Source: Bdellovibrio bacteriovorus HD100 (lineage in GTDB: Bacteria; Bdellovibrionota; Bdellovibrionia; Bdellovibrionales; Bdellovibrionaceae). From it: a stretch of DNA of 64,000 nucleotides. Made by a program: the position numbers and the translations under genes. Of this stretch, positions 1-64,000 are shown piece after piece. Positions within the stretch are counted from its first letter, which is position 1; each line of letters opens with the position of its first letter. The stretch is taken from assembly GCF_000196175.1 (NCBI RefSeq), contig NC_005363.1, positions 2,356,001 to 2,420,000 of the forward strand, read 5' to 3'. Under the pieces are notes generated by a model. It made no database searches and was not told where the DNA came from. It saw only the letters and a list, made by a program, of their open reading frames with translations.

Positions 1-72
1 CCCGCCACTACTCACGCCCAAAATAAGAGGAATCAGCAGGAAAACTCCCCACCGCTTTATAGCCAACTTCAT
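1..72 (-). CDS. 5' end of a secreted-protein gene cut by the window edge
   Basis: Reading the minus strand from an ATG at 72, 24 codons run open to the window edge. They encode MKLAIKRWGVFLLIPLILGV followed by SSGG: a basic N-terminus then a hydrophobic stretch, as in a Sec signal peptide. No good Shine-Dalgarno sequence is visible before the ATG. The mature protein lies outside the window, so no function can be given. The call rests only on the signal-like start and could be chance. Confidence 0.4.
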   Translation of the reverse strand, partial: MKLAIKRWGVFLLIPLILGVSSGG

Positions 73-188
73 AAAGAAGTTATCGGCCGTTTCAAAACAA
101 GACTTAATAAATTCCCAAAGATTTACAAAACAAAAACAACCCCGACCAAAGTCCCACAGCGACAACGAAGCAAATCCACTCCACTCAA

Positions 189-227
189 TAACGCAGTGTA
201 GGTGTAAAAAGTCACCAGGCACCTTTT
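189..227. repeat. Solo arm of an interspersed palindromic repeat
   Basis: These 39 bases match the right arm of the inverted repeat at 25827-25905 with about five differences. The last 16 bases (TCACCAGGCACCTTTT) are identical. No left arm is visible upstream, so this is a half copy. Two copies 25 kb apart, both between genes, point to a dispersed repeat family. Confidence 0.8.
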
Positions 228-421
228 AAAAATGCGATGGCGAAGCCGAGCCCGGTCCGGGCGGCCGCGAAGCGCAGCCGGTCCCCAACTATAGAGGTCG
301 TTCAAAAAGGTCCAGATTCGAGGCGGAGGTCGGCCCTCGCAGCGCAGGCGTGCTCCGAGCACGTCGGAGCGAGAAGGCCGATCTCCAACGAAGAAGATGG
401 GTCTTTTTCAACGGCCGTTTC
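228..421. other. GC-rich, hairpin-forming intergenic stretch downstream of fur
   Basis: This stretch is much richer in GC than its surroundings and holds no convincing gene. An 11-bp stem pairs 325-335 with 376-386 (one G-U). Nested inside are TCGC/GCGA (337-340 with 369-372) and CGTGCT/AGCACG (349-354 with 358-363) around a 3-base loop. GCCCGG/CCGGGC also occurs near 256-268. No U-tract follows on either strand, so it is not a standard terminator. It may be a repeat element or a processed 3' end of the fur transcript. Confidence 0.5.
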
Positions 422-919
422 TTAAAGATTCTTGGCTTGGCAGGAGGGGCAAACGCCGTACAACTCCAGGATATGATGGGTCAGCTTAAATCCAAACTGA
501 TTCGCCACCTTTTCCTGCAATCCTTCAATCGCCTTATTCTCGAACTCGCAGATCTTGCCGCACTTCACACAGGTCAAGTGATCGTGGTGACCCTTCGGCG
601 TCAGCTCGTAGCGAGCCGGCAAGCCCCCCATGCGGACTTCCGTCACGAAAGTGCCTTCCGTCAGGGTTCTCAGGAAGCGATAAACAGTGGCAAAGCCAAT
701 GTCCGGATTTTCTTTATTCAGTTTTTCGTAAAGCTCTTGAGCTGTGACGTGGCGGCGACCTTCATGCAGGGCTTTTAAGATTGCCATGCGCTGGCTGGTG
801 ACCTTCAGGTTCAAGGCACGGATGATGCGCTTCAATTCAGCTTCGTCGAACTGATCGGCGTGAACGACAATGTCGTCATCGTGCTGTCTTGGAAGAAATG
901 GAACTGTGTCTTTACCCAT
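422..919 (-). CDS. fur: Fur-family metalloregulator
   Basis: A 165-residue Fur-type repressor, slightly longer than the usual 140-150 because of an acidic N-terminal extension. Residues about 30-95 form the winged-helix DNA-binding domain (LKVTSQRMAILKAL, then FATVYRFLRTL). The C-terminal dimerisation domain carries the metal-binding HHDH motif and two Cys pairs (CVKCGK and CPSCQ). These features fit an iron-sensing Fur better than PerR or Zur, but the metal cannot be proven by reading. The ATG follows GAGGTGA. A Fur-box-like sequence 54 bp upstream suggests autoregulation. folE2 lies upstream on the same strand, about 98 bp away. Confidence 0.9.
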   Translation of the reverse strand: MGKDTVPFLPRQHDDDIVVHADQFDEAELKRIIRALNLKVTSQRMAILKALHEGRRHVTAQELYEKLNKENPDIGFATVYRFLRTLTEGTFVTEVRMGGLPARYELTPKGHHDHLTCVKCGKICEFENKAIEGLQEKVANQFGFKLTHHILELYGVCPSCQAKNL

Positions 920-972
920 GGGTCACCTCAGGGCTTCGTTATAGGTGAAGGCCCCGGAGATGTCCAATTTAT

Positions 973-987
973 TAAGAATCATTTTCA
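973..987 (-). promoter_or_regulatory. Putative Fur box upstream of fur
   Basis: On the minus strand this reads TGAAAATGATTCTTA. It matches the 7-1-7 Fur consensus TGATAATNATTATCA at 11 of 14 defined positions. It sits 54 bp before the fur start codon, where a promoter would be expected. Autoregulation is inferred; the match could be chance in AT-rich DNA. Confidence 0.45.
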
Positions 988-1017
988 TTTGGTTTCCAGT
1001 AAGGTGACACTGGAAGA

Positions 1018-1932
1018 CTAAAAACTGCGTAGTTTCAATCCTTTAGAGATATGAGAAACGGCATTGTGCGGGTGCAGGCTCTCAACATGGCTGAATTCTG
1101 CCACGTAGTCCAAAACATCCGCTTTCGCATCCAAAGCTTCCTTCACTCGGCGGGCGGCGTCCTCGCAGAACATCAGGTTCTGTCCGTTACGAAGGGCGAA
1201 CTCCTGCTCGTCCTCACGTTTCACGGCACCTTGAACCGCTGTTTGCAAAGCCTCTTCGACGATGTCGATCAGATCGCCATAGTTGTAGTTCGCCCCCACT
1301 TCCGCCTTCACGCGGGCAAAACTGCGTTGTGCATGCGGAGTCGCCACGATCCCTTGCGGAGTTCCCAGCCAGGAATGAACCACATCGAAGTCCAAAGGTT
1401 TGTCTGTTGAGAAATTCTGTTTGAAGCCATCCTGGATCAGTTGACGGGACAACGCCGCCGACGCCGGACAGGTGCTGGAGTACGTCACCACCACTTCAAC
1501 GAAGTAACTGATCTGGCCTTCCTCATTGAATGCCGAAGTGATCACCGGATAAGAGCGCCAAGCCTGGTTGTTACTTTTCAAAGCCTTGCGAACCAATGGC
1601 GCTTCAAACTGCACTTGCACCAAGGCTTTCGTGGAAAGATCTTCGTGGGTGCGCAGGAATTCAGAGGTCACCGTGCCCAGCAAACCCAGAGACAGCTCGG
1701 ACTTGGTCAGAAGCTCTTGGGACAAGAGATACAAACGGGACATGTGGATGCCACGGGAAGGTTTTTTATCAAGACTGACTTTCGCATCCACACGCGCAGG
1801 AATGCGGTAAACCCCGTCTGCCTGCTTCAGCATCACCGGCAATTCGATGGCTCCCATACCGACCCAGTCGATCGGGGCAAAACGTTCAGAGTGGGTTTCT
1901 TTGGCTACGTCAGGAAGAGATTGTTTCGTCAT
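1018..1932 (-). CDS. folE2: GTP cyclohydrolase FolE2 (type IB)
   Basis: This 304-residue protein matches the FolE2/MptA family. The enzyme converts GTP to 7,8-dihydroneopterin triphosphate, the first step towards tetrahydrofolate and queuosine-type products. Typical signatures are DWVGM near the N-terminus, SRGIHMSRLY, the catalytic Cys in STCPASAALSRQL (about residues 153-165) and a conserved CEDAARRV near the C-terminus. FolE2 enzymes can use metals other than zinc and often replace FolE1 under zinc limitation. No folE1 is visible in the window. The gene is divergent from maf and lies upstream of fur on the same strand. The start lacks a strong Shine-Dalgarno sequence (GGAT only). Confidence 0.93.
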   Translation of the reverse strand: MTKQSLPDVAKETHSERFAPIDWVGMGAIELPVMLKQADGVYRIPARVDAKVSLDKKPSRGIHMSRLYLLSQELLTKSELSLGLLGTVTSEFLRTHEDLSTKALVQVQFEAPLVRKALKSNNQAWRSYPVITSAFNEEGQISYFVEVVVTYSSTCPASAALSRQLIQDGFKQNFSTDKPLDFDVVHSWLGTPQGIVATPHAQRSFARVKAEVGANYNYGDLIDIVEEALQTAVQGAVKREDEQEFALRNGQNLMFCEDAARRVKEALDAKADVLDYVAEFSHVESLHPHNAVSHISKGLKLRSF

Positions 1933-2106
1933 AAATTTATATCCAATTCACGGGTGGTCTTATCGCAATTTCCTGTAAATGGCTCTCACTTTTACCACCC
2001 AGCGAAGCTTTTTCAGTCAGGTGCTGTCCCCGGGGCCGTGAAGCACCGCAAGACAGCGCTTTAATATGGGTGTCGCCCCCGATAAGAAGCGATATATTGA
2101 GCCCCT

Positions 2107-2676
2107 ATGCCACAAAAGCAACTGATCCTCGCAAGCACCTCGAAATACCGCCAAGAGCTTCTTTCTCGATTGGCTTACAGCTATTCCGCCCAGGCGCCTT
2201 TGGTTGATGAAGAAAAAGAAAAAGACCCGTCCCTGGCGCCCCAGGCCCTGGCAGAAAAACTGGCGGATCTGAAAGCCGCAAGCCTGAAGGCCGCAGACAA
2301 AGTGGTCATTGGCGGAGACCAGCTGGTGTCTTTTGAAGGCCGCATTATCGGCAAAGCCCACACCCCGGAACGCGCCATCGAGCAGCTGATGTCCATGCAG
2401 GGAAAAACCCACGACCTGATCACCGCGATCTGCGTGTATGACGGCGACAAAAAAATCGCCTATACCGACATCACCCGCATGCACATGAAGAAAATGACCC
2501 GGGCGCAGATCGAACGCTATGTCCAGCTGGACAACCCGATTGATTGTGCCGGCAGCTATAAAATTGAAAAACACGGCATCATGCTGTTTGATAAAATCGA
2601 AAGCCAGGATTTCACCGCCATCCAAGGATTGCCCTTGATCGAGCTTGGCAAAATATTAGAGAATGCAAACCTATGA
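2107..2676 (+). CDS. maf: Maf-family nucleoside triphosphate pyrophosphatase
   Basis: A 189-residue Maf/YceF/YhdE protein of usual family length. These cytoplasmic enzymes hydrolyse non-canonical or modified nucleoside triphosphates to monophosphates, and some are linked to septum inhibition. The N-terminal motif LASTSKYRQELL carries the phosphate-binding Ser/Arg, and the acidic GGDQLV (about residues 68-73) matches the metal-binding site. Its last four bases (ATGA) overlap the start of cdd, so the two are probably translationally coupled. Maf and cytidine deaminase together fit nucleotide sanitation and salvage. Substrate specificity cannot be read from the sequence. Confidence 0.92.
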   Translation: MPQKQLILASTSKYRQELLSRLAYSYSAQAPLVDEEKEKDPSLAPQALAEKLADLKAASLKAADKVVIGGDQLVSFEGRIIGKAHTPERAIEQLMSMQGKTHDLITAICVYDGDKKIAYTDITRMHMKKMTRAQIERYVQLDNPIDCAGSYKIEKHGIMLFDKIESQDFTAIQGLPLIELGKILENANL

Positions 2677-3077
2677 ACGATACACAGAAAAAACTATTTG
2701 AAGCCGCCTGCAAAGCACAGAAAAAAGCCCACGCCCCGTATTCCGACGCCCTGATTGGCGCCGCAGTGTTGATGAGTGATGGACAGATTTTTAATGGCTG
2801 CAACGTCGAAAATGCCTCTTACGGCGGCACCGTGTGTGCTGAACGTGTGGCTATCTTTAAGGCGGTCAGCGAAGGCGCACAAAAACTGATCAAGGAAGTG
2901 CTGGTTGTCAGCGACGCTGAAAAACCATGGCCACCTTGTGGATTCTGCCGTCAGGTGATTGCAGAATTTGCCAACGAACATACGGTAATTCACACCGCGA
3001 ATCTGCAGGGTAAAATCAAGACCTTCCAGTTCCCGGAAATCTTCCCCGAAGCCTTTACTCCAAAGCATTTGGATTAG
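2673..3077 (+). CDS. cdd: Cytidine deaminase
   Basis: At 134 residues this is a tetramer-type cytidine deaminase, converting cytidine and deoxycytidine to uridine forms in pyrimidine salvage. The zinc site is complete: CAER (about residues 53-56) supplies one Cys and the catalytic Glu, and PPCGFC supplies two more Cys. The substrate-binding NVENASYG precedes it. The start overlaps the maf stop by ATGA. For a predator digesting prey nucleic acids, salvage is a sensible role, but that is inference. Confidence 0.95.
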   Translation: MNDTQKKLFEAACKAQKKAHAPYSDALIGAAVLMSDGQIFNGCNVENASYGGTVCAERVAIFKAVSEGAQKLIKEVLVVSDAEKPWPPCGFCRQVIAEFANEHTVIHTANLQGKIKTFQFPEIFPEAFTPKHLD

Positions 3078-3101
3078 ACAATCAGGGAAAAGGGAAATTC
3101 A

Positions 3102-3821
3102 ATGCCATTGCTAGTGCTGGTTTTATTTCTTTTTTCCCCGTGGGCAGAGGCCAGGAAAGTGGTCTTTGCCTCTGATCCTTATCCGCCGTTCATCTATGAG
3201 GAAAAGGGCGAAGCCAAAGGCACAGCCATTGAGGCTCTGGAAAAAATCCTGGACATCCCCCGCAAGGACATCGAAGTTCGCATCATTCCCTGGAAGCGCG
3301 CTCTGAAGGCCGCCGAACAAGGGCGCGTTGACATTATCGGTCCGATGCAGATCGACCACAAAAAAGACTATCTACTTTTCACCAAAAAAGTTTTTCATTC
3401 TGAAGAGGCCGTATGGACCCTGGCTTCCAGCCAGTACTTGAGTCAGCTTGACTGGAAGACCACCGAAGAACTGCGCAATCACAATCTGGGGTATGTCCTG
3501 GGCTATGAATACGCCGAGCCTTTCGGCACTTACCTGAAGTCCCCGCTGGCCAAAAAAGTCGAGGTTCAGGATGTGATTCAGGGAATGCGCAAGCTGCTCT
3601 CCGGCGAAATCAGCCTGTTCATCTGCAACACGCAGGTGCTGGAGTTTTACGCCAAAAACGAAGGCATTCCGCTGAAAACATTCAAGCGTGTCGGCCCGCC
3701 GATTATTGAAGAATTTGGAGTCTTTGGAATTTCTCACAAAGCCCGACTGGCGCGGGATCTGGAAAAGATCAACGCGCGCATCATGAAACTGCCACCGGCG
3801 GCAAAGTCCGGATTGAACTAA
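3102..3821 (+). CDS. Periplasmic solute-binding protein (SBP_bac_3 type)
   Basis: A 239-residue protein with an N-terminal signal peptide (MPLLVLVLFLFSPWAEA) and a two-lobed family-3 binding fold. Recognisable segments are FASDPYPPFIYEEKGEAKG near the mature N-terminus, IIPWKRALKAAEQGRVDI in lobe 1 and LGYVLGYEYAE at the hinge. Family members bind amino acids or other small polar solutes, or act as sensory binding proteins. No ABC permease or ATPase is adjacent, so it may work with distant partners. The ATG follows AAGGGAAA. It converges on the next gene with a 4-bp overlap. A degraded relative lies at 5096-5504. Confidence 0.82.
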   Translation: MPLLVLVLFLFSPWAEARKVVFASDPYPPFIYEEKGEAKGTAIEALEKILDIPRKDIEVRIIPWKRALKAAEQGRVDIIGPMQIDHKKDYLLFTKKVFHSEEAVWTLASSQYLSQLDWKTTEELRNHNLGYVLGYEYAEPFGTYLKSPLAKKVEVQDVIQGMRKLLSGEISLFICNTQVLEFYAKNEGIPLKTFKRVGPPIIEEFGVFGISHKARLARDLEKINARIMKLPPAAKSGLN

Positions 3822-4897
3822 CGGAAGCTTGAGAAGTAATTCCAGAACGCGCCGGACTTGGTCTGCAGCTGTTCGGTCATTTTGCGCAAAGCCTCAAGGT
3901 AGGGTTTAAATTCGGGTTCTTTCGCCGCCGCCAGGATTTTTTCAGCCTTGGCAAAGTTGTCCAGCGCATAAGACCTGCGAAGTTCCAGCCCCAGAGCATT
4001 GGTTTCAGAAGTTTTCGGATCCACCGAGAACTCCACCCGCACACCATAGTGATCTGACAAAGGACGACGTGGAGTCCCCTGCATGTTCACCTGCCCGTCC
4101 AGCACCTGTAATGTTGTCGCAGACTGACCAACGTTAGAATAAAAGATGTAGTCAAAAACCTGATCACTGAACAACCATCCCAAGGGGTTTCGTGCGCAGT
4201 AGGTGCAGTATCCTTTTTTAGGATATCCGCCCATGGCATCTTCCATGGCATCCCGCGTGGCCAGGGTCGCCATCACAAAGCCCCGCTCAACACTGTCGAC
4301 ATTGGCATTGAAATCACCGGACAAAAGCATCTTCAGATCCTGATGTTTCATGCGCCAGCGCAACAAATCCATCACTTGCGTCAAGCGCACAGCTTCCGAG
4401 GTTGGATGCAAATGAGTATTGATAAAATAAAAGTCCTCGTCGATGCCAAAGAACCCGGATTTCACGACGTGGAAGGCTTTGCGCACATTGAGCGCCTCGC
4501 GAACCGAGTCCAGCACCCCACCTTCGTTGTTCACCGCAAAGGCATGGGTTTCGGTGCCTTTCACATCCCCCATGAACAGGGACATCACGCCGATGCGTTC
4601 TTCCTTGTTCGGGGCACTGATGCTGTATTGTCTTTTCAGATCATTTTCGATTTGATTGATTTGTGAATCATTCCAGACTTCCTGCAAGTGAACGACGTCA
4701 CACTTGGGGATGCCCTGCAAAAGTGCTGTCATGCGCCCTGTGCGCTCTTCGATTCCCTTGGCGTAAACGGGACCATAGGCATTGAAATTCTGCAGACAGA
4801 ATCTTGGAGGACGGTTGTCCGGAACCCAATATTGCTCGGCAAATGCCTGAGCCGACATCAGTAGGGCACCACCCAATAACCATGCTTTTATTTTCAT
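3818..4897 (-). CDS. Secreted endonuclease/exonuclease/phosphatase-fold hydrolase
   Basis: This 359-residue protein starts at 4897, where GAGGA precedes the ATG and a signal peptide follows (MKIKAWLLGGALLMSAQAFA). The EEP (DNase I-like) catalytic set is complete and in order: an Asn in QNFNAY, the metal-binding Glu in HLQEVW, NTHLHP, GDFNANVDS and the terminal SDHYGVRVEF. EEP enzymes include DNases, sphingomyelinases and inositol phosphatases. The secreted form and NTHLH arrangement suggest a phosphodiesterase acting outside the cytoplasm, perhaps on prey nucleic acid or lipid. About 60 extra C-terminal residues look helical. An in-frame extension upstream to 5182 lacks a signal peptide and is unlikely. 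Confidence 0.82.
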   Translation of the reverse strand: MKIKAWLLGGALLMSAQAFAEQYWVPDNRPPRFCLQNFNAYGPVYAKGIEERTGRMTALLQGIPKCDVVHLQEVWNDSQINQIENDLKRQYSISAPNKEERIGVMSLFMGDVKGTETHAFAVNNEGGVLDSVREALNVRKAFHVVKSGFFGIDEDFYFINTHLHPTSEAVRLTQVMDLLRWRMKHQDLKMLLSGDFNANVDSVERGFVMATLATRDAMEDAMGGYPKKGYCTYCARNPLGWLFSDQVFDYIFYSNVGQSATTLQVLDGQVNMQGTPRRPLSDHYGVRVEFSVDPKTSETNALGLELRRSYALDNFAKAEKILAAAKEPEFKPYLEALRKMTEQLQTKSGAFWNYFSSFR

Positions 4898-5095
4898 AAA
4901 GAAATCCTCGCCAGCGGAAAATTTAGGGCATTCGGAAAACGATGTTTCAAGAGTCGTGCAAAGCCGAGGAAGCTTTATATTGAAGGGCGCCCCCTGAGGG
5001 CTGTCTAAGAAATCGACACCGCTCCCGAGCGCGGCCCCCTCATTGCGCTTTGGTAATTGGAGTTCCCGGCGGACTTCACTTACAACTGAACCTAC

Positions 5096-5504
5096 ATGAG
5101 CACCACACTTCCGGAGCAAGGTGCTGCGGTCTATGCACTTCGCCAGATATTCAAAAAGAACGGCTTTGAACTGAAGGGTCACCCCCTGGGGATTCGCCGA
5201 AAGAAAAGATCATCCGATCCAATGGAACAATCCTGAAGATCTGCTTCCCTACAAGATTGGCAACGTCATGGGATATGAACTGTCCCGGGTGCTGGCTCCG
5301 GCCCACAAAAAGAAAAAGTTCCAGATTGAAAACGTCTCCAGCGATGAGCTGAACCTGCTGAAGCTTGCCAATAAACGCGTGGATCTGGCCTTCAAAAAAA
5401 CAGGCAAAGGAAAAGAACACCTGAATGTGTTCAACAAAATCATGAACAAAGAGGAGTTCCACCGTTTGGTGGAACTCTACTTCAAAACTCACCTGCAGAA
5501 CTAA
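5096..5504 (+). pseudogene. Degraded solute-binding protein gene
   Basis: Two frames hold pieces of one family-3 solute-binding protein. The first (5096 on) reads STTLPEQGAAVYALRQIFKK, typical just after the signal peptide, and soon stops. The second, frameshifted, reads ERKDHPIQWNN, then EDLLPYKIGNVMGYELS (the hinge), and continues to LVELYFKTHLQN and a stop at 5504. The signal peptide, most of lobe 1 and part of lobe 2 are missing, which indicates internal deletions plus a frameshift. An in-frame TGA lies just before the first piece. The 78-codon ORF from 5268 could still be translated but would be a fragment. Confidence 0.7.
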
Positions 5505-6145
5505 ATTGTCAGACGAACATTCTGTGCCAGCAACTGGACGCTGACATCTTCAAGAGTGGATCCCGAAGGCAGCTTGAAGCCCTTCAGGGGTTGCAACTGA
5601 ACCAACAGGTTCTCCAATCCGGAAATCTTCAGACCTTTTAACAGACGAAATCCCTCGTGCTGATATTCGCCCTCGCAATCAAACACCCGCCGCCAGGAAA
5701 AATCCAGGCGCACCAATTCGCATGTTTGATCTTTGGGAACAAGCTCCAGGAAATGGGAATAGACGAAACGCTGCTCTTCCGGGGATTGCTTAGCGTTCCA
5801 TTCAAAACTCCAACCGCGTTCTTCACGGAAAGTCAGGCTGCGCAACACGGTCCCCGCCCCTTCGGCGTTTTCCGCCAGCTTCAGGCGGGCCACGGCCATC
5901 ACTTCTGCCAGGGCATGATTCAGGCTGGCACTTTTGGAAACGAACAGATCCCGCTCCAGTTCGGCCTTTAAGGCCCCCAGCCACTGATCCACGTCCATCA
6001 GATTCACACTCATCCCGGACAACGGGTCAATGTGACCGCTCTTGGGTGAAAACCCGGCGGCCAGGTAAAAAAGAAAACCCCGTCGTGATGACAGGGCTCC
6101 TTTTAAAGTGATTCGAATGGGAATCTCTCTGACGAATTGAAGCAT
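5501..6145 (-). CDS. Uncharacterised protein with a pterin-synthase-like segment
   Basis: A 214-residue cytoplasmic protein with no signal peptide. I do not recognise it with confidence. The stretch HIDPLSGMSVNLMDVDQWL (about residues 38-56) closely resembles the IDPxTGMVxNLxDLK segment of 6-pyruvoyl/6-carboxy-tetrahydropterin synthases. The family's His zinc ligands and catalytic Cys are not evident. It may be a catalytically dead PTPS/QueD-fold relative. Its ATG overlaps by one base the stop codon of the upstream SurA-like gene, so they are probably co-transcribed. Its 3' end overlaps the broken binding-protein gene by 4 bp. Confidence 0.5.
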   Translation of the reverse strand: MLQFVREIPIRITLKGALSSRRGFLFYLAAGFSPKSGHIDPLSGMSVNLMDVDQWLGALKAELERDLFVSKSASLNHALAEVMAVARLKLAENAEGAGTVLRSLTFREERGWSFEWNAKQSPEEQRFVYSHFLELVPKDQTCELVRLDFSWRRVFDCEGEYQHEGFRLLKGLKISGLENLLVQLQPLKGFKLPSGSTLEDVSVQLLAQNVRLTI

Positions 6146-7182
6146 TAGTTCAACTGCAAAGCTTGAGTGTTCATAGTCACGTGGGACTTGGAACGGAACA
6201 TATTGATCCAGGCCTCAAACATGCCGTCGCCACGACGTTTTTGCATCATCTCTGCAGACATTGGCTCCAGAGTTTTCACTTCTTCCACTTTGCTTTCTTT
6301 AAGCTTCAATACGTACTTGCTGTTGCCGTCACGAACCAGACGCTTCAACAGCGGCTCGGTTTTGCTCAACTCAAAGACTGCTTCCGTCGCCACAGAGCTG
6401 GTGATTTTCGGGAAGGTCTCTGAACCCAGTTCCACCAGGCCGGTTTCTTCCCAAGTTGCTTTCAGTTCTTTCAGTTGCGCGTTAACGGCAGCTTCATCAC
6501 CTTTTACCAGAGCTTCATCCAAAGCTTTGATTGCAGCGTCGGCTTTTTCTTTAGTCAAAGCCTTGGTTGCCGCTTCAGAGTCGATTTTCACAAAAAGAAC
6601 GTTGATCTTCGCCGCGCGCAGATCCTGGATCTTTTTCAGCTCCACCGCTGTTGGCTGAGTTGCCAATTCGAACAGCGCACGCGTGCGAACATTGGAGATG
6701 TCTTTACGGACTTTATCTTCAAAGTTAGCCGGAGTGGTGCGGGTTTGTTCGATATAACGCATGTAGAAGTCTTTCTGGAACATGCCGTTTTGCTGGAAGA
6801 ACGGGATGTCTTTCACGATAAAGTCGCGAACTTCCGCGTCTGTCGCCAAAATGCCGCTCTTTTGAGCAGCCTGGGACACAAGCTCCATGCGCACCAGATT
6901 CTCAAGCGCTTGCTGGCGCAGCAACTGACGCTGAGAGCCAAAGTCCATTTGATTGCCGAACAGGTTTTGATAGTACTGCTGGATGCGGTTTTCTTCCTGC
7001 TGGAAGTCCGCCAGAGAGATCAAAGTGTTGTTCACGCGAGCCACAGAACCCACGCCCGCACCCATCTGACCGGGCATACCGAAGAAGACGAAAACCATAA
7101 TGATGGCACCGAAAATCACCATCGCTGTCACGCTCTTCGCGTTGATTCCGCGCTTCATCTTATCTGCCATATTTTCGCTCAT
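6145..7182 (-). CDS. Membrane-anchored SurA-N/PpiD-like chaperone without a PPIase domain
   Basis: The 345-residue protein begins at 7182, where AAGGAAGG precedes the ATG. A short cytoplasmic tail and one transmembrane segment (about residues 17-38, AMVIFGAIIMVFVFFGM) anchor it, leaving the rest in the periplasm. Residues about 50-200 resemble the SurA N-terminal chaperone domain (VARVNNTLISLADFQ, then LRQQALENLVRMELVSQ). PpiD has the same layout but is about 620 residues with parvulin domains; none is recognisable here. It probably assists folding of periplasmic or outer-membrane proteins. It is divergent from the mre operon and overlaps the next gene by one base. Confidence 0.72.
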   Translation of the reverse strand: MSENMADKMKRGINAKSVTAMVIFGAIIMVFVFFGMPGQMGAGVGSVARVNNTLISLADFQQEENRIQQYYQNLFGNQMDFGSQRQLLRQQALENLVRMELVSQAAQKSGILATDAEVRDFIVKDIPFFQQNGMFQKDFYMRYIEQTRTTPANFEDKVRKDISNVRTRALFELATQPTAVELKKIQDLRAAKINVLFVKIDSEAATKALTKEKADAAIKALDEALVKGDEAAVNAQLKELKATWEETGLVELGSETFPKITSSVATEAVFELSKTEPLLKRLVRDGNSKYVLKLKESKVEEVKTLEPMSAEMMQKRRGDGMFEAWINMFRSKSHVTMNTQALQLN

Positions 7183-7405
7183 AACTTTTCCTTCCTTAAA
7201 CAAGCTTGCAAAACAAACCGCTTCATTACCCAACGAATTTTGCAAATATTCAAGGGGAAATTGTTGTATTCCTTAGCGGTTTTTACTAGCGTTGAGAAAT
7301 ATTAATACAGCGAAGCCAAAAGACCCTGAACGACGCGATGCTTTGGGCGCTTCTAAACGCTTTGCTGGACTGCTTTTACTGGTTTTAAAAAAAGAGGAAC
7401 GACCT

Positions 7406-8437
7406 TTGAATTTCTTCAACTTTGATCTCAAGAAACTTGTGATGATAGGGATTGTCCTGGCACTGCCACTGATTTCGATCAACATGCAGCAGCGTCCTCA
7501 GGAATCCAACTGGCTGGCAAAACCATTCAGCCTTCTGGGAAGCGCGGTTTCTGAATCCTTCTATGGCTTCAGCTCCGGCGTTAAAGGCACCACAGCCATG
7601 TATCTTGATCTTATCAACATCAAGAAACACAATGAGCACCTGACCAGCACCAACAATGAACTTCAGGCACGTCTTGAAAAAATGAACGAGCTGCTGATCG
7701 AAAACGACCGCCTGCGCGGTCTTTTGACGTTCAAAGAACAAACCAAAATGTCCCTGATGGCAGCCCAAGTCATCGGCCGGGACCTGGTGATTGATCACAA
7801 CACCATCACCATCAACAAAGGAACCCAGGACGGCCTGAAAGCCGGCCAGGCGGTGATCACCACCGGCGGGGTTCTGGGTTACATCTTTAAACCCGACACA
7901 TTCACTTCCCACGTCATGCTGATCACCGACCGCTATGCGGTGGTGGATGGTATCGTGCAAAGAACCCGGGCCCACGGGATTGTCGAGGGCAAATCCCAGT
8001 ACACCAGCAGCCTGCAGCTGAAATACGTGGAAAGAACCGAAGACGTTCAGGAAGGCGACCTGGTCGTGACCGGCGGCCTTGACAACATCTTCCCGAAAGG
8101 CTTCCCGGTGGCGGTGGTTGAATCCGTTGAAAAGAAAACTTTCAGTGTCTCCCTGAAAGTCGACCTGCGCCCGGTGGTGGATCCTTACAAAGTCGAAGAG
8201 GTCTTCATCGTGCTTCAGGGTAACAACGAAGATTTTGGCGACAAGTTCGCGCCTGCGTCCGCAACTGCTGAAACTCCGGCGGACGGGTCCGCTCCTGCTG
8301 CCGCGGCGACTTCGGCTGCGACACCTGCTGCGACACCGGCGGCCACTCCAGCTGCAACTCCTGCGGCGGTGAAGCCTGCAGCGACTCCGGCCGCAAAACC
8401 AGCGGCGACTCCTAAACCTCAGGAGAACAGACAGTGA
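7406..8437 (+). CDS. mreC: Rod-shape protein MreC
   Basis: This is MreC, the bitopic scaffold linking cytoplasmic MreB filaments to periplasmic cell-wall synthases. A TTG at 7406 is the preferred start because AGAGGA lies 7 bp upstream; another in-frame TTG at 7292 has no Shine-Dalgarno sequence. The protein has one membrane segment (about residues 9-25), a coiled coil (about 70-105) and the beta-rich MreC domain (VIGRDLVIDHNTITINKG onward). The last 60 residues are a low-complexity Ala/Pro/Thr tail built from PAAT-like units, unlike textbook MreC. mreD overlaps its stop by 4 bp. mreB is not in the window. Confidence 0.92.
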   Translation: MNFFNFDLKKLVMIGIVLALPLISINMQQRPQESNWLAKPFSLLGSAVSESFYGFSSGVKGTTAMYLDLINIKKHNEHLTSTNNELQARLEKMNELLIENDRLRGLLTFKEQTKMSLMAAQVIGRDLVIDHNTITINKGTQDGLKAGQAVITTGGVLGYIFKPDTFTSHVMLITDRYAVVDGIVQRTRAHGIVEGKSQYTSSLQLKYVERTEDVQEGDLVVTGGLDNIFPKGFPVAVVESVEKKTFSVSLKVDLRPVVDPYKVEEVFIVLQGNNEDFGDKFAPASATAETPADGSAPAAAATSAATPAATPAATPAATPAAVKPAATPAAKPAATPKPQENRQ

Positions 8438-8970
8438 AAATCCGCTGGAATGCCCTTTTGAATTTTCTGGTTTTCCTGGCGGTGCTGATGCTGCTGGCTG
8501 GATTTCAGACAACCTTCTGGTTCCAGCTTTTCGGGAATGTTCCCTCCCCGCTGCTGTGGCTGAATCTGATTGTATATATGATCCTTTATCGCAAACCGTT
8601 CCCGGCGATCTTCACGATTTACGCCATGGGCTTCATTTTGCTCACATTCACAGCCATGCCGCTGAAGATGATGTGGATCAGTCTCATTATTCTCTTTACC
8701 TTGGTCTATGCTATCAAGAGTCGCGTCTTTTGGTCCGGCTCAGGATATTATACGATTATGTGTGCATTCTCTGCCGTGGCCTATCACCTGATCTATTTCT
8801 TTGGATCGATGGTGCTGGAGAAAAACCCCGCGAGCTTTGAGATTGTCGATCGCCTTGTACAGATCATCCTGACTCCCTCGTTTGCATTCCCGATGTACTG
8901 GCTGCTGGCCAAGATCGACAAAATCACTCAGGACGAGCTGGTTCATGAGCCCGGAGGATTGGAGCTATGA
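8434..8970 (+). CDS. mreD: Rod-shape protein MreD
   Basis: A 178-residue, very hydrophobic protein with about five membrane segments, of usual MreD length. MreD is a poorly conserved integral-membrane component of the elongasome that works with MreC; the call rests mainly on position between mreC and mrdA together with size and topology. The GTG start overlaps the mreC stop, and its stop overlaps the mrdA start (ATGA), so the block is tightly coupled. The C-terminus (ITQDELVHEP) is hydrophilic and probably cytoplasmic. Confidence 0.82.
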   Translation: MKIRWNALLNFLVFLAVLMLLAGFQTTFWFQLFGNVPSPLLWLNLIVYMILYRKPFPAIFTIYAMGFILLTFTAMPLKMMWISLIILFTLVYAIKSRVFWSGSGYYTIMCAFSAVAYHLIYFFGSMVLEKNPASFEIVDRLVQIILTPSFAFPMYWLLAKIDKITQDELVHEPGGLEL

Positions 8971-10952
8971 GTACATACGTCAGTAATCCGGATGAGGCAA
9001 AAGAGTACCTTGGCCGGTACAAGATCTTTTATTTCGCCATCGGCTTTGCCCTGACCATCTTCACGATGCGTTTGTGGTATCTGCAGATCATTTCTGGAAA
9101 TGAGCTGCGCGAGTTCTCGGAAAAAAACCGTATCAAACAAAATAAAATCACCGCTCCCCGCGGACTGATGCTGGATCGTGATGGAAAAGTACTGGTGGAA
9201 AACCTGCCGGGCTTTGAAGCCATCCTGTCCCCGCAGTACATTGAAAGCCTGGATGAGCTGGCAAAAACCGTTGGCCCGGTCTTGGGCATGGAACCGGACA
9301 AGGTTGTTCTGAAAGTTCAGAAAAGCCGCCGTCAAAACGGTCCGTTTGCACAGATCCGCCTGAAAGAAAACCTAAGCCGCGAAGAAGTCTTCCGCCTGAA
9401 ACGCATGCGCCTGGACACTCCGGGGCTTGAGATCCGCGAATCCATCGTGCGCTTCTACCCGCTTCGTGAAAATGGCGCCCAGCTGTTTGGTTATGTGGGC
9501 GAGATTTCAAAACGTCAGTTGCCAGTTCTGAATGATCTGTACAAAGGTGCACTGAAATTTGATCAGGGTGACATCATCGGTAAATCGGGTCTGGAAGAAA
9601 CTCTGGAAAGAGACATTCGTGGTTCCGACGGCGTCAGCTTCATCCAGGTCGATGCCCACGGGCGCGAAACTGTGACCCAGACACCAAACATTTACGGTGA
9701 GCAGATCAAGGACATGACACCTGTTCACGGTAACAACGCCATTTTGACGATTGACCGTGATATCCAGGAAGCGGCCTTTAAGTCCTTCATGAGCTTGAAT
9801 CGTATCGGTGCGGTTGTGGCGATGCGAACCAACGGTGAAATTCTGGCGTGGGTCAGCACCCCGTCTTTTGATCCGAATGAGTTTTCTACCGGTATTTCTG
9901 CGCAAACCTGGTCAAAACTGATCAATGATCCGTTCAAACCTCTGCGCAACAAAGTCATCCAGGATCACAACGCCCCGGGTTCGACTTTCAAACCTTTGGT
10001 GGCAGTTCCGGCTTTGCAGGAAAAAGTGATCACCCCGACAACGATTGTGTCAGCTCCGGGTGTGTTCTACTTCGGCCGTCGTCCTTACCATGACCACTTA
10101 AAAGGCGGTCACGGTAACATCACGGTGTTTGAGGCTTTGGAAAGATCTTCCAACGTGTTCTTCTATAAGATGGGTATCGCGCTGGGTGTTGATAAGATGT
10201 TCGACTATATCAGTCTGCTGGGCATCGGTCAGAAAACCGGTATCGAGCTGGCGCGCGAAGTTTCCGGAACCATGCCGAACTCGGCGTGGAAAAAATCCAC
10301 TGTCGGCGAAGAATGGCAGCCGGGGGAAAACCTTTCCACGGCGATTGGTCAGGGCTTCGTGAACGTGACTCCGCTTTCCATGGCGATTGCTTACAATGCC
10401 ATCGGCACCGAAGGGAAAGTCGTAAAACCATTCCTGCTGAGAAAGATCATCGATCAGGACGGAAAAGTCCTGCGCGAAAACTTCCCGCAAGTGGTTCGTG
10501 ATCTGCAACAGACGCAGCCGAACGGCGTGCACATTTCTGCAGAAACGTTCAAAACAGTCAAAGAAGGCATGCGACGCGTGGCCAATGGCGAGCGCGGGAC
10601 TGCAAAACGCTACAAAGTTCCAGGCGTGCAAATGGCCGGCAAAACCGGCACCGCACAGGTCATGGGCTTCTCTGCGGATCAGATCTATGCGAAGTGCGAA
10701 AGCCGCCCGATTCACATGCGTCACCATGGTTGGTTCATTGCGTTTGCTCCGGCAGACAATCCTGAAATCACCATCGCCGCATTGGCTGAACACTCCTGCC
10801 ACGGAAGCTCCGGGGCCGCACCGATTGTTCGCGACATTGTTGAAGCTTATTTCATGAAATATCACCCTGAAGTGATCGAAGCGGCGTTGAAAGCCACTGG
10901 TGGCAAACGCGCGCAAGCTCCGGCAGCCGCGCCGGAAATTGAAGGAGAATAA
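8967..10952 (+). CDS. mrdA: Penicillin-binding protein 2
   Basis: PBP2 is the class B transpeptidase of the elongasome, crosslinking new peptidoglycan made by its partner RodA. The 661-residue protein has one N-terminal membrane segment (about residues 20-40), a pedestal/dimerisation domain (ITAPRGLMLDRDG onward) and the transpeptidase domain. All three active-site motifs are present: STFK (about 339), SSN (about 394) and KTG in GKTGTAQ (about 558). The tail is Ala/Pro-rich. It lies between mreD (4-bp overlap) and rodA (2-bp gap). In Bdellovibrio this machinery would serve growth inside prey, an inference from lifestyle. Confidence 0.96.
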   Translation: MSTYVSNPDEAKEYLGRYKIFYFAIGFALTIFTMRLWYLQIISGNELREFSEKNRIKQNKITAPRGLMLDRDGKVLVENLPGFEAILSPQYIESLDELAKTVGPVLGMEPDKVVLKVQKSRRQNGPFAQIRLKENLSREEVFRLKRMRLDTPGLEIRESIVRFYPLRENGAQLFGYVGEISKRQLPVLNDLYKGALKFDQGDIIGKSGLEETLERDIRGSDGVSFIQVDAHGRETVTQTPNIYGEQIKDMTPVHGNNAILTIDRDIQEAAFKSFMSLNRIGAVVAMRTNGEILAWVSTPSFDPNEFSTGISAQTWSKLINDPFKPLRNKVIQDHNAPGSTFKPLVAVPALQEKVITPTTIVSAPGVFYFGRRPYHDHLKGGHGNITVFEALERSSNVFFYKMGIALGVDKMFDYISLLGIGQKTGIELAREVSGTMPNSAWKKSTVGEEWQPGENLSTAIGQGFVNVTPLSMAIAYNAIGTEGKVVKPFLLRKIIDQDGKVLRENFPQVVRDLQQTQPNGVHISAETFKTVKEGMRRVANGERGTAKRYKVPGVQMAGKTGTAQVMGFSADQIYAKCESRPIHMRHHGWFIAFAPADNPEITIAALAEHSCHGSSGAAPIVRDIVEAYFMKYHPEVIEAALKATGGKRAQAPAAAPEIEGE

Positions 10953-10954
10953 GA

Positions 10955-12079
10955 GTGTTTACCTCTTTGCATGTTGAAGAAAGAACCCTCTTCAAGAAAT
11001 TAGACATCAATCTGATCATTGTGATTCTGGCCCTGAATGTGATCGGCCTGATCAATCTTTGGAGTGCCACCCACGGCCCGACAACCCAGGACGTGGCGTC
11101 CCTGTTCATTTCCCAGATCATGTGGCTGATCGTGGGTTGGACGGTATTTTTGGTTGTCACCATTGTGGATTATTCCATCGTCACACGCATTGCTTTGATT
11201 GCGTATGTTCTGAATCTGGGCGCGATCCTGTATGTGACCTTCTTTGGTAAGGTTGCTTTGGGGGCGCAGCGCTGGATTGACCTGGGTTTCTTCCGTTACC
11301 AGCCATCTGAAACCATGAAGCTGGCCTTGATCATGCTGATGGCAAAGATCCTTTCCACACGCAGCACTCACGGTTCAGGCATGGGCTTGAAGGAACTGGC
11401 TCTGCCTTTGATTGCCCTGCTGGTGCCGTTTGGTCTGGTCGTTGAGCAACCGGACTTGGGAACGGCGATGATGCTGGCAGCGATCGGTGGATCCATGCTG
11501 ATTTTTGCAAAGATCCGCAAGACCATTCTGGCGACGATCATTGCGTTGGGGATCATCGCGATTCCGATCGCGTGGAAATTCGTCTTGCATGACTATCAGA
11601 AAAACCGCGTTTTGACGTTCCTGTCCCCGACCAGTGACCCGCGTGGTACGGGTTACAACAGCATTCAGTCAAAAATTGCTGTGGGCTCCGGCCGCTTCTT
11701 CGGAAAAGGCTTCATGAAAGGCACCCAGTCCCAACTGGAGTTCCTGCCAGAACGCCACACGGACTTTATCTATTCCGTCCTCAGCGAAGAACACGGCTTT
11801 GTCGGCTCCATCGCCGTGGTGGGCCTGTTCTGCTTCCTGTTCATCACGGGAATCCGCATTGCCTCCAACGCCCGCGACAAATTCGGGGCTCTGTTAACGG
11901 TCGGAGTCCTCTGTTACATCTTCTGGCACATGTTTGTGAACATCGGAATGGTGATCGGACTCTTGCCAATCGTAGGGGTTCCTTTGCCGCTGCTGTCCTA
12001 CGGTGGCTCCAGCATGCTGACCACCATGGCAGGCCTTGGTTTAGTGTCGAGCGTCGCTTACCGCAGATATCTGTTCTAG
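10955..12079 (+). CDS. rodA: Rod-shape SEDS glycosyltransferase RodA
   Basis: RodA polymerises lipid II into glycan strands during cell elongation, partnered with PBP2 directly upstream. The 374-residue protein has about ten membrane segments and the SEDS signatures: RWIDLGFFRYQPSE near the middle, ERHTDFIYSVLSEEHGF in the large extracytoplasmic loop and PLPLLSYGGSSML at the end. The GTG start at 10955 follows GAAGGAG. It is the last gene of mreC-mreD-mrdA-rodA, followed by a clear terminator. Confidence 0.96.
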   Translation: MFTSLHVEERTLFKKLDINLIIVILALNVIGLINLWSATHGPTTQDVASLFISQIMWLIVGWTVFLVVTIVDYSIVTRIALIAYVLNLGAILYVTFFGKVALGAQRWIDLGFFRYQPSETMKLALIMLMAKILSTRSTHGSGMGLKELALPLIALLVPFGLVVEQPDLGTAMMLAAIGGSMLIFAKIRKTILATIIALGIIAIPIAWKFVLHDYQKNRVLTFLSPTSDPRGTGYNSIQSKIAVGSGRFFGKGFMKGTQSQLEFLPERHTDFIYSVLSEEHGFVGSIAVVGLFCFLFITGIRIASNARDKFGALLTVGVLCYIFWHMFVNIGMVIGLLPIVGVPLPLLSYGGSSMLTTMAGLGLVSSVAYRRYLF

Positions 12080-12105
12080 AATTTCCACAACCCGAAAACT
12101 CATCA

Positions 12106-12137
12106 AGCTCTGAAGCACCCCTTCAGAGCTTTTTTTA
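12106..12137 (+). terminator. Intrinsic terminator of the mre/rod operon
   Basis: A perfect 10-bp stem, AGCTCTGAAG (12106-12115) with CTTCAGAGCT (12121-12130), closes a 5-base loop and runs into seven T residues. It lies 27 bp after the rodA stop, marking the operon end. Confidence 0.93.
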
Positions 12138-12427
12138 TTTCGAGGCCAGGTCCGCCCGCCTCCGGCAAGTCCCCGTTTTCAAGCACAATTTCCCTCGCAA
12201 TTTCCACTCAACACACCTGTCTCGCGGTGACTGTCTCATTCCCGGAATTCATCCCAGATCGACTAACCACTAATCAGACAGTGTTCATACTTTGATTGAC
12301 ACCCCCCTGGGCCAGCTTCAATCAATAGCCTTTGAATGGTGCTTCAAAGCAAGATCTGAAACATTCCGCACACATGGCCGTTCGGCACGGCCCTTGAACT
12401 ATTCCTCTGTAACAGGAGGACGCGGAT

Positions 12428-13147
12428 ATGAAAACGAAACATCTCAAAATCGGAATCGCCTTTATCACCGCTTCGCTCACGTCGGTTCTGTTTAACAACT
12501 TCTCTTTCACCCAGTGGCAGCGCCCTGAGGTGCCAGCGATGGAAAGCGTGAACGAAGCTTCACGCATTTCTCACGCGAAAGAGCTGCTGGGTGGCGGCTA
12601 TAAAGGCAGTGACGCCCAGAAAATCGAAGGCCAGAAGGCTTTGAATGAGGCTATTTTGAACAAGGTTCAAACTCAATTACCGGCGAAATTCAAATCCCAG
12701 GCGCGCACTATTGCCCGCACCGTGATTTCTGAAAGCGCCAAATACGGCATGGATCCGGTGTTTGTTCTTGCGGTGATCAAGACAGAATCCAAATTCAATC
12801 CATTGGTTGTAGGCCGTCATGGCGAAATCGGTCTGATGCAAATCAAACCGGACACCGCTGAATGGATCGCAAAAAAGTTTGATCTGCCTTTCAACGGCAA
12901 AAAAACTTTGCAAAGCCCTTCTGCAAACATCAAGATCGGCATGGCTTACATGAACTATCTGCGCGCGAAGTTTGACAAGAAGGCGATGAAGTACGTCAGC
13001 GCTTACAACATGGGTCCGACAAACGTGCGCCGTCTGCTGGCAAAAAACGTGAAGCCCGTGGAATACAACTCCCGCGTGATGAAGAACTACAGTGTTCTAT
13101 ATTCAAATATCACCAGCAAAAAACCACACACTGTGGCTGCCCTATAA
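12428..13147 (+). CDS. Lytic transglycosylase (SLT domain)
   Basis: The 239-residue exported protein has a signal or anchor segment (about residues 8-25) and a C-terminal soluble lytic transglycosylase domain. It cleaves the MurNAc-GlcNAc bond of peptidoglycan to give 1,6-anhydro-muropeptides. The catalytic Glu is in IKTESKFNP (about residue 120), followed by GEIGLMQIKPDTAEW and YVSAYNMGP, the standard goose-lysozyme-like set. About 75 residues before the domain are unassigned. AGGAGG precedes the ATG. Roles could be self wall turnover or prey wall entry. A 9-bp hairpin without a U-tract lies just after its stop. Confidence 0.9.
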   Translation: MKTKHLKIGIAFITASLTSVLFNNFSFTQWQRPEVPAMESVNEASRISHAKELLGGGYKGSDAQKIEGQKALNEAILNKVQTQLPAKFKSQARTIARTVISESAKYGMDPVFVLAVIKTESKFNPLVVGRHGEIGLMQIKPDTAEWIAKKFDLPFNGKKTLQSPSANIKIGMAYMNYLRAKFDKKAMKYVSAYNMGPTNVRRLLAKNVKPVEYNSRVMKNYSVLYSNITSKKPHTVAAL

Positions 13148-13155
13148 TTTCGCCC

Positions 13156-13184
13156 GGGTGTTCCACGAGATATACGGAACACTC
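13156..13184. other. Hairpin downstream of the lytic transglycosylase gene
   Basis: GGGTGTTCC (13156-13164) pairs with GGAACACTC (13176-13184) with one G-U pair and an 11-base loop. No T-run follows, so it may protect the mRNA 3' end or be an inefficient terminator. Confidence 0.5.
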
Positions 13185-13304
13185 CTGCCCCGCAGACTCT
13201 CCAGAGCACAGACTGCCCAAGTTTGTCTCTGCACCAGAATCCATACAGCCTCGGGCGCCTCAATCACAATTTAATGGATTCTCGCATTGGAACGGATATC
13301 GCAA

Positions 13305-13329
13305 GGTTTTCTCTTATCAGGAGAAAACC
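13305..13329 (+). promoter_or_regulatory. Hairpin covering the ribosome-binding site of the next gene
   Basis: GGTTTTCTC (13305-13313) pairs perfectly with GAGAAAACC (13321-13329) across a 7-base loop. The Shine-Dalgarno AGGAG (13319-13323) lies at the loop edge and the downstream arm, and the ATG follows at 13332. When folded, the stem would partly hide the ribosome-binding site, so translation may depend on unfolding. The structure is seen; the control role is inferred. Confidence 0.55.
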
Positions 13330-13331
13330 AT

Positions 13332-13892
13332 ATGAAAAAGAGTCTGACGGCCCTGGTGGCCCTGTTCCTATTAAGCAGTATTGGTCACGCAGCCCCTTAT
13401 TACACCGGAGTCGGCTGTAACGAAGAAGGCACATCTTGCACCTTCGGGAAGCCCTCTAAACGCGTTTTACAGTGGTCCCGCAAGGGCACTGTGGATGAGC
13501 TGGGTTCCCGCTGCGAGAAGTTCTTCGACAATATCGACGCCCGTCAGCGTGTGATTGGCTCCCAGCGGGCTATTGATCTGAAATACAAAAACTTCACCTT
13601 CAGCTGGGTTGCCGGGGATCTGGATCAAAACGGCCACGCCAAAATCAAATGTCATATTGAGCTGCACTCGGAAATCGCAGACGTGAAAATCGTGGGCGAA
13701 AAAGTGAAGAGCCTGTACTGGGTTTGTGAAAACGAAGAGAGCTCTGGCATCTGCAAAAACTACGAATCGGACTGCGAAGCTCTTCGCCAGCAGACCCTGA
13801 AAGATCCAACGGTTCTGGATGCAACAATCTATCGTGGGGCGTCCCTGCTTCAGGGCAACATCTGCGACGTTGTTGCGGCTCGCTTCAAATAG
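13332..13892 (+). CDS. Secreted cysteine-rich protein of unknown function
   Basis: A 186-residue protein with a clear signal peptide (MKKSLTALVALFLLSSIGHA) and a mature region with about eight cysteines (VGCNEEGTSC, RCEKFF, KCHIEL, WVCENEE, GICKN, DCEAL, NICDV), suggesting disulfides in the periplasm or outside. I do not recognise a family. An internal start at 13332 is chosen over the upstream in-frame ATG at 13287 because the signal peptide begins here. Its ribosome-binding site lies in a perfect hairpin. It ends at a bidirectional terminator shared with the convergent diiron-protein gene. Confidence 0.75.
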   Translation: MKKSLTALVALFLLSSIGHAAPYYTGVGCNEEGTSCTFGKPSKRVLQWSRKGTVDELGSRCEKFFDNIDARQRVIGSQRAIDLKYKNFTFSWVAGDLDQNGHAKIKCHIELHSEIADVKIVGEKVKSLYWVCENEESSGICKNYESDCEALRQQTLKDPTVLDATIYRGASLLQGNICDVVAARFK

Positions 13893-13920
13893 TTCTGATA
13901 TCTCTTATCTCTCACGAAAA

Positions 13921-13948
13921 AAGCCGGAGTGTTCCTCCGGCTTTTTTT
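13921..13948. terminator. Bidirectional intrinsic terminator
   Basis: AAGCCGGAG (13921-13929) pairs with CTCCGGCTT (13935-13943) over a 5-base loop. Runs of A on the left and T on the right let it serve both converging genes. Confidence 0.92.
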
Positions 13949-13959
13949 GTTTCTGCACT

Positions 13960-14607
13960 TTAAGCGGCGTTACGCGCTCGCGCGCGGGATATTTCGCGGC
14001 ATTCATTGAGCATCTGATCGTAATAGCTCAGTGTCTGCCTCAGGTTCTGCATCACCACCACCTGATCTTCCGGGGAAAGACTGGCGATCTTAGTCAACGC
14101 CTCTTCGGTGTGCCCCACGTCCTCTTCCGCATGCACGCGGATAAAGTGCGCTGCTTTGGGACCCCAGGCTTTTTCAATGCGTTTATTCATGTAATCACCA
14201 AAGTGCGCCGCCAGTGCCTCCAACCCCAGAATGTATCCAAAGAAGGCCATCGGTGAATGGTGTTCAATGTAATAGTACTGTGTCTGGTAAAGCGCGCAGG
14301 TGCCCGGCATTTCCGGCCACTCGTCCATTTTGCTGCCCAGGGTTTTCAGGTCATTCACCAGCAATTTGTCGTGGCCTTTTTCTTCCGCACAATGGGCCAA
14401 GAAGCGGTTGTGGAACTCGGGCGCACCAAACGGCGTGCGTGCACCGGCCATGGCCAGCAGGCGCGTGGTGTGGCGGGCGAAATAGAAAGTCTGTGACACC
14501 CAGGCGGAATAGGCGTTTTTATCCTCCCACGGGAAGGCCTCAATTTGCTTTTTCGAGGAGTTCAGAAGCGTCATCAGTTCATCGTTCACGTTCTTATTAT
14601 TCGGCAT
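13960..14607 (-). CDS. Haem-oxygenase-like diiron protein (iron-containing redox enzyme family)
   Basis: The 215-residue all-helical protein carries the metal-ligand pattern of haem-oxygenase-like diiron oxidases (UndA, CADD, SznF type): an ExxH pair in EEKGHDK (E76, H79), a central Glu in LGLEAL (E130) and the Hx3Dx2H set in HAEEDVGH (H159, D163, H166). Such enzymes use O2 for decarboxylation, N-oxygenation or C-C cleavage, often in natural-product pathways. The gene is 30 bp downstream of a GNAT-like acyltransferase and probably co-transcribed with it. The substrate is unknown. A Tena/Thi-4-type non-redox helical protein is the alternative, but the complete ligand set argues against it. Confidence 0.75.
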   Translation of the reverse strand: MPNNKNVNDELMTLLNSSKKQIEAFPWEDKNAYSAWVSQTFYFARHTTRLLAMAGARTPFGAPEFHNRFLAHCAEEKGHDKLLVNDLKTLGSKMDEWPEMPGTCALYQTQYYYIEHHSPMAFFGYILGLEALAAHFGDYMNKRIEKAWGPKAAHFIRVHAEEDVGHTEEALTKIASLSPEDQVVVMQNLRQTLSYYDQMLNECREISRARARNAA

Positions 14608-14637
14608 GTTTTACTCTTTTCAGGTTTGAAAAAACCA

Positions 14638-15315
14638 TTAAGCTGCAATTTTAAGTTTTCTGGAAACTTCATTAAGACAATTCACATGCGAGCGCTTTTC
14701 CGCCCACAGACTTTCCACGAGAGCTGCTGATTTCGGTTCCGCCAAGGGAGTCACCTCTCCTTTGGCCGTCATCAGAATTTCACACTCATAGTTCATCTTC
14801 ATCACACTGCCAAAATAGGCTGTGCCACTTTTCTCGGCCTTGCGCCGCACATGCAGATCCTTGCGGGCCGTCCCGACCCAGCAATCCCATGGCGAAGCGT
14901 CCATCACCTTGCTTCCCAGCGCGATGATGATCTCGGCCCAGTTCACCTCCGCACTGCGGGAGCGGTATTCAGGGATCACAGTCAGGTACTCCATGCTCAT
15001 CAAAGTATTGATGCCACGGCTCTTGAATTTGTCGATAATTGCCTGATCAAAGGCTTTCATATAATGATGATCACGAAGGGCGTCCGAGCGCAGATCAAAG
15101 GCGCTGTACAAATGGAAACCGAAAACTTTTCCGTTGTCGGTCAGGCAGACAACAATGTCATTGCGATGAAAATCATCCGGATTCAAAGGTTCGCCGACCT
15201 TCCCCAGCACCTCTGAATAGACCCGCCTCCATACTTCGTAGACGTCGTTGCTTAATTTTACTGTTTCGGGGTTCAACTCGCGTGGATTGAAAAGGTGATA
15301 CTGAAACTTACCCAT
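14638..15315 (-). CDS. GNAT-like N-acyltransferase (possibly FeeM/autoinducer-synthase-like)
   Basis: A 225-residue protein with a GNAT-type core. DIVVCLTDNGKVFGFHLYS forms the first beta strands, and MEYLTVIPEYRSR resembles motif A, where acyl donors bind. N-acyl amino acid synthases and AHL synthases share this size and layout; that is a suggestion, not an identification. GGAGAG precedes the ATG. It lies 30 bp upstream of the diiron-oxidase-like gene, suggesting an acylated product later oxidised. A third gene on the same strand, the FNFF-motif protein, ends 133 bp upstream. Confidence 0.55.
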   Translation of the reverse strand: MGKFQYHLFNPRELNPETVKLSNDVYEVWRRVYSEVLGKVGEPLNPDDFHRNDIVVCLTDNGKVFGFHLYSAFDLRSDALRDHHYMKAFDQAIIDKFKSRGINTLMSMEYLTVIPEYRSRSAEVNWAEIIIALGSKVMDASPWDCWVGTARKDLHVRRKAEKSGTAYFGSVMKMNYECEILMTAKGEVTPLAEPKSAALVESLWAEKRSHVNCLNEVSRKLKIAA

Positions 15316-15448
15316 ACACTCTCCTTCCGGCAGAGTGTTTCGGACGTTCCAGCTGTGAAGTTAATAGTGTTTACTAATTTAAGACGTTTGATTCTGAGAA
15401 CCTGTGACTTGTGTGCTGTGTTTCTCAAAAAATCACATTGCAAAAAAA

Positions 15449-16120
15449 TCAGTTGCGGATCATTTCAACTTTCTCAAGAACGATCACACAATCAGGGCGC
15501 TTGTTGCGGTAAACCGGAGCCATTCTGCGAATTTCGCAGTTCATCGTCAAACGCTCCGCCGAACGGGCTTCGCGCAGTTGATGAACAGGAACATCCGGAA
15601 CAAATGTGCCATCCACTTCACCATTGAACACCAGATTGCAGGCATCGATGATTTTCTGGGTGACAGCTTCTTCTCTTTCAAACAAAGACCACCACTCGTA
15701 GGTGTTCAGTTCTTCAAGAGTGTAAGAACAGCAATCAAAGAAGTTGAAATTGCGGAACAACTGCACGTGTTCTTTGGAATAGATTTCGATGATATCTTCA
15801 TTCTGGATATGACTGAACAAATCAGAACTTGGAACCAAACCCAGACGACGGAAGGCCTTCCAGGTGAAAGAAAGACTGTCGTTGATTTTGTAGCCTTCCG
15901 CCAGCTGGGAATGACACAGCTCCTGATAGAAGCGTACCTGCTCTACGGCGTGCTTTTTCTTATCCAGTGGCAAACGGGAAAAATAAGGAAGACCCGGAAC
16001 ATACGGGCGCACGGTTTTACCTTCAGCTTTCAGCATCAGGGAAATATCCATGGCAATCGCCTTGAACTCTTCGTTCAGTACTTCGTGTTCATTGTCTCTT
16101 ACATAAATTTCTGGGTACAT
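15449..16120 (-). CDS. FNFF-motif protein, paralogue 1 (unknown function)
   Basis: The start at 16120 follows GAGGAAG and gives 223 residues, nearly the length of the paralogue at 46258-46926 (222). I do not know the family. Both share an N-terminal block (VRPY, then LPYF six to ten residues on) and a strongly conserved centre: IIEIYSKEHVQLFRNFNFF then CCSYTLEE (about residues 110-137). No signal peptide, helix-turn-helix or membrane segment is seen. Conserved His, Arg, Phe and Cys suggest a ligand or metal pocket, perhaps sensory. It sits upstream of the GNAT-like and diiron genes on the same strand. Confidence 0.65.
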   Translation of the reverse strand: MYPEIYVRDNEHEVLNEEFKAIAMDISLMLKAEGKTVRPYVPGLPYFSRLPLDKKKHAVEQVRFYQELCHSQLAEGYKINDSLSFTWKAFRRLGLVPSSDLFSHIQNEDIIEIYSKEHVQLFRNFNFFDCCSYTLEELNTYEWWSLFEREEAVTQKIIDACNLVFNGEVDGTFVPDVPVHQLREARSAERLTMNCEIRRMAPVYRNKRPDCVIVLEKVEMIRN

Positions 16121-16204
16121 GACTTCCTCGACAGGCCCTGCAAACATTGTTTGGGATCCTGTGAAGTATCATAGTGAAACGCAGGACTCTTGTCCAATTC
16201 AAAC

Positions 16205-16233
16205 AAAAAAAGGCCCCACATGGGAGCCTTCTT
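16205..16233 (-). terminator. Intrinsic terminator of trxA
   Basis: A stem between 16210-16218 and 16221-16230 (AAGGCCCCA with TGGGAGCCTT, one bulge) is followed on the minus strand by seven T residues. It lies about 35 bp beyond the thioredoxin stop. Confidence 0.85.
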
Positions 16234-16267
16234 TACTTAGTTCTAATAATTCTAAACAGAGATGCGA

Positions 16268-16594
16268 TTAAACGTTCTTGTTCAGGAATTCCAGAATAGC
16301 GTCTTTCGGGTGGTTACCAACAAGTTGGCCCACTTCGCTGCCGCCTTTGAACAACAACATCGCAGGAATACCGCGGATGCCGTATTTGCCAGGAACGCTT
16401 GGATTCTCGTCCACGTTCACTTTTACGATTTTTACTTTCGCACCCAACTCCTGTGCAACTTCTTCAAGCTTAGGAGCCAAAGCACGGCAAGGTCCACACC
16501 ACTCGGCCCAGAAATCTACCAGTACTGGAGTCGAAGAGTTTAGAACTTCTGCATCGAAAGACGTGTCTGTAACTGCTTTAGTAAATGTGCCCAT
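16268..16594 (-). CDS. trxA: Thioredoxin
   Basis: A classic 108-residue cytoplasmic thioredoxin, the general dithiol reductant kept reduced by thioredoxin reductase. The redox site is WCGPC (C33 and C36) after VDFWAE, with the cis-Pro segment GIRGIPAMLLF near residue 75. Length and sequence are canonical. It is followed by its own terminator and appears monocistronic. Confidence 0.97.
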   Translation of the reverse strand: MGTFTKAVTDTSFDAEVLNSSTPVLVDFWAEWCGPCRALAPKLEEVAQELGAKVKIVKVNVDENPSVPGKYGIRGIPAMLLFKGGSEVGQLVGNHPKDAILEFLNKNV

Positions 16595-16665
16595 GAATGG
16601 CCTCCGTAATATCTACACTCTAATGTGATCACGGAAACCTTATCGTCAAGCCCGATGAGGATCAA

Positions 16666-17688
16666 TTACTTTTTGAAGAGGGCTTTGGTGAACTCTTGGC
16701 GCAACTTATCGAGTTCGTTGATGTTTTGACTATCCCAGTCAGCTTCAAGAGCTTTTTGACGACGACGCGCCTCAACTCGGGTCACGGTGCTATTTGGAGA
16801 CAATTTCACATCCTCCACAAGCTTCGCATACTTAGCCATCTTTTCTTGAAGTGCTTTCTCAGCGTTTTTTAAGTTCTCCTGAGCCCGCGCCACCAACTGA
16901 GCCTGCTCGTCTTCCTCACTCCCCAAGCCTGTGCCCGGAAGCGGGATCTCTACCTTTTCGACCTCAGGCGCACCGCCACCCAAAAGCTCTCGTTCAAAAG
17001 CCTTCAGATCGACATCGGGAAACTCCGAAGTCCCCTCTGCTGCTGCGCCGCGCTCAGCATCCGCTGCCGCCATGCGATCACCAAAACGGAAAGACGGTTT
17101 TTCCCTTTGCTCTTCGTCAGTTACAAGCAGGCCTTCAGAGTTCTCATCAATTCTTTCGGTGCGCAGGGATTGCTCGCCGCTGGCTTGAACCTCTTCAGTA
17201 GAGCCCTTGATATAGATCGCTTCATCCTCTGGAGTCGGCTTTCCACCACCCGTGACCGTAGTCCCGGTCTTCTGAGGGCTTTCGACATGCATGGCTTTAT
17301 TCAGGCGCTCTAACAACACCGCCTCATCATGCCCCAACATACGACCGATCACCTGCACCAAGCGCACTGGTGGCACCGGGGATTCCAATACCATGTCGAC
17401 GCGGATCTTTATCAGATCCTGCGGATTGGGCTTGAAGTTTGCCGGAAAAATAAGCACCGACTTCCCCTGCCAGCGGCTCATCTCTTTCAGACGTTTTCCC
17501 ACGCCGAGAGAACTGACTTTGCCACCCTTACCAGCGCCGACAACAAGATCCGGATTGAATGCCAGCATCTGCTCAGCCACAGCGTATTCGCTGGACAGAC
17601 CGATGACATCAAAGCCCACCTTTTTCAAAGTGCCTTCAACAGACATCAAGTCAGCATAATCCTCATAGACCAAAAGAATCTTGTTCAT
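16666..17688 (-). CDS. Pseudo-receiver protein with a coiled-coil tail
   Basis: A 340-residue cytoplasmic protein. Residues 1-120 look like a response-regulator receiver fold (MNKILLVYEDYADLMSVEGT, then NPDLVVGAG at strand 3), but the phospho-acceptor Asp is replaced by Gly/Ala, so it should not be phosphorylated normally. Residues about 130-245 are acidic, low-complexity linker. Residues about 255-340 form a charged coiled coil ending DKLRQEFTKALFKK. No DNA-binding or enzymatic output domain is seen. It may be a scaffold or a signalling adaptor. It is divergent from lptF. Confidence 0.6.
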   Translation of the reverse strand: MNKILLVYEDYADLMSVEGTLKKVGFDVIGLSSEYAVAEQMLAFNPDLVVGAGKGGKVSSLGVGKRLKEMSRWQGKSVLIFPANFKPNPQDLIKIRVDMVLESPVPPVRLVQVIGRMLGHDEAVLLERLNKAMHVESPQKTGTTVTGGGKPTPEDEAIYIKGSTEEVQASGEQSLRTERIDENSEGLLVTDEEQREKPSFRFGDRMAAADAERGAAAEGTSEFPDVDLKAFERELLGGGAPEVEKVEIPLPGTGLGSEEDEQAQLVARAQENLKNAEKALQEKMAKYAKLVEDVKLSPNSTVTRVEARRRQKALEADWDSQNINELDKLRQEFTKALFKK

Positions 17689-17826
17689 GGTTCTATTGTC
17701 AGATAAGCAGAGTCATGGGTCAATAAGGCTTCTTCTGGACAATGGGCGCGATGACCTTGGGCTCAAGGCACTCTAGAATAGGTTCTACACACGGAGCCCC
17801 ACGGGCGACCAAAACGGAGACCAGAT

Positions 17827-18930
17827 TTGAGTATTTTTAACGGAAAAAAAGCCGCGCAGTACATTTTCTTTGAGATGCTCCCGAGTTTTATTTTGGGATT
17901 GCTGGTGTTCGTCTCCATTATTTTGATGTTCCAGGTCCTGCGTTTGACGGAATTCGCCCTGGTCCACGGCGTGGCCATGAAAACCATCGCCGAAATCATC
18001 GGTTACGTCATCATTTCCATGCTGCCGATTCTGTTCCCCATGGCCTTGCTGTTCTCGGTTCTATTGACCTATGGACGCCTCAGTCAGGATTCTGAAATCG
18101 TGGCCATGAAAGCCTCGGGCCTGCCGATGGGCACATTACTGCTGCCCGCCCTGATTCTGGCCACTTTGGTGGGCGTGATTTCAGCCCAAATGTCCTTCAA
18201 CATCGCCCCTTGGGGGAACCGTCAGTTCGAGGTGCTTTATTCCCGCCTGGCCAACACCAAAGCCGCTGCCATCATCAAGGAAGGCACTTTTGCTGAAGGC
18301 TTCTTTGACATGGTCATTTACGCCAACGAGGTCAACACCGACAAGGGCCTGCTGAAAAAGGTCTTTATCTATGACGAGAAAAACGGCGACGTGCCTTTGA
18401 CCATCATCGCCAAGGCTGGCGAAATTGTTCCCGATCCCACGCGTCCGGGCCATGAGATTTTGCTGCAACTGAATCAGGGTGAAATTCATCGTCAGGCCAA
18501 AACCCACACCAAGATCAGCTTTGACACTTACGATGTGCGCTTCTCGGAACCCCAGAACATCGAGGAAAAAGCCAAGTCGCCGCCGTCTTTGACTTTGGAA
18601 GAAGTCCGCAACCGCCTGAAAGAGGACATCAAAGACAAAGAAGTCCGTCGCACTCTGCAGAGCGAATATCACAAACGTTGGGCGATTTCGGTTCTGTGTA
18701 TCGTCTTTGCGATGATCGGCGTGGGTTTGGGAACAACCACCAACCGTCGTGCAGCCAAAGCCGGCGGCATGATTCTATGTATCGGCATCATCATCTTCTA
18801 TTGGATTTTGTACGTGGCGGCAGAAGGTGCTGCCCGCAGTGGCGCATTGCCAGCGGCACTTGCGATCTGGACACCGAATGTTCTTTTTGCTGCTTTGGGT
18901 GTGGAAACTTTAAGAAGGAACTGGAACTAA
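17827..18930 (+). CDS. lptF: LPS export permease, LptF/LptG family
   Basis: At 367 residues this matches the LptF/LptG permease family, which with ATPase LptB2 extracts lipopolysaccharide from the inner membrane and passes it to LptC-LptA. It has three membrane segments in the first 130 residues (SILPI-type helix 2 reading SMLPILFPMALLFSVLLTYG), a periplasmic jellyroll domain (about 130-265) and three more segments at the C-terminus. LptF and LptG are hard to separate; F is favoured by the motif around SQDSEIVAMKASG. The TTG start follows GGAG at 7 bp. No partner permease lies next to it. Confidence 0.85.
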   Translation: MSIFNGKKAAQYIFFEMLPSFILGLLVFVSIILMFQVLRLTEFALVHGVAMKTIAEIIGYVIISMLPILFPMALLFSVLLTYGRLSQDSEIVAMKASGLPMGTLLLPALILATLVGVISAQMSFNIAPWGNRQFEVLYSRLANTKAAAIIKEGTFAEGFFDMVIYANEVNTDKGLLKKVFIYDEKNGDVPLTIIAKAGEIVPDPTRPGHEILLQLNQGEIHRQAKTHTKISFDTYDVRFSEPQNIEEKAKSPPSLTLEEVRNRLKEDIKDKEVRRTLQSEYHKRWAISVLCIVFAMIGVGLGTTTNRRAAKAGGMILCIGIIIFYWILYVAAEGAARSGALPAALAIWTPNVLFAALGVETLRRNWN

Positions 18931-18950
18931 GATCGGGCCTGAAAAATAGA

Positions 18951-19050
18951 GCGATGCAGTAGCATCCTTACTACCACGGTCGTCCCTGACCACATCGCCC
19001 CTCCCTTACTTCAAATGGTAGGGGCAATACCTTGAGCTTGCAAAAGGTTT
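18951..19050 (+). ncRNA. Structured 3' region after lptF, possible small RNA
   Basis: Bases 18951-18998 fold on paper into a three-way junction: GCGATG closes with CATCGC (18993-18998), and inside are GTAG/CTAC (18959-18962 with 18971-18974) and GGTC/GACC (18978-18981 with 18988-18991). A CCCCT/AGGGG stem follows. The end is CCTT(N8)AAAAGG and seven T residues (19047-19053), terminator-like. It could be the lptF terminator region or a 3'-UTR-derived small RNA. It matches no RNA family I recognise. Confidence 0.4.
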
Positions 19051-19102
19051 TTTTAGATCATTTCATTTTTTTCCCAAGCATTTTGGTCACTTAGCACGCC
19101 CA

Positions 19103-20050
19103 CTACAGGTAGTGTTGAGGCTCGCAAAGCGCACCTACCCCTGCTGGTGATATTTGTTCACCGGCAGTTTCAGATTGAAAAAACATGAGCAAGTCTTGGG
19201 CATCACGAACCGACTGCGCACCGTCCATTAACAAATCCAACGCCCCTTGAAAATGCGGATCCAAAGGGTGCCCCGGAACCACCCACACAGGTCTTCCGAT
19301 CTGCGCTGCTTGGTGTGCGGTGATCAGCGTTCCGCTGCGACGACGAGCCTCCACCAACAGACTGGCGCGCCCCAAAGCGGCAATCAATCGGTTGCGATGA
19401 TGGAACAGGTGCTTGTGCATCTTTTGCTGATGATCATACTCACTTAAAAAACATCCGCCTTGCTCTATCACAAGCCCCATCCACTCTTTCAGATTCGCGG
19501 GGTAAATTTCACCCAAACCCGAAGGCAATACCACCACCGTGGGACAGAACTTGCGCAAAGCCACACTGTGGGCCTTTTGATCCACACCGCGAGCCCCACC
19601 ACTGACAATGCAAGGTCGCTGCTGCTCACAGAAAAGCCCCAGCTCTTTTTCCATCCACAACAGTGAATCCGCTGCAGGCTCCCGGCTGCCCACCACCGAA
19701 AGAGTCCTGGCATTCAGCCAAGCCGGGGAACCGCGATAACTGAGCGTCAGCGGAGGATCCGCCATCTGGTAACAAAGCTCCGGATACAAAACCTCACCAT
19801 AAACGACAAAGTTCACTCCCTGCATTTTTAGCTGCAAACTTTCTTCGCAGTGTTTTTTGAACAGTTCATGGTTCTTCGTCATGGCCTCCCCCAGCTCCGG
19901 CCAACGGAAGCGAAGCCCGGTCAGAACCTGGTCGGCAGAAAGCCGGCCCTCCCGGGCAAGCTCCAGAAACAGAGCATGGATCCCGTCACGTTCAACAGCA
20001 TACAAGGGATGACTTTTTAAAATTTGCGAAATGGAGTAAAGATCGTTCAT
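19103..20050 (-). CDS. dprA: DNA-processing protein DprA
   Basis: This 315-residue protein is DprA, which binds incoming single-stranded DNA and loads RecA during natural transformation. The Rossmann-like core is recognisable: VVGSREP, then VSGGARGVDQKAHSVALR, VLPSGLG, ENRLIA-like HRNRLIAALG, and RSGTLITAHQA near the C-terminus. The family's optional C-terminal winged-helix domain appears absent. With comEC 2.5 kb away, it supports DNA uptake. The chosen ATG has no clear Shine-Dalgarno sequence and begins right after the upstream terminator, so expression probably needs readthrough or a later start. Confidence 0.93.
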   Translation of the reverse strand: MNDLYSISQILKSHPLYAVERDGIHALFLELAREGRLSADQVLTGLRFRWPELGEAMTKNHELFKKHCEESLQLKMQGVNFVVYGEVLYPELCYQMADPPLTLSYRGSPAWLNARTLSVVGSREPAADSLLWMEKELGLFCEQQRPCIVSGGARGVDQKAHSVALRKFCPTVVVLPSGLGEIYPANLKEWMGLVIEQGGCFLSEYDHQQKMHKHLFHHRNRLIAALGRASLLVEARRRSGTLITAHQAAQIGRPVWVVPGHPLDPHFQGALDLLMDGAQSVRDAQDLLMFFQSETAGEQISPAGVGALCEPQHYL

Positions 20051-20053
20051 AAG

Positions 20054-20082
20054 AAAAAAGGCCCTGCAATTTGCAGAGCCTT
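20054..20082 (-). terminator. Terminator of the LysM gene, abutting dprA
   Basis: AAGGCCCTGC (20058-20067) pairs with GCAGAGCCTT (20073-20082) with one wobble; on the minus strand six T residues follow. The T-tract ends just before the dprA start codon at 20050. Confidence 0.88.
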
Positions 20083-20094
20083 TTTAAAAGGGCC

Positions 20095-21732
20095 TTAAAA
20101 ATCAAGATCGGAATCATCCAGTCCGCCATCCGGCGCCGGGGCATCCGCCGGTGTGCTTGGGGCGTCTTCAAATTCCTTTTCAAAGTCCTCGTCTGCCTTA
20201 GCCGGAGCTTCCACGACCGGCGCTTCACGCAGGGCCTGAACCACTGGCTTACCGACATAGTCACCCACCAGAATATTATCAGAGGCTCGGATAACGTAAG
20301 CTGTGGCAAAGTTTGGCGACACTCGCACAATCTTCACAGAACCCACCACACGGTCATTCATAACAGCTTCATTTTTCTTGTTACGAACGCGCTCGTCTGC
20401 AAATACGGACAGCGTCTGCCCTTCCTGCAACCCTTGAGCAGAACCACCATCCAGGAACACCAAAGTGCTGTTGCCGAAGATGTTGCGTTTCTTATCAAAC
20501 TGCCCGCCCATGATTTTTGCGCCCACACCAGACACCATGCCTGACGGAGACGGATCAATCATCGGCAGTTTTCCTGGAGTCAGGATCGCCCCCACATCCA
20601 CCGGCTGAATCGCCTTTTTCACAATCGCGCGATAGATGTTTTGCTGATCGTTCACTTTTTCCAGAACTTCAATCTCACCCTGCAGCTCCACCATTTGCCC
20701 CTGACGGTCTTTCACCAGAGGGTCTTTCACCATGGTCAGGTTTTTCTGAGCTACAAAATCCTTGCCGCCATTGCTGTCCAGTCGCACATAAATGTATTGG
20801 AATTCACCGGCAGTTTTCATGTCCATCTCAGTGGCGGTCACACGCCCCACGCCCTGAACCGGCGCATCCGCCAGATAGTATTCCAAATACTCGGGCGCTG
20901 TCGGGAATTGGGTTTTCGGAAGTTCGATCTGCAGTTCCAGCTTGGGATCGTTCATCGCCCCCATGCGGTAGCTTGGCAGACTGTTGGGAAGAGTCTTCAG
21001 CAGCGGCGTGCGTTTCTTCCCGCGTGGCAGCGCCACAGCGCCAGTCTTGGCACCAGCTTCAGGCTTCACATCCGTCACAACTGTCGCATCCGCCTTGCCT
21101 GTGGTATCGGCCGCCGCCAGATCCAGAGTCGGTGCCTCATCCGCGGTGCCTGGGAAGAATTGAATGTTCATCTTCGGGTCAATTTCGTGTGGATTCAAAA
21201 CCGCGCCGTTATTCAAAGACCAAATTTTCGGCCAGAAGTTCGGATCACCAAAGAACGTTGTGGAGATCCCCCACAGCGTGTCCCCTTTTTGCACCTGATA
21301 GATTTCCGCCTCGCGGTTGCCAACGGCTTTTTCCCAGAGTTCTACCGAAGTGGGTTGTTCATTGTAGTTTTTGTAGATGCGGTGGAACTCGGCCTCACGG
21401 GCATAATCCGGTTCTGACCCCACAGCTCCCGTGGCTGGGACAGGACTGAATGTTTCAACTGTTTGGGTCTCCGGAGTGGGAGCCGGAGGAGCGATGTCCT
21501 CCATCGTCGGCTCGGGGCTGGCTACTTCCGGAGCCGGAGGTGCCGGCACGTCAGCGCCCGGTTCAGGGATTTCCTTAAACTCAGGCACGCTCGGCTCAAC
21601 CACTTCCTGCTGCTGGCTTTCCAGCACGTCCAATGGATCCGACTCCCAGGTCGCATCCGGTGGGTTGTCTTGCGCCTGCGCCAGCATAGCGGTCAGGATC
21701 AGGGCCATCATTACGGAGAACTTCTTGTTCAT
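20095..21732 (-). CDS. Exported LysM-domain protein
   Basis: A 545-residue exported protein (signal peptide MNKKFSVMMALILTAMLAQA). A second upstream ATG at 21744 is less likely. Residues about 25-110 are Pro/Glu-rich linker. A LysM domain, which binds N-acetylglucosamine in peptidoglycan, spans about 140-195 (YQVQKGDTLWGISTTFFGDP). The remaining 350 residues are unassigned, probably beta-rich, with a Pro/Asp-rich end. It likely sits on the cell wall. A TPR protein lies just upstream and dprA just downstream on the same strand. A terminator separates it from dprA. Confidence 0.8.
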   Translation of the reverse strand: MNKKFSVMMALILTAMLAQAQDNPPDATWESDPLDVLESQQQEVVEPSVPEFKEIPEPGADVPAPPAPEVASPEPTMEDIAPPAPTPETQTVETFSPVPATGAVGSEPDYAREAEFHRIYKNYNEQPTSVELWEKAVGNREAEIYQVQKGDTLWGISTTFFGDPNFWPKIWSLNNGAVLNPHEIDPKMNIQFFPGTADEAPTLDLAAADTTGKADATVVTDVKPEAGAKTGAVALPRGKKRTPLLKTLPNSLPSYRMGAMNDPKLELQIELPKTQFPTAPEYLEYYLADAPVQGVGRVTATEMDMKTAGEFQYIYVRLDSNGGKDFVAQKNLTMVKDPLVKDRQGQMVELQGEIEVLEKVNDQQNIYRAIVKKAIQPVDVGAILTPGKLPMIDPSPSGMVSGVGAKIMGGQFDKKRNIFGNSTLVFLDGGSAQGLQEGQTLSVFADERVRNKKNEAVMNDRVVGSVKIVRVSPNFATAYVIRASDNILVGDYVGKPVVQALREAPVVEAPAKADEDFEKEFEDAPSTPADAPAPDGGLDDSDLDF

Positions 21733-21759
21733 CACTCTTTGCATCCTTGCCGTGATTTT

Positions 21760-22287
21760 TTATTTCAGAATCTTCAACTCAGCATCTGCACGGAACGATT
21801 CCGGACTGCCCGGATAACGGGAGCGGACTTCCAGCAGGGCCTTGCGTGAAAACTCGGGCAAATTCATTTTTTTGTAGGTCATGGCTTTGGCAAACTTGGC
21901 TGCAGCGACTTTATTGCTGCGAGGATATTGTTTTTCAATTTGCGCAAAGTACTTGATGGCTTCGGCATAGTTGCCGTGATCCACCGCCATGCGTCCGGCG
22001 ACGAACAAAGCATTATCGGCGTAAGAGCTCTGTGGATAACGAGAAAGAAGGCTTTGCAGACGGCTCTTAAATGCAATTTCATCATCCGCCTGATAAGCGC
22101 TCACCATTTCAGCATAGAGGCCAATGTCACTTTCTTTCGAAAGGTCCTTTCCCGTCAGCTCCACCAATAGAGCTTCTTGGCTTAATTCGCGGGAAGAACT
22201 CTTCGCACTGATGTTGGCTGGCTTCGCGAACGAGGCCAAAGGCAGGCTTAAAAGGACCGTTGCTGCTAATAGTCTAAGTTGCTTCAT
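21760..22287 (-). CDS. Periplasmic TPR protein (YbgF/BamD-like)
   Basis: A 175-residue protein with a signal peptide (MKQLRLLAATVLLSLPLASF) and three tandem TPR units: LLSRYPQSSYADNALFVAG, YFAQIEKQYPRSNKVAAA and LLEVRSRYPGSPESFRAD. The YP(x)S-type repeats resemble YbgF/CpoB and BamD, which coordinate outer-membrane and cell-wall machinery. Neither identity is certain, and no lipobox supports BamD. It is 27 bp upstream of the LysM gene and probably co-transcribed. Confidence 0.72.
   Translation of the reverse strand: MKQLRLLAATVLLSLPLASFAKPANISAKSSSRELSQEALLVELTGKDLSKESDIGLYAEMVSAYQADDEIAFKSRLQSLLSRYPQSSYADNALFVAGRMAVDHGNYAEAIKYFAQIEKQYPRSNKVAAAKFAKAMTYKKMNLPEFSRKALLEVRSRYPGSPESFRADAELKILK
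22031..22039 (-). promoter_or_regulatory. Perfect DnaA-box sequence inside the TPR gene
   Basis: TGTGGATAA on the plus strand is TTATCCACA on the minus. It falls in codons for Tyr-Pro-Gln, so it may be coincidental, but a second perfect box lies 312 bp away. Confidence 0.25.
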
Positions 22288-22602
22288 CTATCGACACCTC
22301 TTGATCTTTTACTAGTATGACACGCCTTGAGAAGTGCAAACAAGCAGGAGTTATCCACATAAAATGTTGAGTTATTGTAATGCTAGACCTTAGACCTATT
22401 TGTTTTCAAGGCTTTCAGCGATTTGCACGCATCTTAAGCATGACATAAAGTAATGATATTACTAGGTTTAACTGCATTAATGCCCTGTAATTACGCTGCT
22501 GAATTTCAGATCTTAAAATCCGTCCCTCGAAGACGCACGGACCCAATAACAGACTATTTTAGAAATCCACTGCGTTATGAAAATTGCTAAGTGCTTAGAA
22601 CC
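22288..22602. other. AT-rich divergent intergenic region with a DnaA-box sequence
   Basis: This 315-bp gap separates the divergent TPR and comEC genes and should hold both promoters. It is notably AT-rich. A perfect DnaA box TTATCCACA lies at 22351-22359. Nothing gene-like or RNA-like is evident in the rest. Confidence 0.5.
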
Positions 22603-23505
22603 ATGATTATTCTTCTAAGCCTTGCCCTTTGCTTAAGCATTGCCGCTCCTGAAAGTTTGCTGATAAACACAACACATCTGTCACAGAAATTTCAGGAAAA
22701 GTGTGTTCATTTTCTGCCAAAGAATTCACTAGAGCCGCAGTCCCTGGCATCTCTTCTTTGTGGTGAAAAAATCACAGACACCGATTTGCAAAAAAATCTT
22801 CAGCGCACATCGCTGATTCACATCTTTGTTATTTCAGGATCTCATCTGATTTTGCTTGATGAACTCTTAAGCATCTTGCGAATTCCACTCTTTGTAAGAA
22901 TCCTGTTTCTGGCCTTTTACTCTCTGGTCGTTGGCTGGCAACCGCCCGCAGTGCGGGCACTTTTGGCGCTGATCACACGCCACAGCCTGAAACATTTTCG
23001 TCTGCATCTGCCACCTGATCTGGGGGTGCTGGCAGCGGGGCTGATCACTCTTTCACTGTTTCCGGCGTGGTGGGATTCGCTGTCACTGCTGATGAGCTGG
23101 TGTGCGGCCTTGGCTCTGTGCTGGGGCTCTTTGTTGCGCGTAAAGCCTCCCCTGGCCCGCCTGCTGCTTTCTCAGATTGGCATCTTTGTCTTTATGAGTG
23201 CGCCCTTGTGGGGCCTGGGAAGCCTGCACCCTTTGAGTCTGATTTATAATTTACTCTTGGCCCCGATTGTCAGCTATATGCTTTTGCCATTGGCTTTTCT
23301 GGTGACACTGATGCCTTCCGGAGTCTTTGTTTTTGACACCGTGATGGATTTTTTCCGACAGACCCTGGCATTTTTGTCAGAGCCCATTGTGATGCATAAA
23401 ACCCGTCCTCCCTCTGTGACGGCACTATGGTGGTGGATCGTGTTCTGGCAGGTCGTGATGCATTTTCTGCGTGTGCACTTGTGGCAGGGCCGGGATTCAC
23501 GATGA
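22603..23505 (+). CDS. comEC: ComEC-type membrane channel, N-terminal half of a split ComEC
   Basis: Normally ComEC is one large protein (about 600-800 residues) with an OB-like domain, a competence membrane domain and a metallo-beta-lactamase domain. Here 300 residues hold the competence domain: HIFVISGSHLILLDELLSI is the diagnostic motif (LHLFVVSGLH-like), and about seven membrane segments follow. It transports single-stranded DNA across the inner membrane. An in-frame GTG at 22591 is an alternative start; neither has a strong Shine-Dalgarno sequence. The stop overlaps the next gene, the MBL half, by ATGA. Confidence 0.85.
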   Translation: MIILLSLALCLSIAAPESLLINTTHLSQKFQEKCVHFLPKNSLEPQSLASLLCGEKITDTDLQKNLQRTSLIHIFVISGSHLILLDELLSILRIPLFVRILFLAFYSLVVGWQPPAVRALLALITRHSLKHFRLHLPPDLGVLAAGLITLSLFPAWWDSLSLLMSWCAALALCWGSLLRVKPPLARLLLSQIGIFVFMSAPLWGLGSLHPLSLIYNLLLAPIVSYMLLPLAFLVTLMPSGVFVFDTVMDFFRQTLAFLSEPIVMHKTRPPSVTALWWWIVFWQVVMHFLRVHLWQGRDSR

Positions 23506-24233
23506 GCCTTATTTTCTTTCTGCTGATTCTTTTCAGCGCCTCGCCAGTGAAACATGCTTTGAGCGGACACTATTATGTCGTCTGGAATGTCGGTCAGGGC
23601 CAATGGATCAGTGAAATTTCCGCTGTGCGCTGTCGGCACTTTGACATGGGCGGCGAATTCTTTCCGTGGAAACGCATTCACTTTGCCTGCGCGGAAAAAG
23701 AAAACCAGGTGTTTTTGTCGCATTGGGACTGGGATCATATCGGGGCGCTGTCAAAGTCATTTCAACTCAAACAATTGCACGGCCTGTGTCTGGCACTGCC
23801 ACCCTTAGGGAAGTCCTCACGCTACAAGCAGCAATTGGTCAGTGCCTTGCCGCTGTGTCTGCAAAAAGATCTGCCGGTGTGGACGCCAGCCCTGCACAAG
23901 GACAGCAATGCCGAAAGCCACATCCTGCGTTCAGGGCCCCTGCTGCTGCCCGGGGATTCACCCAAGTCACAAGAGCTCTTGTGGCGGCATCGTCCCTGGA
24001 TTGCCGCCACACGGGTTTTAATTCTGGGCCACCATGGCAGCAAAACCAGCACCTCGCAGGAGCTTCTAGATGTCCTGCCAGGATTGAAACTCAGCATTGC
24101 TTCAGCCAGATGGCCTCGCTATCGTCACCCCCACCCGACCGTGGTGGCACGGCTAAAGCACAAGAAGGTCCCCCTGCTGAAAACCGAAGACTGGGGCAAC
24201 CTCTGGCTGGAGCAAGTCAACACCGCGAAATGA
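23502..24233 (+). CDS. Metallo-beta-lactamase-fold half of a split ComEC
   Basis: This 243-residue protein begins with an ATG overlapping the stop of the ComEC membrane half. A hydrophobic N-terminus (MSLIFFLLILFSASP) suggests export or anchoring. VVWNVGQGQW and SHWDWDHIG (the HxxxDH-like metal motif, usually THPDxDHxGG) and LILGHHGSKTSTS identify the ComEC-type MBL domain, which may degrade the non-transported DNA strand. The RHPHP near the end matches the ComEC tail. Together the two proteins make one ComEC, so they are probably co-translated and assemble. Confidence 0.82.
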   Translation: MSLIFFLLILFSASPVKHALSGHYYVVWNVGQGQWISEISAVRCRHFDMGGEFFPWKRIHFACAEKENQVFLSHWDWDHIGALSKSFQLKQLHGLCLALPPLGKSSRYKQQLVSALPLCLQKDLPVWTPALHKDSNAESHILRSGPLLLPGDSPKSQELLWRHRPWIAATRVLILGHHGSKTSTSQELLDVLPGLKLSIASARWPRYRHPHPTVVARLKHKKVPLLKTEDWGNLWLEQVNTAK

Positions 24234-24243
24234 AGGTTGCAAA

Positions 24244-24495
24244 CTAAGGCTCTGTCCGCTCATCACCGATTTTTTTGCAGATGACGCCGCACTTGTTAAA
24301 AACATTCTTCACGCGGTCCCAGCAGTACTTGTTAATGGCTTCGGTCCCGCGCGGGCAGGAGATCCGGGTGCGCACAGGGATCGGTTCGATCACAAACTCG
24401 CCCTGAATATGTTCGATCTGAGTAACTTCGACCTGATCATCGGCGAAGGCCGAAAGACTGATTGCGACTGTAAAAAGCAGAATCCATTTGATCAT
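24244..24495 (-). CDS. Small secreted protein with three cysteines
   Basis: An 83-residue protein with a signal peptide (MIKWILLFTVAISLSAFA) after a strong GGAGG. The mature region (about 65 residues) has four cysteines: RISCPRG, KYCWDR, KCGVICKK. No family is recognised. It converges on the split comEC genes and is upstream of nothing on its strand. Small secreted Cys-rich proteins are common here, but the role is unknown. Confidence 0.65.
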   Translation of the reverse strand: MIKWILLFTVAISLSAFADDQVEVTQIEHIQGEFVIEPIPVRTRISCPRGTEAINKYCWDRVKNVFNKCGVICKKIGDERTEP

Positions 24496-24590
24496 TGTTC
24501 ATCCTCCATGGGGCTGGGCCCGATGAAGAATCTTAGAAAAGCTTTTACCAGAATCACCACGGGAAACTGAGCTGCCTGCAAGAATGCATA

Positions 24591-24622
24591 AAAAAACCCG
24601 CATCCTTGCGAGATGCGGGTTT
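24591..24622 (-). terminator. Intrinsic terminator of ald
   Basis: AACCCGCATC (24595-24604) pairs perfectly with GATGCGGGTT (24612-24621); the minus strand continues into a T-run. It lies 24 bp after the ald stop. Confidence 0.93.
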
Positions 24623-24645
24623 TAAAGTTTCAGAAATTTTAAACC

Positions 24646-25752
24646 TTAGATTTTGTAAGGTTTGTATTCCATGTGAAGGTCGCGTGCGACTGGCTCGTAA
24701 ACAACGTGGCCACCGTATACGTTCAGACCTTTCAACAATGCAGGGGATTTCGCAACTGCATCTTCCACACCCATCGCTGCGATCATGGAACCGTAGCGCA
24801 GAGTTACGTTCGTCAATGCGTAAGTGGATGTTCTAGGAACAACGCCTGGCATGTTTGGAACGCAATAATGGATCACACCGTCAACTTCGTAAGTTGGGCT
24901 GGTGTGGGAAGTTGGACGGCACGTCTCAATACAACCACCCTGGTCGACCGCAACGTCCACAACAACAGAGCCTTTAGCCATGCTGGAGATCATTTCTTTG
25001 GAAACCAACGTCGGAGCTTTGTGACCCGTGATCAGAACGCCACCAACCACCAGGTCCGATTCCTTAACAGAATCTTCGATGTTTTTCGCGTTAGAGAACA
25101 AAGTCATGCAACGGCCCTGGAAGATATCATCAAGATATTCCAAACGTGCTGTGTTCACATCAAGGATCGTTACGGAAGCGCCCAAACCGACAGCCATTTT
25201 CGCTGCGTTGGTACCAACCACACCACCACCGATGATGGTGACTTTAGCTGGTTTAACACCCGTTACGCCACCCATCAGGATGCCTTTTCCACCGTGGTCT
25301 TTTTGCAGGTAGAAAGCACCGATCTGAGTCGCCATACGACCGGCAACTTCAGACATTGGAGTCAACAATGGCAAAGAGCCGTTGTCCAACTGGATGGTTT
25401 CGTAAGCGATCGCTTTCACTTTACGTTCACAAAGAACTTTCGTCAGCTTCGCTTCTGCAGCCAAGTGAAGGTAAGTGTAAAGGATCTGATTTTCTTTCAT
25501 CAGTTCGTATTCGTCTGGAAGAGGTTCTTTAACTTTTTGGATCATGTCCGCTTTTGCGTACACTTCTTTTTTGGTGTCGATGATTTTCGCACCAGCTTTT
25601 TCGTACTGTTCGTTAGAGATACCAGAGCCCACGCCCGCATCTTTTTCAACGATCACAGTGTGGCCTTCGCTCACATACTGACGCACGCCCGCTTCGGTCA
25701 AACCAACGCGGTTCTCAGAAATCTTAATCTCCTTAGGAACACCGATAATCAT
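24646..25752 (-). CDS. ald: Alanine dehydrogenase
   Basis: A 368-residue cytoplasmic NAD-dependent L-alanine dehydrogenase, of canonical length. It interconverts alanine with pyruvate and ammonia, allowing alanine catabolism. Family landmarks are [20 protein letters not shown] at the N-terminus, [10 protein letters not shown] (catalytic His near residue 96), the NAD-binding [18 protein letters not shown] and [11 protein letters not shown]. It is monocistronic, with an AGGAG Shine-Dalgarno sequence and its own terminator. For a predator living on prey protein, alanine catabolism fits. Related transhydrogenase alpha subunits are less likely given the length. Confidence 0.96.
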
Positions 25753-25826
25753 GATTTACTCCTGTTATTCCGGTTTTGAAACTCCGCAACTATGCCAGAT
25801 CCGTAATAAAAAGCAAGAACCCCAAA

Positions 25827-25905
25827 AAAAGGTGCCCGGTGACTTTTTACACCCACAACGCGTCATTGACGCAGCGTAGACGTAAAAAATCACCAGGCAC
25901 CTTTT
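25827..25905. repeat. 79-bp palindromic intergenic repeat, full copy
   Basis: Two 39-bp arms (25827-25865 and 25867-25905) are imperfect inverted copies around a 1-base centre. The outer ten bases, AAAAGGTGCC and GGCACCTTTT, are perfectly matched. The right arm recurs alone at 189-227. It lies upstream of ald and before the 26052 gene. It resembles a short non-autonomous element or REP/BIME-like unit. Confidence 0.85.
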
Positions 25906-26051
25906 AGCCTTTAATTGGGGGAGGCTTTTTTATGGGAGTTGGGACGAAATCTGTCACGGAATTCAAACAAATGGGCATTTTCTACTGTACAAAATCCTGA
26001 CAGGCGCGGATTTGCCGGAGTTCGAGTATTCTTCGGGCCTCGGAGAATAAA

Positions 26052-27704
26052 ATGAAATTAGCAGTACGTGTTTCCGCAATATTACTGTTGTCCCTGAGCG
26101 CCCAGGCGCAAAGCAAGGATGCCGCCACCCAATGGCGCATCACCCAGCCTGCGTGGACTGAATACCACGAACAGCAATTCGGCCAGTTCGTCGCCCGCCT
26201 TGGGGATGCCGTGGAAAAACGCCAGTGCGGCAAAGTGAACACCTGCATGCTCAGCACCGCCAACATGTACTTTGGAACAGACCCATCGGGCCTGAAGTAC
26301 TATTCAGACTGTGCGGATCTTCCTTACTATCTGCGTGGTTATTTCGCATGGAAAAACGGTCTGCCATTCTCTGTCACGGCCGAGGTCAAACCAAGTCCTC
26401 TGAACACGGACAAGGTGAAAGACGTTCGGTACTCTTCACAAGGCAACATGGTCACGAAACGTTATGATGTCCTGACTAAAAACGGGATCTTCAAAAATAC
26501 CTATCCAAATGCTTTGGAAATTCTGAACGATGTGGTTCCGGGCCTGACTTATTCCGCCACTCTGCGCATGTCCGGCGCCGAAGACTCTGAACTTTACACC
26601 GACTTCTATCCGGTCAAGATCGACCGCCAGGGCATCCGTCCCGGCACCGTGATCTATGATCCCAACGGACACGTCGCGGTTGTTTACAAAGTCACTGACG
26701 ACGGCCGTGTGTTCTATATTGATGCTCACCCGGACAATTCTTTGACGATGGGTATGTACACGCCAAAATTCGTGCGCAGTAATCCAAACCAGGGTGCGGG
26801 CTTTAAAAAGTTCCGTCCTTTGACCTTGGTGGATGCAAAACCGGACTCTTCCGGTGCTTATGCCGGCGGAAAAATCGTGGCCGCGAACAATAATCAGCTT
26901 CGCGACTACAGCCTGGAACAGTTCTATGGCACCCAGCCAGACAATGCCGGCTGGAGCAAGGGCAAATTCCTGTTCCGTGGCCAGCAAGTCACTTATTACG
27001 ACTACATCCGCCTGAGCCTGACTGAAGGTGAGGCCCACATCGATCCACTGAAGGACATGGCGCAATTGACAGACGATATCTGTGTCAGCCTTAAAGACCG
27101 CGTCGCCGCTGTGGATGCCGCAAGAACGTCCGGTGTTTCCGCGAAGCCTCACCCGGAACGCCTGCCGGTGAATATCTTCGGAACTGATGGAGAGTGGGAA
27201 AACTACGCCACCCCTTCCCGTGATGCCCGCTTGAAAGTGGCCTTCATGGATCTTGTGACGTCAACCCGCGCGAACATTGAAAAGTACAAAAAGCGTGATC
27301 CGTCCATCCGCTACAATGGTGGCAACCTGGCTCAGGATCTGTTCAATATTTACGCGCAAAAAGCACAGGCTTGCCAGTTCTCGTACACGACCACGTCAGG
27401 CCGCACAGTGATGATGAACCTGGAAGCTGCCAGACAAAGACTGTTCGCAATGAGCTTTGACCCATATCACTGCATTGAGCTTCGCTGGGGAGCCCGCATC
27501 GAAGCGGAACTGGCCTCCTGCCAGGATGATTCAAACAAACGCGCGTGGTATGAGCGTGAACAATGGTTGCGCAACCAATGGGAACGTCGTTATGACGCTC
27601 GCATGGACTACAGTCTTCAAGAACTGACCGGTCCACTTCCGGGCGTCGGCATTGCGACTCCGCCGGACGTAGACATCGTTGGTTACTTGAAGTCTCAGAG
27701 ATAA
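26052..27704 (+). CDS. Secreted protein with possible NlpC/P60-like fold
   Basis: A 550-residue protein with a signal peptide (MKLAVRVSAILLLSLSAQA) and GGAGAA before the ATG. I do not recognise the whole family. Residues about 85-245 hold what looks like a papain-fold triad: Cys in DCADLPYYLRGYFAW (about residue 86), His in DPNGHVAVVYKV (about 216) and then VFYIDAHPDNS (about 230). Cell-wall NlpC/P60 peptidases show C, H, and H/N/D in this order. About 300 C-terminal residues with several cysteines are unassigned. It could cut peptide crosslinks in cell walls, though this is inference. It is alone on its strand. Confidence 0.62.
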   Translation: MKLAVRVSAILLLSLSAQAQSKDAATQWRITQPAWTEYHEQQFGQFVARLGDAVEKRQCGKVNTCMLSTANMYFGTDPSGLKYYSDCADLPYYLRGYFAWKNGLPFSVTAEVKPSPLNTDKVKDVRYSSQGNMVTKRYDVLTKNGIFKNTYPNALEILNDVVPGLTYSATLRMSGAEDSELYTDFYPVKIDRQGIRPGTVIYDPNGHVAVVYKVTDDGRVFYIDAHPDNSLTMGMYTPKFVRSNPNQGAGFKKFRPLTLVDAKPDSSGAYAGGKIVAANNNQLRDYSLEQFYGTQPDNAGWSKGKFLFRGQQVTYYDYIRLSLTEGEAHIDPLKDMAQLTDDICVSLKDRVAAVDAARTSGVSAKPHPERLPVNIFGTDGEWENYATPSRDARLKVAFMDLVTSTRANIEKYKKRDPSIRYNGGNLAQDLFNIYAQKAQACQFSYTTTSGRTVMMNLEAARQRLFAMSFDPYHCIELRWGARIEAELASCQDDSNKRAWYEREQWLRNQWERRYDARMDYSLQELTGPLPGVGIATPPDVDIVGYLKSQR

Positions 27705-27717
27705 GTTTACTCCCAGG

Positions 27718-27848
27718 CGGGAGAGCGGGGCTGCGCTGGTCTCGCCGGCCTCCTGCCTGCGACTTCGCGACACGCCGTCCGGGCTCTGCTGTGGCCCGCG
27801 CTGCGCGCGGGTGCGCGCCGTCGTGCCCACCGCCTCCCCACTCTCCCG
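27718..27848. repeat. GC-rich inverted-repeat intergenic element
   Basis: Arms 27718-27749 and 27817-27848 are inverted copies, 25 of 32 positions matching. The interior has more GC-rich hairpin potential (27785-27810). The composition differs sharply from neighbours. It shares CGGCCTCCTGCCT (27746-27758) with a similar element at 50452-50585. It carries no gene. Confidence 0.6.
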
Positions 27849-27938
27849 ATGCAAATTACGAATCACCTTGTAGAATAAATAATTTCAAAGATGTAACTGC
27901 GGATTTACGAATGCCATTGAAAACGGTAAAACACCGTC

Positions 27939-28193
27939 ATGATTTTGGCTTTAGTGACAGCACTTCAACTTCAATGCGGCATTCAACAAGCAGGCGAGCA
28001 ATCGCTGAGCTACGGGACTGTCATCTATGTCACCGCAGAAAATCCAGCACCACAACTCGCTTACTTTGAATTAACCGGCGACGATTTCACCAGCCATCCT
28101 TACTGCGAATTCATTCAATCAAAAATGAACAGCGGCGAAACCTTCACGATCAAACTGGACAAATCCGGCAAAAAGATCCAAGGGCTCAAATAA
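27939..28193 (+). CDS. Small possible secreted protein
   Basis: An 84-residue ORF starting MILALVTALQLQCGIQQAGE, with a short hydrophobic start that may act as a signal. The rest (YVTAENPAPQLAYFELTGDD and FTIKLDKSGKKI) is soluble. No family is recognised and no strong ribosome-binding site is seen. A good terminator directly after its stop supports a real transcript. The call is tentative. Confidence 0.45.
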   Translation: MILALVTALQLQCGIQQAGEQSLSYGTVIYVTAENPAPQLAYFELTGDDFTSHPYCEFIQSKMNSGETFTIKLDKSGKKIQGLK

Positions 28194-28195
28194 AA

Positions 28196-28222
28196 AAGGG
28201 CTGGCAACGCCAACCCTTTTTC
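28196..28222. terminator. Intrinsic terminator between converging genes
   Basis: AAGGGCTGGC (28196-28205) pairs with GCCAACCCTT (28209-28218) with one mismatch over a 3-base loop. A-run and T-run flanks let it work for both strands. Confidence 0.82.
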
Positions 28223-28243
28223 TGTTCATTTTCACTGATCTAA

Positions 28244-28969
28244 CTAGAAGGTACGGCTGGTCGAAGTCCCGCATCTATTATAGCCACTGATCGTCAGCGA
28301 CTTCGAGGCCCAATCAGACGGCCATGCTGGTGTGTTCAGGCAATCCACCGCAGTGCCGCCGAAGCTGCACTCCAAAGATCCTACACCTGCGCCGTTATCA
28401 AAGACGATAAGGGCGTCGGACGCGGCTTTGGTGGGATCATAGATGAATGTCGGCACATAGCTGCCGCGCGTGTCACAGATCTCGGTCGCCATGTCTGAGG
28501 AATAGTGAGAGCCGTAAGCCGAGGAATCCACTCGGATGCCCAGACCCGTCGTGTCGGCATAAGAGTAGTCAGAGATTTTCAGGATATACAGGCGCATGTT
28601 CTTCGCCGAATTATAAGACGCCTTTACCGTCAACGACACATAGATATAGCCGTCGATTTCAGTGAACAGACCATAATAAGAAGCCAGCGCATAGTCATCC
28701 CCCGGCACCATCCAGATATAGTCTGCGGCACTTCCCATATAAGAAGGCTTTTGCAACTTTAACGTGATAGCCTGACCAGGAACCAGTGTCACCGGAGTTC
28801 CTGAGTTTGGATAACTCAAGATCCCTGAACTGTCGGTGCTGTTGGAATTGTTCTTGTCAGTGGATGCGGAGCCAGAAGAGCTTGGCGCGCAGTTTTGAAA
28901 ACTCAGGGTACAAACGACGAGGACAGCAAACACAAAGGCACTGCCCCAGATTTTTTTATGATTCTGCAT
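28244..28969 (-). CDS. Putative lipoprotein of unknown function
   Basis: The start at 28969 follows GGGGGA and gives 241 residues. The N-terminus (MQNHKKIWGSAFVFAVLVVC) ends in a lipobox-like LSFQNCA, an FQNC form that I associate with Bdellovibrio lipoproteins. A Ser/Thr/Asn-rich linker follows, then a beta-rich region (TLVPGQAITLKLQKPSYMG) and a C-terminal segment with several Cys (LECSFGG, VDCLN, NRCGTS). No catalytic motif is seen. It is probably anchored at the outer membrane or cell surface. Confidence 0.65.
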   Translation of the reverse strand: MQNHKKIWGSAFVFAVLVVCTLSFQNCAPSSSGSASTDKNNSNSTDSSGILSYPNSGTPVTLVPGQAITLKLQKPSYMGSAADYIWMVPGDDYALASYYGLFTEIDGYIYVSLTVKASYNSAKNMRLYILKISDYSYADTTGLGIRVDSSAYGSHYSSDMATEICDTRGSYVPTFIYDPTKAASDALIVFDNGAGVGSLECSFGGTAVDCLNTPAWPSDWASKSLTISGYNRCGTSTSRTF

Positions 28970-29058
28970 ACATTCCCCCACCAGAAGCACAGTATTGCTA
29001 CTTTACCATTATACTGATCGGCAAATGTTGAGAAAAAATGGAATCAGTCTGATTCGTC

Positions 29059-29967
29059 TCAGACTGGGACAGTCCAGCCTGTATAACGGCGAACTTCGTC
29101 GGAAATATCCGCACCCAGTTCAACGTGACGATAGCTGGTTGGAGAATCCCAGATCTTGCGCACCAGTTTATTCATGACATCATGGCCGGCTTTATAAAGA
29201 ACCACATGACCCATCAATGGCATTTCCAGAGTGACCAGATCCCCCAGAGCATCCAGACACTTGTGACGGACGAACTCATCCGCCCAGCGCAGCCCTTCCG
29301 GGTTCACCACGTTTTCGCCATCTAGCACGATGCAGTTATCAAGACTGCCACCTTTGGCAAGACCGCGGGACTTCAATGCTTCGACATCCTTCATGAAACC
29401 AAAGGTGCGGGCATTGGCCACATCACGACCGAAAGACTGCTCGTTGATATCCAGGTCGATAGTTTGTTTCCCGATGGTGGGATTTGGGAAATCAATGGTC
29501 ACTGTCAGACGCAGACCGTGATAGGGAACCACGTAGGCGTGTTTTTCGCCCTCGCTGAAATAAATGGGCTCAGTGATATAACAGTACTTGCGCGGCTGAT
29601 CTTGTTCGACAATTCCAACTGCCAGCAATGCCTCCAGGAACACACGGGCGCTGCCGTCACCGATGGGAATCTCGGGACCATCGAGTTCAATAAACAGATT
29701 GTCGATGCGCAGGGCAGACAAGGCTGAAACACAGTGCTCGATCGTCGCCACAGAAAACGCCGGGCCGCCAATGGTGGTCTGATGGGATGTCGCTTGCACG
29801 TTGCGGGCTGTGACTTTCAAAGAAGGACTGCCAGGCAGATCCGTGCGAATGAAGTAAACCCCCGTATCAGCCGGAGCCGGGCGGAAGGTCAATGTACAAG
29901 GATCGCCGGAATGAATCCCGATCCCCTGAACCACAGTCTTTTTACGAATAGTTTTTTGCAAGAACAT
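29059..29967 (-). CDS. lpxC: UDP-3-O-acyl-N-acetylglucosamine deacetylase
   Basis: LpxC, 302 residues, does the committed step of lipid A synthesis, removing acetate from UDP-3-O-acyl-GlcNAc. The zinc enzyme's motifs are present: TIRKKTVVQGIGIHSG at the N-terminus, TIEHCVSALSAL (zinc His near residue 79), and RHKCLDALGDL (about 235-245) with zinc His and Asp. The catalytic Glu lies in the IEHC region. The length is canonical. This agrees with a Gram-negative outer membrane and lptF in the window. Confidence 0.97.
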   Translation of the reverse strand: MFLQKTIRKKTVVQGIGIHSGDPCTLTFRPAPADTGVYFIRTDLPGSPSLKVTARNVQATSHQTTIGGPAFSVATIEHCVSALSALRIDNLFIELDGPEIPIGDGSARVFLEALLAVGIVEQDQPRKYCYITEPIYFSEGEKHAYVVPYHGLRLTVTIDFPNPTIGKQTIDLDINEQSFGRDVANARTFGFMKDVEALKSRGLAKGGSLDNCIVLDGENVVNPEGLRWADEFVRHKCLDALGDLVTLEMPLMGHVVLYKAGHDVMNKLVRKIWDSPTSYRHVELGADISDEVRRYTGWTVPV

Positions 29968-29988
29968 CTTGCTTTCAATTTAGCCTAA

Positions 29989-30993
29989 CTAAGAGCCCTT
30001 CGCAATGCGGATTTGCCCGACCACGTCACCACGCCAGTTTGTGACAGGAGACATGGTGAATTTGGAAAGCGCCTTGAATTCACTCTCATTCAAGCCCCCC
30101 AACTGCAGCAAAAGCATCGCCGTGGCAGCCTGAGCCGCCCGCCCCGCCCCGTCTGCGGCTTTCACCGCGAACGCCACCTTCTTTTCCGGCAGCACACCAC
30201 AGAAAACACCTTCAGCCCCGCCCTTGATCACGGCACGACCTTGTGACTTTTCGATCACAGCTGTGGCGAAATTGTCACTGCCGGAAATATAGAACGGATG
30301 GGACCGGACCGCGTGCAAAATACGCTCTGCCGCGACTTTGCGCGCTGGTGCCTCTTTGGGGTTGATAAAGGTCGACATCCCGATAGCCATGTTTTGCAGC
30401 GGAACGCCGTAAGTCGGGATGCCACAACCATCCACTCCATAGGGAACCTTCGAGTGATCAATGCGCATGGTTTCACTTAAAACCTTGCGCAGTCTTTTCT
30501 GCGCACTGTGCTCGTACTTTTCATAGCCCGTCGGATCCTCGCCCAGATGCAGACAGGTCGAGATAATTGCCGAGTGCTTCCCCGCACAGTTGTTGCAGAG
30601 CACGGTGGGCTTTTGACTTTTACGAATCATCTCGTGGGCGCTGGCTTCGTCGTAAGGCAGATGTGGACCGCAGACATACTGGGCTTCTTTCAAGCCTGCC
30701 TTTTCCATCCACTGCGAAAGCGCCGCCAGGTGATCTTTTTCACCGCGATGAGAGGCACAGGCCAAAGCGATGTGTTTGGCTTCAAGATTGAATTTATCCG
30801 CAGCGCCGGACTCGATCAGCGGCAACGCCTGCAGCATCTTGATCGCACTGCGAGGCATGGTCAGGTACTGCGGGTGGCCCCAGTACTGGACAAGATTGCC
30901 GACTTCGTTCACGACAACGGCCATCACCTGATGCTGACTTTCCACCACGGAACCGCGCAACACCTCAATGATCAAAGGCTGTTTTGATGCCAT
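29989..30993 (-). CDS. Asparaginase, PF06089 (Asparaginase_II) family
   Basis: A 334-residue protein starting at 30993 (GGAG eight bases before). It matches the Asparaginase_II/AnsA family typified by Rhizobium etli asparaginase: EVLRGSVVESQHQVMAVV at the N-terminus, ALACASHRGEKDHL, VLCNNCAGKHSAIIST (Ser/Cys/Lys site), YGVDGCGIPTYGVPL and MSPVTNWRGDVVG. It is distinct from the bacterial type I/II asparaginases. It hydrolyses L-asparagine to aspartate and ammonia. The gene has no signal peptide. It lies 21 bp upstream of lpxC on the same strand. Confidence 0.85.
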   Translation of the reverse strand: MASKQPLIIEVLRGSVVESQHQVMAVVVNEVGNLVQYWGHPQYLTMPRSAIKMLQALPLIESGAADKFNLEAKHIALACASHRGEKDHLAALSQWMEKAGLKEAQYVCGPHLPYDEASAHEMIRKSQKPTVLCNNCAGKHSAIISTCLHLGEDPTGYEKYEHSAQKRLRKVLSETMRIDHSKVPYGVDGCGIPTYGVPLQNMAIGMSTFINPKEAPARKVAAERILHAVRSHPFYISGSDNFATAVIEKSQGRAVIKGGAEGVFCGVLPEKKVAFAVKAADGAGRAAQAATAMLLLQLGGLNESEFKALSKFTMSPVTNWRGDVVGQIRIAKGS

Positions 30994-31159
30994 ATCTTTT
31001 TCTCCAAACAAGCTGCTCAGGATTCTCAAAACAACACGATTCCGACAGAGAATTCTGCAAAAATATCGCCCAAACATCGCAGGCGAACCGCTGATAAGTC
31101 TATCAGGATGCTGGGGACCCCAACATAAAAACCTGCAACAGACTCAAAATACGACAAAC

Positions 31160-31183
31160 GACAAAGCCGGCGTGATGCCGGCC
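31160..31183 (-). terminator. Terminator of the RCC1-repeat gene
   Basis: GCCGGC (31166-31171) pairs with GCCGGC (31177-31182) over a 5-base loop. On the minus strand a short T-rich stretch follows (TTTGTCGTTT). It lies about 45 bp past the stop. Confidence 0.7.
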
Positions 31184-31227
31184 TCGAATAGTAATCACGT
31201 TTTAAGGATATCCCTGCCCTCTGATTT

Positions 31228-34200
31228 CTACAGTCCCCAGACCGTGCGCGGGAATGGGAAGCGATCTGCGGTTCCAACAACACCTTTGTTATTGTCACCC
31301 ATGCACTTCATTTCACCCGTTTCCAGAACGAAACAGGTGCTGTCACTGCCCGCAGAGACAGCACGAACACCTTCTGCAACCACGGTTGCGGGACCGGAAG
31401 AATAACATTTATCAACTGTCGTCCCTATCCCAAGTTGCCCCTTCGGGTTATGCCCCCAGCAAACCAAACGGCGCTCTTCACCCACGATCGCGCACATATG
31501 TGAACGCCCCACAGAGACTTTCTTAACATCCGTCAGCAATGTTGCGGGAGTGTCGCCGTTCGTCCCCAGACAAGCCAAGCCACTCCCCCAGCACTTCAAG
31601 TCCCCGTTTTTCATGACGGCACAAGAGCCCGGACTGGTTTCATGTCCCCCCATAGAGACGGAGTCAACCCCGGACAACAACGGAGTCGCTGGTATCGTTG
31701 TTCTATCAACAGTGTCACCCAATCCCAGCTGCTTTTGGGTGTTATCCCCCCAACAGAACAAATCATCATTGGTTGCGATATAACAGGCTGCCTGGTAAGA
31801 CGTTTCAACATCCCGAACTCCGGACGACAAAACCAGATTTGGAAGAGTGTTGCTGCTGGCACTTCCTGGCTTGCTCTGGCCACTGTTGTTGTCACCCCAG
31901 CAATTCAGACCGCCGGTCGTCAACAGCGCACACCCACCGTCATCATTCAATGCCACCTTGCTGACATCTTTACCAATCACAATCTTCGGAGTTTTAAAAC
32001 TTGTGAAGGCAGGACTGACCCCCAAACTCAAGTTTGCGGAGTTATATCCCCAGCATCTCAGCTCGCCGTAGGTTGAAACTGAACAGCTGCGCTCTCGCCC
32101 TGTGGCGATCTGTCGCTGATTGCGCGACAAGGCTTGAGTCGGAACCAAGCGAGGCAACAACGTTCGATCACCCACTTGCCCCACCGAGTTTTGCCCCCAA
32201 CAAAGAACCTCGCCCGAAGACATCAAAGAACAGGCCGAATAGTAGTTTTCATGGAACACATTGCTGACTGAAACTGATTCAACGCCCGCAGGAATGACCG
32301 TCACAGGCAGTGTTTTATTCACTGGCAACGGCGAGGCCATCCAACATTGAACCGAAGAATCCAGCATCAATACACACCGTGGATCCAGACCATCCGTTGG
32401 GCCATATCTATTCGACATTCGCAGCAGGTTTTTAACTCCGCCACTGATCAATTGTACCGGTGCCGACGCTGCCACAATCGGATTGCCGCCTGGGATTCGG
32501 CCCCCAGAGCCCCACGTCCATACACTGCCGTCATTTTTCAAAGCTATGATCGACTCTTGCGATGTCATCATATCTTTATATTCGGAACTCATCTCCACCG
32601 GAACAGTTGAACCCGCCCCGCTGGTTCCAGGGGTCAACTGACCGTTACTGCCATTACCCCAACAATAGTTCTTGCGCACTGTCGGCGCACCTTCATCTTT
32701 TTGCACACAGATGTTGTCGTTGAAAAGGTCATAGGAAACAATATTGGTTGCCAACGGAGTCGCGGGCACAGTTGACGTGCTTCCTGAAGAGTACCAGGTC
32801 GATCTGTTACCCCAGCAGAAAAGATTTCTTTGCGACGGAGTTACGGAATCCAACTTAACAGCACACAAGGTGTTTCCGGTAACAGCCGCGATAAGACGCA
32901 TTTCCTCCACCTGCCCTGTGACAAGCTGTGGAGCTGCCAGAGTGCGCGAAGCATTGGTCGATCCCGTACCAAATATACCGGAATAGTCATCGCCCCAACA
33001 CATCAGGTCTTTATTGGTTTTTAGGTAACATAGCGCATTCGAGCTGACCGCCACTTGAGTGACTCCGGAATTCACATACTTCGTTGGCTGCAGCACTTTT
33101 CCACCGACGGATCCTGGCAGGGCACTCGCATTATCCCGCCCCCAACACCACATCTCGCCTGAAATATTCGCTGCACAGACGGTGTATCCGCCCACCTCAA
33201 AATGCGCCACATTCTGCATAACAGGTGTGGCTGAAGGCTCATTCGTGTTGACCACAGTTCCATCGCCAAGCTGGCCATAGTCGTTGGCACCGAAACATTT
33301 CAGGTCATTGTTGTCGTACAGTGCACAGGCAAAACCAACACCCTGTTTAAAGGACACAACCTTGGGTGCCACAACAGCGGAATCATCATCCCGGATCAAT
33401 ACCTCATGCACCGAGAGCATCCCCCCGTTTCCGAGGGAGTTTTTCGCCAGAATCAGACGAATCCGCTTTTCAGGCTCTGCCACAGCATCATCAAGAATGG
33501 TCAGCGGAATATATTTAGTCGTTTCACCAACGGCAAAGTTGACTTCTTTGGATGCCAGGTTGAAGTCCTCCGCACCAGCGTCACCCATGACCGCGATTGT
33601 AACTTTAAAGGCGATCGGAGCGGGACCACTCAGCACCACCGGAATGTTCAAAATGCCCGCATCTTCATTCACAATCTGACTGCTGGATACAAAGGATGCC
33701 GTCAAAGCCGACGTGTAAGTCAGAATCCCGGTCGTGTCTTTGACTGGCAGATCTGTCACCGCCACTTCATTGGCGGGATTAGTGACAGTGGCGCCATTCA
33801 GTTCAATGGCCGCAGGCATTTCAATACCGTCCGTATCATCATCACCGACAACAACCTCATATCGGAAAAGCAATTCCGATGGGGATACCTTAGTCACATA
33901 GTTGGCGATACGATTATTACTGCCAATGCGAATGGTGATGCGCGGATTTCCCGTCACGGTCACGGGCTGATCGTATTTTACGATGACCTCCAAACTGGTG
34001 CCATCCAGGTACACGTCAGTGTCCGGGGTGCTCAGTCTTTTCACCTCAGGGATGGTGCGGATCAATACCGGCGTACTCTGCGACAAAGACTCTGCCGCCC
34101 CTGGAGCTGGCAGCGTCAGCAGATTGGCGATTTCATCAGCGGTGCCTGTGACATCTTCTGCGGGCTCAATAGAGCCGCCGTTTAAGTTGATTGCCTGCGT

Positions 34201-34614
34201 GCCCGTGTAATCCAACGTCAACGCCGAATCCCCGGCCACAACAGCATACTCAAATACCAGGATGTCCGTGCCCGAACCGGAAACATAAGTTGCCAGACGT
34301 TTGGTCGCACCGGTTTCAAGCTCCAGAGTTGGCGTGCCCGTCACATTCACCGGACCACTGAAGTGAACTTGAATAGGAACAATCCCCGCTGTCGTATAGC
34401 GAGGCAAAGCCAAAGTCGAAACCGCCGACGCCCCCGTGGTGTCAGCATCGACTTTCAAAATTTTTGGGTATTGCAATGGAGCAGGACCAGGCTCAGAGGG
34501 GGCCAGAATAGATCCGACCTTGCCAAACATCTCAGCATTCAGATTTCCACAACCGGCACCGGCCAGTATCAGAAAAATCGACGAAAGAATGCGGAAAACT
34601 TTCGATAACTCCAT
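31228..34614 (-). CDS. Giant lipoprotein with Calx-beta domain and 14 RCC1-type repeats
   Basis: A 1128-residue surface lipoprotein. Its N-terminus carries a lipobox (LAGAGC, about residue 22). Two Ig-like segments follow (about 50-290), each with GTPTLELETG/GNPRITIRIG-type strands. A Calx-beta domain lies at about 300-395 (EDAGILNIPVVL, IPLTILDD, IRLILAKNS). From about 410 to the end come 14 RCC1/BNR-like repeats ending CWG or a variant (LKCFGANDYGQLG, LVCWGHNPKGQLG). Fourteen suggests two seven-bladed propellers. Cys pairs per repeat suggest disulfides. The role may be adhesion to prey or surfaces, an inference. Confidence 0.85.
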   Translation of the reverse strand: MELSKVFRILSSIFLILAGAGCGNLNAEMFGKVGSILAPSEPGPAPLQYPKILKVDADTTGASAVSTLALPRYTTAGIVPIQVHFSGPVNVTGTPTLELETGATKRLATYVSGSGTDILVFEYAVVAGDSALTLDYTGTQAINLNGGSIEPAEDVTGTADEIANLLTLPAPGAAESLSQSTPVLIRTIPEVKRLSTPDTDVYLDGTSLEVIVKYDQPVTVTGNPRITIRIGSNNRIANYVTKVSPSELLFRYEVVVGDDDTDGIEMPAAIELNGATVTNPANEVAVTDLPVKDTTGILTYTSALTASFVSSSQIVNEDAGILNIPVVLSGPAPIAFKVTIAVMGDAGAEDFNLASKEVNFAVGETTKYIPLTILDDAVAEPEKRIRLILAKNSLGNGGMLSVHEVLIRDDDSAVVAPKVVSFKQGVGFACALYDNNDLKCFGANDYGQLGDGTVVNTNEPSATPVMQNVAHFEVGGYTVCAANISGEMWCWGRDNASALPGSVGGKVLQPTKYVNSGVTQVAVSSNALCYLKTNKDLMCWGDDYSGIFGTGSTNASRTLAAPQLVTGQVEEMRLIAAVTGNTLCAVKLDSVTPSQRNLFCWGNRSTWYSSGSTSTVPATPLATNIVSYDLFNDNICVQKDEGAPTVRKNYCWGNGSNGQLTPGTSGAGSTVPVEMSSEYKDMMTSQESIIALKNDGSVWTWGSGGRIPGGNPIVAASAPVQLISGGVKNLLRMSNRYGPTDGLDPRCVLMLDSSVQCWMASPLPVNKTLPVTVIPAGVESVSVSNVFHENYYSACSLMSSGEVLCWGQNSVGQVGDRTLLPRLVPTQALSRNQRQIATGRERSCSVSTYGELRCWGYNSANLSLGVSPAFTSFKTPKIVIGKDVSKVALNDDGGCALLTTGGLNCWGDNNSGQSKPGSASSNTLPNLVLSSGVRDVETSYQAACYIATNDDLFCWGDNTQKQLGLGDTVDRTTIPATPLLSGVDSVSMGGHETSPGSCAVMKNGDLKCWGSGLACLGTNGDTPATLLTDVKKVSVGRSHMCAIVGEERRLVCWGHNPKGQLGIGTTVDKCYSSGPATVVAEGVRAVSAGSDSTCFVLETGEMKCMGDNNKGVVGTADRFPFPRTVWGL

Positions 34615-34723
34615 CGACGCCCCTTTAAATCAAAGTGTTCCTTAGACTCTATCGGGTGTAACAATGAGCTTCTGAAGCTTCAATATGAGATTTTAGAACG
34701 TTTCCGCGAGATTCCGAAACTCG

Positions 34724-35713
34724 CTATTTGTCTGCGAGGACTGAGCTTTTCGCAAATTCCGTGATTACACGTCCACGCTGGGTTTTTTGAATGAAACCTT
34801 CCTGAATCAGGAACGGCTCATACACCTCTTCCAGGGTGTCGCGCTCTTCACTCAAGGCCGCCGCGATCGTATCGATCCCCACCGGACCACCGGCGTACTT
34901 ATCCTGTATCAGGCTGAGAATACGGCGATCCATCAGGTCCAAACCGTACTGATCCACGCCCAACTGGTTCAGGGCATACACGGCGATATCCTTGGAAACA
35001 ACACCGTTGCCTTTCACCTGCGCATAGTCACGCACACGCTTCAAAAGTCTGTTCGCCACCCGCGGAGTTCCGCGCGAACGACGGGCCACTTCTTCAGCGC
35101 CTTCTTCGTCGATTTCAACTTTCAGGATTTCAGCTGATCTCATCAGAATCTGGCGAAGGGCATCTTTATCATAGAACTGCAAACGCTCGACAATGCCGAA
35201 ACGGTCACGGAATGGTGGATTCAAAAGACCCGCCCGCGTGGTCGCCCCCACCAAAGTGAACGGCGCCAAAGTGAACTTCATGGAGCGCGCGCCCAGGCCT
35301 TCGCCGGTCACGATGTCGATGTAATAATCTTCCATCGCCGTGTACAGATACTCTTCCACGTGACGGCTTAAACGGTGAATTTCATCGATGAACAAAACCG
35401 AGTGCGGTTTTAGCGACGTCAAAATCGCCGCCAGATCACCTTTCTTATCGATCGCCGGAGCCGAAGTCATTTTGATCTCGGCACCCATGTCGTTGGCGAT
35501 GATTTTGGAAAGTGTGGTTTTACCCAAACCCGGAGGCCCGCACAGCAACACGTGATCCAGGGATTCGCCACGGTGTTTGGCCGCCGCAACGAAAACCTTC
35601 AATTTTTCCTTCACATCATCCTGACCGGGGAAGTCCTCGAATTTCTGGGGACGCAGTTCGTTTTCCCAGCTCTTTTCGCCTTCAACCGGATCGCCTTCAA
35701 GAATACGACTCAT
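34724..35713 (-). CDS. ruvB: Holliday junction branch-migration ATPase RuvB
   Basis: RuvB, 329 residues, is the hexameric AAA+ motor that drives branch migration with RuvA. The Walker A ([13 protein letters not shown], about residues 60-72), Walker B (LFIDEIHRL, about 107-115), sensor 1 (GATTRAG) and arginine finger ([11 protein letters not shown]) are present, with the C-terminal winged-helix domain ending in RGRVITEFA. It is the third gene of ruvC-ruvA-ruvB, overlapping ruvA by 4 bp. Confidence 0.98.
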
Positions 35714-36300
35714 GACAAGCCTCCAGACAGGGTCTGGAAGCCTTTGCGGATGCCATCTTCAACAGCGATGTCCGCCGGCAACGAGGAAACAAACTGATCC
35801 ACCAACTGGGATTTGTAGCCCAAATTCAAAAGGGCTGAAGTGATCTGAGTGTGCGCCACGGATTTGGCTTTCGCCACCACGCCACCTTCTTCGATGGACA
35901 CCAGCTTGCCTTTCAGGGTCAGAATGATCTGTTCGGCGGTTTTCTTGCCCACTTTTGGCAGGCCCGACAAAGCTTTCGCATTCCCCGCTTCGATCATTTC
36001 ATGAATTTGCGCCGGACGGCCGCCGGAAAGAATGCTCAGGGCCATCTTCGGACCGACACCGTTAACTTTCAACAACGACAGGAACAGATTTTTTTCCTCT
36101 TTGTCGTGGAAACCGAAAAGTTGCAAAGCGTCTTCACGCACGTGAGTGTGAATCCAGACGATGATGTCGTTCCCCAAAAGCGCCTGCAGATCCCCCAGCG
36201 TGTTGCTGGAAGCGTGGATTTCATAACCCACCCCACTGACGTCGATCAAAGCGGAGTCGTTCATCACTTCAATAATTTTACCGCGCAAATATCCAATCAT
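35710..36300 (-). CDS. ruvA: Holliday junction protein RuvA
   Basis: RuvA, 196 residues, binds four-way junctions as a tetramer and recruits RuvB. The OB-fold domain ([20 protein letters not shown]) is followed by two helix-hairpin-helix motifs ([16 protein letters not shown] and [16 protein letters not shown]) and the C-terminal RuvB-binding domain ([19 protein letters not shown]). It overlaps ruvC and ruvB by 4 bp each, so the trio is translationally coupled. Confidence 0.98.
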
Positions 36301-36803
36301 AAACTCACCGCTCTTTGCATTAGGGCTTTCTTTTTCATTTCAAAGGCATGGTAACAAGCCATGGCCAGGGCGTCCGAGGCATCGATGCGGCTGATGGTTT
36401 TTAAGCTCAGCATGACTTTCAAAATGGCCTGCACGTCCTCTTTGGAGGCACCACCGTTGCCGGTGACACCTTTTTTGACGGACCGGGTGGCGTATTCCTG
36501 AACTTCAGCGCCGCCCAGGCCAGCTTCGTACATGATCACACCGCGGGCATGCCCTAGCTTGAAGGCACTGTCGGCATTTTTACCCAGAAAGATTTTTTCG
36601 ATGACGACCTGTTCGGGTTTGTATTTTTCCATGACTTCTCGGAACGCAGAGCCCAGTTCGGTCATCCGGCGCGGGAAAGCGTCGTCACCGTCCATGACGA
36701 TGACGCCGTGATTGATGTGCTCAATCTTTCCGTTCGCCACGCGAACAACACCGAAACCTGTAATGCGGGAACCGGGATCGACCCCAAGAATAACCAAAGA
36801 CAA
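36297..36803 (-). CDS. ruvC: Holliday junction resolvase RuvC
   Basis: RuvC, 168 residues, cleaves Holliday junctions as a dimer in the RNase H-like fold. The four acidic active-site residues are found in LGVDPGSRITGFGVV (Asp near residue 8), VIEKIFLGKNADSAFKLG (Glu near 68) and DASDALAMACYH (Asp residues near 140). It is the first gene of the ruvC-ruvA-ruvB operon. It is divergent from a TPR-protein gene. Confidence 0.97.
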   Translation of the reverse strand: MSLVILGVDPGSRITGFGVVRVANGKIEHINHGVIVMDGDDAFPRRMTELGSAFREVMEKYKPEQVVIEKIFLGKNADSAFKLGHARGVIMYEAGLGGAEVQEYATRSVKKGVTGNGGASKEDVQAILKVMLSLKTISRIDASDALAMACYHAFEMKKKALMQRAVSL

Positions 36804-36882
36804 CCACCCTGTTTTTAAACTCTCGCCCCTATTTGAAGCTGAAGCTATTGCTTAGTCAATCAATCTGCTTTAGTATCTCTCT

Positions 36883-37710
36883 ATGCCCAAAATTGAAGCA
36901 AGCACCATCGAAAAGTACCAAAGCCTCCTCGAGAAAGATCCGAATTCTCAGGTTTTTGCTCCGCTGGCCGAGGCTTATCGTGAAATGGGAATGCTGCAAG
37001 AAGCCCGCAAAACCGTGACTGCGGGCGTTCAACGCCACCCGCAATTTGTGGGTGGACTGGTGACTTACGCCAAGGTCTTGCGCGATTTGGGAGAGCTTTC
37101 CAAAGCTCTGGAGACACTGAAAAAAGCCACCGCCTTGTCTTCCGAAAATATTCTGGCGCACCAGTTGATGGCCGAAGTTCATCTGGCGCAAAAGAATCCG
37201 AAGGATGCTTTAAAGTCCTTTAAAATGGTTTTATTCCTGAATCCAAATTCCAAAAGTGCCCAAAAAGCGGTGCAAAAACTGGAATCCCTGACAGCGGACG
37301 AATACGACGAAGACGTCTTTGCCATGACGAAACTGCCGGAAGTGAATCTGGAAAGTTCAGCCACCCCGACGGGGCGCGAACCTGATTTTGGCATTGAAGA
37401 AGTGGTCATCCGCCCCACTCCGGTCACCACCAACAAGGCGCTGGAACGCATGCTGTCCCTGATTGATGCCTTCATTGTGCGCAACGATCTGGAAAAAGCC
37501 CATGCCTTACTGAAGGACACCCGCTTGGAATTCGGCGACCATCCCGAGATCCAAAGACGCATGAAAACCCTTCAGGTCCGCTATAACGACACTGATGAGG
37601 CCATCCCCCTAAAACCCATCCAACCCCGTGAGCAGTTGATCCGTGAACGGAAGCTGGAAGTCCTCGAGATGATGCTTCGCAAAATAGAAGACTACCGCGC
37701 CCAAGGTTGA
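36883..37710 (+). CDS. TPR-repeat protein
   Basis: A 275-residue cytoplasmic protein (no signal peptide). Residues about 1-140 contain at least three TPR-like helical pairs (FAPLAEAYREMGMLQEARKT, GLVTYAKVLRDLGELSKALE, HQLMAEVHLAQKNPKDALKS). A linker and a C-terminal helical region (ALERMLSLIDAFIVRNDLEK) follow. TPR proteins are scaffolds; no partner is evident. It is divergent from ruvC and 66 bp upstream of efp. Confidence 0.75.
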   Translation: MPKIEASTIEKYQSLLEKDPNSQVFAPLAEAYREMGMLQEARKTVTAGVQRHPQFVGGLVTYAKVLRDLGELSKALETLKKATALSSENILAHQLMAEVHLAQKNPKDALKSFKMVLFLNPNSKSAQKAVQKLESLTADEYDEDVFAMTKLPEVNLESSATPTGREPDFGIEEVVIRPTPVTTNKALERMLSLIDAFIVRNDLEKAHALLKDTRLEFGDHPEIQRRMKTLQVRYNDTDEAIPLKPIQPREQLIRERKLEVLEMMLRKIEDYRAQG

Positions 37711-37776
37711 CCTCTGACGCCCGTTTAGGACATTATAGCCCTTCCTTGATTTATCTTATTTAGGAAGGATTTTACA

Positions 37777-38343
37777 ATGTACGAAACGTCAGACTTTAGA
37801 AAAGGTCTTAAAATCATGCTTGAGGGCAAGCCTTACGTGATCGTGGATTTCCAACACGTTAAACCAGGTAAAGGCAATCAGTTCACCCGCACCAAGCTAA
37901 GAAACATGCTGACGGGTCAGAACCTTGAATCCACTTTCAAATCCGGTGAAAAATTCGAAGTTCCAAACGTAGAAAACAAAGAGATGTCTTTCTTGTACAA
38001 AGACGACACTGGCTACAACTTCATGTCTCAGGAAACATTCGAACAAATCGCCATGTCTGAAGAAGATCTGGGCGAAGCAAAATACTACCTGACTGAAAAC
38101 CTGAAAGTTGTGATCTTGTTCTACAACGAAAAAGCCGTTGCTTGTGACGTGCCAAAAGCTGTGAACCTGACTGTGGCGCAGACAGACCCAGGCATCAAAG
38201 GTGACCGTGTGACTGGCGCGACCAAACCAGCGACGATGGAAACCGGCCTGACAGTAGGTGTTCCTTTGCACATCAATGAAGGCGATGTTCTTCGTATTGA
38301 CACCTCCACAGGTGAGTACGTAGAGCGCGTCAGCCAAAAGTAA
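37777..38343 (+). CDS. efp: Elongation factor P
   Basis: EF-P, 188 residues, relieves ribosomes stalled at polyproline motifs. The three beta domains are intact; the loop that enters the peptidyl-transferase centre reads KPGKGNQFTRTK (about residues 30-41), with the modifiable Lys at its tip. Proline-rich proteins in this window (MreC tail, LysM linker) may depend on it. GAAGGA precedes the ATG. It is followed by a long hairpin ending in T residues whose right arm is the next gene's ribosome-binding site. Confidence 0.98.
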   Translation: MYETSDFRKGLKIMLEGKPYVIVDFQHVKPGKGNQFTRTKLRNMLTGQNLESTFKSGEKFEVPNVENKEMSFLYKDDTGYNFMSQETFEQIAMSEEDLGEAKYYLTENLKVVILFYNEKAVACDVPKAVNLTVAQTDPGIKGDRVTGATKPATMETGLTVGVPLHINEGDVLRIDTSTGEYVERVSQK

Positions 38344-38360
38344 CTAACGCCTCGTATTAA

Positions 38361-38431
38361 GTCTCCGCAACCACTGAATTTTATCGCAAAATAATGAGAT
38401 AAAGTTTCAGATGAACTGCGGAGGCTTTTTT
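38361..38431 (+). terminator. Long hairpin: efp terminator overlapping the next gene's ribosome-binding site
   Basis: GTCTCCGCA (38361-38369) pairs with TGCGGAGGC (38417-38425) with one wobble. An inner 12-bp stem joins 38374-38385 with 38398-38410 around a 12-base loop. Six T residues follow (38426-38431), so it is a plausible terminator. The right arm contains GGAGG, spaced 8 bp from the TTG start at 38433. Confidence 0.72.
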
Positions 38432-38432
38432 C

Positions 38433-39494
38433 TTGTCCACATATATTGAGTTAGAAATCCAGAATTTACTCAATCAAGGCTCAGATCAAAATATCGATCT
38501 GGCTGAAGTGGCAACTCGTCTTGTCTCCAGCATCGAATCCTCCCCGGATCATTTTACTCTTGATAACATCACCGCCCTTTCACGTTTTCTGATTCAATCC
38601 GGAAATGAACTGGTGCTGGTTGAGTTTGTTTTGCGCCATCTTGAAAATGAATCCTTCCCGATTCCCTGGCCGTACTTTCTGGAAGCGCTGAGCGCCTTTA
38701 GCGAAGAGCTGGATGAAAAATCCGTGCGTGCCCTGATTGACGGTATCGAAGAAGACGGCGCCCAGGAAGAAGCGTCCCGTTCCCTGGCTTTGCGCCAGAC
38801 GATTCAATCTTTGGGCGAGTGGCGCAGCAACCGCAAATACAAAATTCACAAAGACTATCTGAACAACAAACGTCTGTTGCTGGATCAGTTGATTACATTG
38901 CGCACGCAGCAGTTGTATGAACAGGAAAAATCCCTGCTGGCTCGTCTGCAGAAACTTTATCCGGGCGACAGCGACATTCGCCGCGAAGTGAACGAACACA
39001 AGCAGCGTTATGCGCTGGAAATTCTTTCCCGCCGCACACCACGCTCGCGCGGAGTGAAGACAGAAGATTTCTCTCCGAAAGATCCGGAAACAGAACAGGC
39101 TCTGCAGGTGCTGATGCAAAGTATGCATGAGCACGCAGAAACTGATCCGTCCATGGCTTTTGATTTCGCCATTGCCGCTTATATGCTGGAAAGTTATGAA
39201 GACGCGCTGTCTTTGCTGTCCTTCAGCGATGAATCGGAGACTTTGATCTGGTTCCGTCTGGAAGTGCTGCTGAAGTGCCGCCGCTTCGTGGAACTGCTGA
39301 CAGATCTGGCGAAAGTGGAAGTCGTCTTTGCCCATGAACCGGAAACTTTCTTTGCCACGGCTTATCTGCGCGCCCAGGCGCTGTGGGGGCTGGGCCAAAA
39401 ACACACTGCCATTGAAGTGATGGAAGGATTGCTGGCAGCGCGCCCGCATTACCGTGCGGCCAGTGCCCTGCTCAGCATCTGGGGTGGCCAGTGA
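38433..39494 (+). CDS. Helical-repeat protein of unknown function
   Basis: A 353-residue protein with no signal peptide. The TTG start at 38433 follows GCGGAGG by 8 bp. The whole sequence looks alpha-helical, with TPR-like pairs in the C-terminal third (FAIAAYMLESYEDALSLLSF, AYLRAQALWGLGQKHTAIE). The N-terminal half (LEIQNLLNQGSDQNIDLAE) resembles no family I know. Its stop overlaps the GTG start of tamB, so it may help envelope assembly, which is contextual inference. Confidence 0.65.
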   Translation: MSTYIELEIQNLLNQGSDQNIDLAEVATRLVSSIESSPDHFTLDNITALSRFLIQSGNELVLVEFVLRHLENESFPIPWPYFLEALSAFSEELDEKSVRALIDGIEEDGAQEEASRSLALRQTIQSLGEWRSNRKYKIHKDYLNNKRLLLDQLITLRTQQLYEQEKSLLARLQKLYPGDSDIRREVNEHKQRYALEILSRRTPRSRGVKTEDFSPKDPETEQALQVLMQSMHEHAETDPSMAFDFAIAAYMLESYEDALSLLSFSDESETLIWFRLEVLLKCRRFVELLTDLAKVEVVFAHEPETFFATAYLRAQALWGLGQKHTAIEVMEGLLAARPHYRAASALLSIWGGQ

Positions 39495-42400
39495 GAAGGG
39501 CTTTTTGGATTTTACTGACGCCACTGGCGTGTTTTCTGGTTTTATGGGCGGTAGGGTCCACCTATATCGCACCAAAACTGGAAACCTGGGCGCTGAACAA
39601 AATCCAAAGTTATTCCGATGAGAATCTTCCCGTCAGCATTCGCGCCAAAAAGTTGTCACTACGATTCTTGCGCCCGTCCGCGGCGATAGAAGGAATTGAA
39701 ATCCGCGGCAAAGGTGAATTGGCTGATTCCCTGCCGTTGATTGAAATTGGCAGCGTGCGTGCCTTTGTCGATGTGTTTCATCTGATGGGGGGCCGACTGA
39801 CCCTATCTGCGGTGGTGGCGGAATCCCCGCGCGCGCAAATCAATATCGATCCTTTCCTGAAAGATGACTCTCCGGCCAAAGAACTTCCCATGGATGAAAT
39901 CTTTGCCATCCTGGAAAAGCTGCCGCTGCAACGGGTGTTTTTGCAGAACATCCTGCTGAATGTTTCTTCAAAACAATTGAAACTGAATGTGGATGTTGAA
40001 AGCGGTGATCTGCTTTTGACCAATATGGGGAAAAACCTGACGGCCAAAGCCAACATCCCGTCCCTGCAGGTCAAGCTTGGCGGCATCGGTGATTTTGCGG
40101 GATCTTTGGACACGCACCTTTACCTGACCCGCCAGTCCCTGAAGATCATCCAACTGGGTGTGCGCCTGGGGGAATCCGAAATTCTGACCCGCGGGGAACT
40201 GACTCATTTTTCCAAAATCGCGATCAAACCTTCCGGTGTTCTGGATCTGAGTGCCAAGGTCAATCTAACGGACATCTACAACGAAGTGAAACGCCTGCGC
40301 CCGGACATCAAGCTGCCGGTGATCAACGGCGAGCTGGTCACCGAAATGGATGCCCGCTTCAACGGTCTGGAGGATGTCAAAGCTTCGGCCGACATCAACA
40401 CCCGCTCAGTGACATTGGGAAAACTGGAACTGGGTGATGCGCGCGTTCAGGGTGAATACCAAAATGGCGTGATCAGTCTTTCTGAAATGCAGGTGAATCA
40501 TCCGGCCGGCGAAGCGACTTTGACCAAGTCCCAACTGGAGCTGGACGGCAATTACGGCTTCAAGTCCCTGATCACTGTTCATAGCCTGGATCTGTACAAG
40601 CTTTTCCAAAGCCTGGATCTGGCGAACATCCCTGTGGGCATCGGGCTTGAAGGTGAACTGCCGTGCGAGGGTCGCATCCGCCCGACGTTCCAGGTGACTT
40701 GCACCAATGCTTCTATTTCCGGCAAAGACCTGTGGGTGAAAACCGACCTAAAGCCCAACACAAAACCTTTGGTGAATATCGACAGCATGAAAGCCAAAGG
40801 TCAGTTCCAGGTCACCACCCAGAGTGTAACCTATGCTGCTCTTCTGAACGTCGGCAGCAGTCAGGGCACCACCGACGGTGTGATCGATTTTAACAAGGGC
40901 TTTAAAATCAATTTCAAAACCGACAAACTGGATCTTAAGAACATCCGCAATCTGGCCAACTTGAAGATGATCGGTGCCGCCAGCATTTCAGGATCCACTT
41001 CGGGGGATTCCAATGCGGCGATCTTTGACATGAAATTGAATGCGCGCAATTTTATTTTTGAAGACTTTGCCCTGGGAAATCTGATTGCTGATCTGAAGTA
41101 CCGCAAGGGACATCTGATCTTTGAGGACATTGCCGGCGCCATCAACAAGACCCAGTATCTGGGTGATCTGAATGTGAATCTGAACAACGAAACCCTGAGC
41201 GGTGACTTCAGTGTTCCAACTGCCGATATCGCCGATGTGGCGCAGGTCTTTGAGCCGATTTACAAACTGCCCATTCAGGTTCAGGGTGTGGGCGCCGCCA
41301 AAGCCCATGTGGAAGGCCCTCTGAATTTCTGGAAGCTCAATTACAAGATTGAATCCGCCTTTAAGAAAGTTTTCATCGGCCTTGAAAGCTTTGACTCGCT
41401 TCAATTTAATGCTTCCGCCAACCAGGGAAACATCAAGGCTGACAAGGTTGTTCTGCAAAGAGCCAATTCCACCGTCACCCTGCAGGGGGGCATCTCCTCT
41501 GACAAGATCATGAATCTGTATGCAGATGGAAAAAACTGGCGTCTGGAGGAATCCGACATCATCAGCAAGATCAATTCCAACATCACCGGGAACCTGAACT
41601 TTGCCGCTGAACTTAAAGAATCCGTGACGCAGCCACAGATTCTTTTAAAAGGCGCCATCACCGACACCCTGTTCGAGGATCAGGAAATTCCCAACTCCAA
41701 CCTGATTCTGAAAATCAGCCGTCAAAGTGTTGCCGGCCAGATGACCCTGTTCGGGAACAAGGTCAAGGCCGACTTCCAGGTGCCTATTGCCAGCAGCCGC
41801 ACGCCGCTGGTGATGAAGGTCACCACCAACAACTGGAACTATTCCACTTTGCTGGGCCTGATTGGCGGTGCGAACCTGGCCAACGAATATGACTCGGCAC
41901 TGACTTCCACCGTGGACCTGAGATCCGACAGCGGCGAGCTGTTTAAAGCCACAGGCAAAGTGCACATCGACGCTTTCACCTTGAAACGCGGCCCTTTGAG
42001 CTTTGCCAACAACGGCCCTATCGACATCACCATGGATCACGGTGTGGCCAGCATCCGCAATTTCACCCTGCAAGGCCCGAACAACCTGATCCAGATTCTC
42101 GGCACCAACTTTACTGCCGAGAATCTGAACGTGGGTGTGACCGCCAATGCCGACCTTCGCCTGCTGCAGATCTTCACGCCTTTCCTGGAAGACATGGGGG
42201 GACCGATCCATGTTTCCACGAATGTATCGGGCTCTGTCATGAAGCCTGAGATTCTTGGTAACGCCAATGCCAAAGACACTTTTGTGAAAATCAAAGGCTT
42301 CCCGCATCCGCTGGAAAAAGTGTCTGCTGAAGTCGTGTTCTCGCAAAGTCGCATCCTGATTAATTCCATCAACGGGCAGATTGCCGGCGGAACTTTGACT

Positions 42401-43459
42401 GGTGACGGTGGCATTCAGATCAACGGCATCAAAGACATCCCGACCACCATCCGTGCGCGTTTGGAGGGTGTGACCTTCAATGTGCCGGACAAGGTTCGCA
42501 GCAGTGGCAGTGCCGACTTGCTGTTCTCGGGCCGCTGGTTCCCGTTCACTCTTTCCGGGACCTATCATGTGACCAGCGCCATGGTTGAAAAAGAATTCAC
42601 CGAAGATGGTGGCGGTGTCACCGGCGTTCGCCAAAGCCTGTACCTGCCAAAACTTCTGCGCGAGGGTCAGTTTGAGGCCATCTTGCTGGATCTGCAGATT
42701 CTGCTTAGCCGCAATATCGTGATCAAAAATTCCCTTATTGATGGCTCAGTCACGGGTCAACTGCAGGTCAAAGGCCCGCCAACCAATCCGGTACTGCTGG
42801 GTAAAATCAGCATGGAAAGACGTTCCAAGATCATCTTTAAAGACAAAGTTTTTGATGTTCAAAGTGGCGTGATTGATTTCAATGATCCGGATGAAATCAA
42901 TCCCAACCTGTACATTTCAGCCGCGTCCCGCATCAATGAATACGACATCACCCTGCTGGCGCAGGGACCGTCCAAAAGCCCGACCATCCTTTTGAACAGC
43001 GTCCCGCCGCTTTCAGAGCAGGACATTATTTCCCTGATTGCTTTGGGTGTTACGTCGTCGGCGATGGATCAGAACCTGCAATCCCGCCAGCAGGCAGAAC
43101 AGCTGGGCGTGGAAATCGGCGGCGCGGTTTTGGCAAAACCAATCAACAAACAGCTTGAAAGCACCCTGGGCCTGAACCTGGCAGTGACGTCCCAGTACGA
43201 TTCCACCCGCAACATCTCGGTTCCGAAGATCACCCTGAGCCGTCGCCTTTCAGAAAAAATGAAAGTGTCTGGCAGCCGTCCGGTGGGTGACACCCAGTCT
43301 TACGACATCAAACTGGAATACATCCTGAACAGCAACTTCACTGCCATCGGATCTTTCGAAACCCGTGGCACCGAGGAAAACACCAACGTGCAGTCCACGC
43401 AGCAGGAATCCCAAAGCATCTTTGGCCTGGATCTGGAATTCAAAAGGGAGTTTAAATGA
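39491..43459 (+). CDS. tamB: TamB/AsmA-family envelope protein
   Basis: A very large (1322-residue) protein with an N-terminal membrane anchor (about residues 5-27) and a long beta-helical/AsmA-like body. The C-terminal domain carries the DUF490/TamB signature, with VPPLSEQDIISLIALGV near residues 1175-1190. TamB spans the periplasm and is thought to move phospholipids or assist outer-membrane protein assembly with TamA. The GTG start overlaps the preceding gene. An Omp85-family gene follows with a 4-bp overlap, confirming a TamB-TamA pair. Confidence 0.93.
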   Translation: MRRAFWILLTPLACFLVLWAVGSTYIAPKLETWALNKIQSYSDENLPVSIRAKKLSLRFLRPSAAIEGIEIRGKGELADSLPLIEIGSVRAFVDVFHLMGGRLTLSAVVAESPRAQINIDPFLKDDSPAKELPMDEIFAILEKLPLQRVFLQNILLNVSSKQLKLNVDVESGDLLLTNMGKNLTAKANIPSLQVKLGGIGDFAGSLDTHLYLTRQSLKIIQLGVRLGESEILTRGELTHFSKIAIKPSGVLDLSAKVNLTDIYNEVKRLRPDIKLPVINGELVTEMDARFNGLEDVKASADINTRSVTLGKLELGDARVQGEYQNGVISLSEMQVNHPAGEATLTKSQLELDGNYGFKSLITVHSLDLYKLFQSLDLANIPVGIGLEGELPCEGRIRPTFQVTCTNASISGKDLWVKTDLKPNTKPLVNIDSMKAKGQFQVTTQSVTYAALLNVGSSQGTTDGVIDFNKGFKINFKTDKLDLKNIRNLANLKMIGAASISGSTSGDSNAAIFDMKLNARNFIFEDFALGNLIADLKYRKGHLIFEDIAGAINKTQYLGDLNVNLNNETLSGDFSVPTADIADVAQVFEPIYKLPIQVQGVGAAKAHVEGPLNFWKLNYKIESAFKKVFIGLESFDSLQFNASANQGNIKADKVVLQRANSTVTLQGGISSDKIMNLYADGKNWRLEESDIISKINSNITGNLNFAAELKESVTQPQILLKGAITDTLFEDQEIPNSNLILKISRQSVAGQMTLFGNKVKADFQVPIASSRTPLVMKVTTNNWNYSTLLGLIGGANLANEYDSALTSTVDLRSDSGELFKATGKVHIDAFTLKRGPLSFANNGPIDITMDHGVASIRNFTLQGPNNLIQILGTNFTAENLNVGVTANADLRLLQIFTPFLEDMGGPIHVSTNVSGSVMKPEILGNANAKDTFVKIKGFPHPLEKVSAEVVFSQSRILINSINGQIAGGTLTGDGGIQINGIKDIPTTIRARLEGVTFNVPDKVRSSGSADLLFSGRWFPFTLSGTYHVTSAMVEKEFTEDGGGVTGVRQSLYLPKLLREGQFEAILLDLQILLSRNIVIKNSLIDGSVTGQLQVKGPPTNPVLLGKISMERRSKIIFKDKVFDVQSGVIDFNDPDEINPNLYISAASRINEYDITLLAQGPSKSPTILLNSVPPLSEQDIISLIALGVTSSAMDQNLQSRQQAEQLGVEIGGAVLAKPINKQLESTLGLNLAVTSQYDSTRNISVPKITLSRRLSEKMKVSGSRPVGDTQSYDIKLEYILNSNFTAIGSFETRGTEENTNVQSTQQESQSIFGLDLEFKREFK

Positions 43460-46245
43460 TCCGCACACCCCTTTTGAAACCAGCCTTGATTCTGGCCCTG
43501 TCTCTGGGACTTCCCGCCTGGGCGGTGAAGAAGAATCTGAATTACTCCCCCCTGCCACAGGAACTGCAGCAGGATCTGGAAAAAAGATTCCCCGACGCCA
43601 AAAAAGAACGCCTGAGTCAGGATCAGGTCGACGAAATTCTGCGCTTTATGCAGCAAAAGCCTCAACTGCAGCGCCTGCGCGTCTTTGATGACGGCAACGG
43701 CAGTCCGTGGCGCATGGACTTCCAGCTGACCCGTCGTATTTCCCAAGTTCAGTGGGAGGGCAATAAGACCATTTCGACTTCCGAAGCTGCCAGCCTGTTT
43801 GGCGTGAAGGCCGACGACGTCTTTGACCAGCAGACCCTGATTGAAGGCGGGGAAAAACTGCGCCAGGCCTATCGTGACATTGGTTTTTACAACGCCGTGA
43901 TCGATATCGAAATGCCGCCGGAAAGTCCTGAGTCCGTTTCAATTCTGGTGCGCGTGAATGAAAACAAAAGAACCCGCGTTCACAATATCGTGCTGCAAAG
44001 CCCGAATGAGGATCTGAACAAACGCCTGATGAAAGAAATCGACGGCGCCCTGAATGATCCCTACACGGACTCAACTCTGTCCAAAATCCAGAAGGACGCC
44101 CGTGAATACCTGTCCCAGAACCGCTATATCCGCGCGGATCTGGTGGGGCCGACGGCGGATTTCAATGCCGACGAATCCCAGGTGACCTTGACCTATCGAC
44201 TGGAAAAGACTGAAAAGTACAACTTTGACTATCAGGGGGTGCGTTTCTTAGCGATCCGCGGAATCGAAAACGCCCTGGATCTGGACAACTATTATTCCGC
44301 CAGCCCGTCGGTCAGCGCCGAGTTGGCCGCCAAGATTCGCAGCTATTATCTTTCCAAGGGTTACGCCCGCGCCGAAGTCAAAGCGGATGAATCCGAACTG
44401 CGTAATTTCCAGCGCAAGGTGACCTTCCACATCGATGAAGGCCCGCAAGTGAAGGTGCAAAAATACAACCTCACGGGCCGCTATAGCAAAAAAGACAGCT
44501 ACTATATCAACTTTATCGAAGAGCACAGCTCGGCCATCGTTGACAGCGGCTATTACAACAAGGACGACATTGACGCCGGCCTAAAGAATCTGATTCTGGA
44601 ACTGCAAAACAACGGTTACCTGCAAGCCAAGATTCTTTCCACCCGCACGCAGTACAACAAGGAACGTGACGCCGTCACGATTTACATCAATCTGGATGAA
44701 GGCCCCCTGACCGTAGTGGAGTCCGTCACCTTTACCGGCAATCAGGCCTTCACACCGGAAGAGCTTTTGAAGGTCACTCGCCTGCGCCCGGGGCCTCTGA
44801 AGCTGGGACAAATCGAAGAGGCCGTGGCCCGTCTGAAAAACCATTACCGCGAGCAGGGCTATATTGAAATGCTGCTGTTGAATGAGCGCGCGGATCTGGT
44901 GACCTATGATGAAACCAACACCAAAGCCACCCTGAATTTCAAAATCTTTGAAGGCCCGCAGGTGCGCGTGGCCTCTATCATTCTGGAAGGCAACACCTTT
45001 ACTACCGACTATGTGATCCACAAAGAACTTGAGTTCGACAAGGGTGATCTGCTGACGCCTTCAAATCTGGAGGAATCCGTCGCACGTCTTCAAAGAACCG
45101 GCTTCTTTGGCTCAGTTGAAATCCGCACGCTCGAGGAAAAAACCAACGTCGCCAACCGCACGGTGCTGGTGAAAGTCACCGAACGGGATCCCGGGGTCTT
45201 CAATTTTGGCGTGGGCGCAACCAATGAAAGAACCCTGACATTGCGCGGATACACCGGGATTGCCTATCGCAACCTGTGGGGCACGGGCCGCGGGATTTCC
45301 CTGCGCCTGGAAGGAAACTACAACGTCGCTGACATCAAATACCTGGAAAGTCGCGTGGTCCTTGGCTATCTGGAGCCTTATATTTTCAATTCCCGCGTGC
45401 GTGGCCGTATCAACGTCACCCGCTCCAGCACCGTGACCGATTACGACATCAAGCAGGTGTCGGATGTGCGCTCGACCACCTACTCTCTGGAAAAAGATTT
45501 CACGTCGCGCATCCTGGGAATCTGGGATCTGTGGTCCTTGGCAACCATCCGCGACTTCGGTTTGGATGACTCTTATCCATACGATACGCTGGAGCAAAAC
45601 ATCGCCACCACCGGCCCGCAACTGGATCTGGATTTCCGCGACAATCCGTTCAATCCGACCCGCGGCACTTTCACTCGCTGGAATGCTGAGTTCTCCACTC
45701 CGGAAATCGGCAGCAGTCCAACAATCGAATACTGGCGTTCCACTTTGAGTTTCACCCACTATTGGACCGTGGGAAGCCTGTCCAAACAACCTGTCGTTTG
45801 GGCCAATCAGGTGCGCGGTGGATATTTGAAAAATCTGAGCAAAGACGGTGGTGTACCCTGGGATAAAAAGGGCTTCACGCTGGGCGGTCAATCCACCGTG
45901 CGTGGTTATGAAGCCGGAACCCAGGAGGTCTTCCCCAACCGTCAGGATCTGGGCTTGAGCGACACCGATCCGACGTACTATCTGACCACGGATTCAACCA
46001 TGTATCTGATTAAATCAGAGCTGCGCTTCCCGGTTTGGGAAAGTCTGGGTGGAGCTTTGTTCTATGATGGGGGTTCCGTGAAGATCCATGATCTGCACTT
46101 TACGGATCCGTATCGTGATTCAACCGGATTTGGCATTCGCTACAATACCCCCGTGGGGCCATTAAGTCTTGAATGGGCTTGGAAGCTGGATGCACGCCCT
46201 GGTGAAGAACCATGGCGCTTCCATCTGTCGATCGGTACGTTCTAA
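43456..46245 (+). CDS. tamA: Omp85-family outer-membrane protein (TamA/BamA-like)
   Basis: A 929-residue outer-membrane protein with a signal peptide (about residues 1-22). It is longer than E. coli TamA (577) or BamA (810). The N-terminal 600 residues hold about six POTRA-like units, for example ISQVQWEGNKTIS, VESVTFTGNQAFTPEELLK and VASIILEGNTFTTDY. The beta-barrel follows, with the L6 motif STVRGYEAG (about residue 815) and terminal RFHLSIGTF. TamA is favoured by the adjacent tamB, but the POTRA count fits BamA better. It lies in an operon with tamB. Confidence 0.88.
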   Translation: MIRTPLLKPALILALSLGLPAWAVKKNLNYSPLPQELQQDLEKRFPDAKKERLSQDQVDEILRFMQQKPQLQRLRVFDDGNGSPWRMDFQLTRRISQVQWEGNKTISTSEAASLFGVKADDVFDQQTLIEGGEKLRQAYRDIGFYNAVIDIEMPPESPESVSILVRVNENKRTRVHNIVLQSPNEDLNKRLMKEIDGALNDPYTDSTLSKIQKDAREYLSQNRYIRADLVGPTADFNADESQVTLTYRLEKTEKYNFDYQGVRFLAIRGIENALDLDNYYSASPSVSAELAAKIRSYYLSKGYARAEVKADESELRNFQRKVTFHIDEGPQVKVQKYNLTGRYSKKDSYYINFIEEHSSAIVDSGYYNKDDIDAGLKNLILELQNNGYLQAKILSTRTQYNKERDAVTIYINLDEGPLTVVESVTFTGNQAFTPEELLKVTRLRPGPLKLGQIEEAVARLKNHYREQGYIEMLLLNERADLVTYDETNTKATLNFKIFEGPQVRVASIILEGNTFTTDYVIHKELEFDKGDLLTPSNLEESVARLQRTGFFGSVEIRTLEEKTNVANRTVLVKVTERDPGVFNFGVGATNERTLTLRGYTGIAYRNLWGTGRGISLRLEGNYNVADIKYLESRVVLGYLEPYIFNSRVRGRINVTRSSTVTDYDIKQVSDVRSTTYSLEKDFTSRILGIWDLWSLATIRDFGLDDSYPYDTLEQNIATTGPQLDLDFRDNPFNPTRGTFTRWNAEFSTPEIGSSPTIEYWRSTLSFTHYWTVGSLSKQPVVWANQVRGGYLKNLSKDGGVPWDKKGFTLGGQSTVRGYEAGTQEVFPNRQDLGLSDTDPTYYLTTDSTMYLIKSELRFPVWESLGGALFYDGGSVKIHDLHFTDPYRDSTGFGIRYNTPVGPLSLEWAWKLDARPGEEPWRFHLSIGTF

Positions 46246-46257
46246 AGACAGAAGATC

Positions 46258-46926
46258 CTAAATTGTGAAGTCGTTAATATTCCACACACAGTCTTCGATG
46301 GCGATCAGTCCTTCGACTTTGCCATCTTTGATCAGGGGCTCCAGATACAGGCGGGTCATATACATCTGCAGTCGCTCCAGCGACACGCGCTCTTGAATCT
46401 TATGAACTTCCGTGATGATCACCGGCTGATTCAATCGGCCTGACAAAATATAGTTGGCTTGCTCCAAAATACGCAAGGTCACTTCTTCCGCGCGGGAATA
46501 CAGATGAGGCCAGCTGCGACAGAAAACGTCTTCGATAGTATAGCTGCAAAATTCAAAGAAATTGAATGAACGGAAAAACTGCGTGTGCTTGTGGGAATAA
46601 AACTCGACAATACGCCCTTCCACATTCACCAACTGATCAAGCCCCTCAGGACTGATTTTATATCCGTAGTAGTCCAAGGCTGTTTTTACCAGGAAAGGCA
46701 TGTCCTTGATCCGACGTCCTTGACGGTGAACTGACCGGCAAACCTCAAGATACTGATTCATCAAATCCGTGGAATGAGCCTGCTCATCTGGATTCAATTG
46801 CTGAAAATACGGCAGAGTTTCTTGAGCATACGGACGTACAGACCAGCCCTCCTGCTCCAGCATAGAGGACAGCTCTTCACAAAGAAGTCTAAATTTTTGC
46901 AGATGTCCTTGGGTTGCCACACTCAT
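46258..46926 (-). CDS. FNFF-motif protein, paralogue 2 (unknown function)
   Basis: Starting at 46926, this gives 222 residues, almost equal to paralogue 1. The ORF could extend to 47001, but that would put the start beside the terminator of the upstream gene. The shared motif is IVEFYSHKHTQFFRSFNFF then EFCSYTIEDVF (about residues 106-134), with VRPY and LPYF near the N-terminus. No known domain is recognised. It follows an XRE regulator on the same strand, separated by a terminator, and converges on the tamA gene. Duplicate genes with so conserved a centre suggest a common ligand or partner. Confidence 0.65.
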   Translation of the reverse strand: MSVATQGHLQKFRLLCEELSSMLEQEGWSVRPYAQETLPYFQQLNPDEQAHSTDLMNQYLEVCRSVHRQGRRIKDMPFLVKTALDYYGYKISPEGLDQLVNVEGRIVEFYSHKHTQFFRSFNFFEFCSYTIEDVFCRSWPHLYSRAEEVTLRILEQANYILSGRLNQPVIITEVHKIQERVSLERLQMYMTRLYLEPLIKDGKVEGLIAIEDCVWNINDFTI

Positions 46927-46970
46927 GCCGCGCCGCTCTCGAAACAAAATCGTATTTATGCCGTTTAAAC

Positions 46971-46996
46971 AAAAAGAGCCCCCAAAGGAGCTCTTC
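46971..46996 (-). terminator. Terminator of the XRE gene
   Basis: AAGAGC (46974-46979) and GCTCTT (46990-46995) form a stem flanked on the minus strand by TTTTTG. It lies about 30 bp after the XRE stop. Confidence 0.75.
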
Positions 46997-47026
46997 GACA
47001 ATCAAGTTTCTAAAAAACCTGGTAAC

Positions 47027-47305
47027 TTAACGTGCTTTGCTGCTAGCGAACTTGCGGCGAAGATCCTGAGTCACCTCATGGATGGTCGCATTCAAGGTCA
47101 CTTCGAAAAGATCGTCAGCAGAAACTTTGTAAAGCTCACCCAATCTTTTCAATGCGTTGATTGGAGGATGAGAAACACCGCGCTCCCAGTTGGAAATGAA
47201 CTGTGGCGTGGAGTAACCCAATTTGTCAGCAACGTCTCTCTGAGAAAGACCTGCCGATACACGTTTTTGCTTCAAAAAATCAGCTAACATATTTTTTTGT
47301 CTCAT
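47027..47305 (-). CDS. XRE-family transcriptional regulator
   Basis: A 92-residue single-domain regulator. Residues about 9-65 form the XRE/Cro helix-turn-helix (LSQRDVADKLGYSTPQFISN). A short basic tail follows. GGTGGAA precedes the ATG. Its divergent neighbour is the acyl-ACP thioesterase gene across a 219-bp AT-rich gap where it probably binds; the downstream FNFF paralogue could also be a target. The signal it reads is unknown. Confidence 0.88.
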   Translation of the reverse strand: MRQKNMLADFLKQKRVSAGLSQRDVADKLGYSTPQFISNWERGVSHPPINALKRLGELYKVSADDLFEVTLNATIHEVTQDLRRKFASSKAR

Positions 47306-47524
47306 GTGATTTCCACCTAACGATGAATTTATTTATACACATCATGACGAGTGTGACAAGCCCTTTGCATTCAAAAAGCTTTCAAAATATTCTCATCCAG
47401 ATAAATACATTATAGCTTATTTGATCTAAATTACTTCCTGTTTTTTTGCAATTTCTAATCTTTTCTGTGTTTGAGATATGAGCCAATTCTTGTTTTGTAG
47501 CAGAAAAGATTGAAGGATATGAGA

Positions 47525-48298
47525 ATGACAAATATTAGCAACAGCCCCTGGGTTGAAAATTTCCACATTACAAGTCTATTAGTAAACCCGCTGGGACGCT
47601 TGGGTCTGTATGGATTGTTAAATCTGCTGCAAGAAACCGCCTGGATTCATGCCGAGAAAATGGGCTTCGGCCTGCTGGACATGGAAAAACAAGGGCTGTT
47701 CTGGGTTCTGACCCGACAAAGCCTGCAAATGAAAACCTGGCCCCGCTTCGGCGAAAACATCCAGATTCAAACTTGGCTGCGCGCCCCCGAAGGAGCCTTC
47801 GTGGCGCGGGAATTCGCAATTCTGAATCAGTCCGGGGAAGAGATCGGATTGTGTTCCACAAGCTGGCTGGCTCTGGATCGCCAAAGTAAAAAAATACTGC
47901 CAGCAGACAACCTGCGCCCGTGGGATCAGATTGCCCATGCCCGCTCTACAGGAATCAATCCGGAAAAAATCCCGGTGACGGGCACCTACGAAAAAATCGC
48001 CAAATACCGGGTGCGCAATTCGGATCTGGATATCAACCAGCATGTGAACAACACCAAATATGCCCAATGGATCCTGGATGCCATCCCCTATGATCTGCAC
48101 AAAAGCCTGAAGTTGAATACCTACTCCGTCAACTTCCTGGCGGAAACTCACCTGGGTGACGAAGTCGAAGTTCACCGCAACTGCTCCAGCCCCGATGTAC
48201 AACTGGCCAGCCACGGCGCCAGCGCCTACAAGGGCCTGCGCGTGGGTGATGAAAAAGTCCTCTTCACCGCCGTTCTGGGCTGGGAGAAACGCAAGTGA
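47525..48298 (+). CDS. Acyl-ACP thioesterase (FatA-type)
   Basis: A 257-residue double hot-dog protein starting at 47525 (AAGGA eight bases before; the two upstream in-frame starts are less well placed). It hydrolyses acyl-ACP to release free fatty acid. The N-terminal hot dog ends in AREFAILNQSGEEIG; the second carries the characteristic NSDLDINQHVNNTKYAQWIL (about residues 160-180) with the catalytic Asp/Asn/His group. Bacterial FatA-like enzymes adjust free fatty acids or membrane composition. Its stop overlaps the next gene by GTGA. Confidence 0.87.
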   Translation: MTNISNSPWVENFHITSLLVNPLGRLGLYGLLNLLQETAWIHAEKMGFGLLDMEKQGLFWVLTRQSLQMKTWPRFGENIQIQTWLRAPEGAFVAREFAILNQSGEEIGLCSTSWLALDRQSKKILPADNLRPWDQIAHARSTGINPEKIPVTGTYEKIAKYRVRNSDLDINQHVNNTKYAQWILDAIPYDLHKSLKLNTYSVNFLAETHLGDEVEVHRNCSSPDVQLASHGASAYKGLRVGDEKVLFTAVLGWEKRK

Positions 48299-48828
48299 AA
48301 CCTCTGATTCCCTTTACCAAGACACCGCTGACCAACACTTTGCAGGTTCATGGTGAAGTGACCCCGCTTTCTGACAGCCGTCTGCTGGTGGAGTTTATAA
48401 TCACCGGCTCCACGGATGCCATCAAATGGCCTGAATCTTCCAATCTTGAGCGCCGTGAAGACGGCCTTTGGAAACACACCTGCCTGGAAGTGTTTCTTGG
48501 AAATGGCGCGGCACCCGAATCACCCTATCTGGAGATCAACTGCGCCCCGAACGGCCACTGGAATGCTTATTCCTTTAGCAAATACCGAGAAGGCATGGCT
48601 CCGGCCACGGACACCCGCGTGCGCCTGCAACCGCGCAATTCTGAGGACGCCGAAGCGCGTTTTCAAATTGAAATCGACAGCCGCAAACCATTGGAATTCA
48701 CCTGCTTGGGACTGACGGCGGTGATTGAATTCGTCGATGGCACCCTGAGCTATTGGTCCTTGTTCCACCCCGGACCGCAGGCCGACTTCCACAACAAAGC
48801 TGGCTGGACCGCTCTTTCGACGCATTGA
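48295..48828 (+). CDS. DOMON-like domain protein (CBM9/murB-like family)
   Basis: A 177-residue cytoplasmic beta-sandwich protein whose GTG start overlaps the thioesterase stop. It resembles the DOMON_murB-like family: LWKHTCLEVFLGNG (about residues 61-74), YLEINCAPNGHWNAYSF (about 82-98) and the end YWSLFHPGPQADFHN. Family members bind sugars or cofactors in other settings, but their bacterial role is unclear. Coupling to the thioesterase suggests the two act together. Confidence 0.7.
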   Translation: MKPLIPFTKTPLTNTLQVHGEVTPLSDSRLLVEFIITGSTDAIKWPESSNLERREDGLWKHTCLEVFLGNGAAPESPYLEINCAPNGHWNAYSFSKYREGMAPATDTRVRLQPRNSEDAEARFQIEIDSRKPLEFTCLGLTAVIEFVDGTLSYWSLFHPGPQADFHNKAGWTALSTH

Positions 48829-48923
48829 GCGAACCACCTGTTCCCCGTGGTCATTCTTGACCCTTTCTGGAGCCCAAGATAGCTTGGGCTGTTTCATTTT
48901 CTTAATCCAGAAAGGACCCATTC

Positions 48924-50432
48924 ATGAAGAAACATACAGTTCGTGTGTACCCATCTAAAGAGAAGTTGGATCGCAAAGACCAACTGGCTTGGAAAATTGC
49001 TGAAATCGCAACTGACAACGCCCCTATCAAAGCTGACGTCGTTGACATGGTTATCAATCGTATCATCGACAATGCCTCTGTAGCGATTGCTGCTGCCAAC
49101 CGTCGTCCGGTGGCTTCTGCGCGTGCTATGGCGATTGCCCACCCACGCAATGGTGGAGCAACTGTCTTCGGTATGCCGAATGACCAGAAATTTGACTGTG
49201 AATGGGCTACTTGGGCGAACGGCACGGCTGTTCGTGAGTTGGACTACCATGACACTTACCTTGCCGCGGACTATTCTCACCCGGCGGACAACATCCCTGC
49301 TATTCTGGCAGTGGCTCAGCAAATGGGTAAAAACGGTAAAGAGCTTCTAAAAGGTATCGTGACTGGTTACGAAGTTCACGTGGACCTGGTTAAAGCCATC
49401 TGCCTTCACAAGCACAAAAAAGATCATATCGCTCACTTGTGCCCGGCAACGGCTGCGGGTATCGGCACTTTGTTGTCTTTGCCAACTGAAACAGTTTTCC
49501 AAGCAGTTCAACAAGCGGTTCACGTGTCCTTCACGACTCGTCAGTCCCGTAAAGGTGAAATCTCTTCCTGGAAAGCCTACGCTCCGGCACACGCTGGTAA
49601 ACTGGCTGTAGAAGCGGTGGACCGTGTTATGCGTGGCGAAGGTGCTCCATCTCCGATCTACGAAGGCGAAGACTCTGTTATCGCTTACATGCTTGATGGC
49701 AAAGACGGTAAATACGAAGTTCCACTTCCAGAAGTGGGCGAAGAAAAACGCGCGATCCTTGAGACTTACACTAAAGAGCACTCTGCAGAGTATCAGTCCC
49801 AGGCGTTGATCGATTTGGCTCGCAAAATGAAGCCAATGATCAAAAACTTCGACGACATCCAGTCCATCGTGATCCACACGTCCCACCACACTCATTACGT
49901 GATTGGTACTGGTGCAAACGATCCACAAAAAATGGATCCAAATGCATCCCGCGAGACTCTTGATCACTCCATCATGTACATCTTCGCCGTGGCGTTGCAG
50001 GACGGCACTTGGCACCATGTCAACTCTTACGCTCCAGAGCGCGCTCAGCGTCCGGACACTGTGGCTTTGTGGCACAAAATCTCCACTGTTGAAGACAAAC
50101 AATGGACTGCTTGGTACCACGAGACAGATCCAGACAAAAAACGCTTCGGTGGCCGCGTAGAAATCACAATGAAAGACGGCTCCAAAATCGTGGACGAGCT
50201 GGGCGTAGCTGATGCTCACCCTGCCGGTGCCCGTCCGTTCAAACGTGCGGACTACATCCGCAAGTTCGACATTCTGACTGAAGGTATCATCACCAAAGCA
50301 GAACGCGATCGTTTCATTGGCTTGGTTGAAAATCTGGAAAACCTGACTGCAGAACAAGTTCAGCAGTTGAACGTTCAGATCCCAATCGAAAAGCTTGTGA
50401 ACAACAAGAGAGACACTAAAGGTATCTTCTAG
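48924..50432 (+). CDS. prpD: 2-methylcitrate dehydratase (MmgE/PrpD family)
   Basis: A 502-residue MmgE/PrpD protein that dehydrates 2-methylcitrate to 2-methyl-cis-aconitate in propionyl-CoA disposal. The family signature [19 protein letters not shown] and HTHHVIG-like [19 protein letters not shown] are present. AAGGA precedes the ATG. The length is canonical. prpB lies 511 bp downstream and prpC about 10.5 kb away, so all three steps are in the window. Propionyl-CoA may come from prey odd-chain fatty acids or amino acids. Confidence 0.93.
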
Positions 50433-50451
50433 TCGTCGCGGGAACGCATGG

Positions 50452-50585
50452 AGGGCGAAGCGCAGGGCCGGAACTTTACGGGACACGGCCTCCTGCCTCG
50501 CTGCTCCAGCCTCCGCTTCGCTCCGGCTGGGGGCCATCCAGGCCCCGCAGAAGTCCCTTCAAGGTCCAACCCTGCACTCCGCCCT
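50452..50585. repeat. GC-rich inverted-repeat element between prpD and prpB
   Basis: Arms 50452-50472 and 50565-50585 are inverted copies (17 of 21 positions). Inside, CCAGCC (50506-50511) pairs with GGCTGG (50525-50530). It shares CGGCCTCCTGCCT (50486-50498) with the GC-rich element at 27718-27848. It lies about 20 bp after the prpD stop and has no clear terminator T-run. Confidence 0.6.
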
Positions 50586-50816
50586 TCACGCTTTTTGCAA
50601 ATCAAGAAGATCCCTTCAGCGTCTATCTTGAGGTTAACTTGGAATCGCGTGTGATAGGATTAACTGCTGAACCGGCTTAGCCGGGATTGAGAGACAAGCA
50701 TGAAACGTCGTGCTTGGCTCTGAATGAAGAAAACATAAATAAAGACAAACGACCCAGGGGCTGCCTTGGGACAGGGGGAGGGCTCCTTGAGCCGTTCGCC
50801 GAGTTCCGCAGCAGCT

Positions 50817-50906
50817 CATCCCGAAGGGATGGCGTCCGCGAGGATCGAAATGCCACGATGGCATTTCGACGCGAAGTCCGAAGGATGACCAGCAGGATGC
50901 TGGTCA
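50817..50906 (+). other. Three tandem hairpins in the prpB leader
   Basis: CATCCC/GGGATG (50817-50822 with 50826-50831), then an 11-bp perfect stem TCGAAATGCCA/TGGCATTTCGA (50845-50855 with 50859-50869), then TGACCAGC/GCTGGTCA (50886-50893 with 50899-50906). Loops are 3-5 bases. The prpB start is 38 bp on. No known riboswitch is recognised. Confidence 0.6.
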
Positions 50907-50943
50907 CACTGTCCGAAGGGTCGCGAGGAAAGAAGAGGCTTGT

Positions 50944-51843
50944 ATGTTGTTTCCTGAAATTACTCCTACGCAGAAACGTAAGAACTTTAGAGATGCTTTG
51001 AAGTCTGGCAAGCTTTTGCAGATGCCGGGGTCTTGGTCTCCGCTGGTTTCTATGGCAATTGAAAAAGCGGGATTTGATGGGGTTTATATTTCTGGGTCTG
51101 TGCTTTCCAATGATCTGGGGTATCCTGATATTGGTCTGACTTCTTTGACTGAAGTGGCTCAGCGGGGTCGTCAGATCGCCCGCACGACAAAACTTCCTAC
51201 TATTATTGATATCGACACTGGTTTTGGTGAACCGATGTCTGCGACTCGCACGGTTCAGGAAATGATCGAGATGGGTCTGGCGGGTTGCCACATTGAAGAT
51301 CAAATCAATCCGAAGCGCTGTGGTCACCTGGATGGCAAGGGTCTTGTGACTCGTGATGAAGCAGCCCGTAAAGTGGCGGCGGCAGCTCGCGGTAAAAAGA
51401 TGGATGAAAACTTCCTTTTGATCGCTCGTACAGATGCGCGTGCTGTTGAGGGTTTGGATAAAGCCATTGACCGTGCGAAAGCTTACATTGATGCCGGTGC
51501 GGATTGCATCTTCACCGAGGCTTTGGAAAACGAAAAAGAATTTGAAACTTTCCGCAAGGCTGTGAATGTTCCGCTTTTGGCGAACATGACAGAATTCGGT
51601 AAAGGTCGTCTGTACACTTACGAAGAGCTTTCCAATCTGGGCTACAACATCGTGATCTATCCGGTGACGACATTCCGTCTGGCGATGGGCGCGACAGTGG
51701 CAGGCTTGAATGAAATCAAAGCCAAAGGCACGCAAGAGGGTCTTTTGGACAAAATGCAGACTCGCAAAGACTTGTATGCGCTTTCTCGTTATGACGAGTA
51801 CAACTCTTTCGACACCAGCATTTTCAACTTCACTTTGAAGTAG
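50944..51843 (+). CDS. prpB: 2-methylisocitrate lyase
   Basis: PrpB, 299 residues, cleaves 2-methylisocitrate to pyruvate and succinate, the last methylcitrate-cycle step. The isocitrate-lyase superfamily motifs are present: SGSVLSNDLGYPD, DIDTGFGEP (Mg-binding Asp), NPKRCGHLDGK (catalytic Cys) and ARTDARAVEGLDKAIDRA. A PEP mutase is the closest alternative, but KRCGH is lyase-specific. AGAGG precedes the ATG. The leader holds three hairpins. A terminator follows. Confidence 0.95.
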   Translation: MLFPEITPTQKRKNFRDALKSGKLLQMPGSWSPLVSMAIEKAGFDGVYISGSVLSNDLGYPDIGLTSLTEVAQRGRQIARTTKLPTIIDIDTGFGEPMSATRTVQEMIEMGLAGCHIEDQINPKRCGHLDGKGLVTRDEAARKVAAAARGKKMDENFLLIARTDARAVEGLDKAIDRAKAYIDAGADCIFTEALENEKEFETFRKAVNVPLLANMTEFGKGRLYTYEELSNLGYNIVIYPVTTFRLAMGATVAGLNEIKAKGTQEGLLDKMQTRKDLYALSRYDEYNSFDTSIFNFTLK

Positions 51844-51846
51844 CTA

Positions 51847-51877
51847 AAAGGGAGGCCCCAAGCCTCCCTTTTTTTTT
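51847..51877 (+). terminator. Terminator of prpB
   Basis: AAAGGGAGGC (51847-51856) pairs perfectly with GCCTCCCTTT (51862-51871), loop CCCAA, followed by T residues. Confidence 0.95.
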
Positions 51878-52052
51878 ATTTGGCACCTAGGCATTTTCAG
51901 ACTCTAAAAGCCCTCATAATTTGCAATAAACTTGGCGTTGGGCGCGAGCTCGCGGACAATCAGGTCACACAAATCAAGACGCAAACTTCGACCAGAGTCT
52001 TAATTGTTTTTTCAAAGCGGTCAGAACTCACAATCTCTTCTAAGATAGATCA

Positions 52053-53867
52053 ATGAAGAAAGAGTTCTCTTTACAGACGAAAATCGCCCTGCCTATTCTT
52101 ACAATCACTTTCATCGCACTGGGGCTGCTGACCTATTTTTCAGCTTCGCGAAGTTTTCAAACGGCGCAGTCAGACGCCGAATTTAAGGTCACAAAGTCAG
52201 CAGAGGCTTTCGCCAACGCGTTCAAAGCGGACTTGGATGCAAGCCTTATGGTGGCGCAACAAGTGGAAGCGTATCTGGACACCGTTAGAAAGCAAAACAC
52301 CAAACCGCGGGCCGAGGTGAATGCCGTTCTAAAAAACATGCTGACCCAGGCGCCATCGGTCTTCGGGCTGTGGGCCACTTTCGAACCCAATGCTTTCGAC
52401 GGACAGGATGCCCACTATCTGGGGCAGCCGGGTTATGAAAAAATCGGCGGCTTCGGACCTTACTGGAATCGCTCGGGCGAAGGCGGATCCCTGACCTGGG
52501 AAAATGATATCAACTATAATGGCGAATTTTATCTGGCGCCAAAAAATGCGGGCCGCCGGATTTTGACCGAGCCCTACTACGACGAAGTCAACGGACAGAA
52601 TCTTTTAATGAGTTCGGCAGCGGCCCCCCTCTTTGAAGGCGGAAAACTGATGGGTGTCGTCGGTGTCGATCTGCTGCTTTCCCAACTGGACAAGCAGATT
52701 TCGGCAGTGAAGCCCTATGAAACCTCTGTCGGCTTTCTGATTTCTGACCGCTTTAACTATGTCACAAACCCGGATCCAAACCTGGTGGGAAAGCCGGTTT
52801 CACTGCCTTTCTCTCAGGAAGATTTCAAACAGGCTCTGCTCGATGGTCGTCTTTTGCTGAAAACTGGCAAGGACAGCCAGTCCGGTGAAGAGGTGCTGAA
52901 CCTGCTGGTTCCCGTCTCCATCCCCTATTCAAAAGCATTCTGGGGTGTCCTGATATCCACTCCGGTGAAAACTGTTCTGGCCAATGCCTACTCTTTGCTG
53001 TGGAGTCAGCTTGTTGTGTTCCTTGTCTGTCTGCTGGTGATGGGTGTTGCGGTGGTTCTGATTTCCCGACGGATCTCCCAGCGATTCACAACCCTCACCG
53101 CAAGCCTGGAGCAGGCGGAAAATGTGGTCACTGCCGCGATCGACCAGCTAAGCCGGGCCGGACAGAATCTGGCACAATCGGCCACCGAGTCGGCGGCCTC
53201 CATCGAGGAAACCGTCGCCAGTCTGGAAGAAATGACCTCCATGGTAAAAATGAATGCCAACAACGCCAAAGAAGCCGCCCGCCTGTCCTCGGACTCCAAT
53301 CAAAGTGCAGAGCGCGGCAACACCGAAATGAGCGCCCTTGTCAGCGCCATGGATGAAATCTCGGACTCCTCCAGGAAAATCGCTGAAATCAATGGTGTCA
53401 TCGACGACCTGGCATTCCAGACGAACCTTCTGGCACTGAATGCTTCGGTCGAAGCCGCCCGTGCCGGCGAACACGGTAAAGGTTTTGCCGTGGTGGCTGA
53501 AGCCGTCAGAACCCTGGCGCAAAGATCCGCCACTGCCGCAAAAGACATCAACAGCCTGATCAATGACTCCATCGAAAAAGTCCAACGGGGCAGCCACAAG
53601 GCTGAAAGCTCCAATACAAATTTGAAGGAAATCGTGGATTCCGTGCGCAAGGTCAGCCATCTGAATGTTGAGATTTCTTCCGCCAGTGACGAACAATCCA
53701 CCGGAATTCAACAAATCAGCAAAGCCATGAATTCCCTCGACCAGGCAATTCAGACCAATGCCGCCTCGGCCGAAGAAATTTCAGCCACGGTTCAGGAAAT
53801 CCTGAACCAGGCCCATGTGATGAAAAACGTGGTGACTGAAATGAACACGGTGGTTCACGGCAGCTAA
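52053..53867 (+). CDS. Methyl-accepting chemotaxis protein with Cache-type sensor
   Basis: A 604-residue chemoreceptor. TM1 is at about residues 12-30; a dCache-type periplasmic sensor follows (about 35-300; [19 protein letters not shown]). TM2 lies at about 312-335. I see no recognisable HAMP domain before the signalling region. The hairpin tip reads [20 protein letters not shown] (about 452). It controls CheA/CheY via the cytoplasmic tip. It converges on a paralogous MCP gene with a 4-bp overlap. The ligand is unknown. Confidence 0.93.
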
Positions 53868-55669
53868 GCCGCGCTCAGCACCTTGACGGTCGAATTCATC
53901 ACTTCGGATTTTTCACTGATATGCGCGGCGGTGTTCACAATCTCGCCGGCCTCAGCGGCATTGCTTTGAATGACCTGATCCAATTGATTGATGGCTACAT
54001 TGATTTGCTCAATACCTGCAGACTGCTGCTGGCTTGCGCTGGCAATTTCTGAGTTCAGCGTTGCCACTTTTTCAATACTTGAGGACATCTGCTTCAGCAC
54101 ATCGCCATTGGCCCGAACCAGCACGGTCCCCTGCTTGACCTGAACCACACTTGTAGAAATCAACTGCGTGATGTCCTTGGCCGCCACCGCCGATCGCTGC
54201 GCCAAAGACCGCACGGCCTCGGCTACAACCGCAAAGCCTTTGCCGTGTTCACCGGCGCGGGCGGCTTCCACAGAAGCATTCAGTGCCAGCAGATTGGTCT
54301 GAAAGGCGATATCATCGATAATGGAAATGATCTCTTCAATTTTCTGACTTGAAGATTCAATCTGAGTCATGGTCTGCACCAGCTCCAGGATTTTTTCCTC
54401 GCCAGCTTTTGCCAATCGCGCAGAGTCCCCGGACAGCATCGCCGCGTTTTGTGCGTTGCCGGTATTCAGGCGCACCATCGAGGTGATCTCTTCCAAAGAC
54501 GCCACGGTTTCCTCAATCGAGGCCGCCGCGCGGGTGGAGGATTCCGCCAGCTGTCCACCCGTGGAATTCAAATGCTGAATGTCCTCGGTGATCCCGGCAG
54601 AGGATTCACTCAAACCCTGGGACAAAGTTGAAATCTTTTTCTCAGAGCGTTTTGCTCCAAAATAAACCACCGACATCAGCAGCAACAACCCGACCAGGGA
54701 AAAACCCAGCTGTCTCCATAACGAGGCATAGGCCCCCGCCAGAATGGTCTTTTCGGGAGTGCGAATCACCAGCGTCCACTTCTGGGAAAGATCATAGATG
54801 GACACAGGCATCACCAGGAAAAACTCTCTGCCACGCTCGGTATCGATATCAACGCCGCCAACTTCATGCTTTTGCAGCAAAGCCTGCAGGGCACTATCGG
54901 CTTTAAATTCCTGCATCACCTCATCCTGGTTCGGCCCTGCGACCACCATCATCTTGTCAGAAACAAGGAAGGACTGGGAATCAGCAAAAGGACGGATCTC
55001 TGCCACCAGCTCTTTGATTTTATCAAGACTGATATCAATACCCACCAGGCCCTTGGCGGTCCCGTTCTGCACAACCGTATAGACCGCGGAAGTCATCACC
55101 AGTTCTTTGCCGTTAACGGTGTCCTTGTAAGGCTCCACCAGCATGCTCTGTTTGTTTTGCATGGGCTGGAAGTACCAGTCACCCAGATCCGGCGTTTCTT
55201 CATTCAACAGGGTCTTATAGATGATCTGATCACCCTGACGGACCCACCACGGATACACCCGGCCGGTTTTTTCATGGAATTCGGTATTGGCAAACTGCGC
55301 ATCTTTGCCGTCATAGGCATTGGGCTCCCACGCCGACCACGTGGCCAGATACTGGGAGTCACTCTTTAGAACTTCACGCAACAGCTGATAACTTTTCTTC
55401 CGGTCCTGCTGATGAGTTTCAGTTTCCATGGCCAGATGGCGCCCCACCACTTCGGCCTGGGCAAAGGATTTATCCAAATAGGATTTAATCTGCTGGGCGT
55501 ATTTGCGTCCCATCTCTTCAGACATTGCGTGCGCCGATTTTTTGGCGTCTTTGAATGAATCCTGCACAGCCAGGAAGGCAATGCCTCCCAGAACCAGTGT
55601 GCCGACAATAGCGATAGGTAAAGTTAACTGTTGAGTGAAAGAAAGTTTTCTGAATCCACGACTGAACAT
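53864..55669 (-). CDS. Methyl-accepting chemotaxis protein, paralogue of the convergent receptor
   Basis: A 601-residue receptor of the same architecture: TM1, dCache sensor ([20 protein letters not shown]), TM2 at about residue 315, then a signalling domain with [20 protein letters not shown] and a C-terminal Ala-rich end. It is clearly a duplicate of 52053-53867, in the tail-to-tail orientation. GGAG precedes the ATG. The sensors differ enough to bind different ligands. No HAMP is evident. It may sense prey-derived compounds. Confidence 0.93.
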
Positions 55670-55725
55670 ACAACAACTCCAGAATTATCCGACCTCGAAA
55701 GATTCGGATAAAAAACTGGCCACAA

Positions 55726-55753
55726 AGAGAGGACCATGGTCCAGATCCTCTCT
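55726..55753 (-). terminator. Possible terminator of sugE
   Basis: AGAGAGGA (55726-55733) pairs perfectly with TCCTCTCT (55746-55753) across 12 bases. On the minus strand only TTTG follows, so it is a weak terminator candidate 48 bp after the sugE stop. Confidence 0.5.
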
Positions 55754-55800
55754 GAAATTGGATGGATTTTCAAATTCCTCCCCCGATGGGATGAAGGACT

Positions 55801-56136
55801 TTAGTGCCCGCCTGCCGTCGCTTTCAGGCCAATGATGGAAATCAGCAACAATGCTAGGAAGAACAGGCGAGCTGGTGTCGCGGCTTCGTTGAACAGGAAG
55901 ATTCCCAGAATAGCCGCACCCAAGGCACCGATTCCCACCCACACGCCGTAAGCGGTGCCTATGGGAAGCACGGTCGCCGCCCGCGCCAGCAAAAACATAC
56001 TGCCGGCCAAGGCCACCAAAGTAAGAACACTGGGAACAAGTTTTGTGAAACCTTCGGTGTATTTAAGGCCGATGGCCCAACCGACTTCAAGAAGACCTGC
56101 GATTGCCAAAATGATCCATGCTACTGTGTTAGACAT
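55801..56136 (-). CDS. sugE: Guanidinium exporter Gdx (SugE-type SMR protein)
   Basis: The ATG at 56136 follows AAAGGAG and gives 111 residues with four membrane helices. SMR proteins work as dual-topology dimers; the Gdx subfamily exports guanidinium in exchange for protons. The essential Glu lies in [20 protein letters not shown] (E16 here), whose VGW-to-LKY pattern distinguishes SugE/Gdx from multidrug EmrE. A guanidine-III riboswitch upstream is the strongest support for the substrate. A longer ORF start at 56196 would remove the leader and is rejected. Confidence 0.93.
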
Positions 56137-56162
56137 ACCAACACTCCTTTCGTTAGAAAAAA

Positions 56163-56204
56163 GCGTCGTCTTGTCCTGACCGGGTACGTCGCACATCGTC
56201 CGGG
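56163..56204 (-). promoter_or_regulatory. Guanidine-III (ykkC-III) riboswitch aptamer
   Basis: The minus strand reads CCCGGACGATGTGCGACGT then ACCCGGTCAGGACAAGACG and ACGC. It matches the known compact aptamer almost base for base, including CCGGACGA, ACCCGGTCAGGACAAGACG. Two CCGG blocks form P1; GCGACGT with ACGACGC form P2 with one A-A mismatch. Guanidine binding should switch on the exporter, probably by freeing the Shine-Dalgarno AAAGGAG (56144-56150), 12 bp after the aptamer. Family match is from memory; the control is inferred. Confidence 0.9.
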
Positions 56205-56359
56205 CACCTCAGTCGCAGAAACTGAAATACCAAACTATTAAAGCGCAAAAGCCAAAAAAAGTAAAGATCAGACTCATTTGGAAAGATCTGGCTTGATCCC
56301 CCCTTTCCTGCACCGCCTCACTCTTGACCCATCCCCTCGGGCGGACTAGGTTCAGACCC

Positions 56360-57379
56360 ATGCAAAAGCTAAAAGTGTTTCTGTCAGACAGTTTGAATCC
56401 TCACCTTAACCTGGCCACGGAAGAGTGGATCTTTCACAATCTGGATCCGTCCCAGCAAGTGCTGTTCTTGTGGCGCAATGAAGAAACCGTGGTCATCGGG
56501 CGCAACCAGAATCCCTGGTCTGAATGCAACCTGGCCAAAATGAAAGATGAAAAAGTTCACTTGGCCCGTCGCACGACCGGCGGTGGCGCTGTCTTTCATG
56601 ATTTGCAAAACACCAACTTCACATTCCTGTCGCCCAAAGAATCCTATAAGCGCGAAAACAACGTTCAGATCATTTTTGATGCGTTGAAAACCTTTGGTAT
56701 CCAGGGCGAAGCTTCAGGCCGAAATGATCTGCTGATCCCATTCCCCGACGGTCCCCGCAAATTCAGTGGCAGCGCTTACCGTGAAAAGAAGGACCGCGCC
56801 TTCCATCACGGCACTTTGCTGTTGAACACCGATCTGACCCGCCTGGGAAATTACCTGACACCCAATCCGAAAAAGCTTCAAGCCAAAGGCAAAGAATCCG
56901 TCCGGGCCCGCGTAGCGAACCTGACCGAGGTGTCCCCGGGAATCAATCATGATCAGATCGTGACCACGATGGTGAAGTCCTTTGAAAACTTCTATGCCGG
57001 GAAAGCGGAAGTTGAGTCTTTGACCATGGAAAGTCTGAAGCTGATTCCGGAACTGAAAGAGCAGTACGAACAGCTCAGTTCCTGGGAATGGTTGTATGGC
57101 AACACCCTGGAATTCAGCCACAAGATGGATGAATACCTGACCCTGGGGTTCTTTGATTTCCATTTCAAAGTGGAAGACGGACAGATCAAGGATTTGAAAA
57201 TCTATACGGACTGCCTGTATCCACAGGTGATCGAGGACTTGACGGAAAGTCTGCGCGGCAAAGCTTATCGTGGCGATGCGGTTCGTGAGGCCCTGATGAG
57301 TGTGCGCGGCAAACACACTGAACTGAATCTGGGACTTTCCGAAGTGGAAGAATGGCTCTGCAAAAACATCGAAATCTAA
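56360..57379 (+). CDS. lplA: Lipoate-protein ligase A
   Basis: A 339-residue ligase starting at 56360 (ATG 9 bp after an AGG; an upstream in-frame ATG has no better site). It attaches exogenous lipoate to pyruvate- and other dehydrogenase E2 subunits via lipoyl-AMP. Core motifs are NLATEEWIFHNL, LWRNEETVVIGRNQNPW, RRTTGGGAVFHDLQNTNFTF and GSAYREKKDRAFHHGTLLL. The C-terminal accessory domain is present, so it is a complete two-domain ligase. It suggests lipoate scavenging, for example from prey. Confidence 0.93.
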   Translation: MQKLKVFLSDSLNPHLNLATEEWIFHNLDPSQQVLFLWRNEETVVIGRNQNPWSECNLAKMKDEKVHLARRTTGGGAVFHDLQNTNFTFLSPKESYKRENNVQIIFDALKTFGIQGEASGRNDLLIPFPDGPRKFSGSAYREKKDRAFHHGTLLLNTDLTRLGNYLTPNPKKLQAKGKESVRARVANLTEVSPGINHDQIVTTMVKSFENFYAGKAEVESLTMESLKLIPELKEQYEQLSSWEWLYGNTLEFSHKMDEYLTLGFFDFHFKVEDGQIKDLKIYTDCLYPQVIEDLTESLRGKAYRGDAVREALMSVRGKHTELNLGLSEVEEWLCKNIEI

Positions 57380-57389
57380 ACAAACAGAA

Positions 57390-57414
57390 CCGATCCTGCA
57401 GCTTGCGGGATCGG
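57390..57414. other. Hairpin after lplA
   Basis: CCGATCCTGC (57390-57399) pairs with GCGGGATCGG (57405-57414) with one wobble. There is no T-run, so it is not a typical terminator. Confidence 0.5.
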
Positions 57415-57579
57415 CCCTTCATCCCGTTTATTACAATCACTCCCGTTCACTCTGCAATTTCGCAAAAACTGTCTAGAGCTACAGCAAGAAATTCAACTTA
57501 GACCTGAGTCCATTTTACATCCTCACATTCAGCATTAATTTGGCTTAATAAATCGGACCTTTGTTACGATACATACTGT

Positions 57580-58710
57580 ATGAAAACAAAAGTCACCGCC
57601 TCCTTCAAAATTCTTGCGGCCTTTTTGCTCGTTTCGACTCTCGCTGCGTGTGCCCCCTCAAACTCTGACGTCCTAAGCACAGCCCTTCCAGGCACGGACA
57701 CAGACAATTCCCAGTCGGTACCGGGGACGGAAGACCCGTCAACACCGACACTTCCTGAACCTGATGATGAAATCAAAGACAGCGCAAAGTCCCTGAAGAT
57801 TCATGCTTTCGCTGACATGAACATCGACACCAGCGGCACCTATGCCAATGCCACGATCTCGATTGTCAAATCCATGATTTCGCGCCAGCCAGCGGCGATT
57901 CTGGGTGTGGGTGATTACATCGATGGCGAAAAGAAAAGCCTTTCCGACAGCACCTATGTGAACATGTGGAACCAGTTCTCGAAAAAAGTTCTGTCGTTCA
58001 TGCGCGATGCAAACATTCCATTCCTGCCGACGCCGGGCAATCACGATGCCTACTATGCGCAGGAACGCCGCCTGTATGATTCTTTCTGGGGCAAAAACAA
58101 ACCCAACGTGGAATATGTCGATGATGACAACTTCCCGTTCTATTATTCCTTCATCAAAGAAGACGTGTTCTTTGTTTCCCTGGATGATGCCAACTATTCC
58201 AGGCTTTCCAACCGCACGGCCCAACTGGCCTGGTTGAAAGAGCAATTGTCCTCCGCCCGTGCCAAAGGGGCCCGGGCACGAGTTGTCTATGGCCATATCC
58301 CGCTATACTCGATTGTCAGCAGCAAAGCCAACAGCTCGACGGTCTACGAAAACGGGGTCCTGGCAGGAGAACGCCGCACCGCTGGCAGCAACACTCTGGA
58401 GTCCATCTTGCTCAGTCACAATGTGGACCTGGTGATCTTTGGTCATTCCCACGGATTCTATTCAGGCCACTACACTTATCCGGATGGTAAAAAATTACAG
58501 GTGGTTTCCATGCCGTGCGCGGGCAGTTCGCCACGGTACTTGGTGGGCACCAGCATTCGCACTCCGCAGGGATACGTGGAACTTGTCTTTTCTGAAACAA
58601 ATCAGCTGACCATTCGCTATTACAATTCATCTGGCACTCTACAAAGCCTTAGTTCCCTGCCCGCAGCGCTGACTTTGGATTCCAAGAATGGCGTGAAGTA
58701 CGTGCGCTAA
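57580..58710 (+). CDS. Calcineurin-like metallophosphoesterase lipoprotein
   Basis: A 376-residue lipoprotein with lipobox LAAC (about residues 21-24) and a Pro/Thr/Asp-rich linker. The phosphoesterase set is present: FADMN (first motif, Asn in place of His), GVGDYIDG, PTPGNHD, YGHIPLYS and FGHSHGFYSGHY. These coordinate a dinuclear metal centre, as in purple-acid or Ser/Thr phosphatases. It is probably on the periplasmic or cell-surface side. A secreted kinase-like protein is encoded 78 bp downstream on the same strand. Confidence 0.88.
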   Translation: MKTKVTASFKILAAFLLVSTLAACAPSNSDVLSTALPGTDTDNSQSVPGTEDPSTPTLPEPDDEIKDSAKSLKIHAFADMNIDTSGTYANATISIVKSMISRQPAAILGVGDYIDGEKKSLSDSTYVNMWNQFSKKVLSFMRDANIPFLPTPGNHDAYYAQERRLYDSFWGKNKPNVEYVDDDNFPFYYSFIKEDVFFVSLDDANYSRLSNRTAQLAWLKEQLSSARAKGARARVVYGHIPLYSIVSSKANSSTVYENGVLAGERRTAGSNTLESILLSHNVDLVIFGHSHGFYSGHYTYPDGKKLQVVSMPCAGSSPRYLVGTSIRTPQGYVELVFSETNQLTIRYYNSSGTLQSLSSLPAALTLDSKNGVKYVR

Positions 58711-58788
58711 TTTGGCTTGCAATAAAGTAACTTGGTTTTTGATTTCGGCAGTCCTAGTCTCCGTGTTTCACAATACGGAGACTTATCC

Positions 58789-60438
58789 ATGCTTGCTGCA
58801 TTTCTATCTTTGGCCCTGATCAGTTCAAATGCCTACAGCTATCTCGATCCTCAATTCGATAAGCACGCTGTTAAAACCTACAATATTGAAGTTTCAGGAA
58901 AAGCGATTCCGGAAAAGTGTTATGTCCTGCAAAGACTTCCTGGAATGGAAAACAAAATCAACAAAGACGAAGACGCCCTCTGTGCCATGAATTTGTACGC
59001 CACTCGGGGCGATCATCCCAAAACACAGATGTACTATGCCTGTCCGAAGGTCAACAGCACTTCGGTGGCGGTGGAATACTACACCATCCCCAAAGGCATG
59101 AGCGAAGCTCAATTCCAAAAAACGATCTGCCCTCTGACCCGTTCCGCAAAAAAAGCCTTGAAGGCTAAGTCCGGCTATCCCGACAAAGAGGCCAAATTCA
59201 AATTTGCCGCACCTGGAGTTTCCGTCGGAAGCATTCTGGGCTATTCCCGCCTGACTCAACTGTTCAAATCTGTGGATGTGCCACCCAGTGTTCTGCGCAC
59301 AGTAGATATGGACACCGTGTTGAATCACGCGCTGGCCGGCCGCTATCTGGGTCTGCAAATGGGTAACACCTATTTGAATCAATACTGGTACGATCAGATC
59401 GGCCACCTGGTTCGAGCCAAACACGGCAACGTGTCGCAACTGCCAGATGTCTATACGAAGCCACCTTACGGTCTGGGCATCGTGCCAGCTTCCTTCTATA
59501 AAGATGGCAAACGCCGAGGACTTTCAGCCAATGCCACCGCCTACTGGACAACACGCATCCTGACCGAGGACAAACGACAGGTCTTTGGAGTGCTGGCGGA
59601 AAATCCGGGCAACGAAGAACTGTACGCGGAAGCATTCGGTTTGAAATCAGACAAGACCCGCATTGATCAATTCCGCAACAGCAGCGTGTTCTGGCCCCTG
59701 CTAAAAGATCCCCGTCCGATCGCACAAGTTCTGGGCGGCACTGAGATGGCCAAAGTCGGTCAGCGCATGCAGGGCATGCAGGATTCTTCCGACATGCTGG
59801 TGATGGACTTCCTGCTGGATCAGGCCGATCGCATCGGGAACATCCACTACAAGCGCCGCCAGTTCTTCAAAACGGCTCAAGGGAAAGTGGATGATATCTC
59901 TGACAAAAAATACAAAGAGCTTCTGGCGAAACCGGCGAACACGCTGACTCCGGCGGAAGCGGAAGTCTTAAGCGCCATCAAGCAGACTGGCGTCTCTTTG
60001 AAGGTCATGCTTCTAAAAGACAATGATGGTGGCTTTGACCTGAACACCGCTAAAAAATACAGCCTGATTGCCGATGTCAAAAAAACCTCTGACACTTACG
60101 ACACCTGGAAAGACAATGCCGATCTGTTCCTGAATGCGACTATGGTGGTGAAACATTTCAGCCCTCAGACCTACAAAGGTGTGATGCGCTTGTATGGGCA
60201 GGTCTTTGGAACGCCCGAATCCCAGATTGCGATGGAAACGTATTTCCGCAACTCCCTGCAGTTCACGGCGGCGGAATACAAGATCTTCAAAAACAATTTG
60301 CTCAGCTTGTACCGCGCTCTTTACAAGAACTGCAAAAGCGGAAACCTGTTCCTGGATCTGGACATGAAGGACTACTTCTCAAACAATCCGAACCCGGTGC
60401 TGACGACAACACCGGGCGTGTGTGAAGGGCAGTTCTAG
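58789..60438 (+). CDS. Secreted protein with Fam20C/CotH-like kinase motifs
   Basis: The start at 58789 follows GGAG and gives 549 residues with a signal peptide (MLAAFLSLALISSNAYS). I do not recognise the family by name. Residues about 340-351 read DFLLDQADRIGN and 408-416 LLKDNDGGF. These resemble the catalytic DFLxxNxDR..N and metal-binding DNGxGF of Fam20C/CotH/HipA-type atypical kinases, which phosphorylate secreted proteins. Cys residues lie in the N-terminal 120. If real, it would phosphorylate in the periplasm or outside. It sits right after a secreted phosphoesterase. It may instead be a pseudokinase. Confidence 0.55.
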   Translation: MLAAFLSLALISSNAYSYLDPQFDKHAVKTYNIEVSGKAIPEKCYVLQRLPGMENKINKDEDALCAMNLYATRGDHPKTQMYYACPKVNSTSVAVEYYTIPKGMSEAQFQKTICPLTRSAKKALKAKSGYPDKEAKFKFAAPGVSVGSILGYSRLTQLFKSVDVPPSVLRTVDMDTVLNHALAGRYLGLQMGNTYLNQYWYDQIGHLVRAKHGNVSQLPDVYTKPPYGLGIVPASFYKDGKRRGLSANATAYWTTRILTEDKRQVFGVLAENPGNEELYAEAFGLKSDKTRIDQFRNSSVFWPLLKDPRPIAQVLGGTEMAKVGQRMQGMQDSSDMLVMDFLLDQADRIGNIHYKRRQFFKTAQGKVDDISDKKYKELLAKPANTLTPAEAEVLSAIKQTGVSLKVMLLKDNDGGFDLNTAKKYSLIADVKKTSDTYDTWKDNADLFLNATMVVKHFSPQTYKGVMRLYGQVFGTPESQIAMETYFRNSLQFTAAEYKIFKNNLLSLYRALYKNCKSGNLFLDLDMKDYFSNNPNPVLTTTPGVCEGQF

Positions 60439-60803
60439 ATAAGGAATGGTCCCAGGGCGATGGCAGCCGGTACGATTTGCACCAGCGCTGCCCGCCACAA
60501 CCGGCGTGACGACAAAATCAGCACCAAGCCTGCCGCGATGATGGACACCAATCCATAGATCACCAGGGTGGTGCCCGCAGCGCGAGTGACCTCGCCTGTT
60601 CGCAAATGCAAACCGAGCAAAATCGCCACCGCCAAAAACAAGTTATAAAAACCCTGATTAAAGGCCATCAATTTGGTGGTCGCGGCTTCGGCTTCTGTGA
60701 CGCCGAAAGTCTTATTGGTGCTTTTACGCCCCCAAAGCAGGCTTTCCAGAGCAAAAATGTACACATGAATAAGTGCCGGAACGAGAGCGAATGATATTTC
60801 CAT
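60435..60803 (-). CDS. DUF1304-type small membrane protein
   Basis: A 122-residue integral-membrane protein with four helices, matching DUF1304 (PALIHVYIFALESLLW, FNQGFYNLFLAVAILLGL). The function is unknown. Its stop overlaps the preceding gene's stop by 4 bp in tail-to-tail orientation. It is divergent from prpC. Confidence 0.8.
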   Translation of the reverse strand: MEISFALVPALIHVYIFALESLLWGRKSTNKTFGVTEAEAATTKLMAFNQGFYNLFLAVAILLGLHLRTGEVTRAAGTTLVIYGLVSIIAAGLVLILSSRRLWRAALVQIVPAAIALGPFLI

Positions 60804-60988
60804 AGGCTAAGTGTGCGGAGCCCTTCCCCGTTCGTCAATCCCGCCGCTGCGCAAAGCAGAGTTCCCGCACCAACTCTTGACCGGCTCCGGGGCCCGCGCT
60901 AGCTTTGGTCGTTAATCATTAGCAATATAACGCACCGATTCCTGAATGCCTTGGGAACTCGCCTGCGCGGATTTCGCCGGAGGAAAAA

Positions 60989-62155
60989 ATGGCTGAGTAT
61001 ATCAATCCAGATTATGTTCCAGAACCAGAGAAAATGAACGTTAAAAAGGGTCTTGATGGCGTTGTTATGGATACGTCTTCTGTATCCAAAGTAAACCCTC
61101 ACACCAATTCTTTGATCTATCGCGGTTACCCGGTTCAAGACCTGGCTGAAAACTGCTCTTTCGAAGAAGTAGCCTTCTTGATGTACAATGGCGAGCTGCC
61201 AAATGCAGGTCAACTTGCAGAGTTCTCCAAAAAAGAACGCAGCTACCGTGAAATCTCCACCACTTTGTTGAACGTGATCAAAGCACTACCACAAAAATGT
61301 CACCCAATGGATTCCATCCGCACGGCTGTGTCCTTCCTGGGCGCTGAAGATGCACGTATCTGGGATGCTTCCCCTGCAACTAACATGGACAAAGCCATGA
61401 TGTTGCTTGCGAAAATCCCGACTATGGTGGCTGCGGACTACCGTTTCAAAAAAGGTTTGGATTTCATTCCACCTAAAGCTGACTTGTCTATCGCGGAAAA
61501 CTTCTTCCACATGTGCTTCGGTAAAGTTCCACAAAAAGAAGTTGTTAAAGCTTTCGACGTTTCTTTGATCCTTTACGCTGAACACAGCTTCAATGCTTCC
61601 ACGTTCACGGCACGTGTTGTGACTTCCACTCAGTCTGACATCTACTCTGCAACTGTTGCAGGTATTGGTGCCCTGAAAGGTCCTTTGCACGGTGGCGCGA
61701 ACGAAATGGTTATGCACATGATGAAAGAAATCGCTGATCCTGCAAAAGCAGAACAGTGGATGCTGGATGCTTTGGCGCAGAAGAAAAAAGTCATGGGCTT
61801 CGGTCACCGCGTTTACCGCTCTGGCGATTCCCGCGTTCCAACCATGAAAAAGTACGCTCAAGTTATGGCTGACGTGACTGGCGAACAAAAATGGATGCAG
61901 ATGTACACGGCTTTGGAAAAAGTCATGGTAGACAAGAAAAAGATCTACCCGAACCTGGATTTCCCAGCGGGTCCTGCTTACTACATGATGGGCTTCGAGA
62001 TCGACTTCTTCACACCGATCTTCGTGATGGCTCGTACCACCGGCTGGTCTGCACACATCATGGAGCAAACTGCTGACAACCGCATCATCCGTCCTCTTTC
62101 TGAGTACGTGGGTGCCGAACAGCGCAAAGTGACTCCAATCAGCGAGCGCAAATAG
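60989..62155 (+). CDS. prpC: 2-methylcitrate synthase/citrate synthase-like
   Basis: A 388-residue citrate-synthase-fold enzyme joining propionyl-CoA (or acetyl-CoA) to oxaloacetate. The catalytic residues are visible: HSFNASTFTARV (His), GPLHGGANEMVMHMM (His) and FEIDFFTPIFVMAR (Asp). GFGHRVYRSGDSRVPTMK fits PrpC of the actinobacterial bifunctional kind better than the enteric type. AGGAGG-like GGAGGAA precedes the ATG. It is about 9 kb from prpB and forms the methylcitrate cycle with prpD and prpB. A plain citrate synthase cannot be excluded. Confidence 0.87.
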   Translation: MAEYINPDYVPEPEKMNVKKGLDGVVMDTSSVSKVNPHTNSLIYRGYPVQDLAENCSFEEVAFLMYNGELPNAGQLAEFSKKERSYREISTTLLNVIKALPQKCHPMDSIRTAVSFLGAEDARIWDASPATNMDKAMMLLAKIPTMVAADYRFKKGLDFIPPKADLSIAENFFHMCFGKVPQKEVVKAFDVSLILYAEHSFNASTFTARVVTSTQSDIYSATVAGIGALKGPLHGGANEMVMHMMKEIADPAKAEQWMLDALAQKKKVMGFGHRVYRSGDSRVPTMKKYAQVMADVTGEQKWMQMYTALEKVMVDKKKIYPNLDFPAGPAYYMMGFEIDFFTPIFVMARTTGWSAHIMEQTADNRIIRPLSEYVGAEQRKVTPISERK

Positions 62156-62177
62156 TTTTTAACCAAAAGTTAAAACG

Positions 62178-62207
62178 AAAAAAGGGAGCCTCTGGCTCCC
62201 TTTTTTT
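62178..62207. terminator. Terminator of prpC, probably bidirectional
   Basis: AAAGGGAGCC (62181-62190) pairs perfectly with GGCTCCCTTT (62194-62203) over a 3-base loop and is flanked by A and T runs. It overlaps the stop of the converging gene. Confidence 0.95.
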
Positions 62208-62778
62208 AGTTCAGGGCGATCATTTTGGAATCGTAGCGCATTCTTTCTTCGTTATAGTCCGCCAGCGTTCGCTCGGCTTGCGCGGCAAAGGCCGGATCTT
62301 CACTGGAATGTTCCAGCGTTGTGCGAGTCGTATTCACTGAAAGCACATAATCACTTTTTCTGATCAAGTTCTGGAAATCAAATTCATACAGCTTCTTGAA
62401 CTGCCCGTGACTGGAGCGACGAAGCTTCATCAGCTCGGTCATGGCCTGCAGATGGCCCAGGACACGCTGCGAGTACTCGTCCTTCACCGCATCGAAATCA
62501 ATATTTTTCTGCCAGCGCTGAAACGCGCCCATCGAGGAAATCTCCAGATAGCGGCCGATTTGCAGATCCAGGCCTTCAGCAGATGTTTTGGCTTTGTTCA
62601 AACCCAGCAGCAGCTTTTGTTTGGATGCCAATCCATGTACAGCGGCGCCCTTTGTCGGCTGTCTCACCGTGAGACTTTTGCGCTGAAGTGAAGCTAATGA
62701 CAGTTCGCCCGCCAGAAGGGTCAGCCCCACAAAGAAAATCGCCAGAGTTCTGCTGTAAAGTTTCATTTTATTCGTCAT
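62206..62778 (-). CDS. Secreted protein of unknown function
   Basis: A 190-residue protein with a signal peptide (LYSRTLAIFFVGLTLLAGEL). Mostly helical and charged after that; a coiled-coil-like stretch is at about 85-140 (ERWQK-like AFQRWQKNIDFDAVKDEYSQ). No family is recognised. A second in-frame ATG at 62766 is a possible start. It may bind partners in the periplasm. Confidence 0.65.
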   Translation of the reverse strand: MTNKMKLYSRTLAIFFVGLTLLAGELSLASLQRKSLTVRQPTKGAAVHGLASKQKLLLGLNKAKTSAEGLDLQIGRYLEISSMGAFQRWQKNIDFDAVKDEYSQRVLGHLQAMTELMKLRRSSHGQFKKLYEFDFQNLIRKSDYVLSVNTTRTTLEHSSEDPAFAAQAERTLADYNEERMRYDSKMIALN

Positions 62779-62888
62779 GCCTAAGAATCAATACAAGGCT
62801 CGTGCCGTGTCTGAATTTGAGACAAAAGATGGTTGCCAAAAACCCCGGGGTTTTATGAAATACCCCTGAACTGTTTCAAGGAGACTGA

Positions 62889-63956
62889 ATGAAGCGAATG
62901 ATTCTGCTGGCGCTGGCTCTTTCTGCCTGCACTCACAAGACCCCGGACAAAGCCACCCATGTTCAGCATCTGGCCACCACCTACGTGTCCACCCTGCCGT
63001 CTCGGGGCATCGACTATTCTGCGAAAATAGAACGTGTGGCCTTTGGCTCCTGCGCCAATCAGGACGAACCCCAACCGATCTGGAACACCATCGCGGCCAC
63101 CCACCCGGATCTGTTCCTGTTCACCGGAGACAACATCTATGGCAGCTGGTCCGGTCAGCAACCCCTCGCCGAACAATATCGCAAGCTGGATCTGTTTCCC
63201 GAATATCGTGCCGTTCGCGAAAAGGTTCCTTTCATGGCCACCTGGGATGATCATGACTTTGGACAGCGTGACGGCGGCCAGGAATGGGCCGGCAAAGATG
63301 CCGCCCGTCGTGATTTTATGAACTATTGGACCTACACCCGCAACAGCATGCCGCTGGAGCAAGGGGGCGTTTATCACAGCAAAATCATCGGACCGAAAAA
63401 ACAAATGGTTCAGGTGATTATGCTCGACACTCGTTATTACCGCAGCCCCTTAAAAGAACGCCCGGGCTTTGAAGGCAAAGCGATGAACTATATCCCTCAG
63501 GATGAAGGCACCATACTGGGCGACCCGCAATGGGAGTGGTTTGAAGCCCAACTGAAACGGCCGGCCGATGTGCGCTTCATCGTCAGCAGCATTCAGCTGA
63601 TTGCCGATGACCCGCAATTTGAAAAATGGGGGAACTTCCCGAAAGAACGTCAAAGATTCTTTGATCTGATAAAATCCACCCGCGCCAAGAATGTGATCGT
63701 CATCAGCGGCGACCGTCATATCGCCTCCATCGCCAAAACAGATCTGAAGGGTTATGGCCCGCTTTACGATATCACTGCCAGCTCTCTGAATCGTCCGAAT
63801 AAATACCCGGACGCCGACAGTCACTATGTAGGCTTGACCTACAATCAGGAAAACTTCGGCCTGGCAGAAATTGACTGGAAAAAGAAAACCGTAACCATGC
63901 AGATTCGCAGCATGGAAAATAAAATTGTAAACTCAGTCGAAATCAAACTGAAGTAA
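62889..63956 (+). CDS. phoD: PhoD-like metallophosphatase lipoprotein
   Basis: A 355-residue lipoprotein (lipobox LSAC near residue 13) of the PhoD family of phosphodiesterases/alkaline phosphatases. Motifs: FGSCANQDEPQPIW, FTGDNIYG, TWDDHDFG, LDTRYYR and ISGDRHIAS. It is shorter than Bacillus PhoD (about 550) because the N-terminal domain is missing. A strong AAGGAG precedes the ATG. It would release phosphate outside the cytoplasm. It is divergent from the preceding gene. Confidence 0.92.
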   Translation: MKRMILLALALSACTHKTPDKATHVQHLATTYVSTLPSRGIDYSAKIERVAFGSCANQDEPQPIWNTIAATHPDLFLFTGDNIYGSWSGQQPLAEQYRKLDLFPEYRAVREKVPFMATWDDHDFGQRDGGQEWAGKDAARRDFMNYWTYTRNSMPLEQGGVYHSKIIGPKKQMVQVIMLDTRYYRSPLKERPGFEGKAMNYIPQDEGTILGDPQWEWFEAQLKRPADVRFIVSSIQLIADDPQFEKWGNFPKERQRFFDLIKSTRAKNVIVISGDRHIASIAKTDLKGYGPLYDITASSLNRPNKYPDADSHYVGLTYNQENFGLAEIDWKKKTVTMQIRSMENKIVNSVEIKLK

Positions 63957-64000
63957 CTACTTGTCCGAAACACTCCAGTCAGGTCTGACGGCGGATTCCT
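63957..64000. other. Window end: no feature recognisable
   Basis: The last 44 bases after the PhoD gene show no start, terminator or motif I can support. Confidence 0.6.

Follow-up and report, generated by a model that had tools for sequence, protein, structure and literature searches.

The window analysed here is a 64,000-nucleotide stretch of Bdellovibrio bacteriovorus HD100 (NC_005363.1, positions 2,356,001 to 2,420,000 of the forward strand). Between positions 13960 and 16120 it contains the three same-strand genes reported by the first-pass annotation, all present, consecutive and on the minus strand (Table 1). They are read in the order PAS-domain protein, GNAT-fold acyltransferase, haem-oxygenase-like diiron protein (HDO), with gaps of 133 and 30 bases, and on sequence grounds likely form one operon. 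The promoter candidate upstream is weak, since four promoter-like sites were found and 2.2 are expected. The terminator-like stem-loop 3' of the HDO gene was seen directly in the sequence and is not among the elements that the automatic scan listed. Towards trxA, the cluster is bounded by a terminator-like stem and a promoter-like site. The longer open reading frame of the PAS gene begins at 16147, but position 16120, which the first-pass annotation had given as the end point of the cluster, is the better start because its Met is kept in 54 of 54 aligned homologues and is preceded by GAGGAAG.

Table 1. Features of the three-gene cluster and of a related gene pair in the window.
Feature	Position	Strand	Basis
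Terminator-like stem-loop with T tract, 3' of HDO gene	13923..13941	-	Seen directly in sequence
HDO gene, predicted haem-oxygenase-like diiron oxidase/oxygenase	13960..14607	-	215 aa; PF14518, six ligands and profile matches
GNAT-fold acyltransferase gene	14638..15315	-	225 aa; AlphaFold2 and Foldseek; no named sequence family
PAS-domain protein gene (FNFF protein of the first-pass annotation)	15449..16120	-	223 aa from conserved Met; AlphaFold2 and Foldseek
Sigma-70-like promoter candidate for the three genes	16168..16196	-	Consensus match only: TGGACA, 17 nt, TATGAT, 10/12
PAS paralogue, possible further receptor	46258..46926	-	PAS profile E 1.1e-54; start inferred
XRE-family HTH protein gene	47027..47305	-	92 aa; profile E 4.7e-28 in own genome

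The HDO protein matches Pfam family PF14518 (Haem_oxygenas_2; E 2.5e-16, 60.4 bits, cut-off 28.9) and is the sole PF14518 protein found in this genome. The full ligand set given in its earlier description as a diiron protein is borne out, as E76, H79, E130, H159, D163 and H166 are invariant across 51 aligned homologues; D86 and Y196 are likewise invariant. The alignment conforms to the set of 3 His and 3 carboxylate ligands described for the HDO superfamily, of whose more than 10,000 members about a dozen are characterised (PMC13108848). Ligand set and Pfam family type are shared with the HDO enzymes UndA, MboA and SznF. In the profile search the nearest solved relatives are 3dde and MboA, the latter being the nearest characterised one. 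MboA desaturates a peptide side chain, and in MboA and several other HDOs the carboxylate of the substrate binds Fe1 (PMC13185094), a mode of binding for which an N-acyl amino acid or a fatty acid would be an apt substrate. UndA, MboA and SznF differ from the Bdellovibrio cluster in their partner genes, and an MboB-like reductase is not recurrent among the neighbours of the 77 loci surveyed below.

The GNAT protein has no match in Pfam or NCBIfam, and the 47 family members scanned likewise lack a named family, including any autoinducer-synthase (LuxI) match and any match to the FeeM-type N-acyl amino acid synthase family. Thermostable hemolysin (T_hemolysin, PF12261) was rejected as a sequence relative (hhalign probability 0.1% against A7). 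The AlphaFold2 model (pLDDT 90) has canonical GNAT topology, in agreement with the first assignment as a GNAT-like acyltransferase. W29, F49, R51, Y85 and R151 are among its conserved residues. With this model, Foldseek places the AHL synthases RpaI, BjaI and LasI together with FeeM within the first dozen matches (FeeM structure 2g0b at rank 12, TM-score 0.52 of the query, with ordinary GNATs scoring close), and human Naa60, serotonin N-acetyltransferase and other ordinary GNATs are almost level with the AHL synthases. The modelled fold thus weakly resembles AHL synthases and FeeM most, narrowly ahead of other GNATs, a likeness to be read as a hint and not as an assignment because the ordinary GNATs stand so near. 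Neither sequence nor structure places the protein in a housekeeping GNAT family, the outcome that the first-pass annotation had named as speaking against its reading. A second GNAT gene of this genome (L092, 8331-9062, plus strand) lies between carboxypeptidase-like and GST-like genes, with neither HDO nor PAS gene nearby; second GNAT copies without HDO also occur in several other Bdellovibrio genomes.

The product of the third gene had been noted as an unknown conserved protein. Conserved it is, with 54 aligned homologues, but it can no longer be called unknown: the AlphaFold2 model (pLDDT 93) consists of N-terminal helices and a PAS fold, and the top Foldseek matches are PAS folds, with probability 1.00 to PAS-B, NifL and others. 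As modelled, the protein is a PAS-domain sensor; the Pfam scan of the family yields weak PAS_9 matches in 4 of 48 members. No HTH gene directly adjoins the PAS gene of the cluster, the nearest HTH-PAS pair being 31 kb away (Table 1). This orphan pair, with about 100 bases between its genes, belongs to the same two families as the regulator and sensor of the module, and its XRE protein is from the family found next to PAS genes of other genomes; a BamA/TamA-like gene adjoins the pair. Four more PAS paralogues of the same genome (G000:C1, 177287-177952, 731886-732524, 2329400-2330044 and 2790250-2790921) are without GNAT, HDO and HTH neighbours. Several such orphan paralogues are present per B. 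bacteriovorus-like genome, as expected if they are extra receptors.

In profile searches of 340 genomes of the phylum, 127 have GNAT, 161 HDO and 114 the PAS protein; comparison of the genome lists shows GNAT also in 104 of the 114 genomes with the PAS family. Among 141 genomes of the order, an HDO homologue lies within 2.5 kb of a GNAT homologue in 80 of 102 cases, and in 69 of these 80 it is directly downstream on the same strand. The linkage of GNAT and HDO is not due to chance. The first-pass annotation had made its reading depend on conserved linkage in relatives, and the neighbourhood analysis finds that linkage phylum-wide. Both proteins are fused in a single ORF of 455 aa in G088 and share a frame of 462 residues in G017; L097 has two complete sets in tandem. 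The distance matrices of HDO, GNAT and PAS protein correlate (r 0.51-0.61, Mantel p 0.0005), which fits co-inheritance and also plain vertical descent.

The plasmid pBdHM1 of Bdellovibrio sp. HM001 carries the whole HTH-GNAT-HDO-PAS set as a compact unit (L146, 84-2393), with all four genes hypothetical in the deposited annotation; the GNAT profile has one match among plasmids, in Bdellovibrio. Plasmid carriage, a variable genomic context and a small XRE regulator would also suit an anti-phage or toxin-antitoxin unit. Such a unit is hardly credible here, as PADLOC has no match for HDO, GNAT or PAS protein and returns generic HTH and kinase matches only, no nuclease or effector gene recurs among the neighbours of the 77 loci, and the HDO of pBdHM1 is matched by none of 50,697 phage records.

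The partner that would oxidise the acyl product varies. In seven loci a fatty-acid desaturase gene lies close by (PF00487 in each of the four that were scanned). Its start overlaps the end of GNAT at L161, where HDO is absent, and L163 likewise has GNAT and desaturase without HDO. At L158, GNAT is followed by a gene for a FAD-linked oxidase, and at L167 (3065-5377, minus strand) GNAT is fused to a FAD-binding oxidase domain in a protein of 770 aa, with a kinase of the multi-TM family described below nearby. The oxidising partner is swappable while GNAT and sensor stay, which points to an acyl product that needs oxidation. These arrangements also bear on whether the genes form a stress-response unit, in which GNAT would acylate or acetylate a protein, a tRNA or an existing phospholipid and HDO would be a separate redox enzyme. 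The near-equal Foldseek scores of Naa60, serotonin N-acetyltransferase and other GNATs are in its favour, and so is the position of the Bdellovibrio genes beside trxA and cell-wall genes. Yet these neighbours recur only in Bdellovibrio contexts and are for that reason ruled out as members of the module, and the GNAT-HDO fusions together with the replacement of HDO by a desaturase or a FAD oxidase, once GNAT-fused, argue for one shared small-molecule pathway. A stress-response unit is accordingly improbable.

Sensor genes accompany the enzymes in nearly all of the 77 loci surveyed, each with GNAT and/or HDO; ORF calls in the relatives are mechanical, and some of these loci end at contig edges. 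A PAS gene lies within 3 kb in 59 of the 77 loci and an XRE HTH gene in 34. The two are direct neighbours 25 times, 20 times on one strand, mostly with short gaps or overlapping. Fourteen loci without a PAS gene have a histidine kinase nearby, mostly as the next gene, so that 73 of the 77 loci possess either a PAS gene or, in its absence, an adjoining histidine kinase. Twelve of the 14 kinases have a homologous multi-TM N-terminus, in which a Pfam scan of five examples matched no sensor domain; the remaining two have in common a soluble N-terminus of another kind. A profile of the multi-TM N-terminus has 30 matches at E 1e-45 or better in the 340 genomes, 27 of them within 4 kb of GNAT or HDO, and as 12 of these 27 are the loci from which the profile was built, the independent support comes to about 15 loci. 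The multi-TM kinase sensor appears to replace the PAS protein in Bacteriovoracia-like and some other genomes. The split between PAS and kinase partly follows phylogeny, most kinase loci being from one family (f18).

A synthase gene is thus linked to a candidate receptor gene, as in acyl-signal systems, and the sensor would be the receptor of the product. We favour, with a probability of somewhat under 0.6, the reading of the locus as an acyl-signal synthase with its own receptor, of which the product, its binding by the receptor and any quorum behaviour are the inferred parts. Three features are best accounted for by a signal that GNAT and HDO make and the PAS protein or the kinase perceives, namely the pairing of synthase with sensor and the interchange both of sensors and of oxidases. 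GNAT would first acylate an amine, for example an amino acid, with a fatty acyl group supplied by acyl-ACP or acyl-CoA. The diiron HDO would then use O2 to oxidise the GNAT product, desaturation and oxidative decarboxylation being two conceivable reactions; in some relatives a fatty-acid desaturase or a FAD-linked oxidase may supplement or take over this step. The PAS protein would finally sense the product and act via the small XRE DNA-binding protein whose gene adjoins its own in many relatives, the role of sensor falling to a dedicated multi-TM histidine kinase in Bacteriovoracia-like and some other genomes. The original suggestion that the genes may make a signal or lipid is consistent with these data and gains from the adjoining desaturases and dedicated sensors, with the nature of the product as its conjectural part.

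Several observations count against a signal. No exporter gene recurs among the neighbours of the 77 loci, the Foldseek gap between AHL synthases and ordinary GNATs is very small, the PAS gene of the cluster lacks an adjoining HTH gene, and the second GNAT stands without HDO or PAS. The adjoining sensors could, moreover, answer oxygen, redox or membrane state instead of the product. Sensor genes next to biosynthetic genes are common in natural-product clusters, and the main rival of the signal reading is a regulated biosynthetic cassette of this kind, in which the product, an oxidised N-acyl compound, would be a lipid, antibiotic or membrane component and the PAS/HTH proteins or the kinase would switch the pathway on according to oxygen, redox or membrane state. 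Oxygen and redox state are common stimuli of PAS domains, the FAD-PAS of NifL is among the Foldseek matches, O2 is used by HDOs and desaturases, and antibiotics and lipids are known among N-acyl amino acids (PMC12479983). Against this, enzymes of one kind are accompanied by two or three unrelated sensor types, and multi-TM kinases of this family occur almost solely with the GNAT/HDO module, both in keeping with a ligand that the module itself produces; exporter and resistance genes are not recurrent beside the 77 loci, and the several orphan PAS paralogues per B. bacteriovorus-like genome are as expected of extra receptors. Such a cassette is on balance rather unlikely.

Named-record relatives of HDO are found in Bdellovibrio, in other Bdellovibrionota and in three Oxalobacteraceae MAGs (L131, L132 and L133, about 1.2-5.9 kb; 27-29% identity). 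In the latter, HDO is flanked by an RpfC-like hybrid kinase on one side and an RpfF homologue (E 8e-60 to RpfF 3m6m) on the other. A DSF signal modified by HDO is possible from this gene order, which also speaks for the signal reading. Related HDOs are also encoded on plasmids of Vibrio, Citrobacter, Salinivibrio, Pantoea, Variovorax and Alteromonas (L141-L145, L147), in an operon of thermostable hemolysin, AMP ligase, HDO, SDR and TPR genes, which two-component genes adjoin in L143 and L145. This proteobacterial operon holds the nearest proteobacterial relatives of HDO, but it has AMP ligase, SDR and TPR as extra genes, and its hemolysin profile is unrelated to the Bdellovibrio GNAT.

As a candidate acyl-signal system, the Bdellovibrio module shares with LuxI/LuxR and LuxM(AinS)/LuxN a GNAT-like synthase fold and a synthase gene linked to one for a ligand-sensing regulator or for a membrane histidine kinase. 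It differs from LuxI systems in that its GNAT lacks a LuxI family match, its core holds a predicted O2-using diiron enzyme, and its candidate receptor consists of a stand-alone PAS protein and a separate XRE protein instead of a LuxR protein. FeeM and other N-acyl amino acid synthase clusters such as NasY and TyzABC are likewise of GNAT-like fold, with a weak likeness of FeeM to the model that ordinary GNATs nearly equal, and in the tyrazolone and dehydrotyrosine pathways an acyltransferase is followed by an oxidising enzyme, as in the module (PMC12856293, PMC12479983). The oxidising step of the NasY/TyzABC type is carried out by a flavin oxidase or a nitroreductase with a ThiF-like cyclase, whereas the module has HDO, and no cyclase gene recurs among the neighbours of the 77 loci. 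The RpfF/RpfC system for DSF resembles the kinase-bearing loci in pairing a fatty-acyl enzyme with a membrane kinase, but the DSF synthase has an enoyl-CoA hydratase fold, not a GNAT fold, and the Bdellovibrio cluster is without an RpfF gene.

Beyond the single locus, it is quite possible, and put forward here tentatively, that Bdellovibrionota possess a signal family of their own. Its members would be O2-modified N-acyl compounds, made by GNAT together with HDO, a desaturase or a FAD oxidase and perceived by a split PAS-XRE receptor or a multi-TM kinase, with orphan PAS receptors in some genomes. In the literature searched, with coverage of subscription journals limited, no synthase-receptor signalling system native to Bdellovibrio was found, nor any direct precedent for HDO, DSF or acyl signals in this genus. 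A genome paper of 2011 states that wolf-pack predation was not observed in Bdellovibrio or Micavibrio (PMC3189940). The compact gene set of Bdellovibrio and many relatives, with a dedicated sensor next to an acyltransferase and an iron oxygenase that probably make a small fatty molecule, may represent an unrecognised form of cell-to-cell signalling of predatory bacteria. If so, population signalling of these predators would become open to direct test through this phylum-wide synthase-receptor module, one clade of the HDO superfamily would gain a role defined by its partners, and a new family of membrane-kinase sensors would be described.
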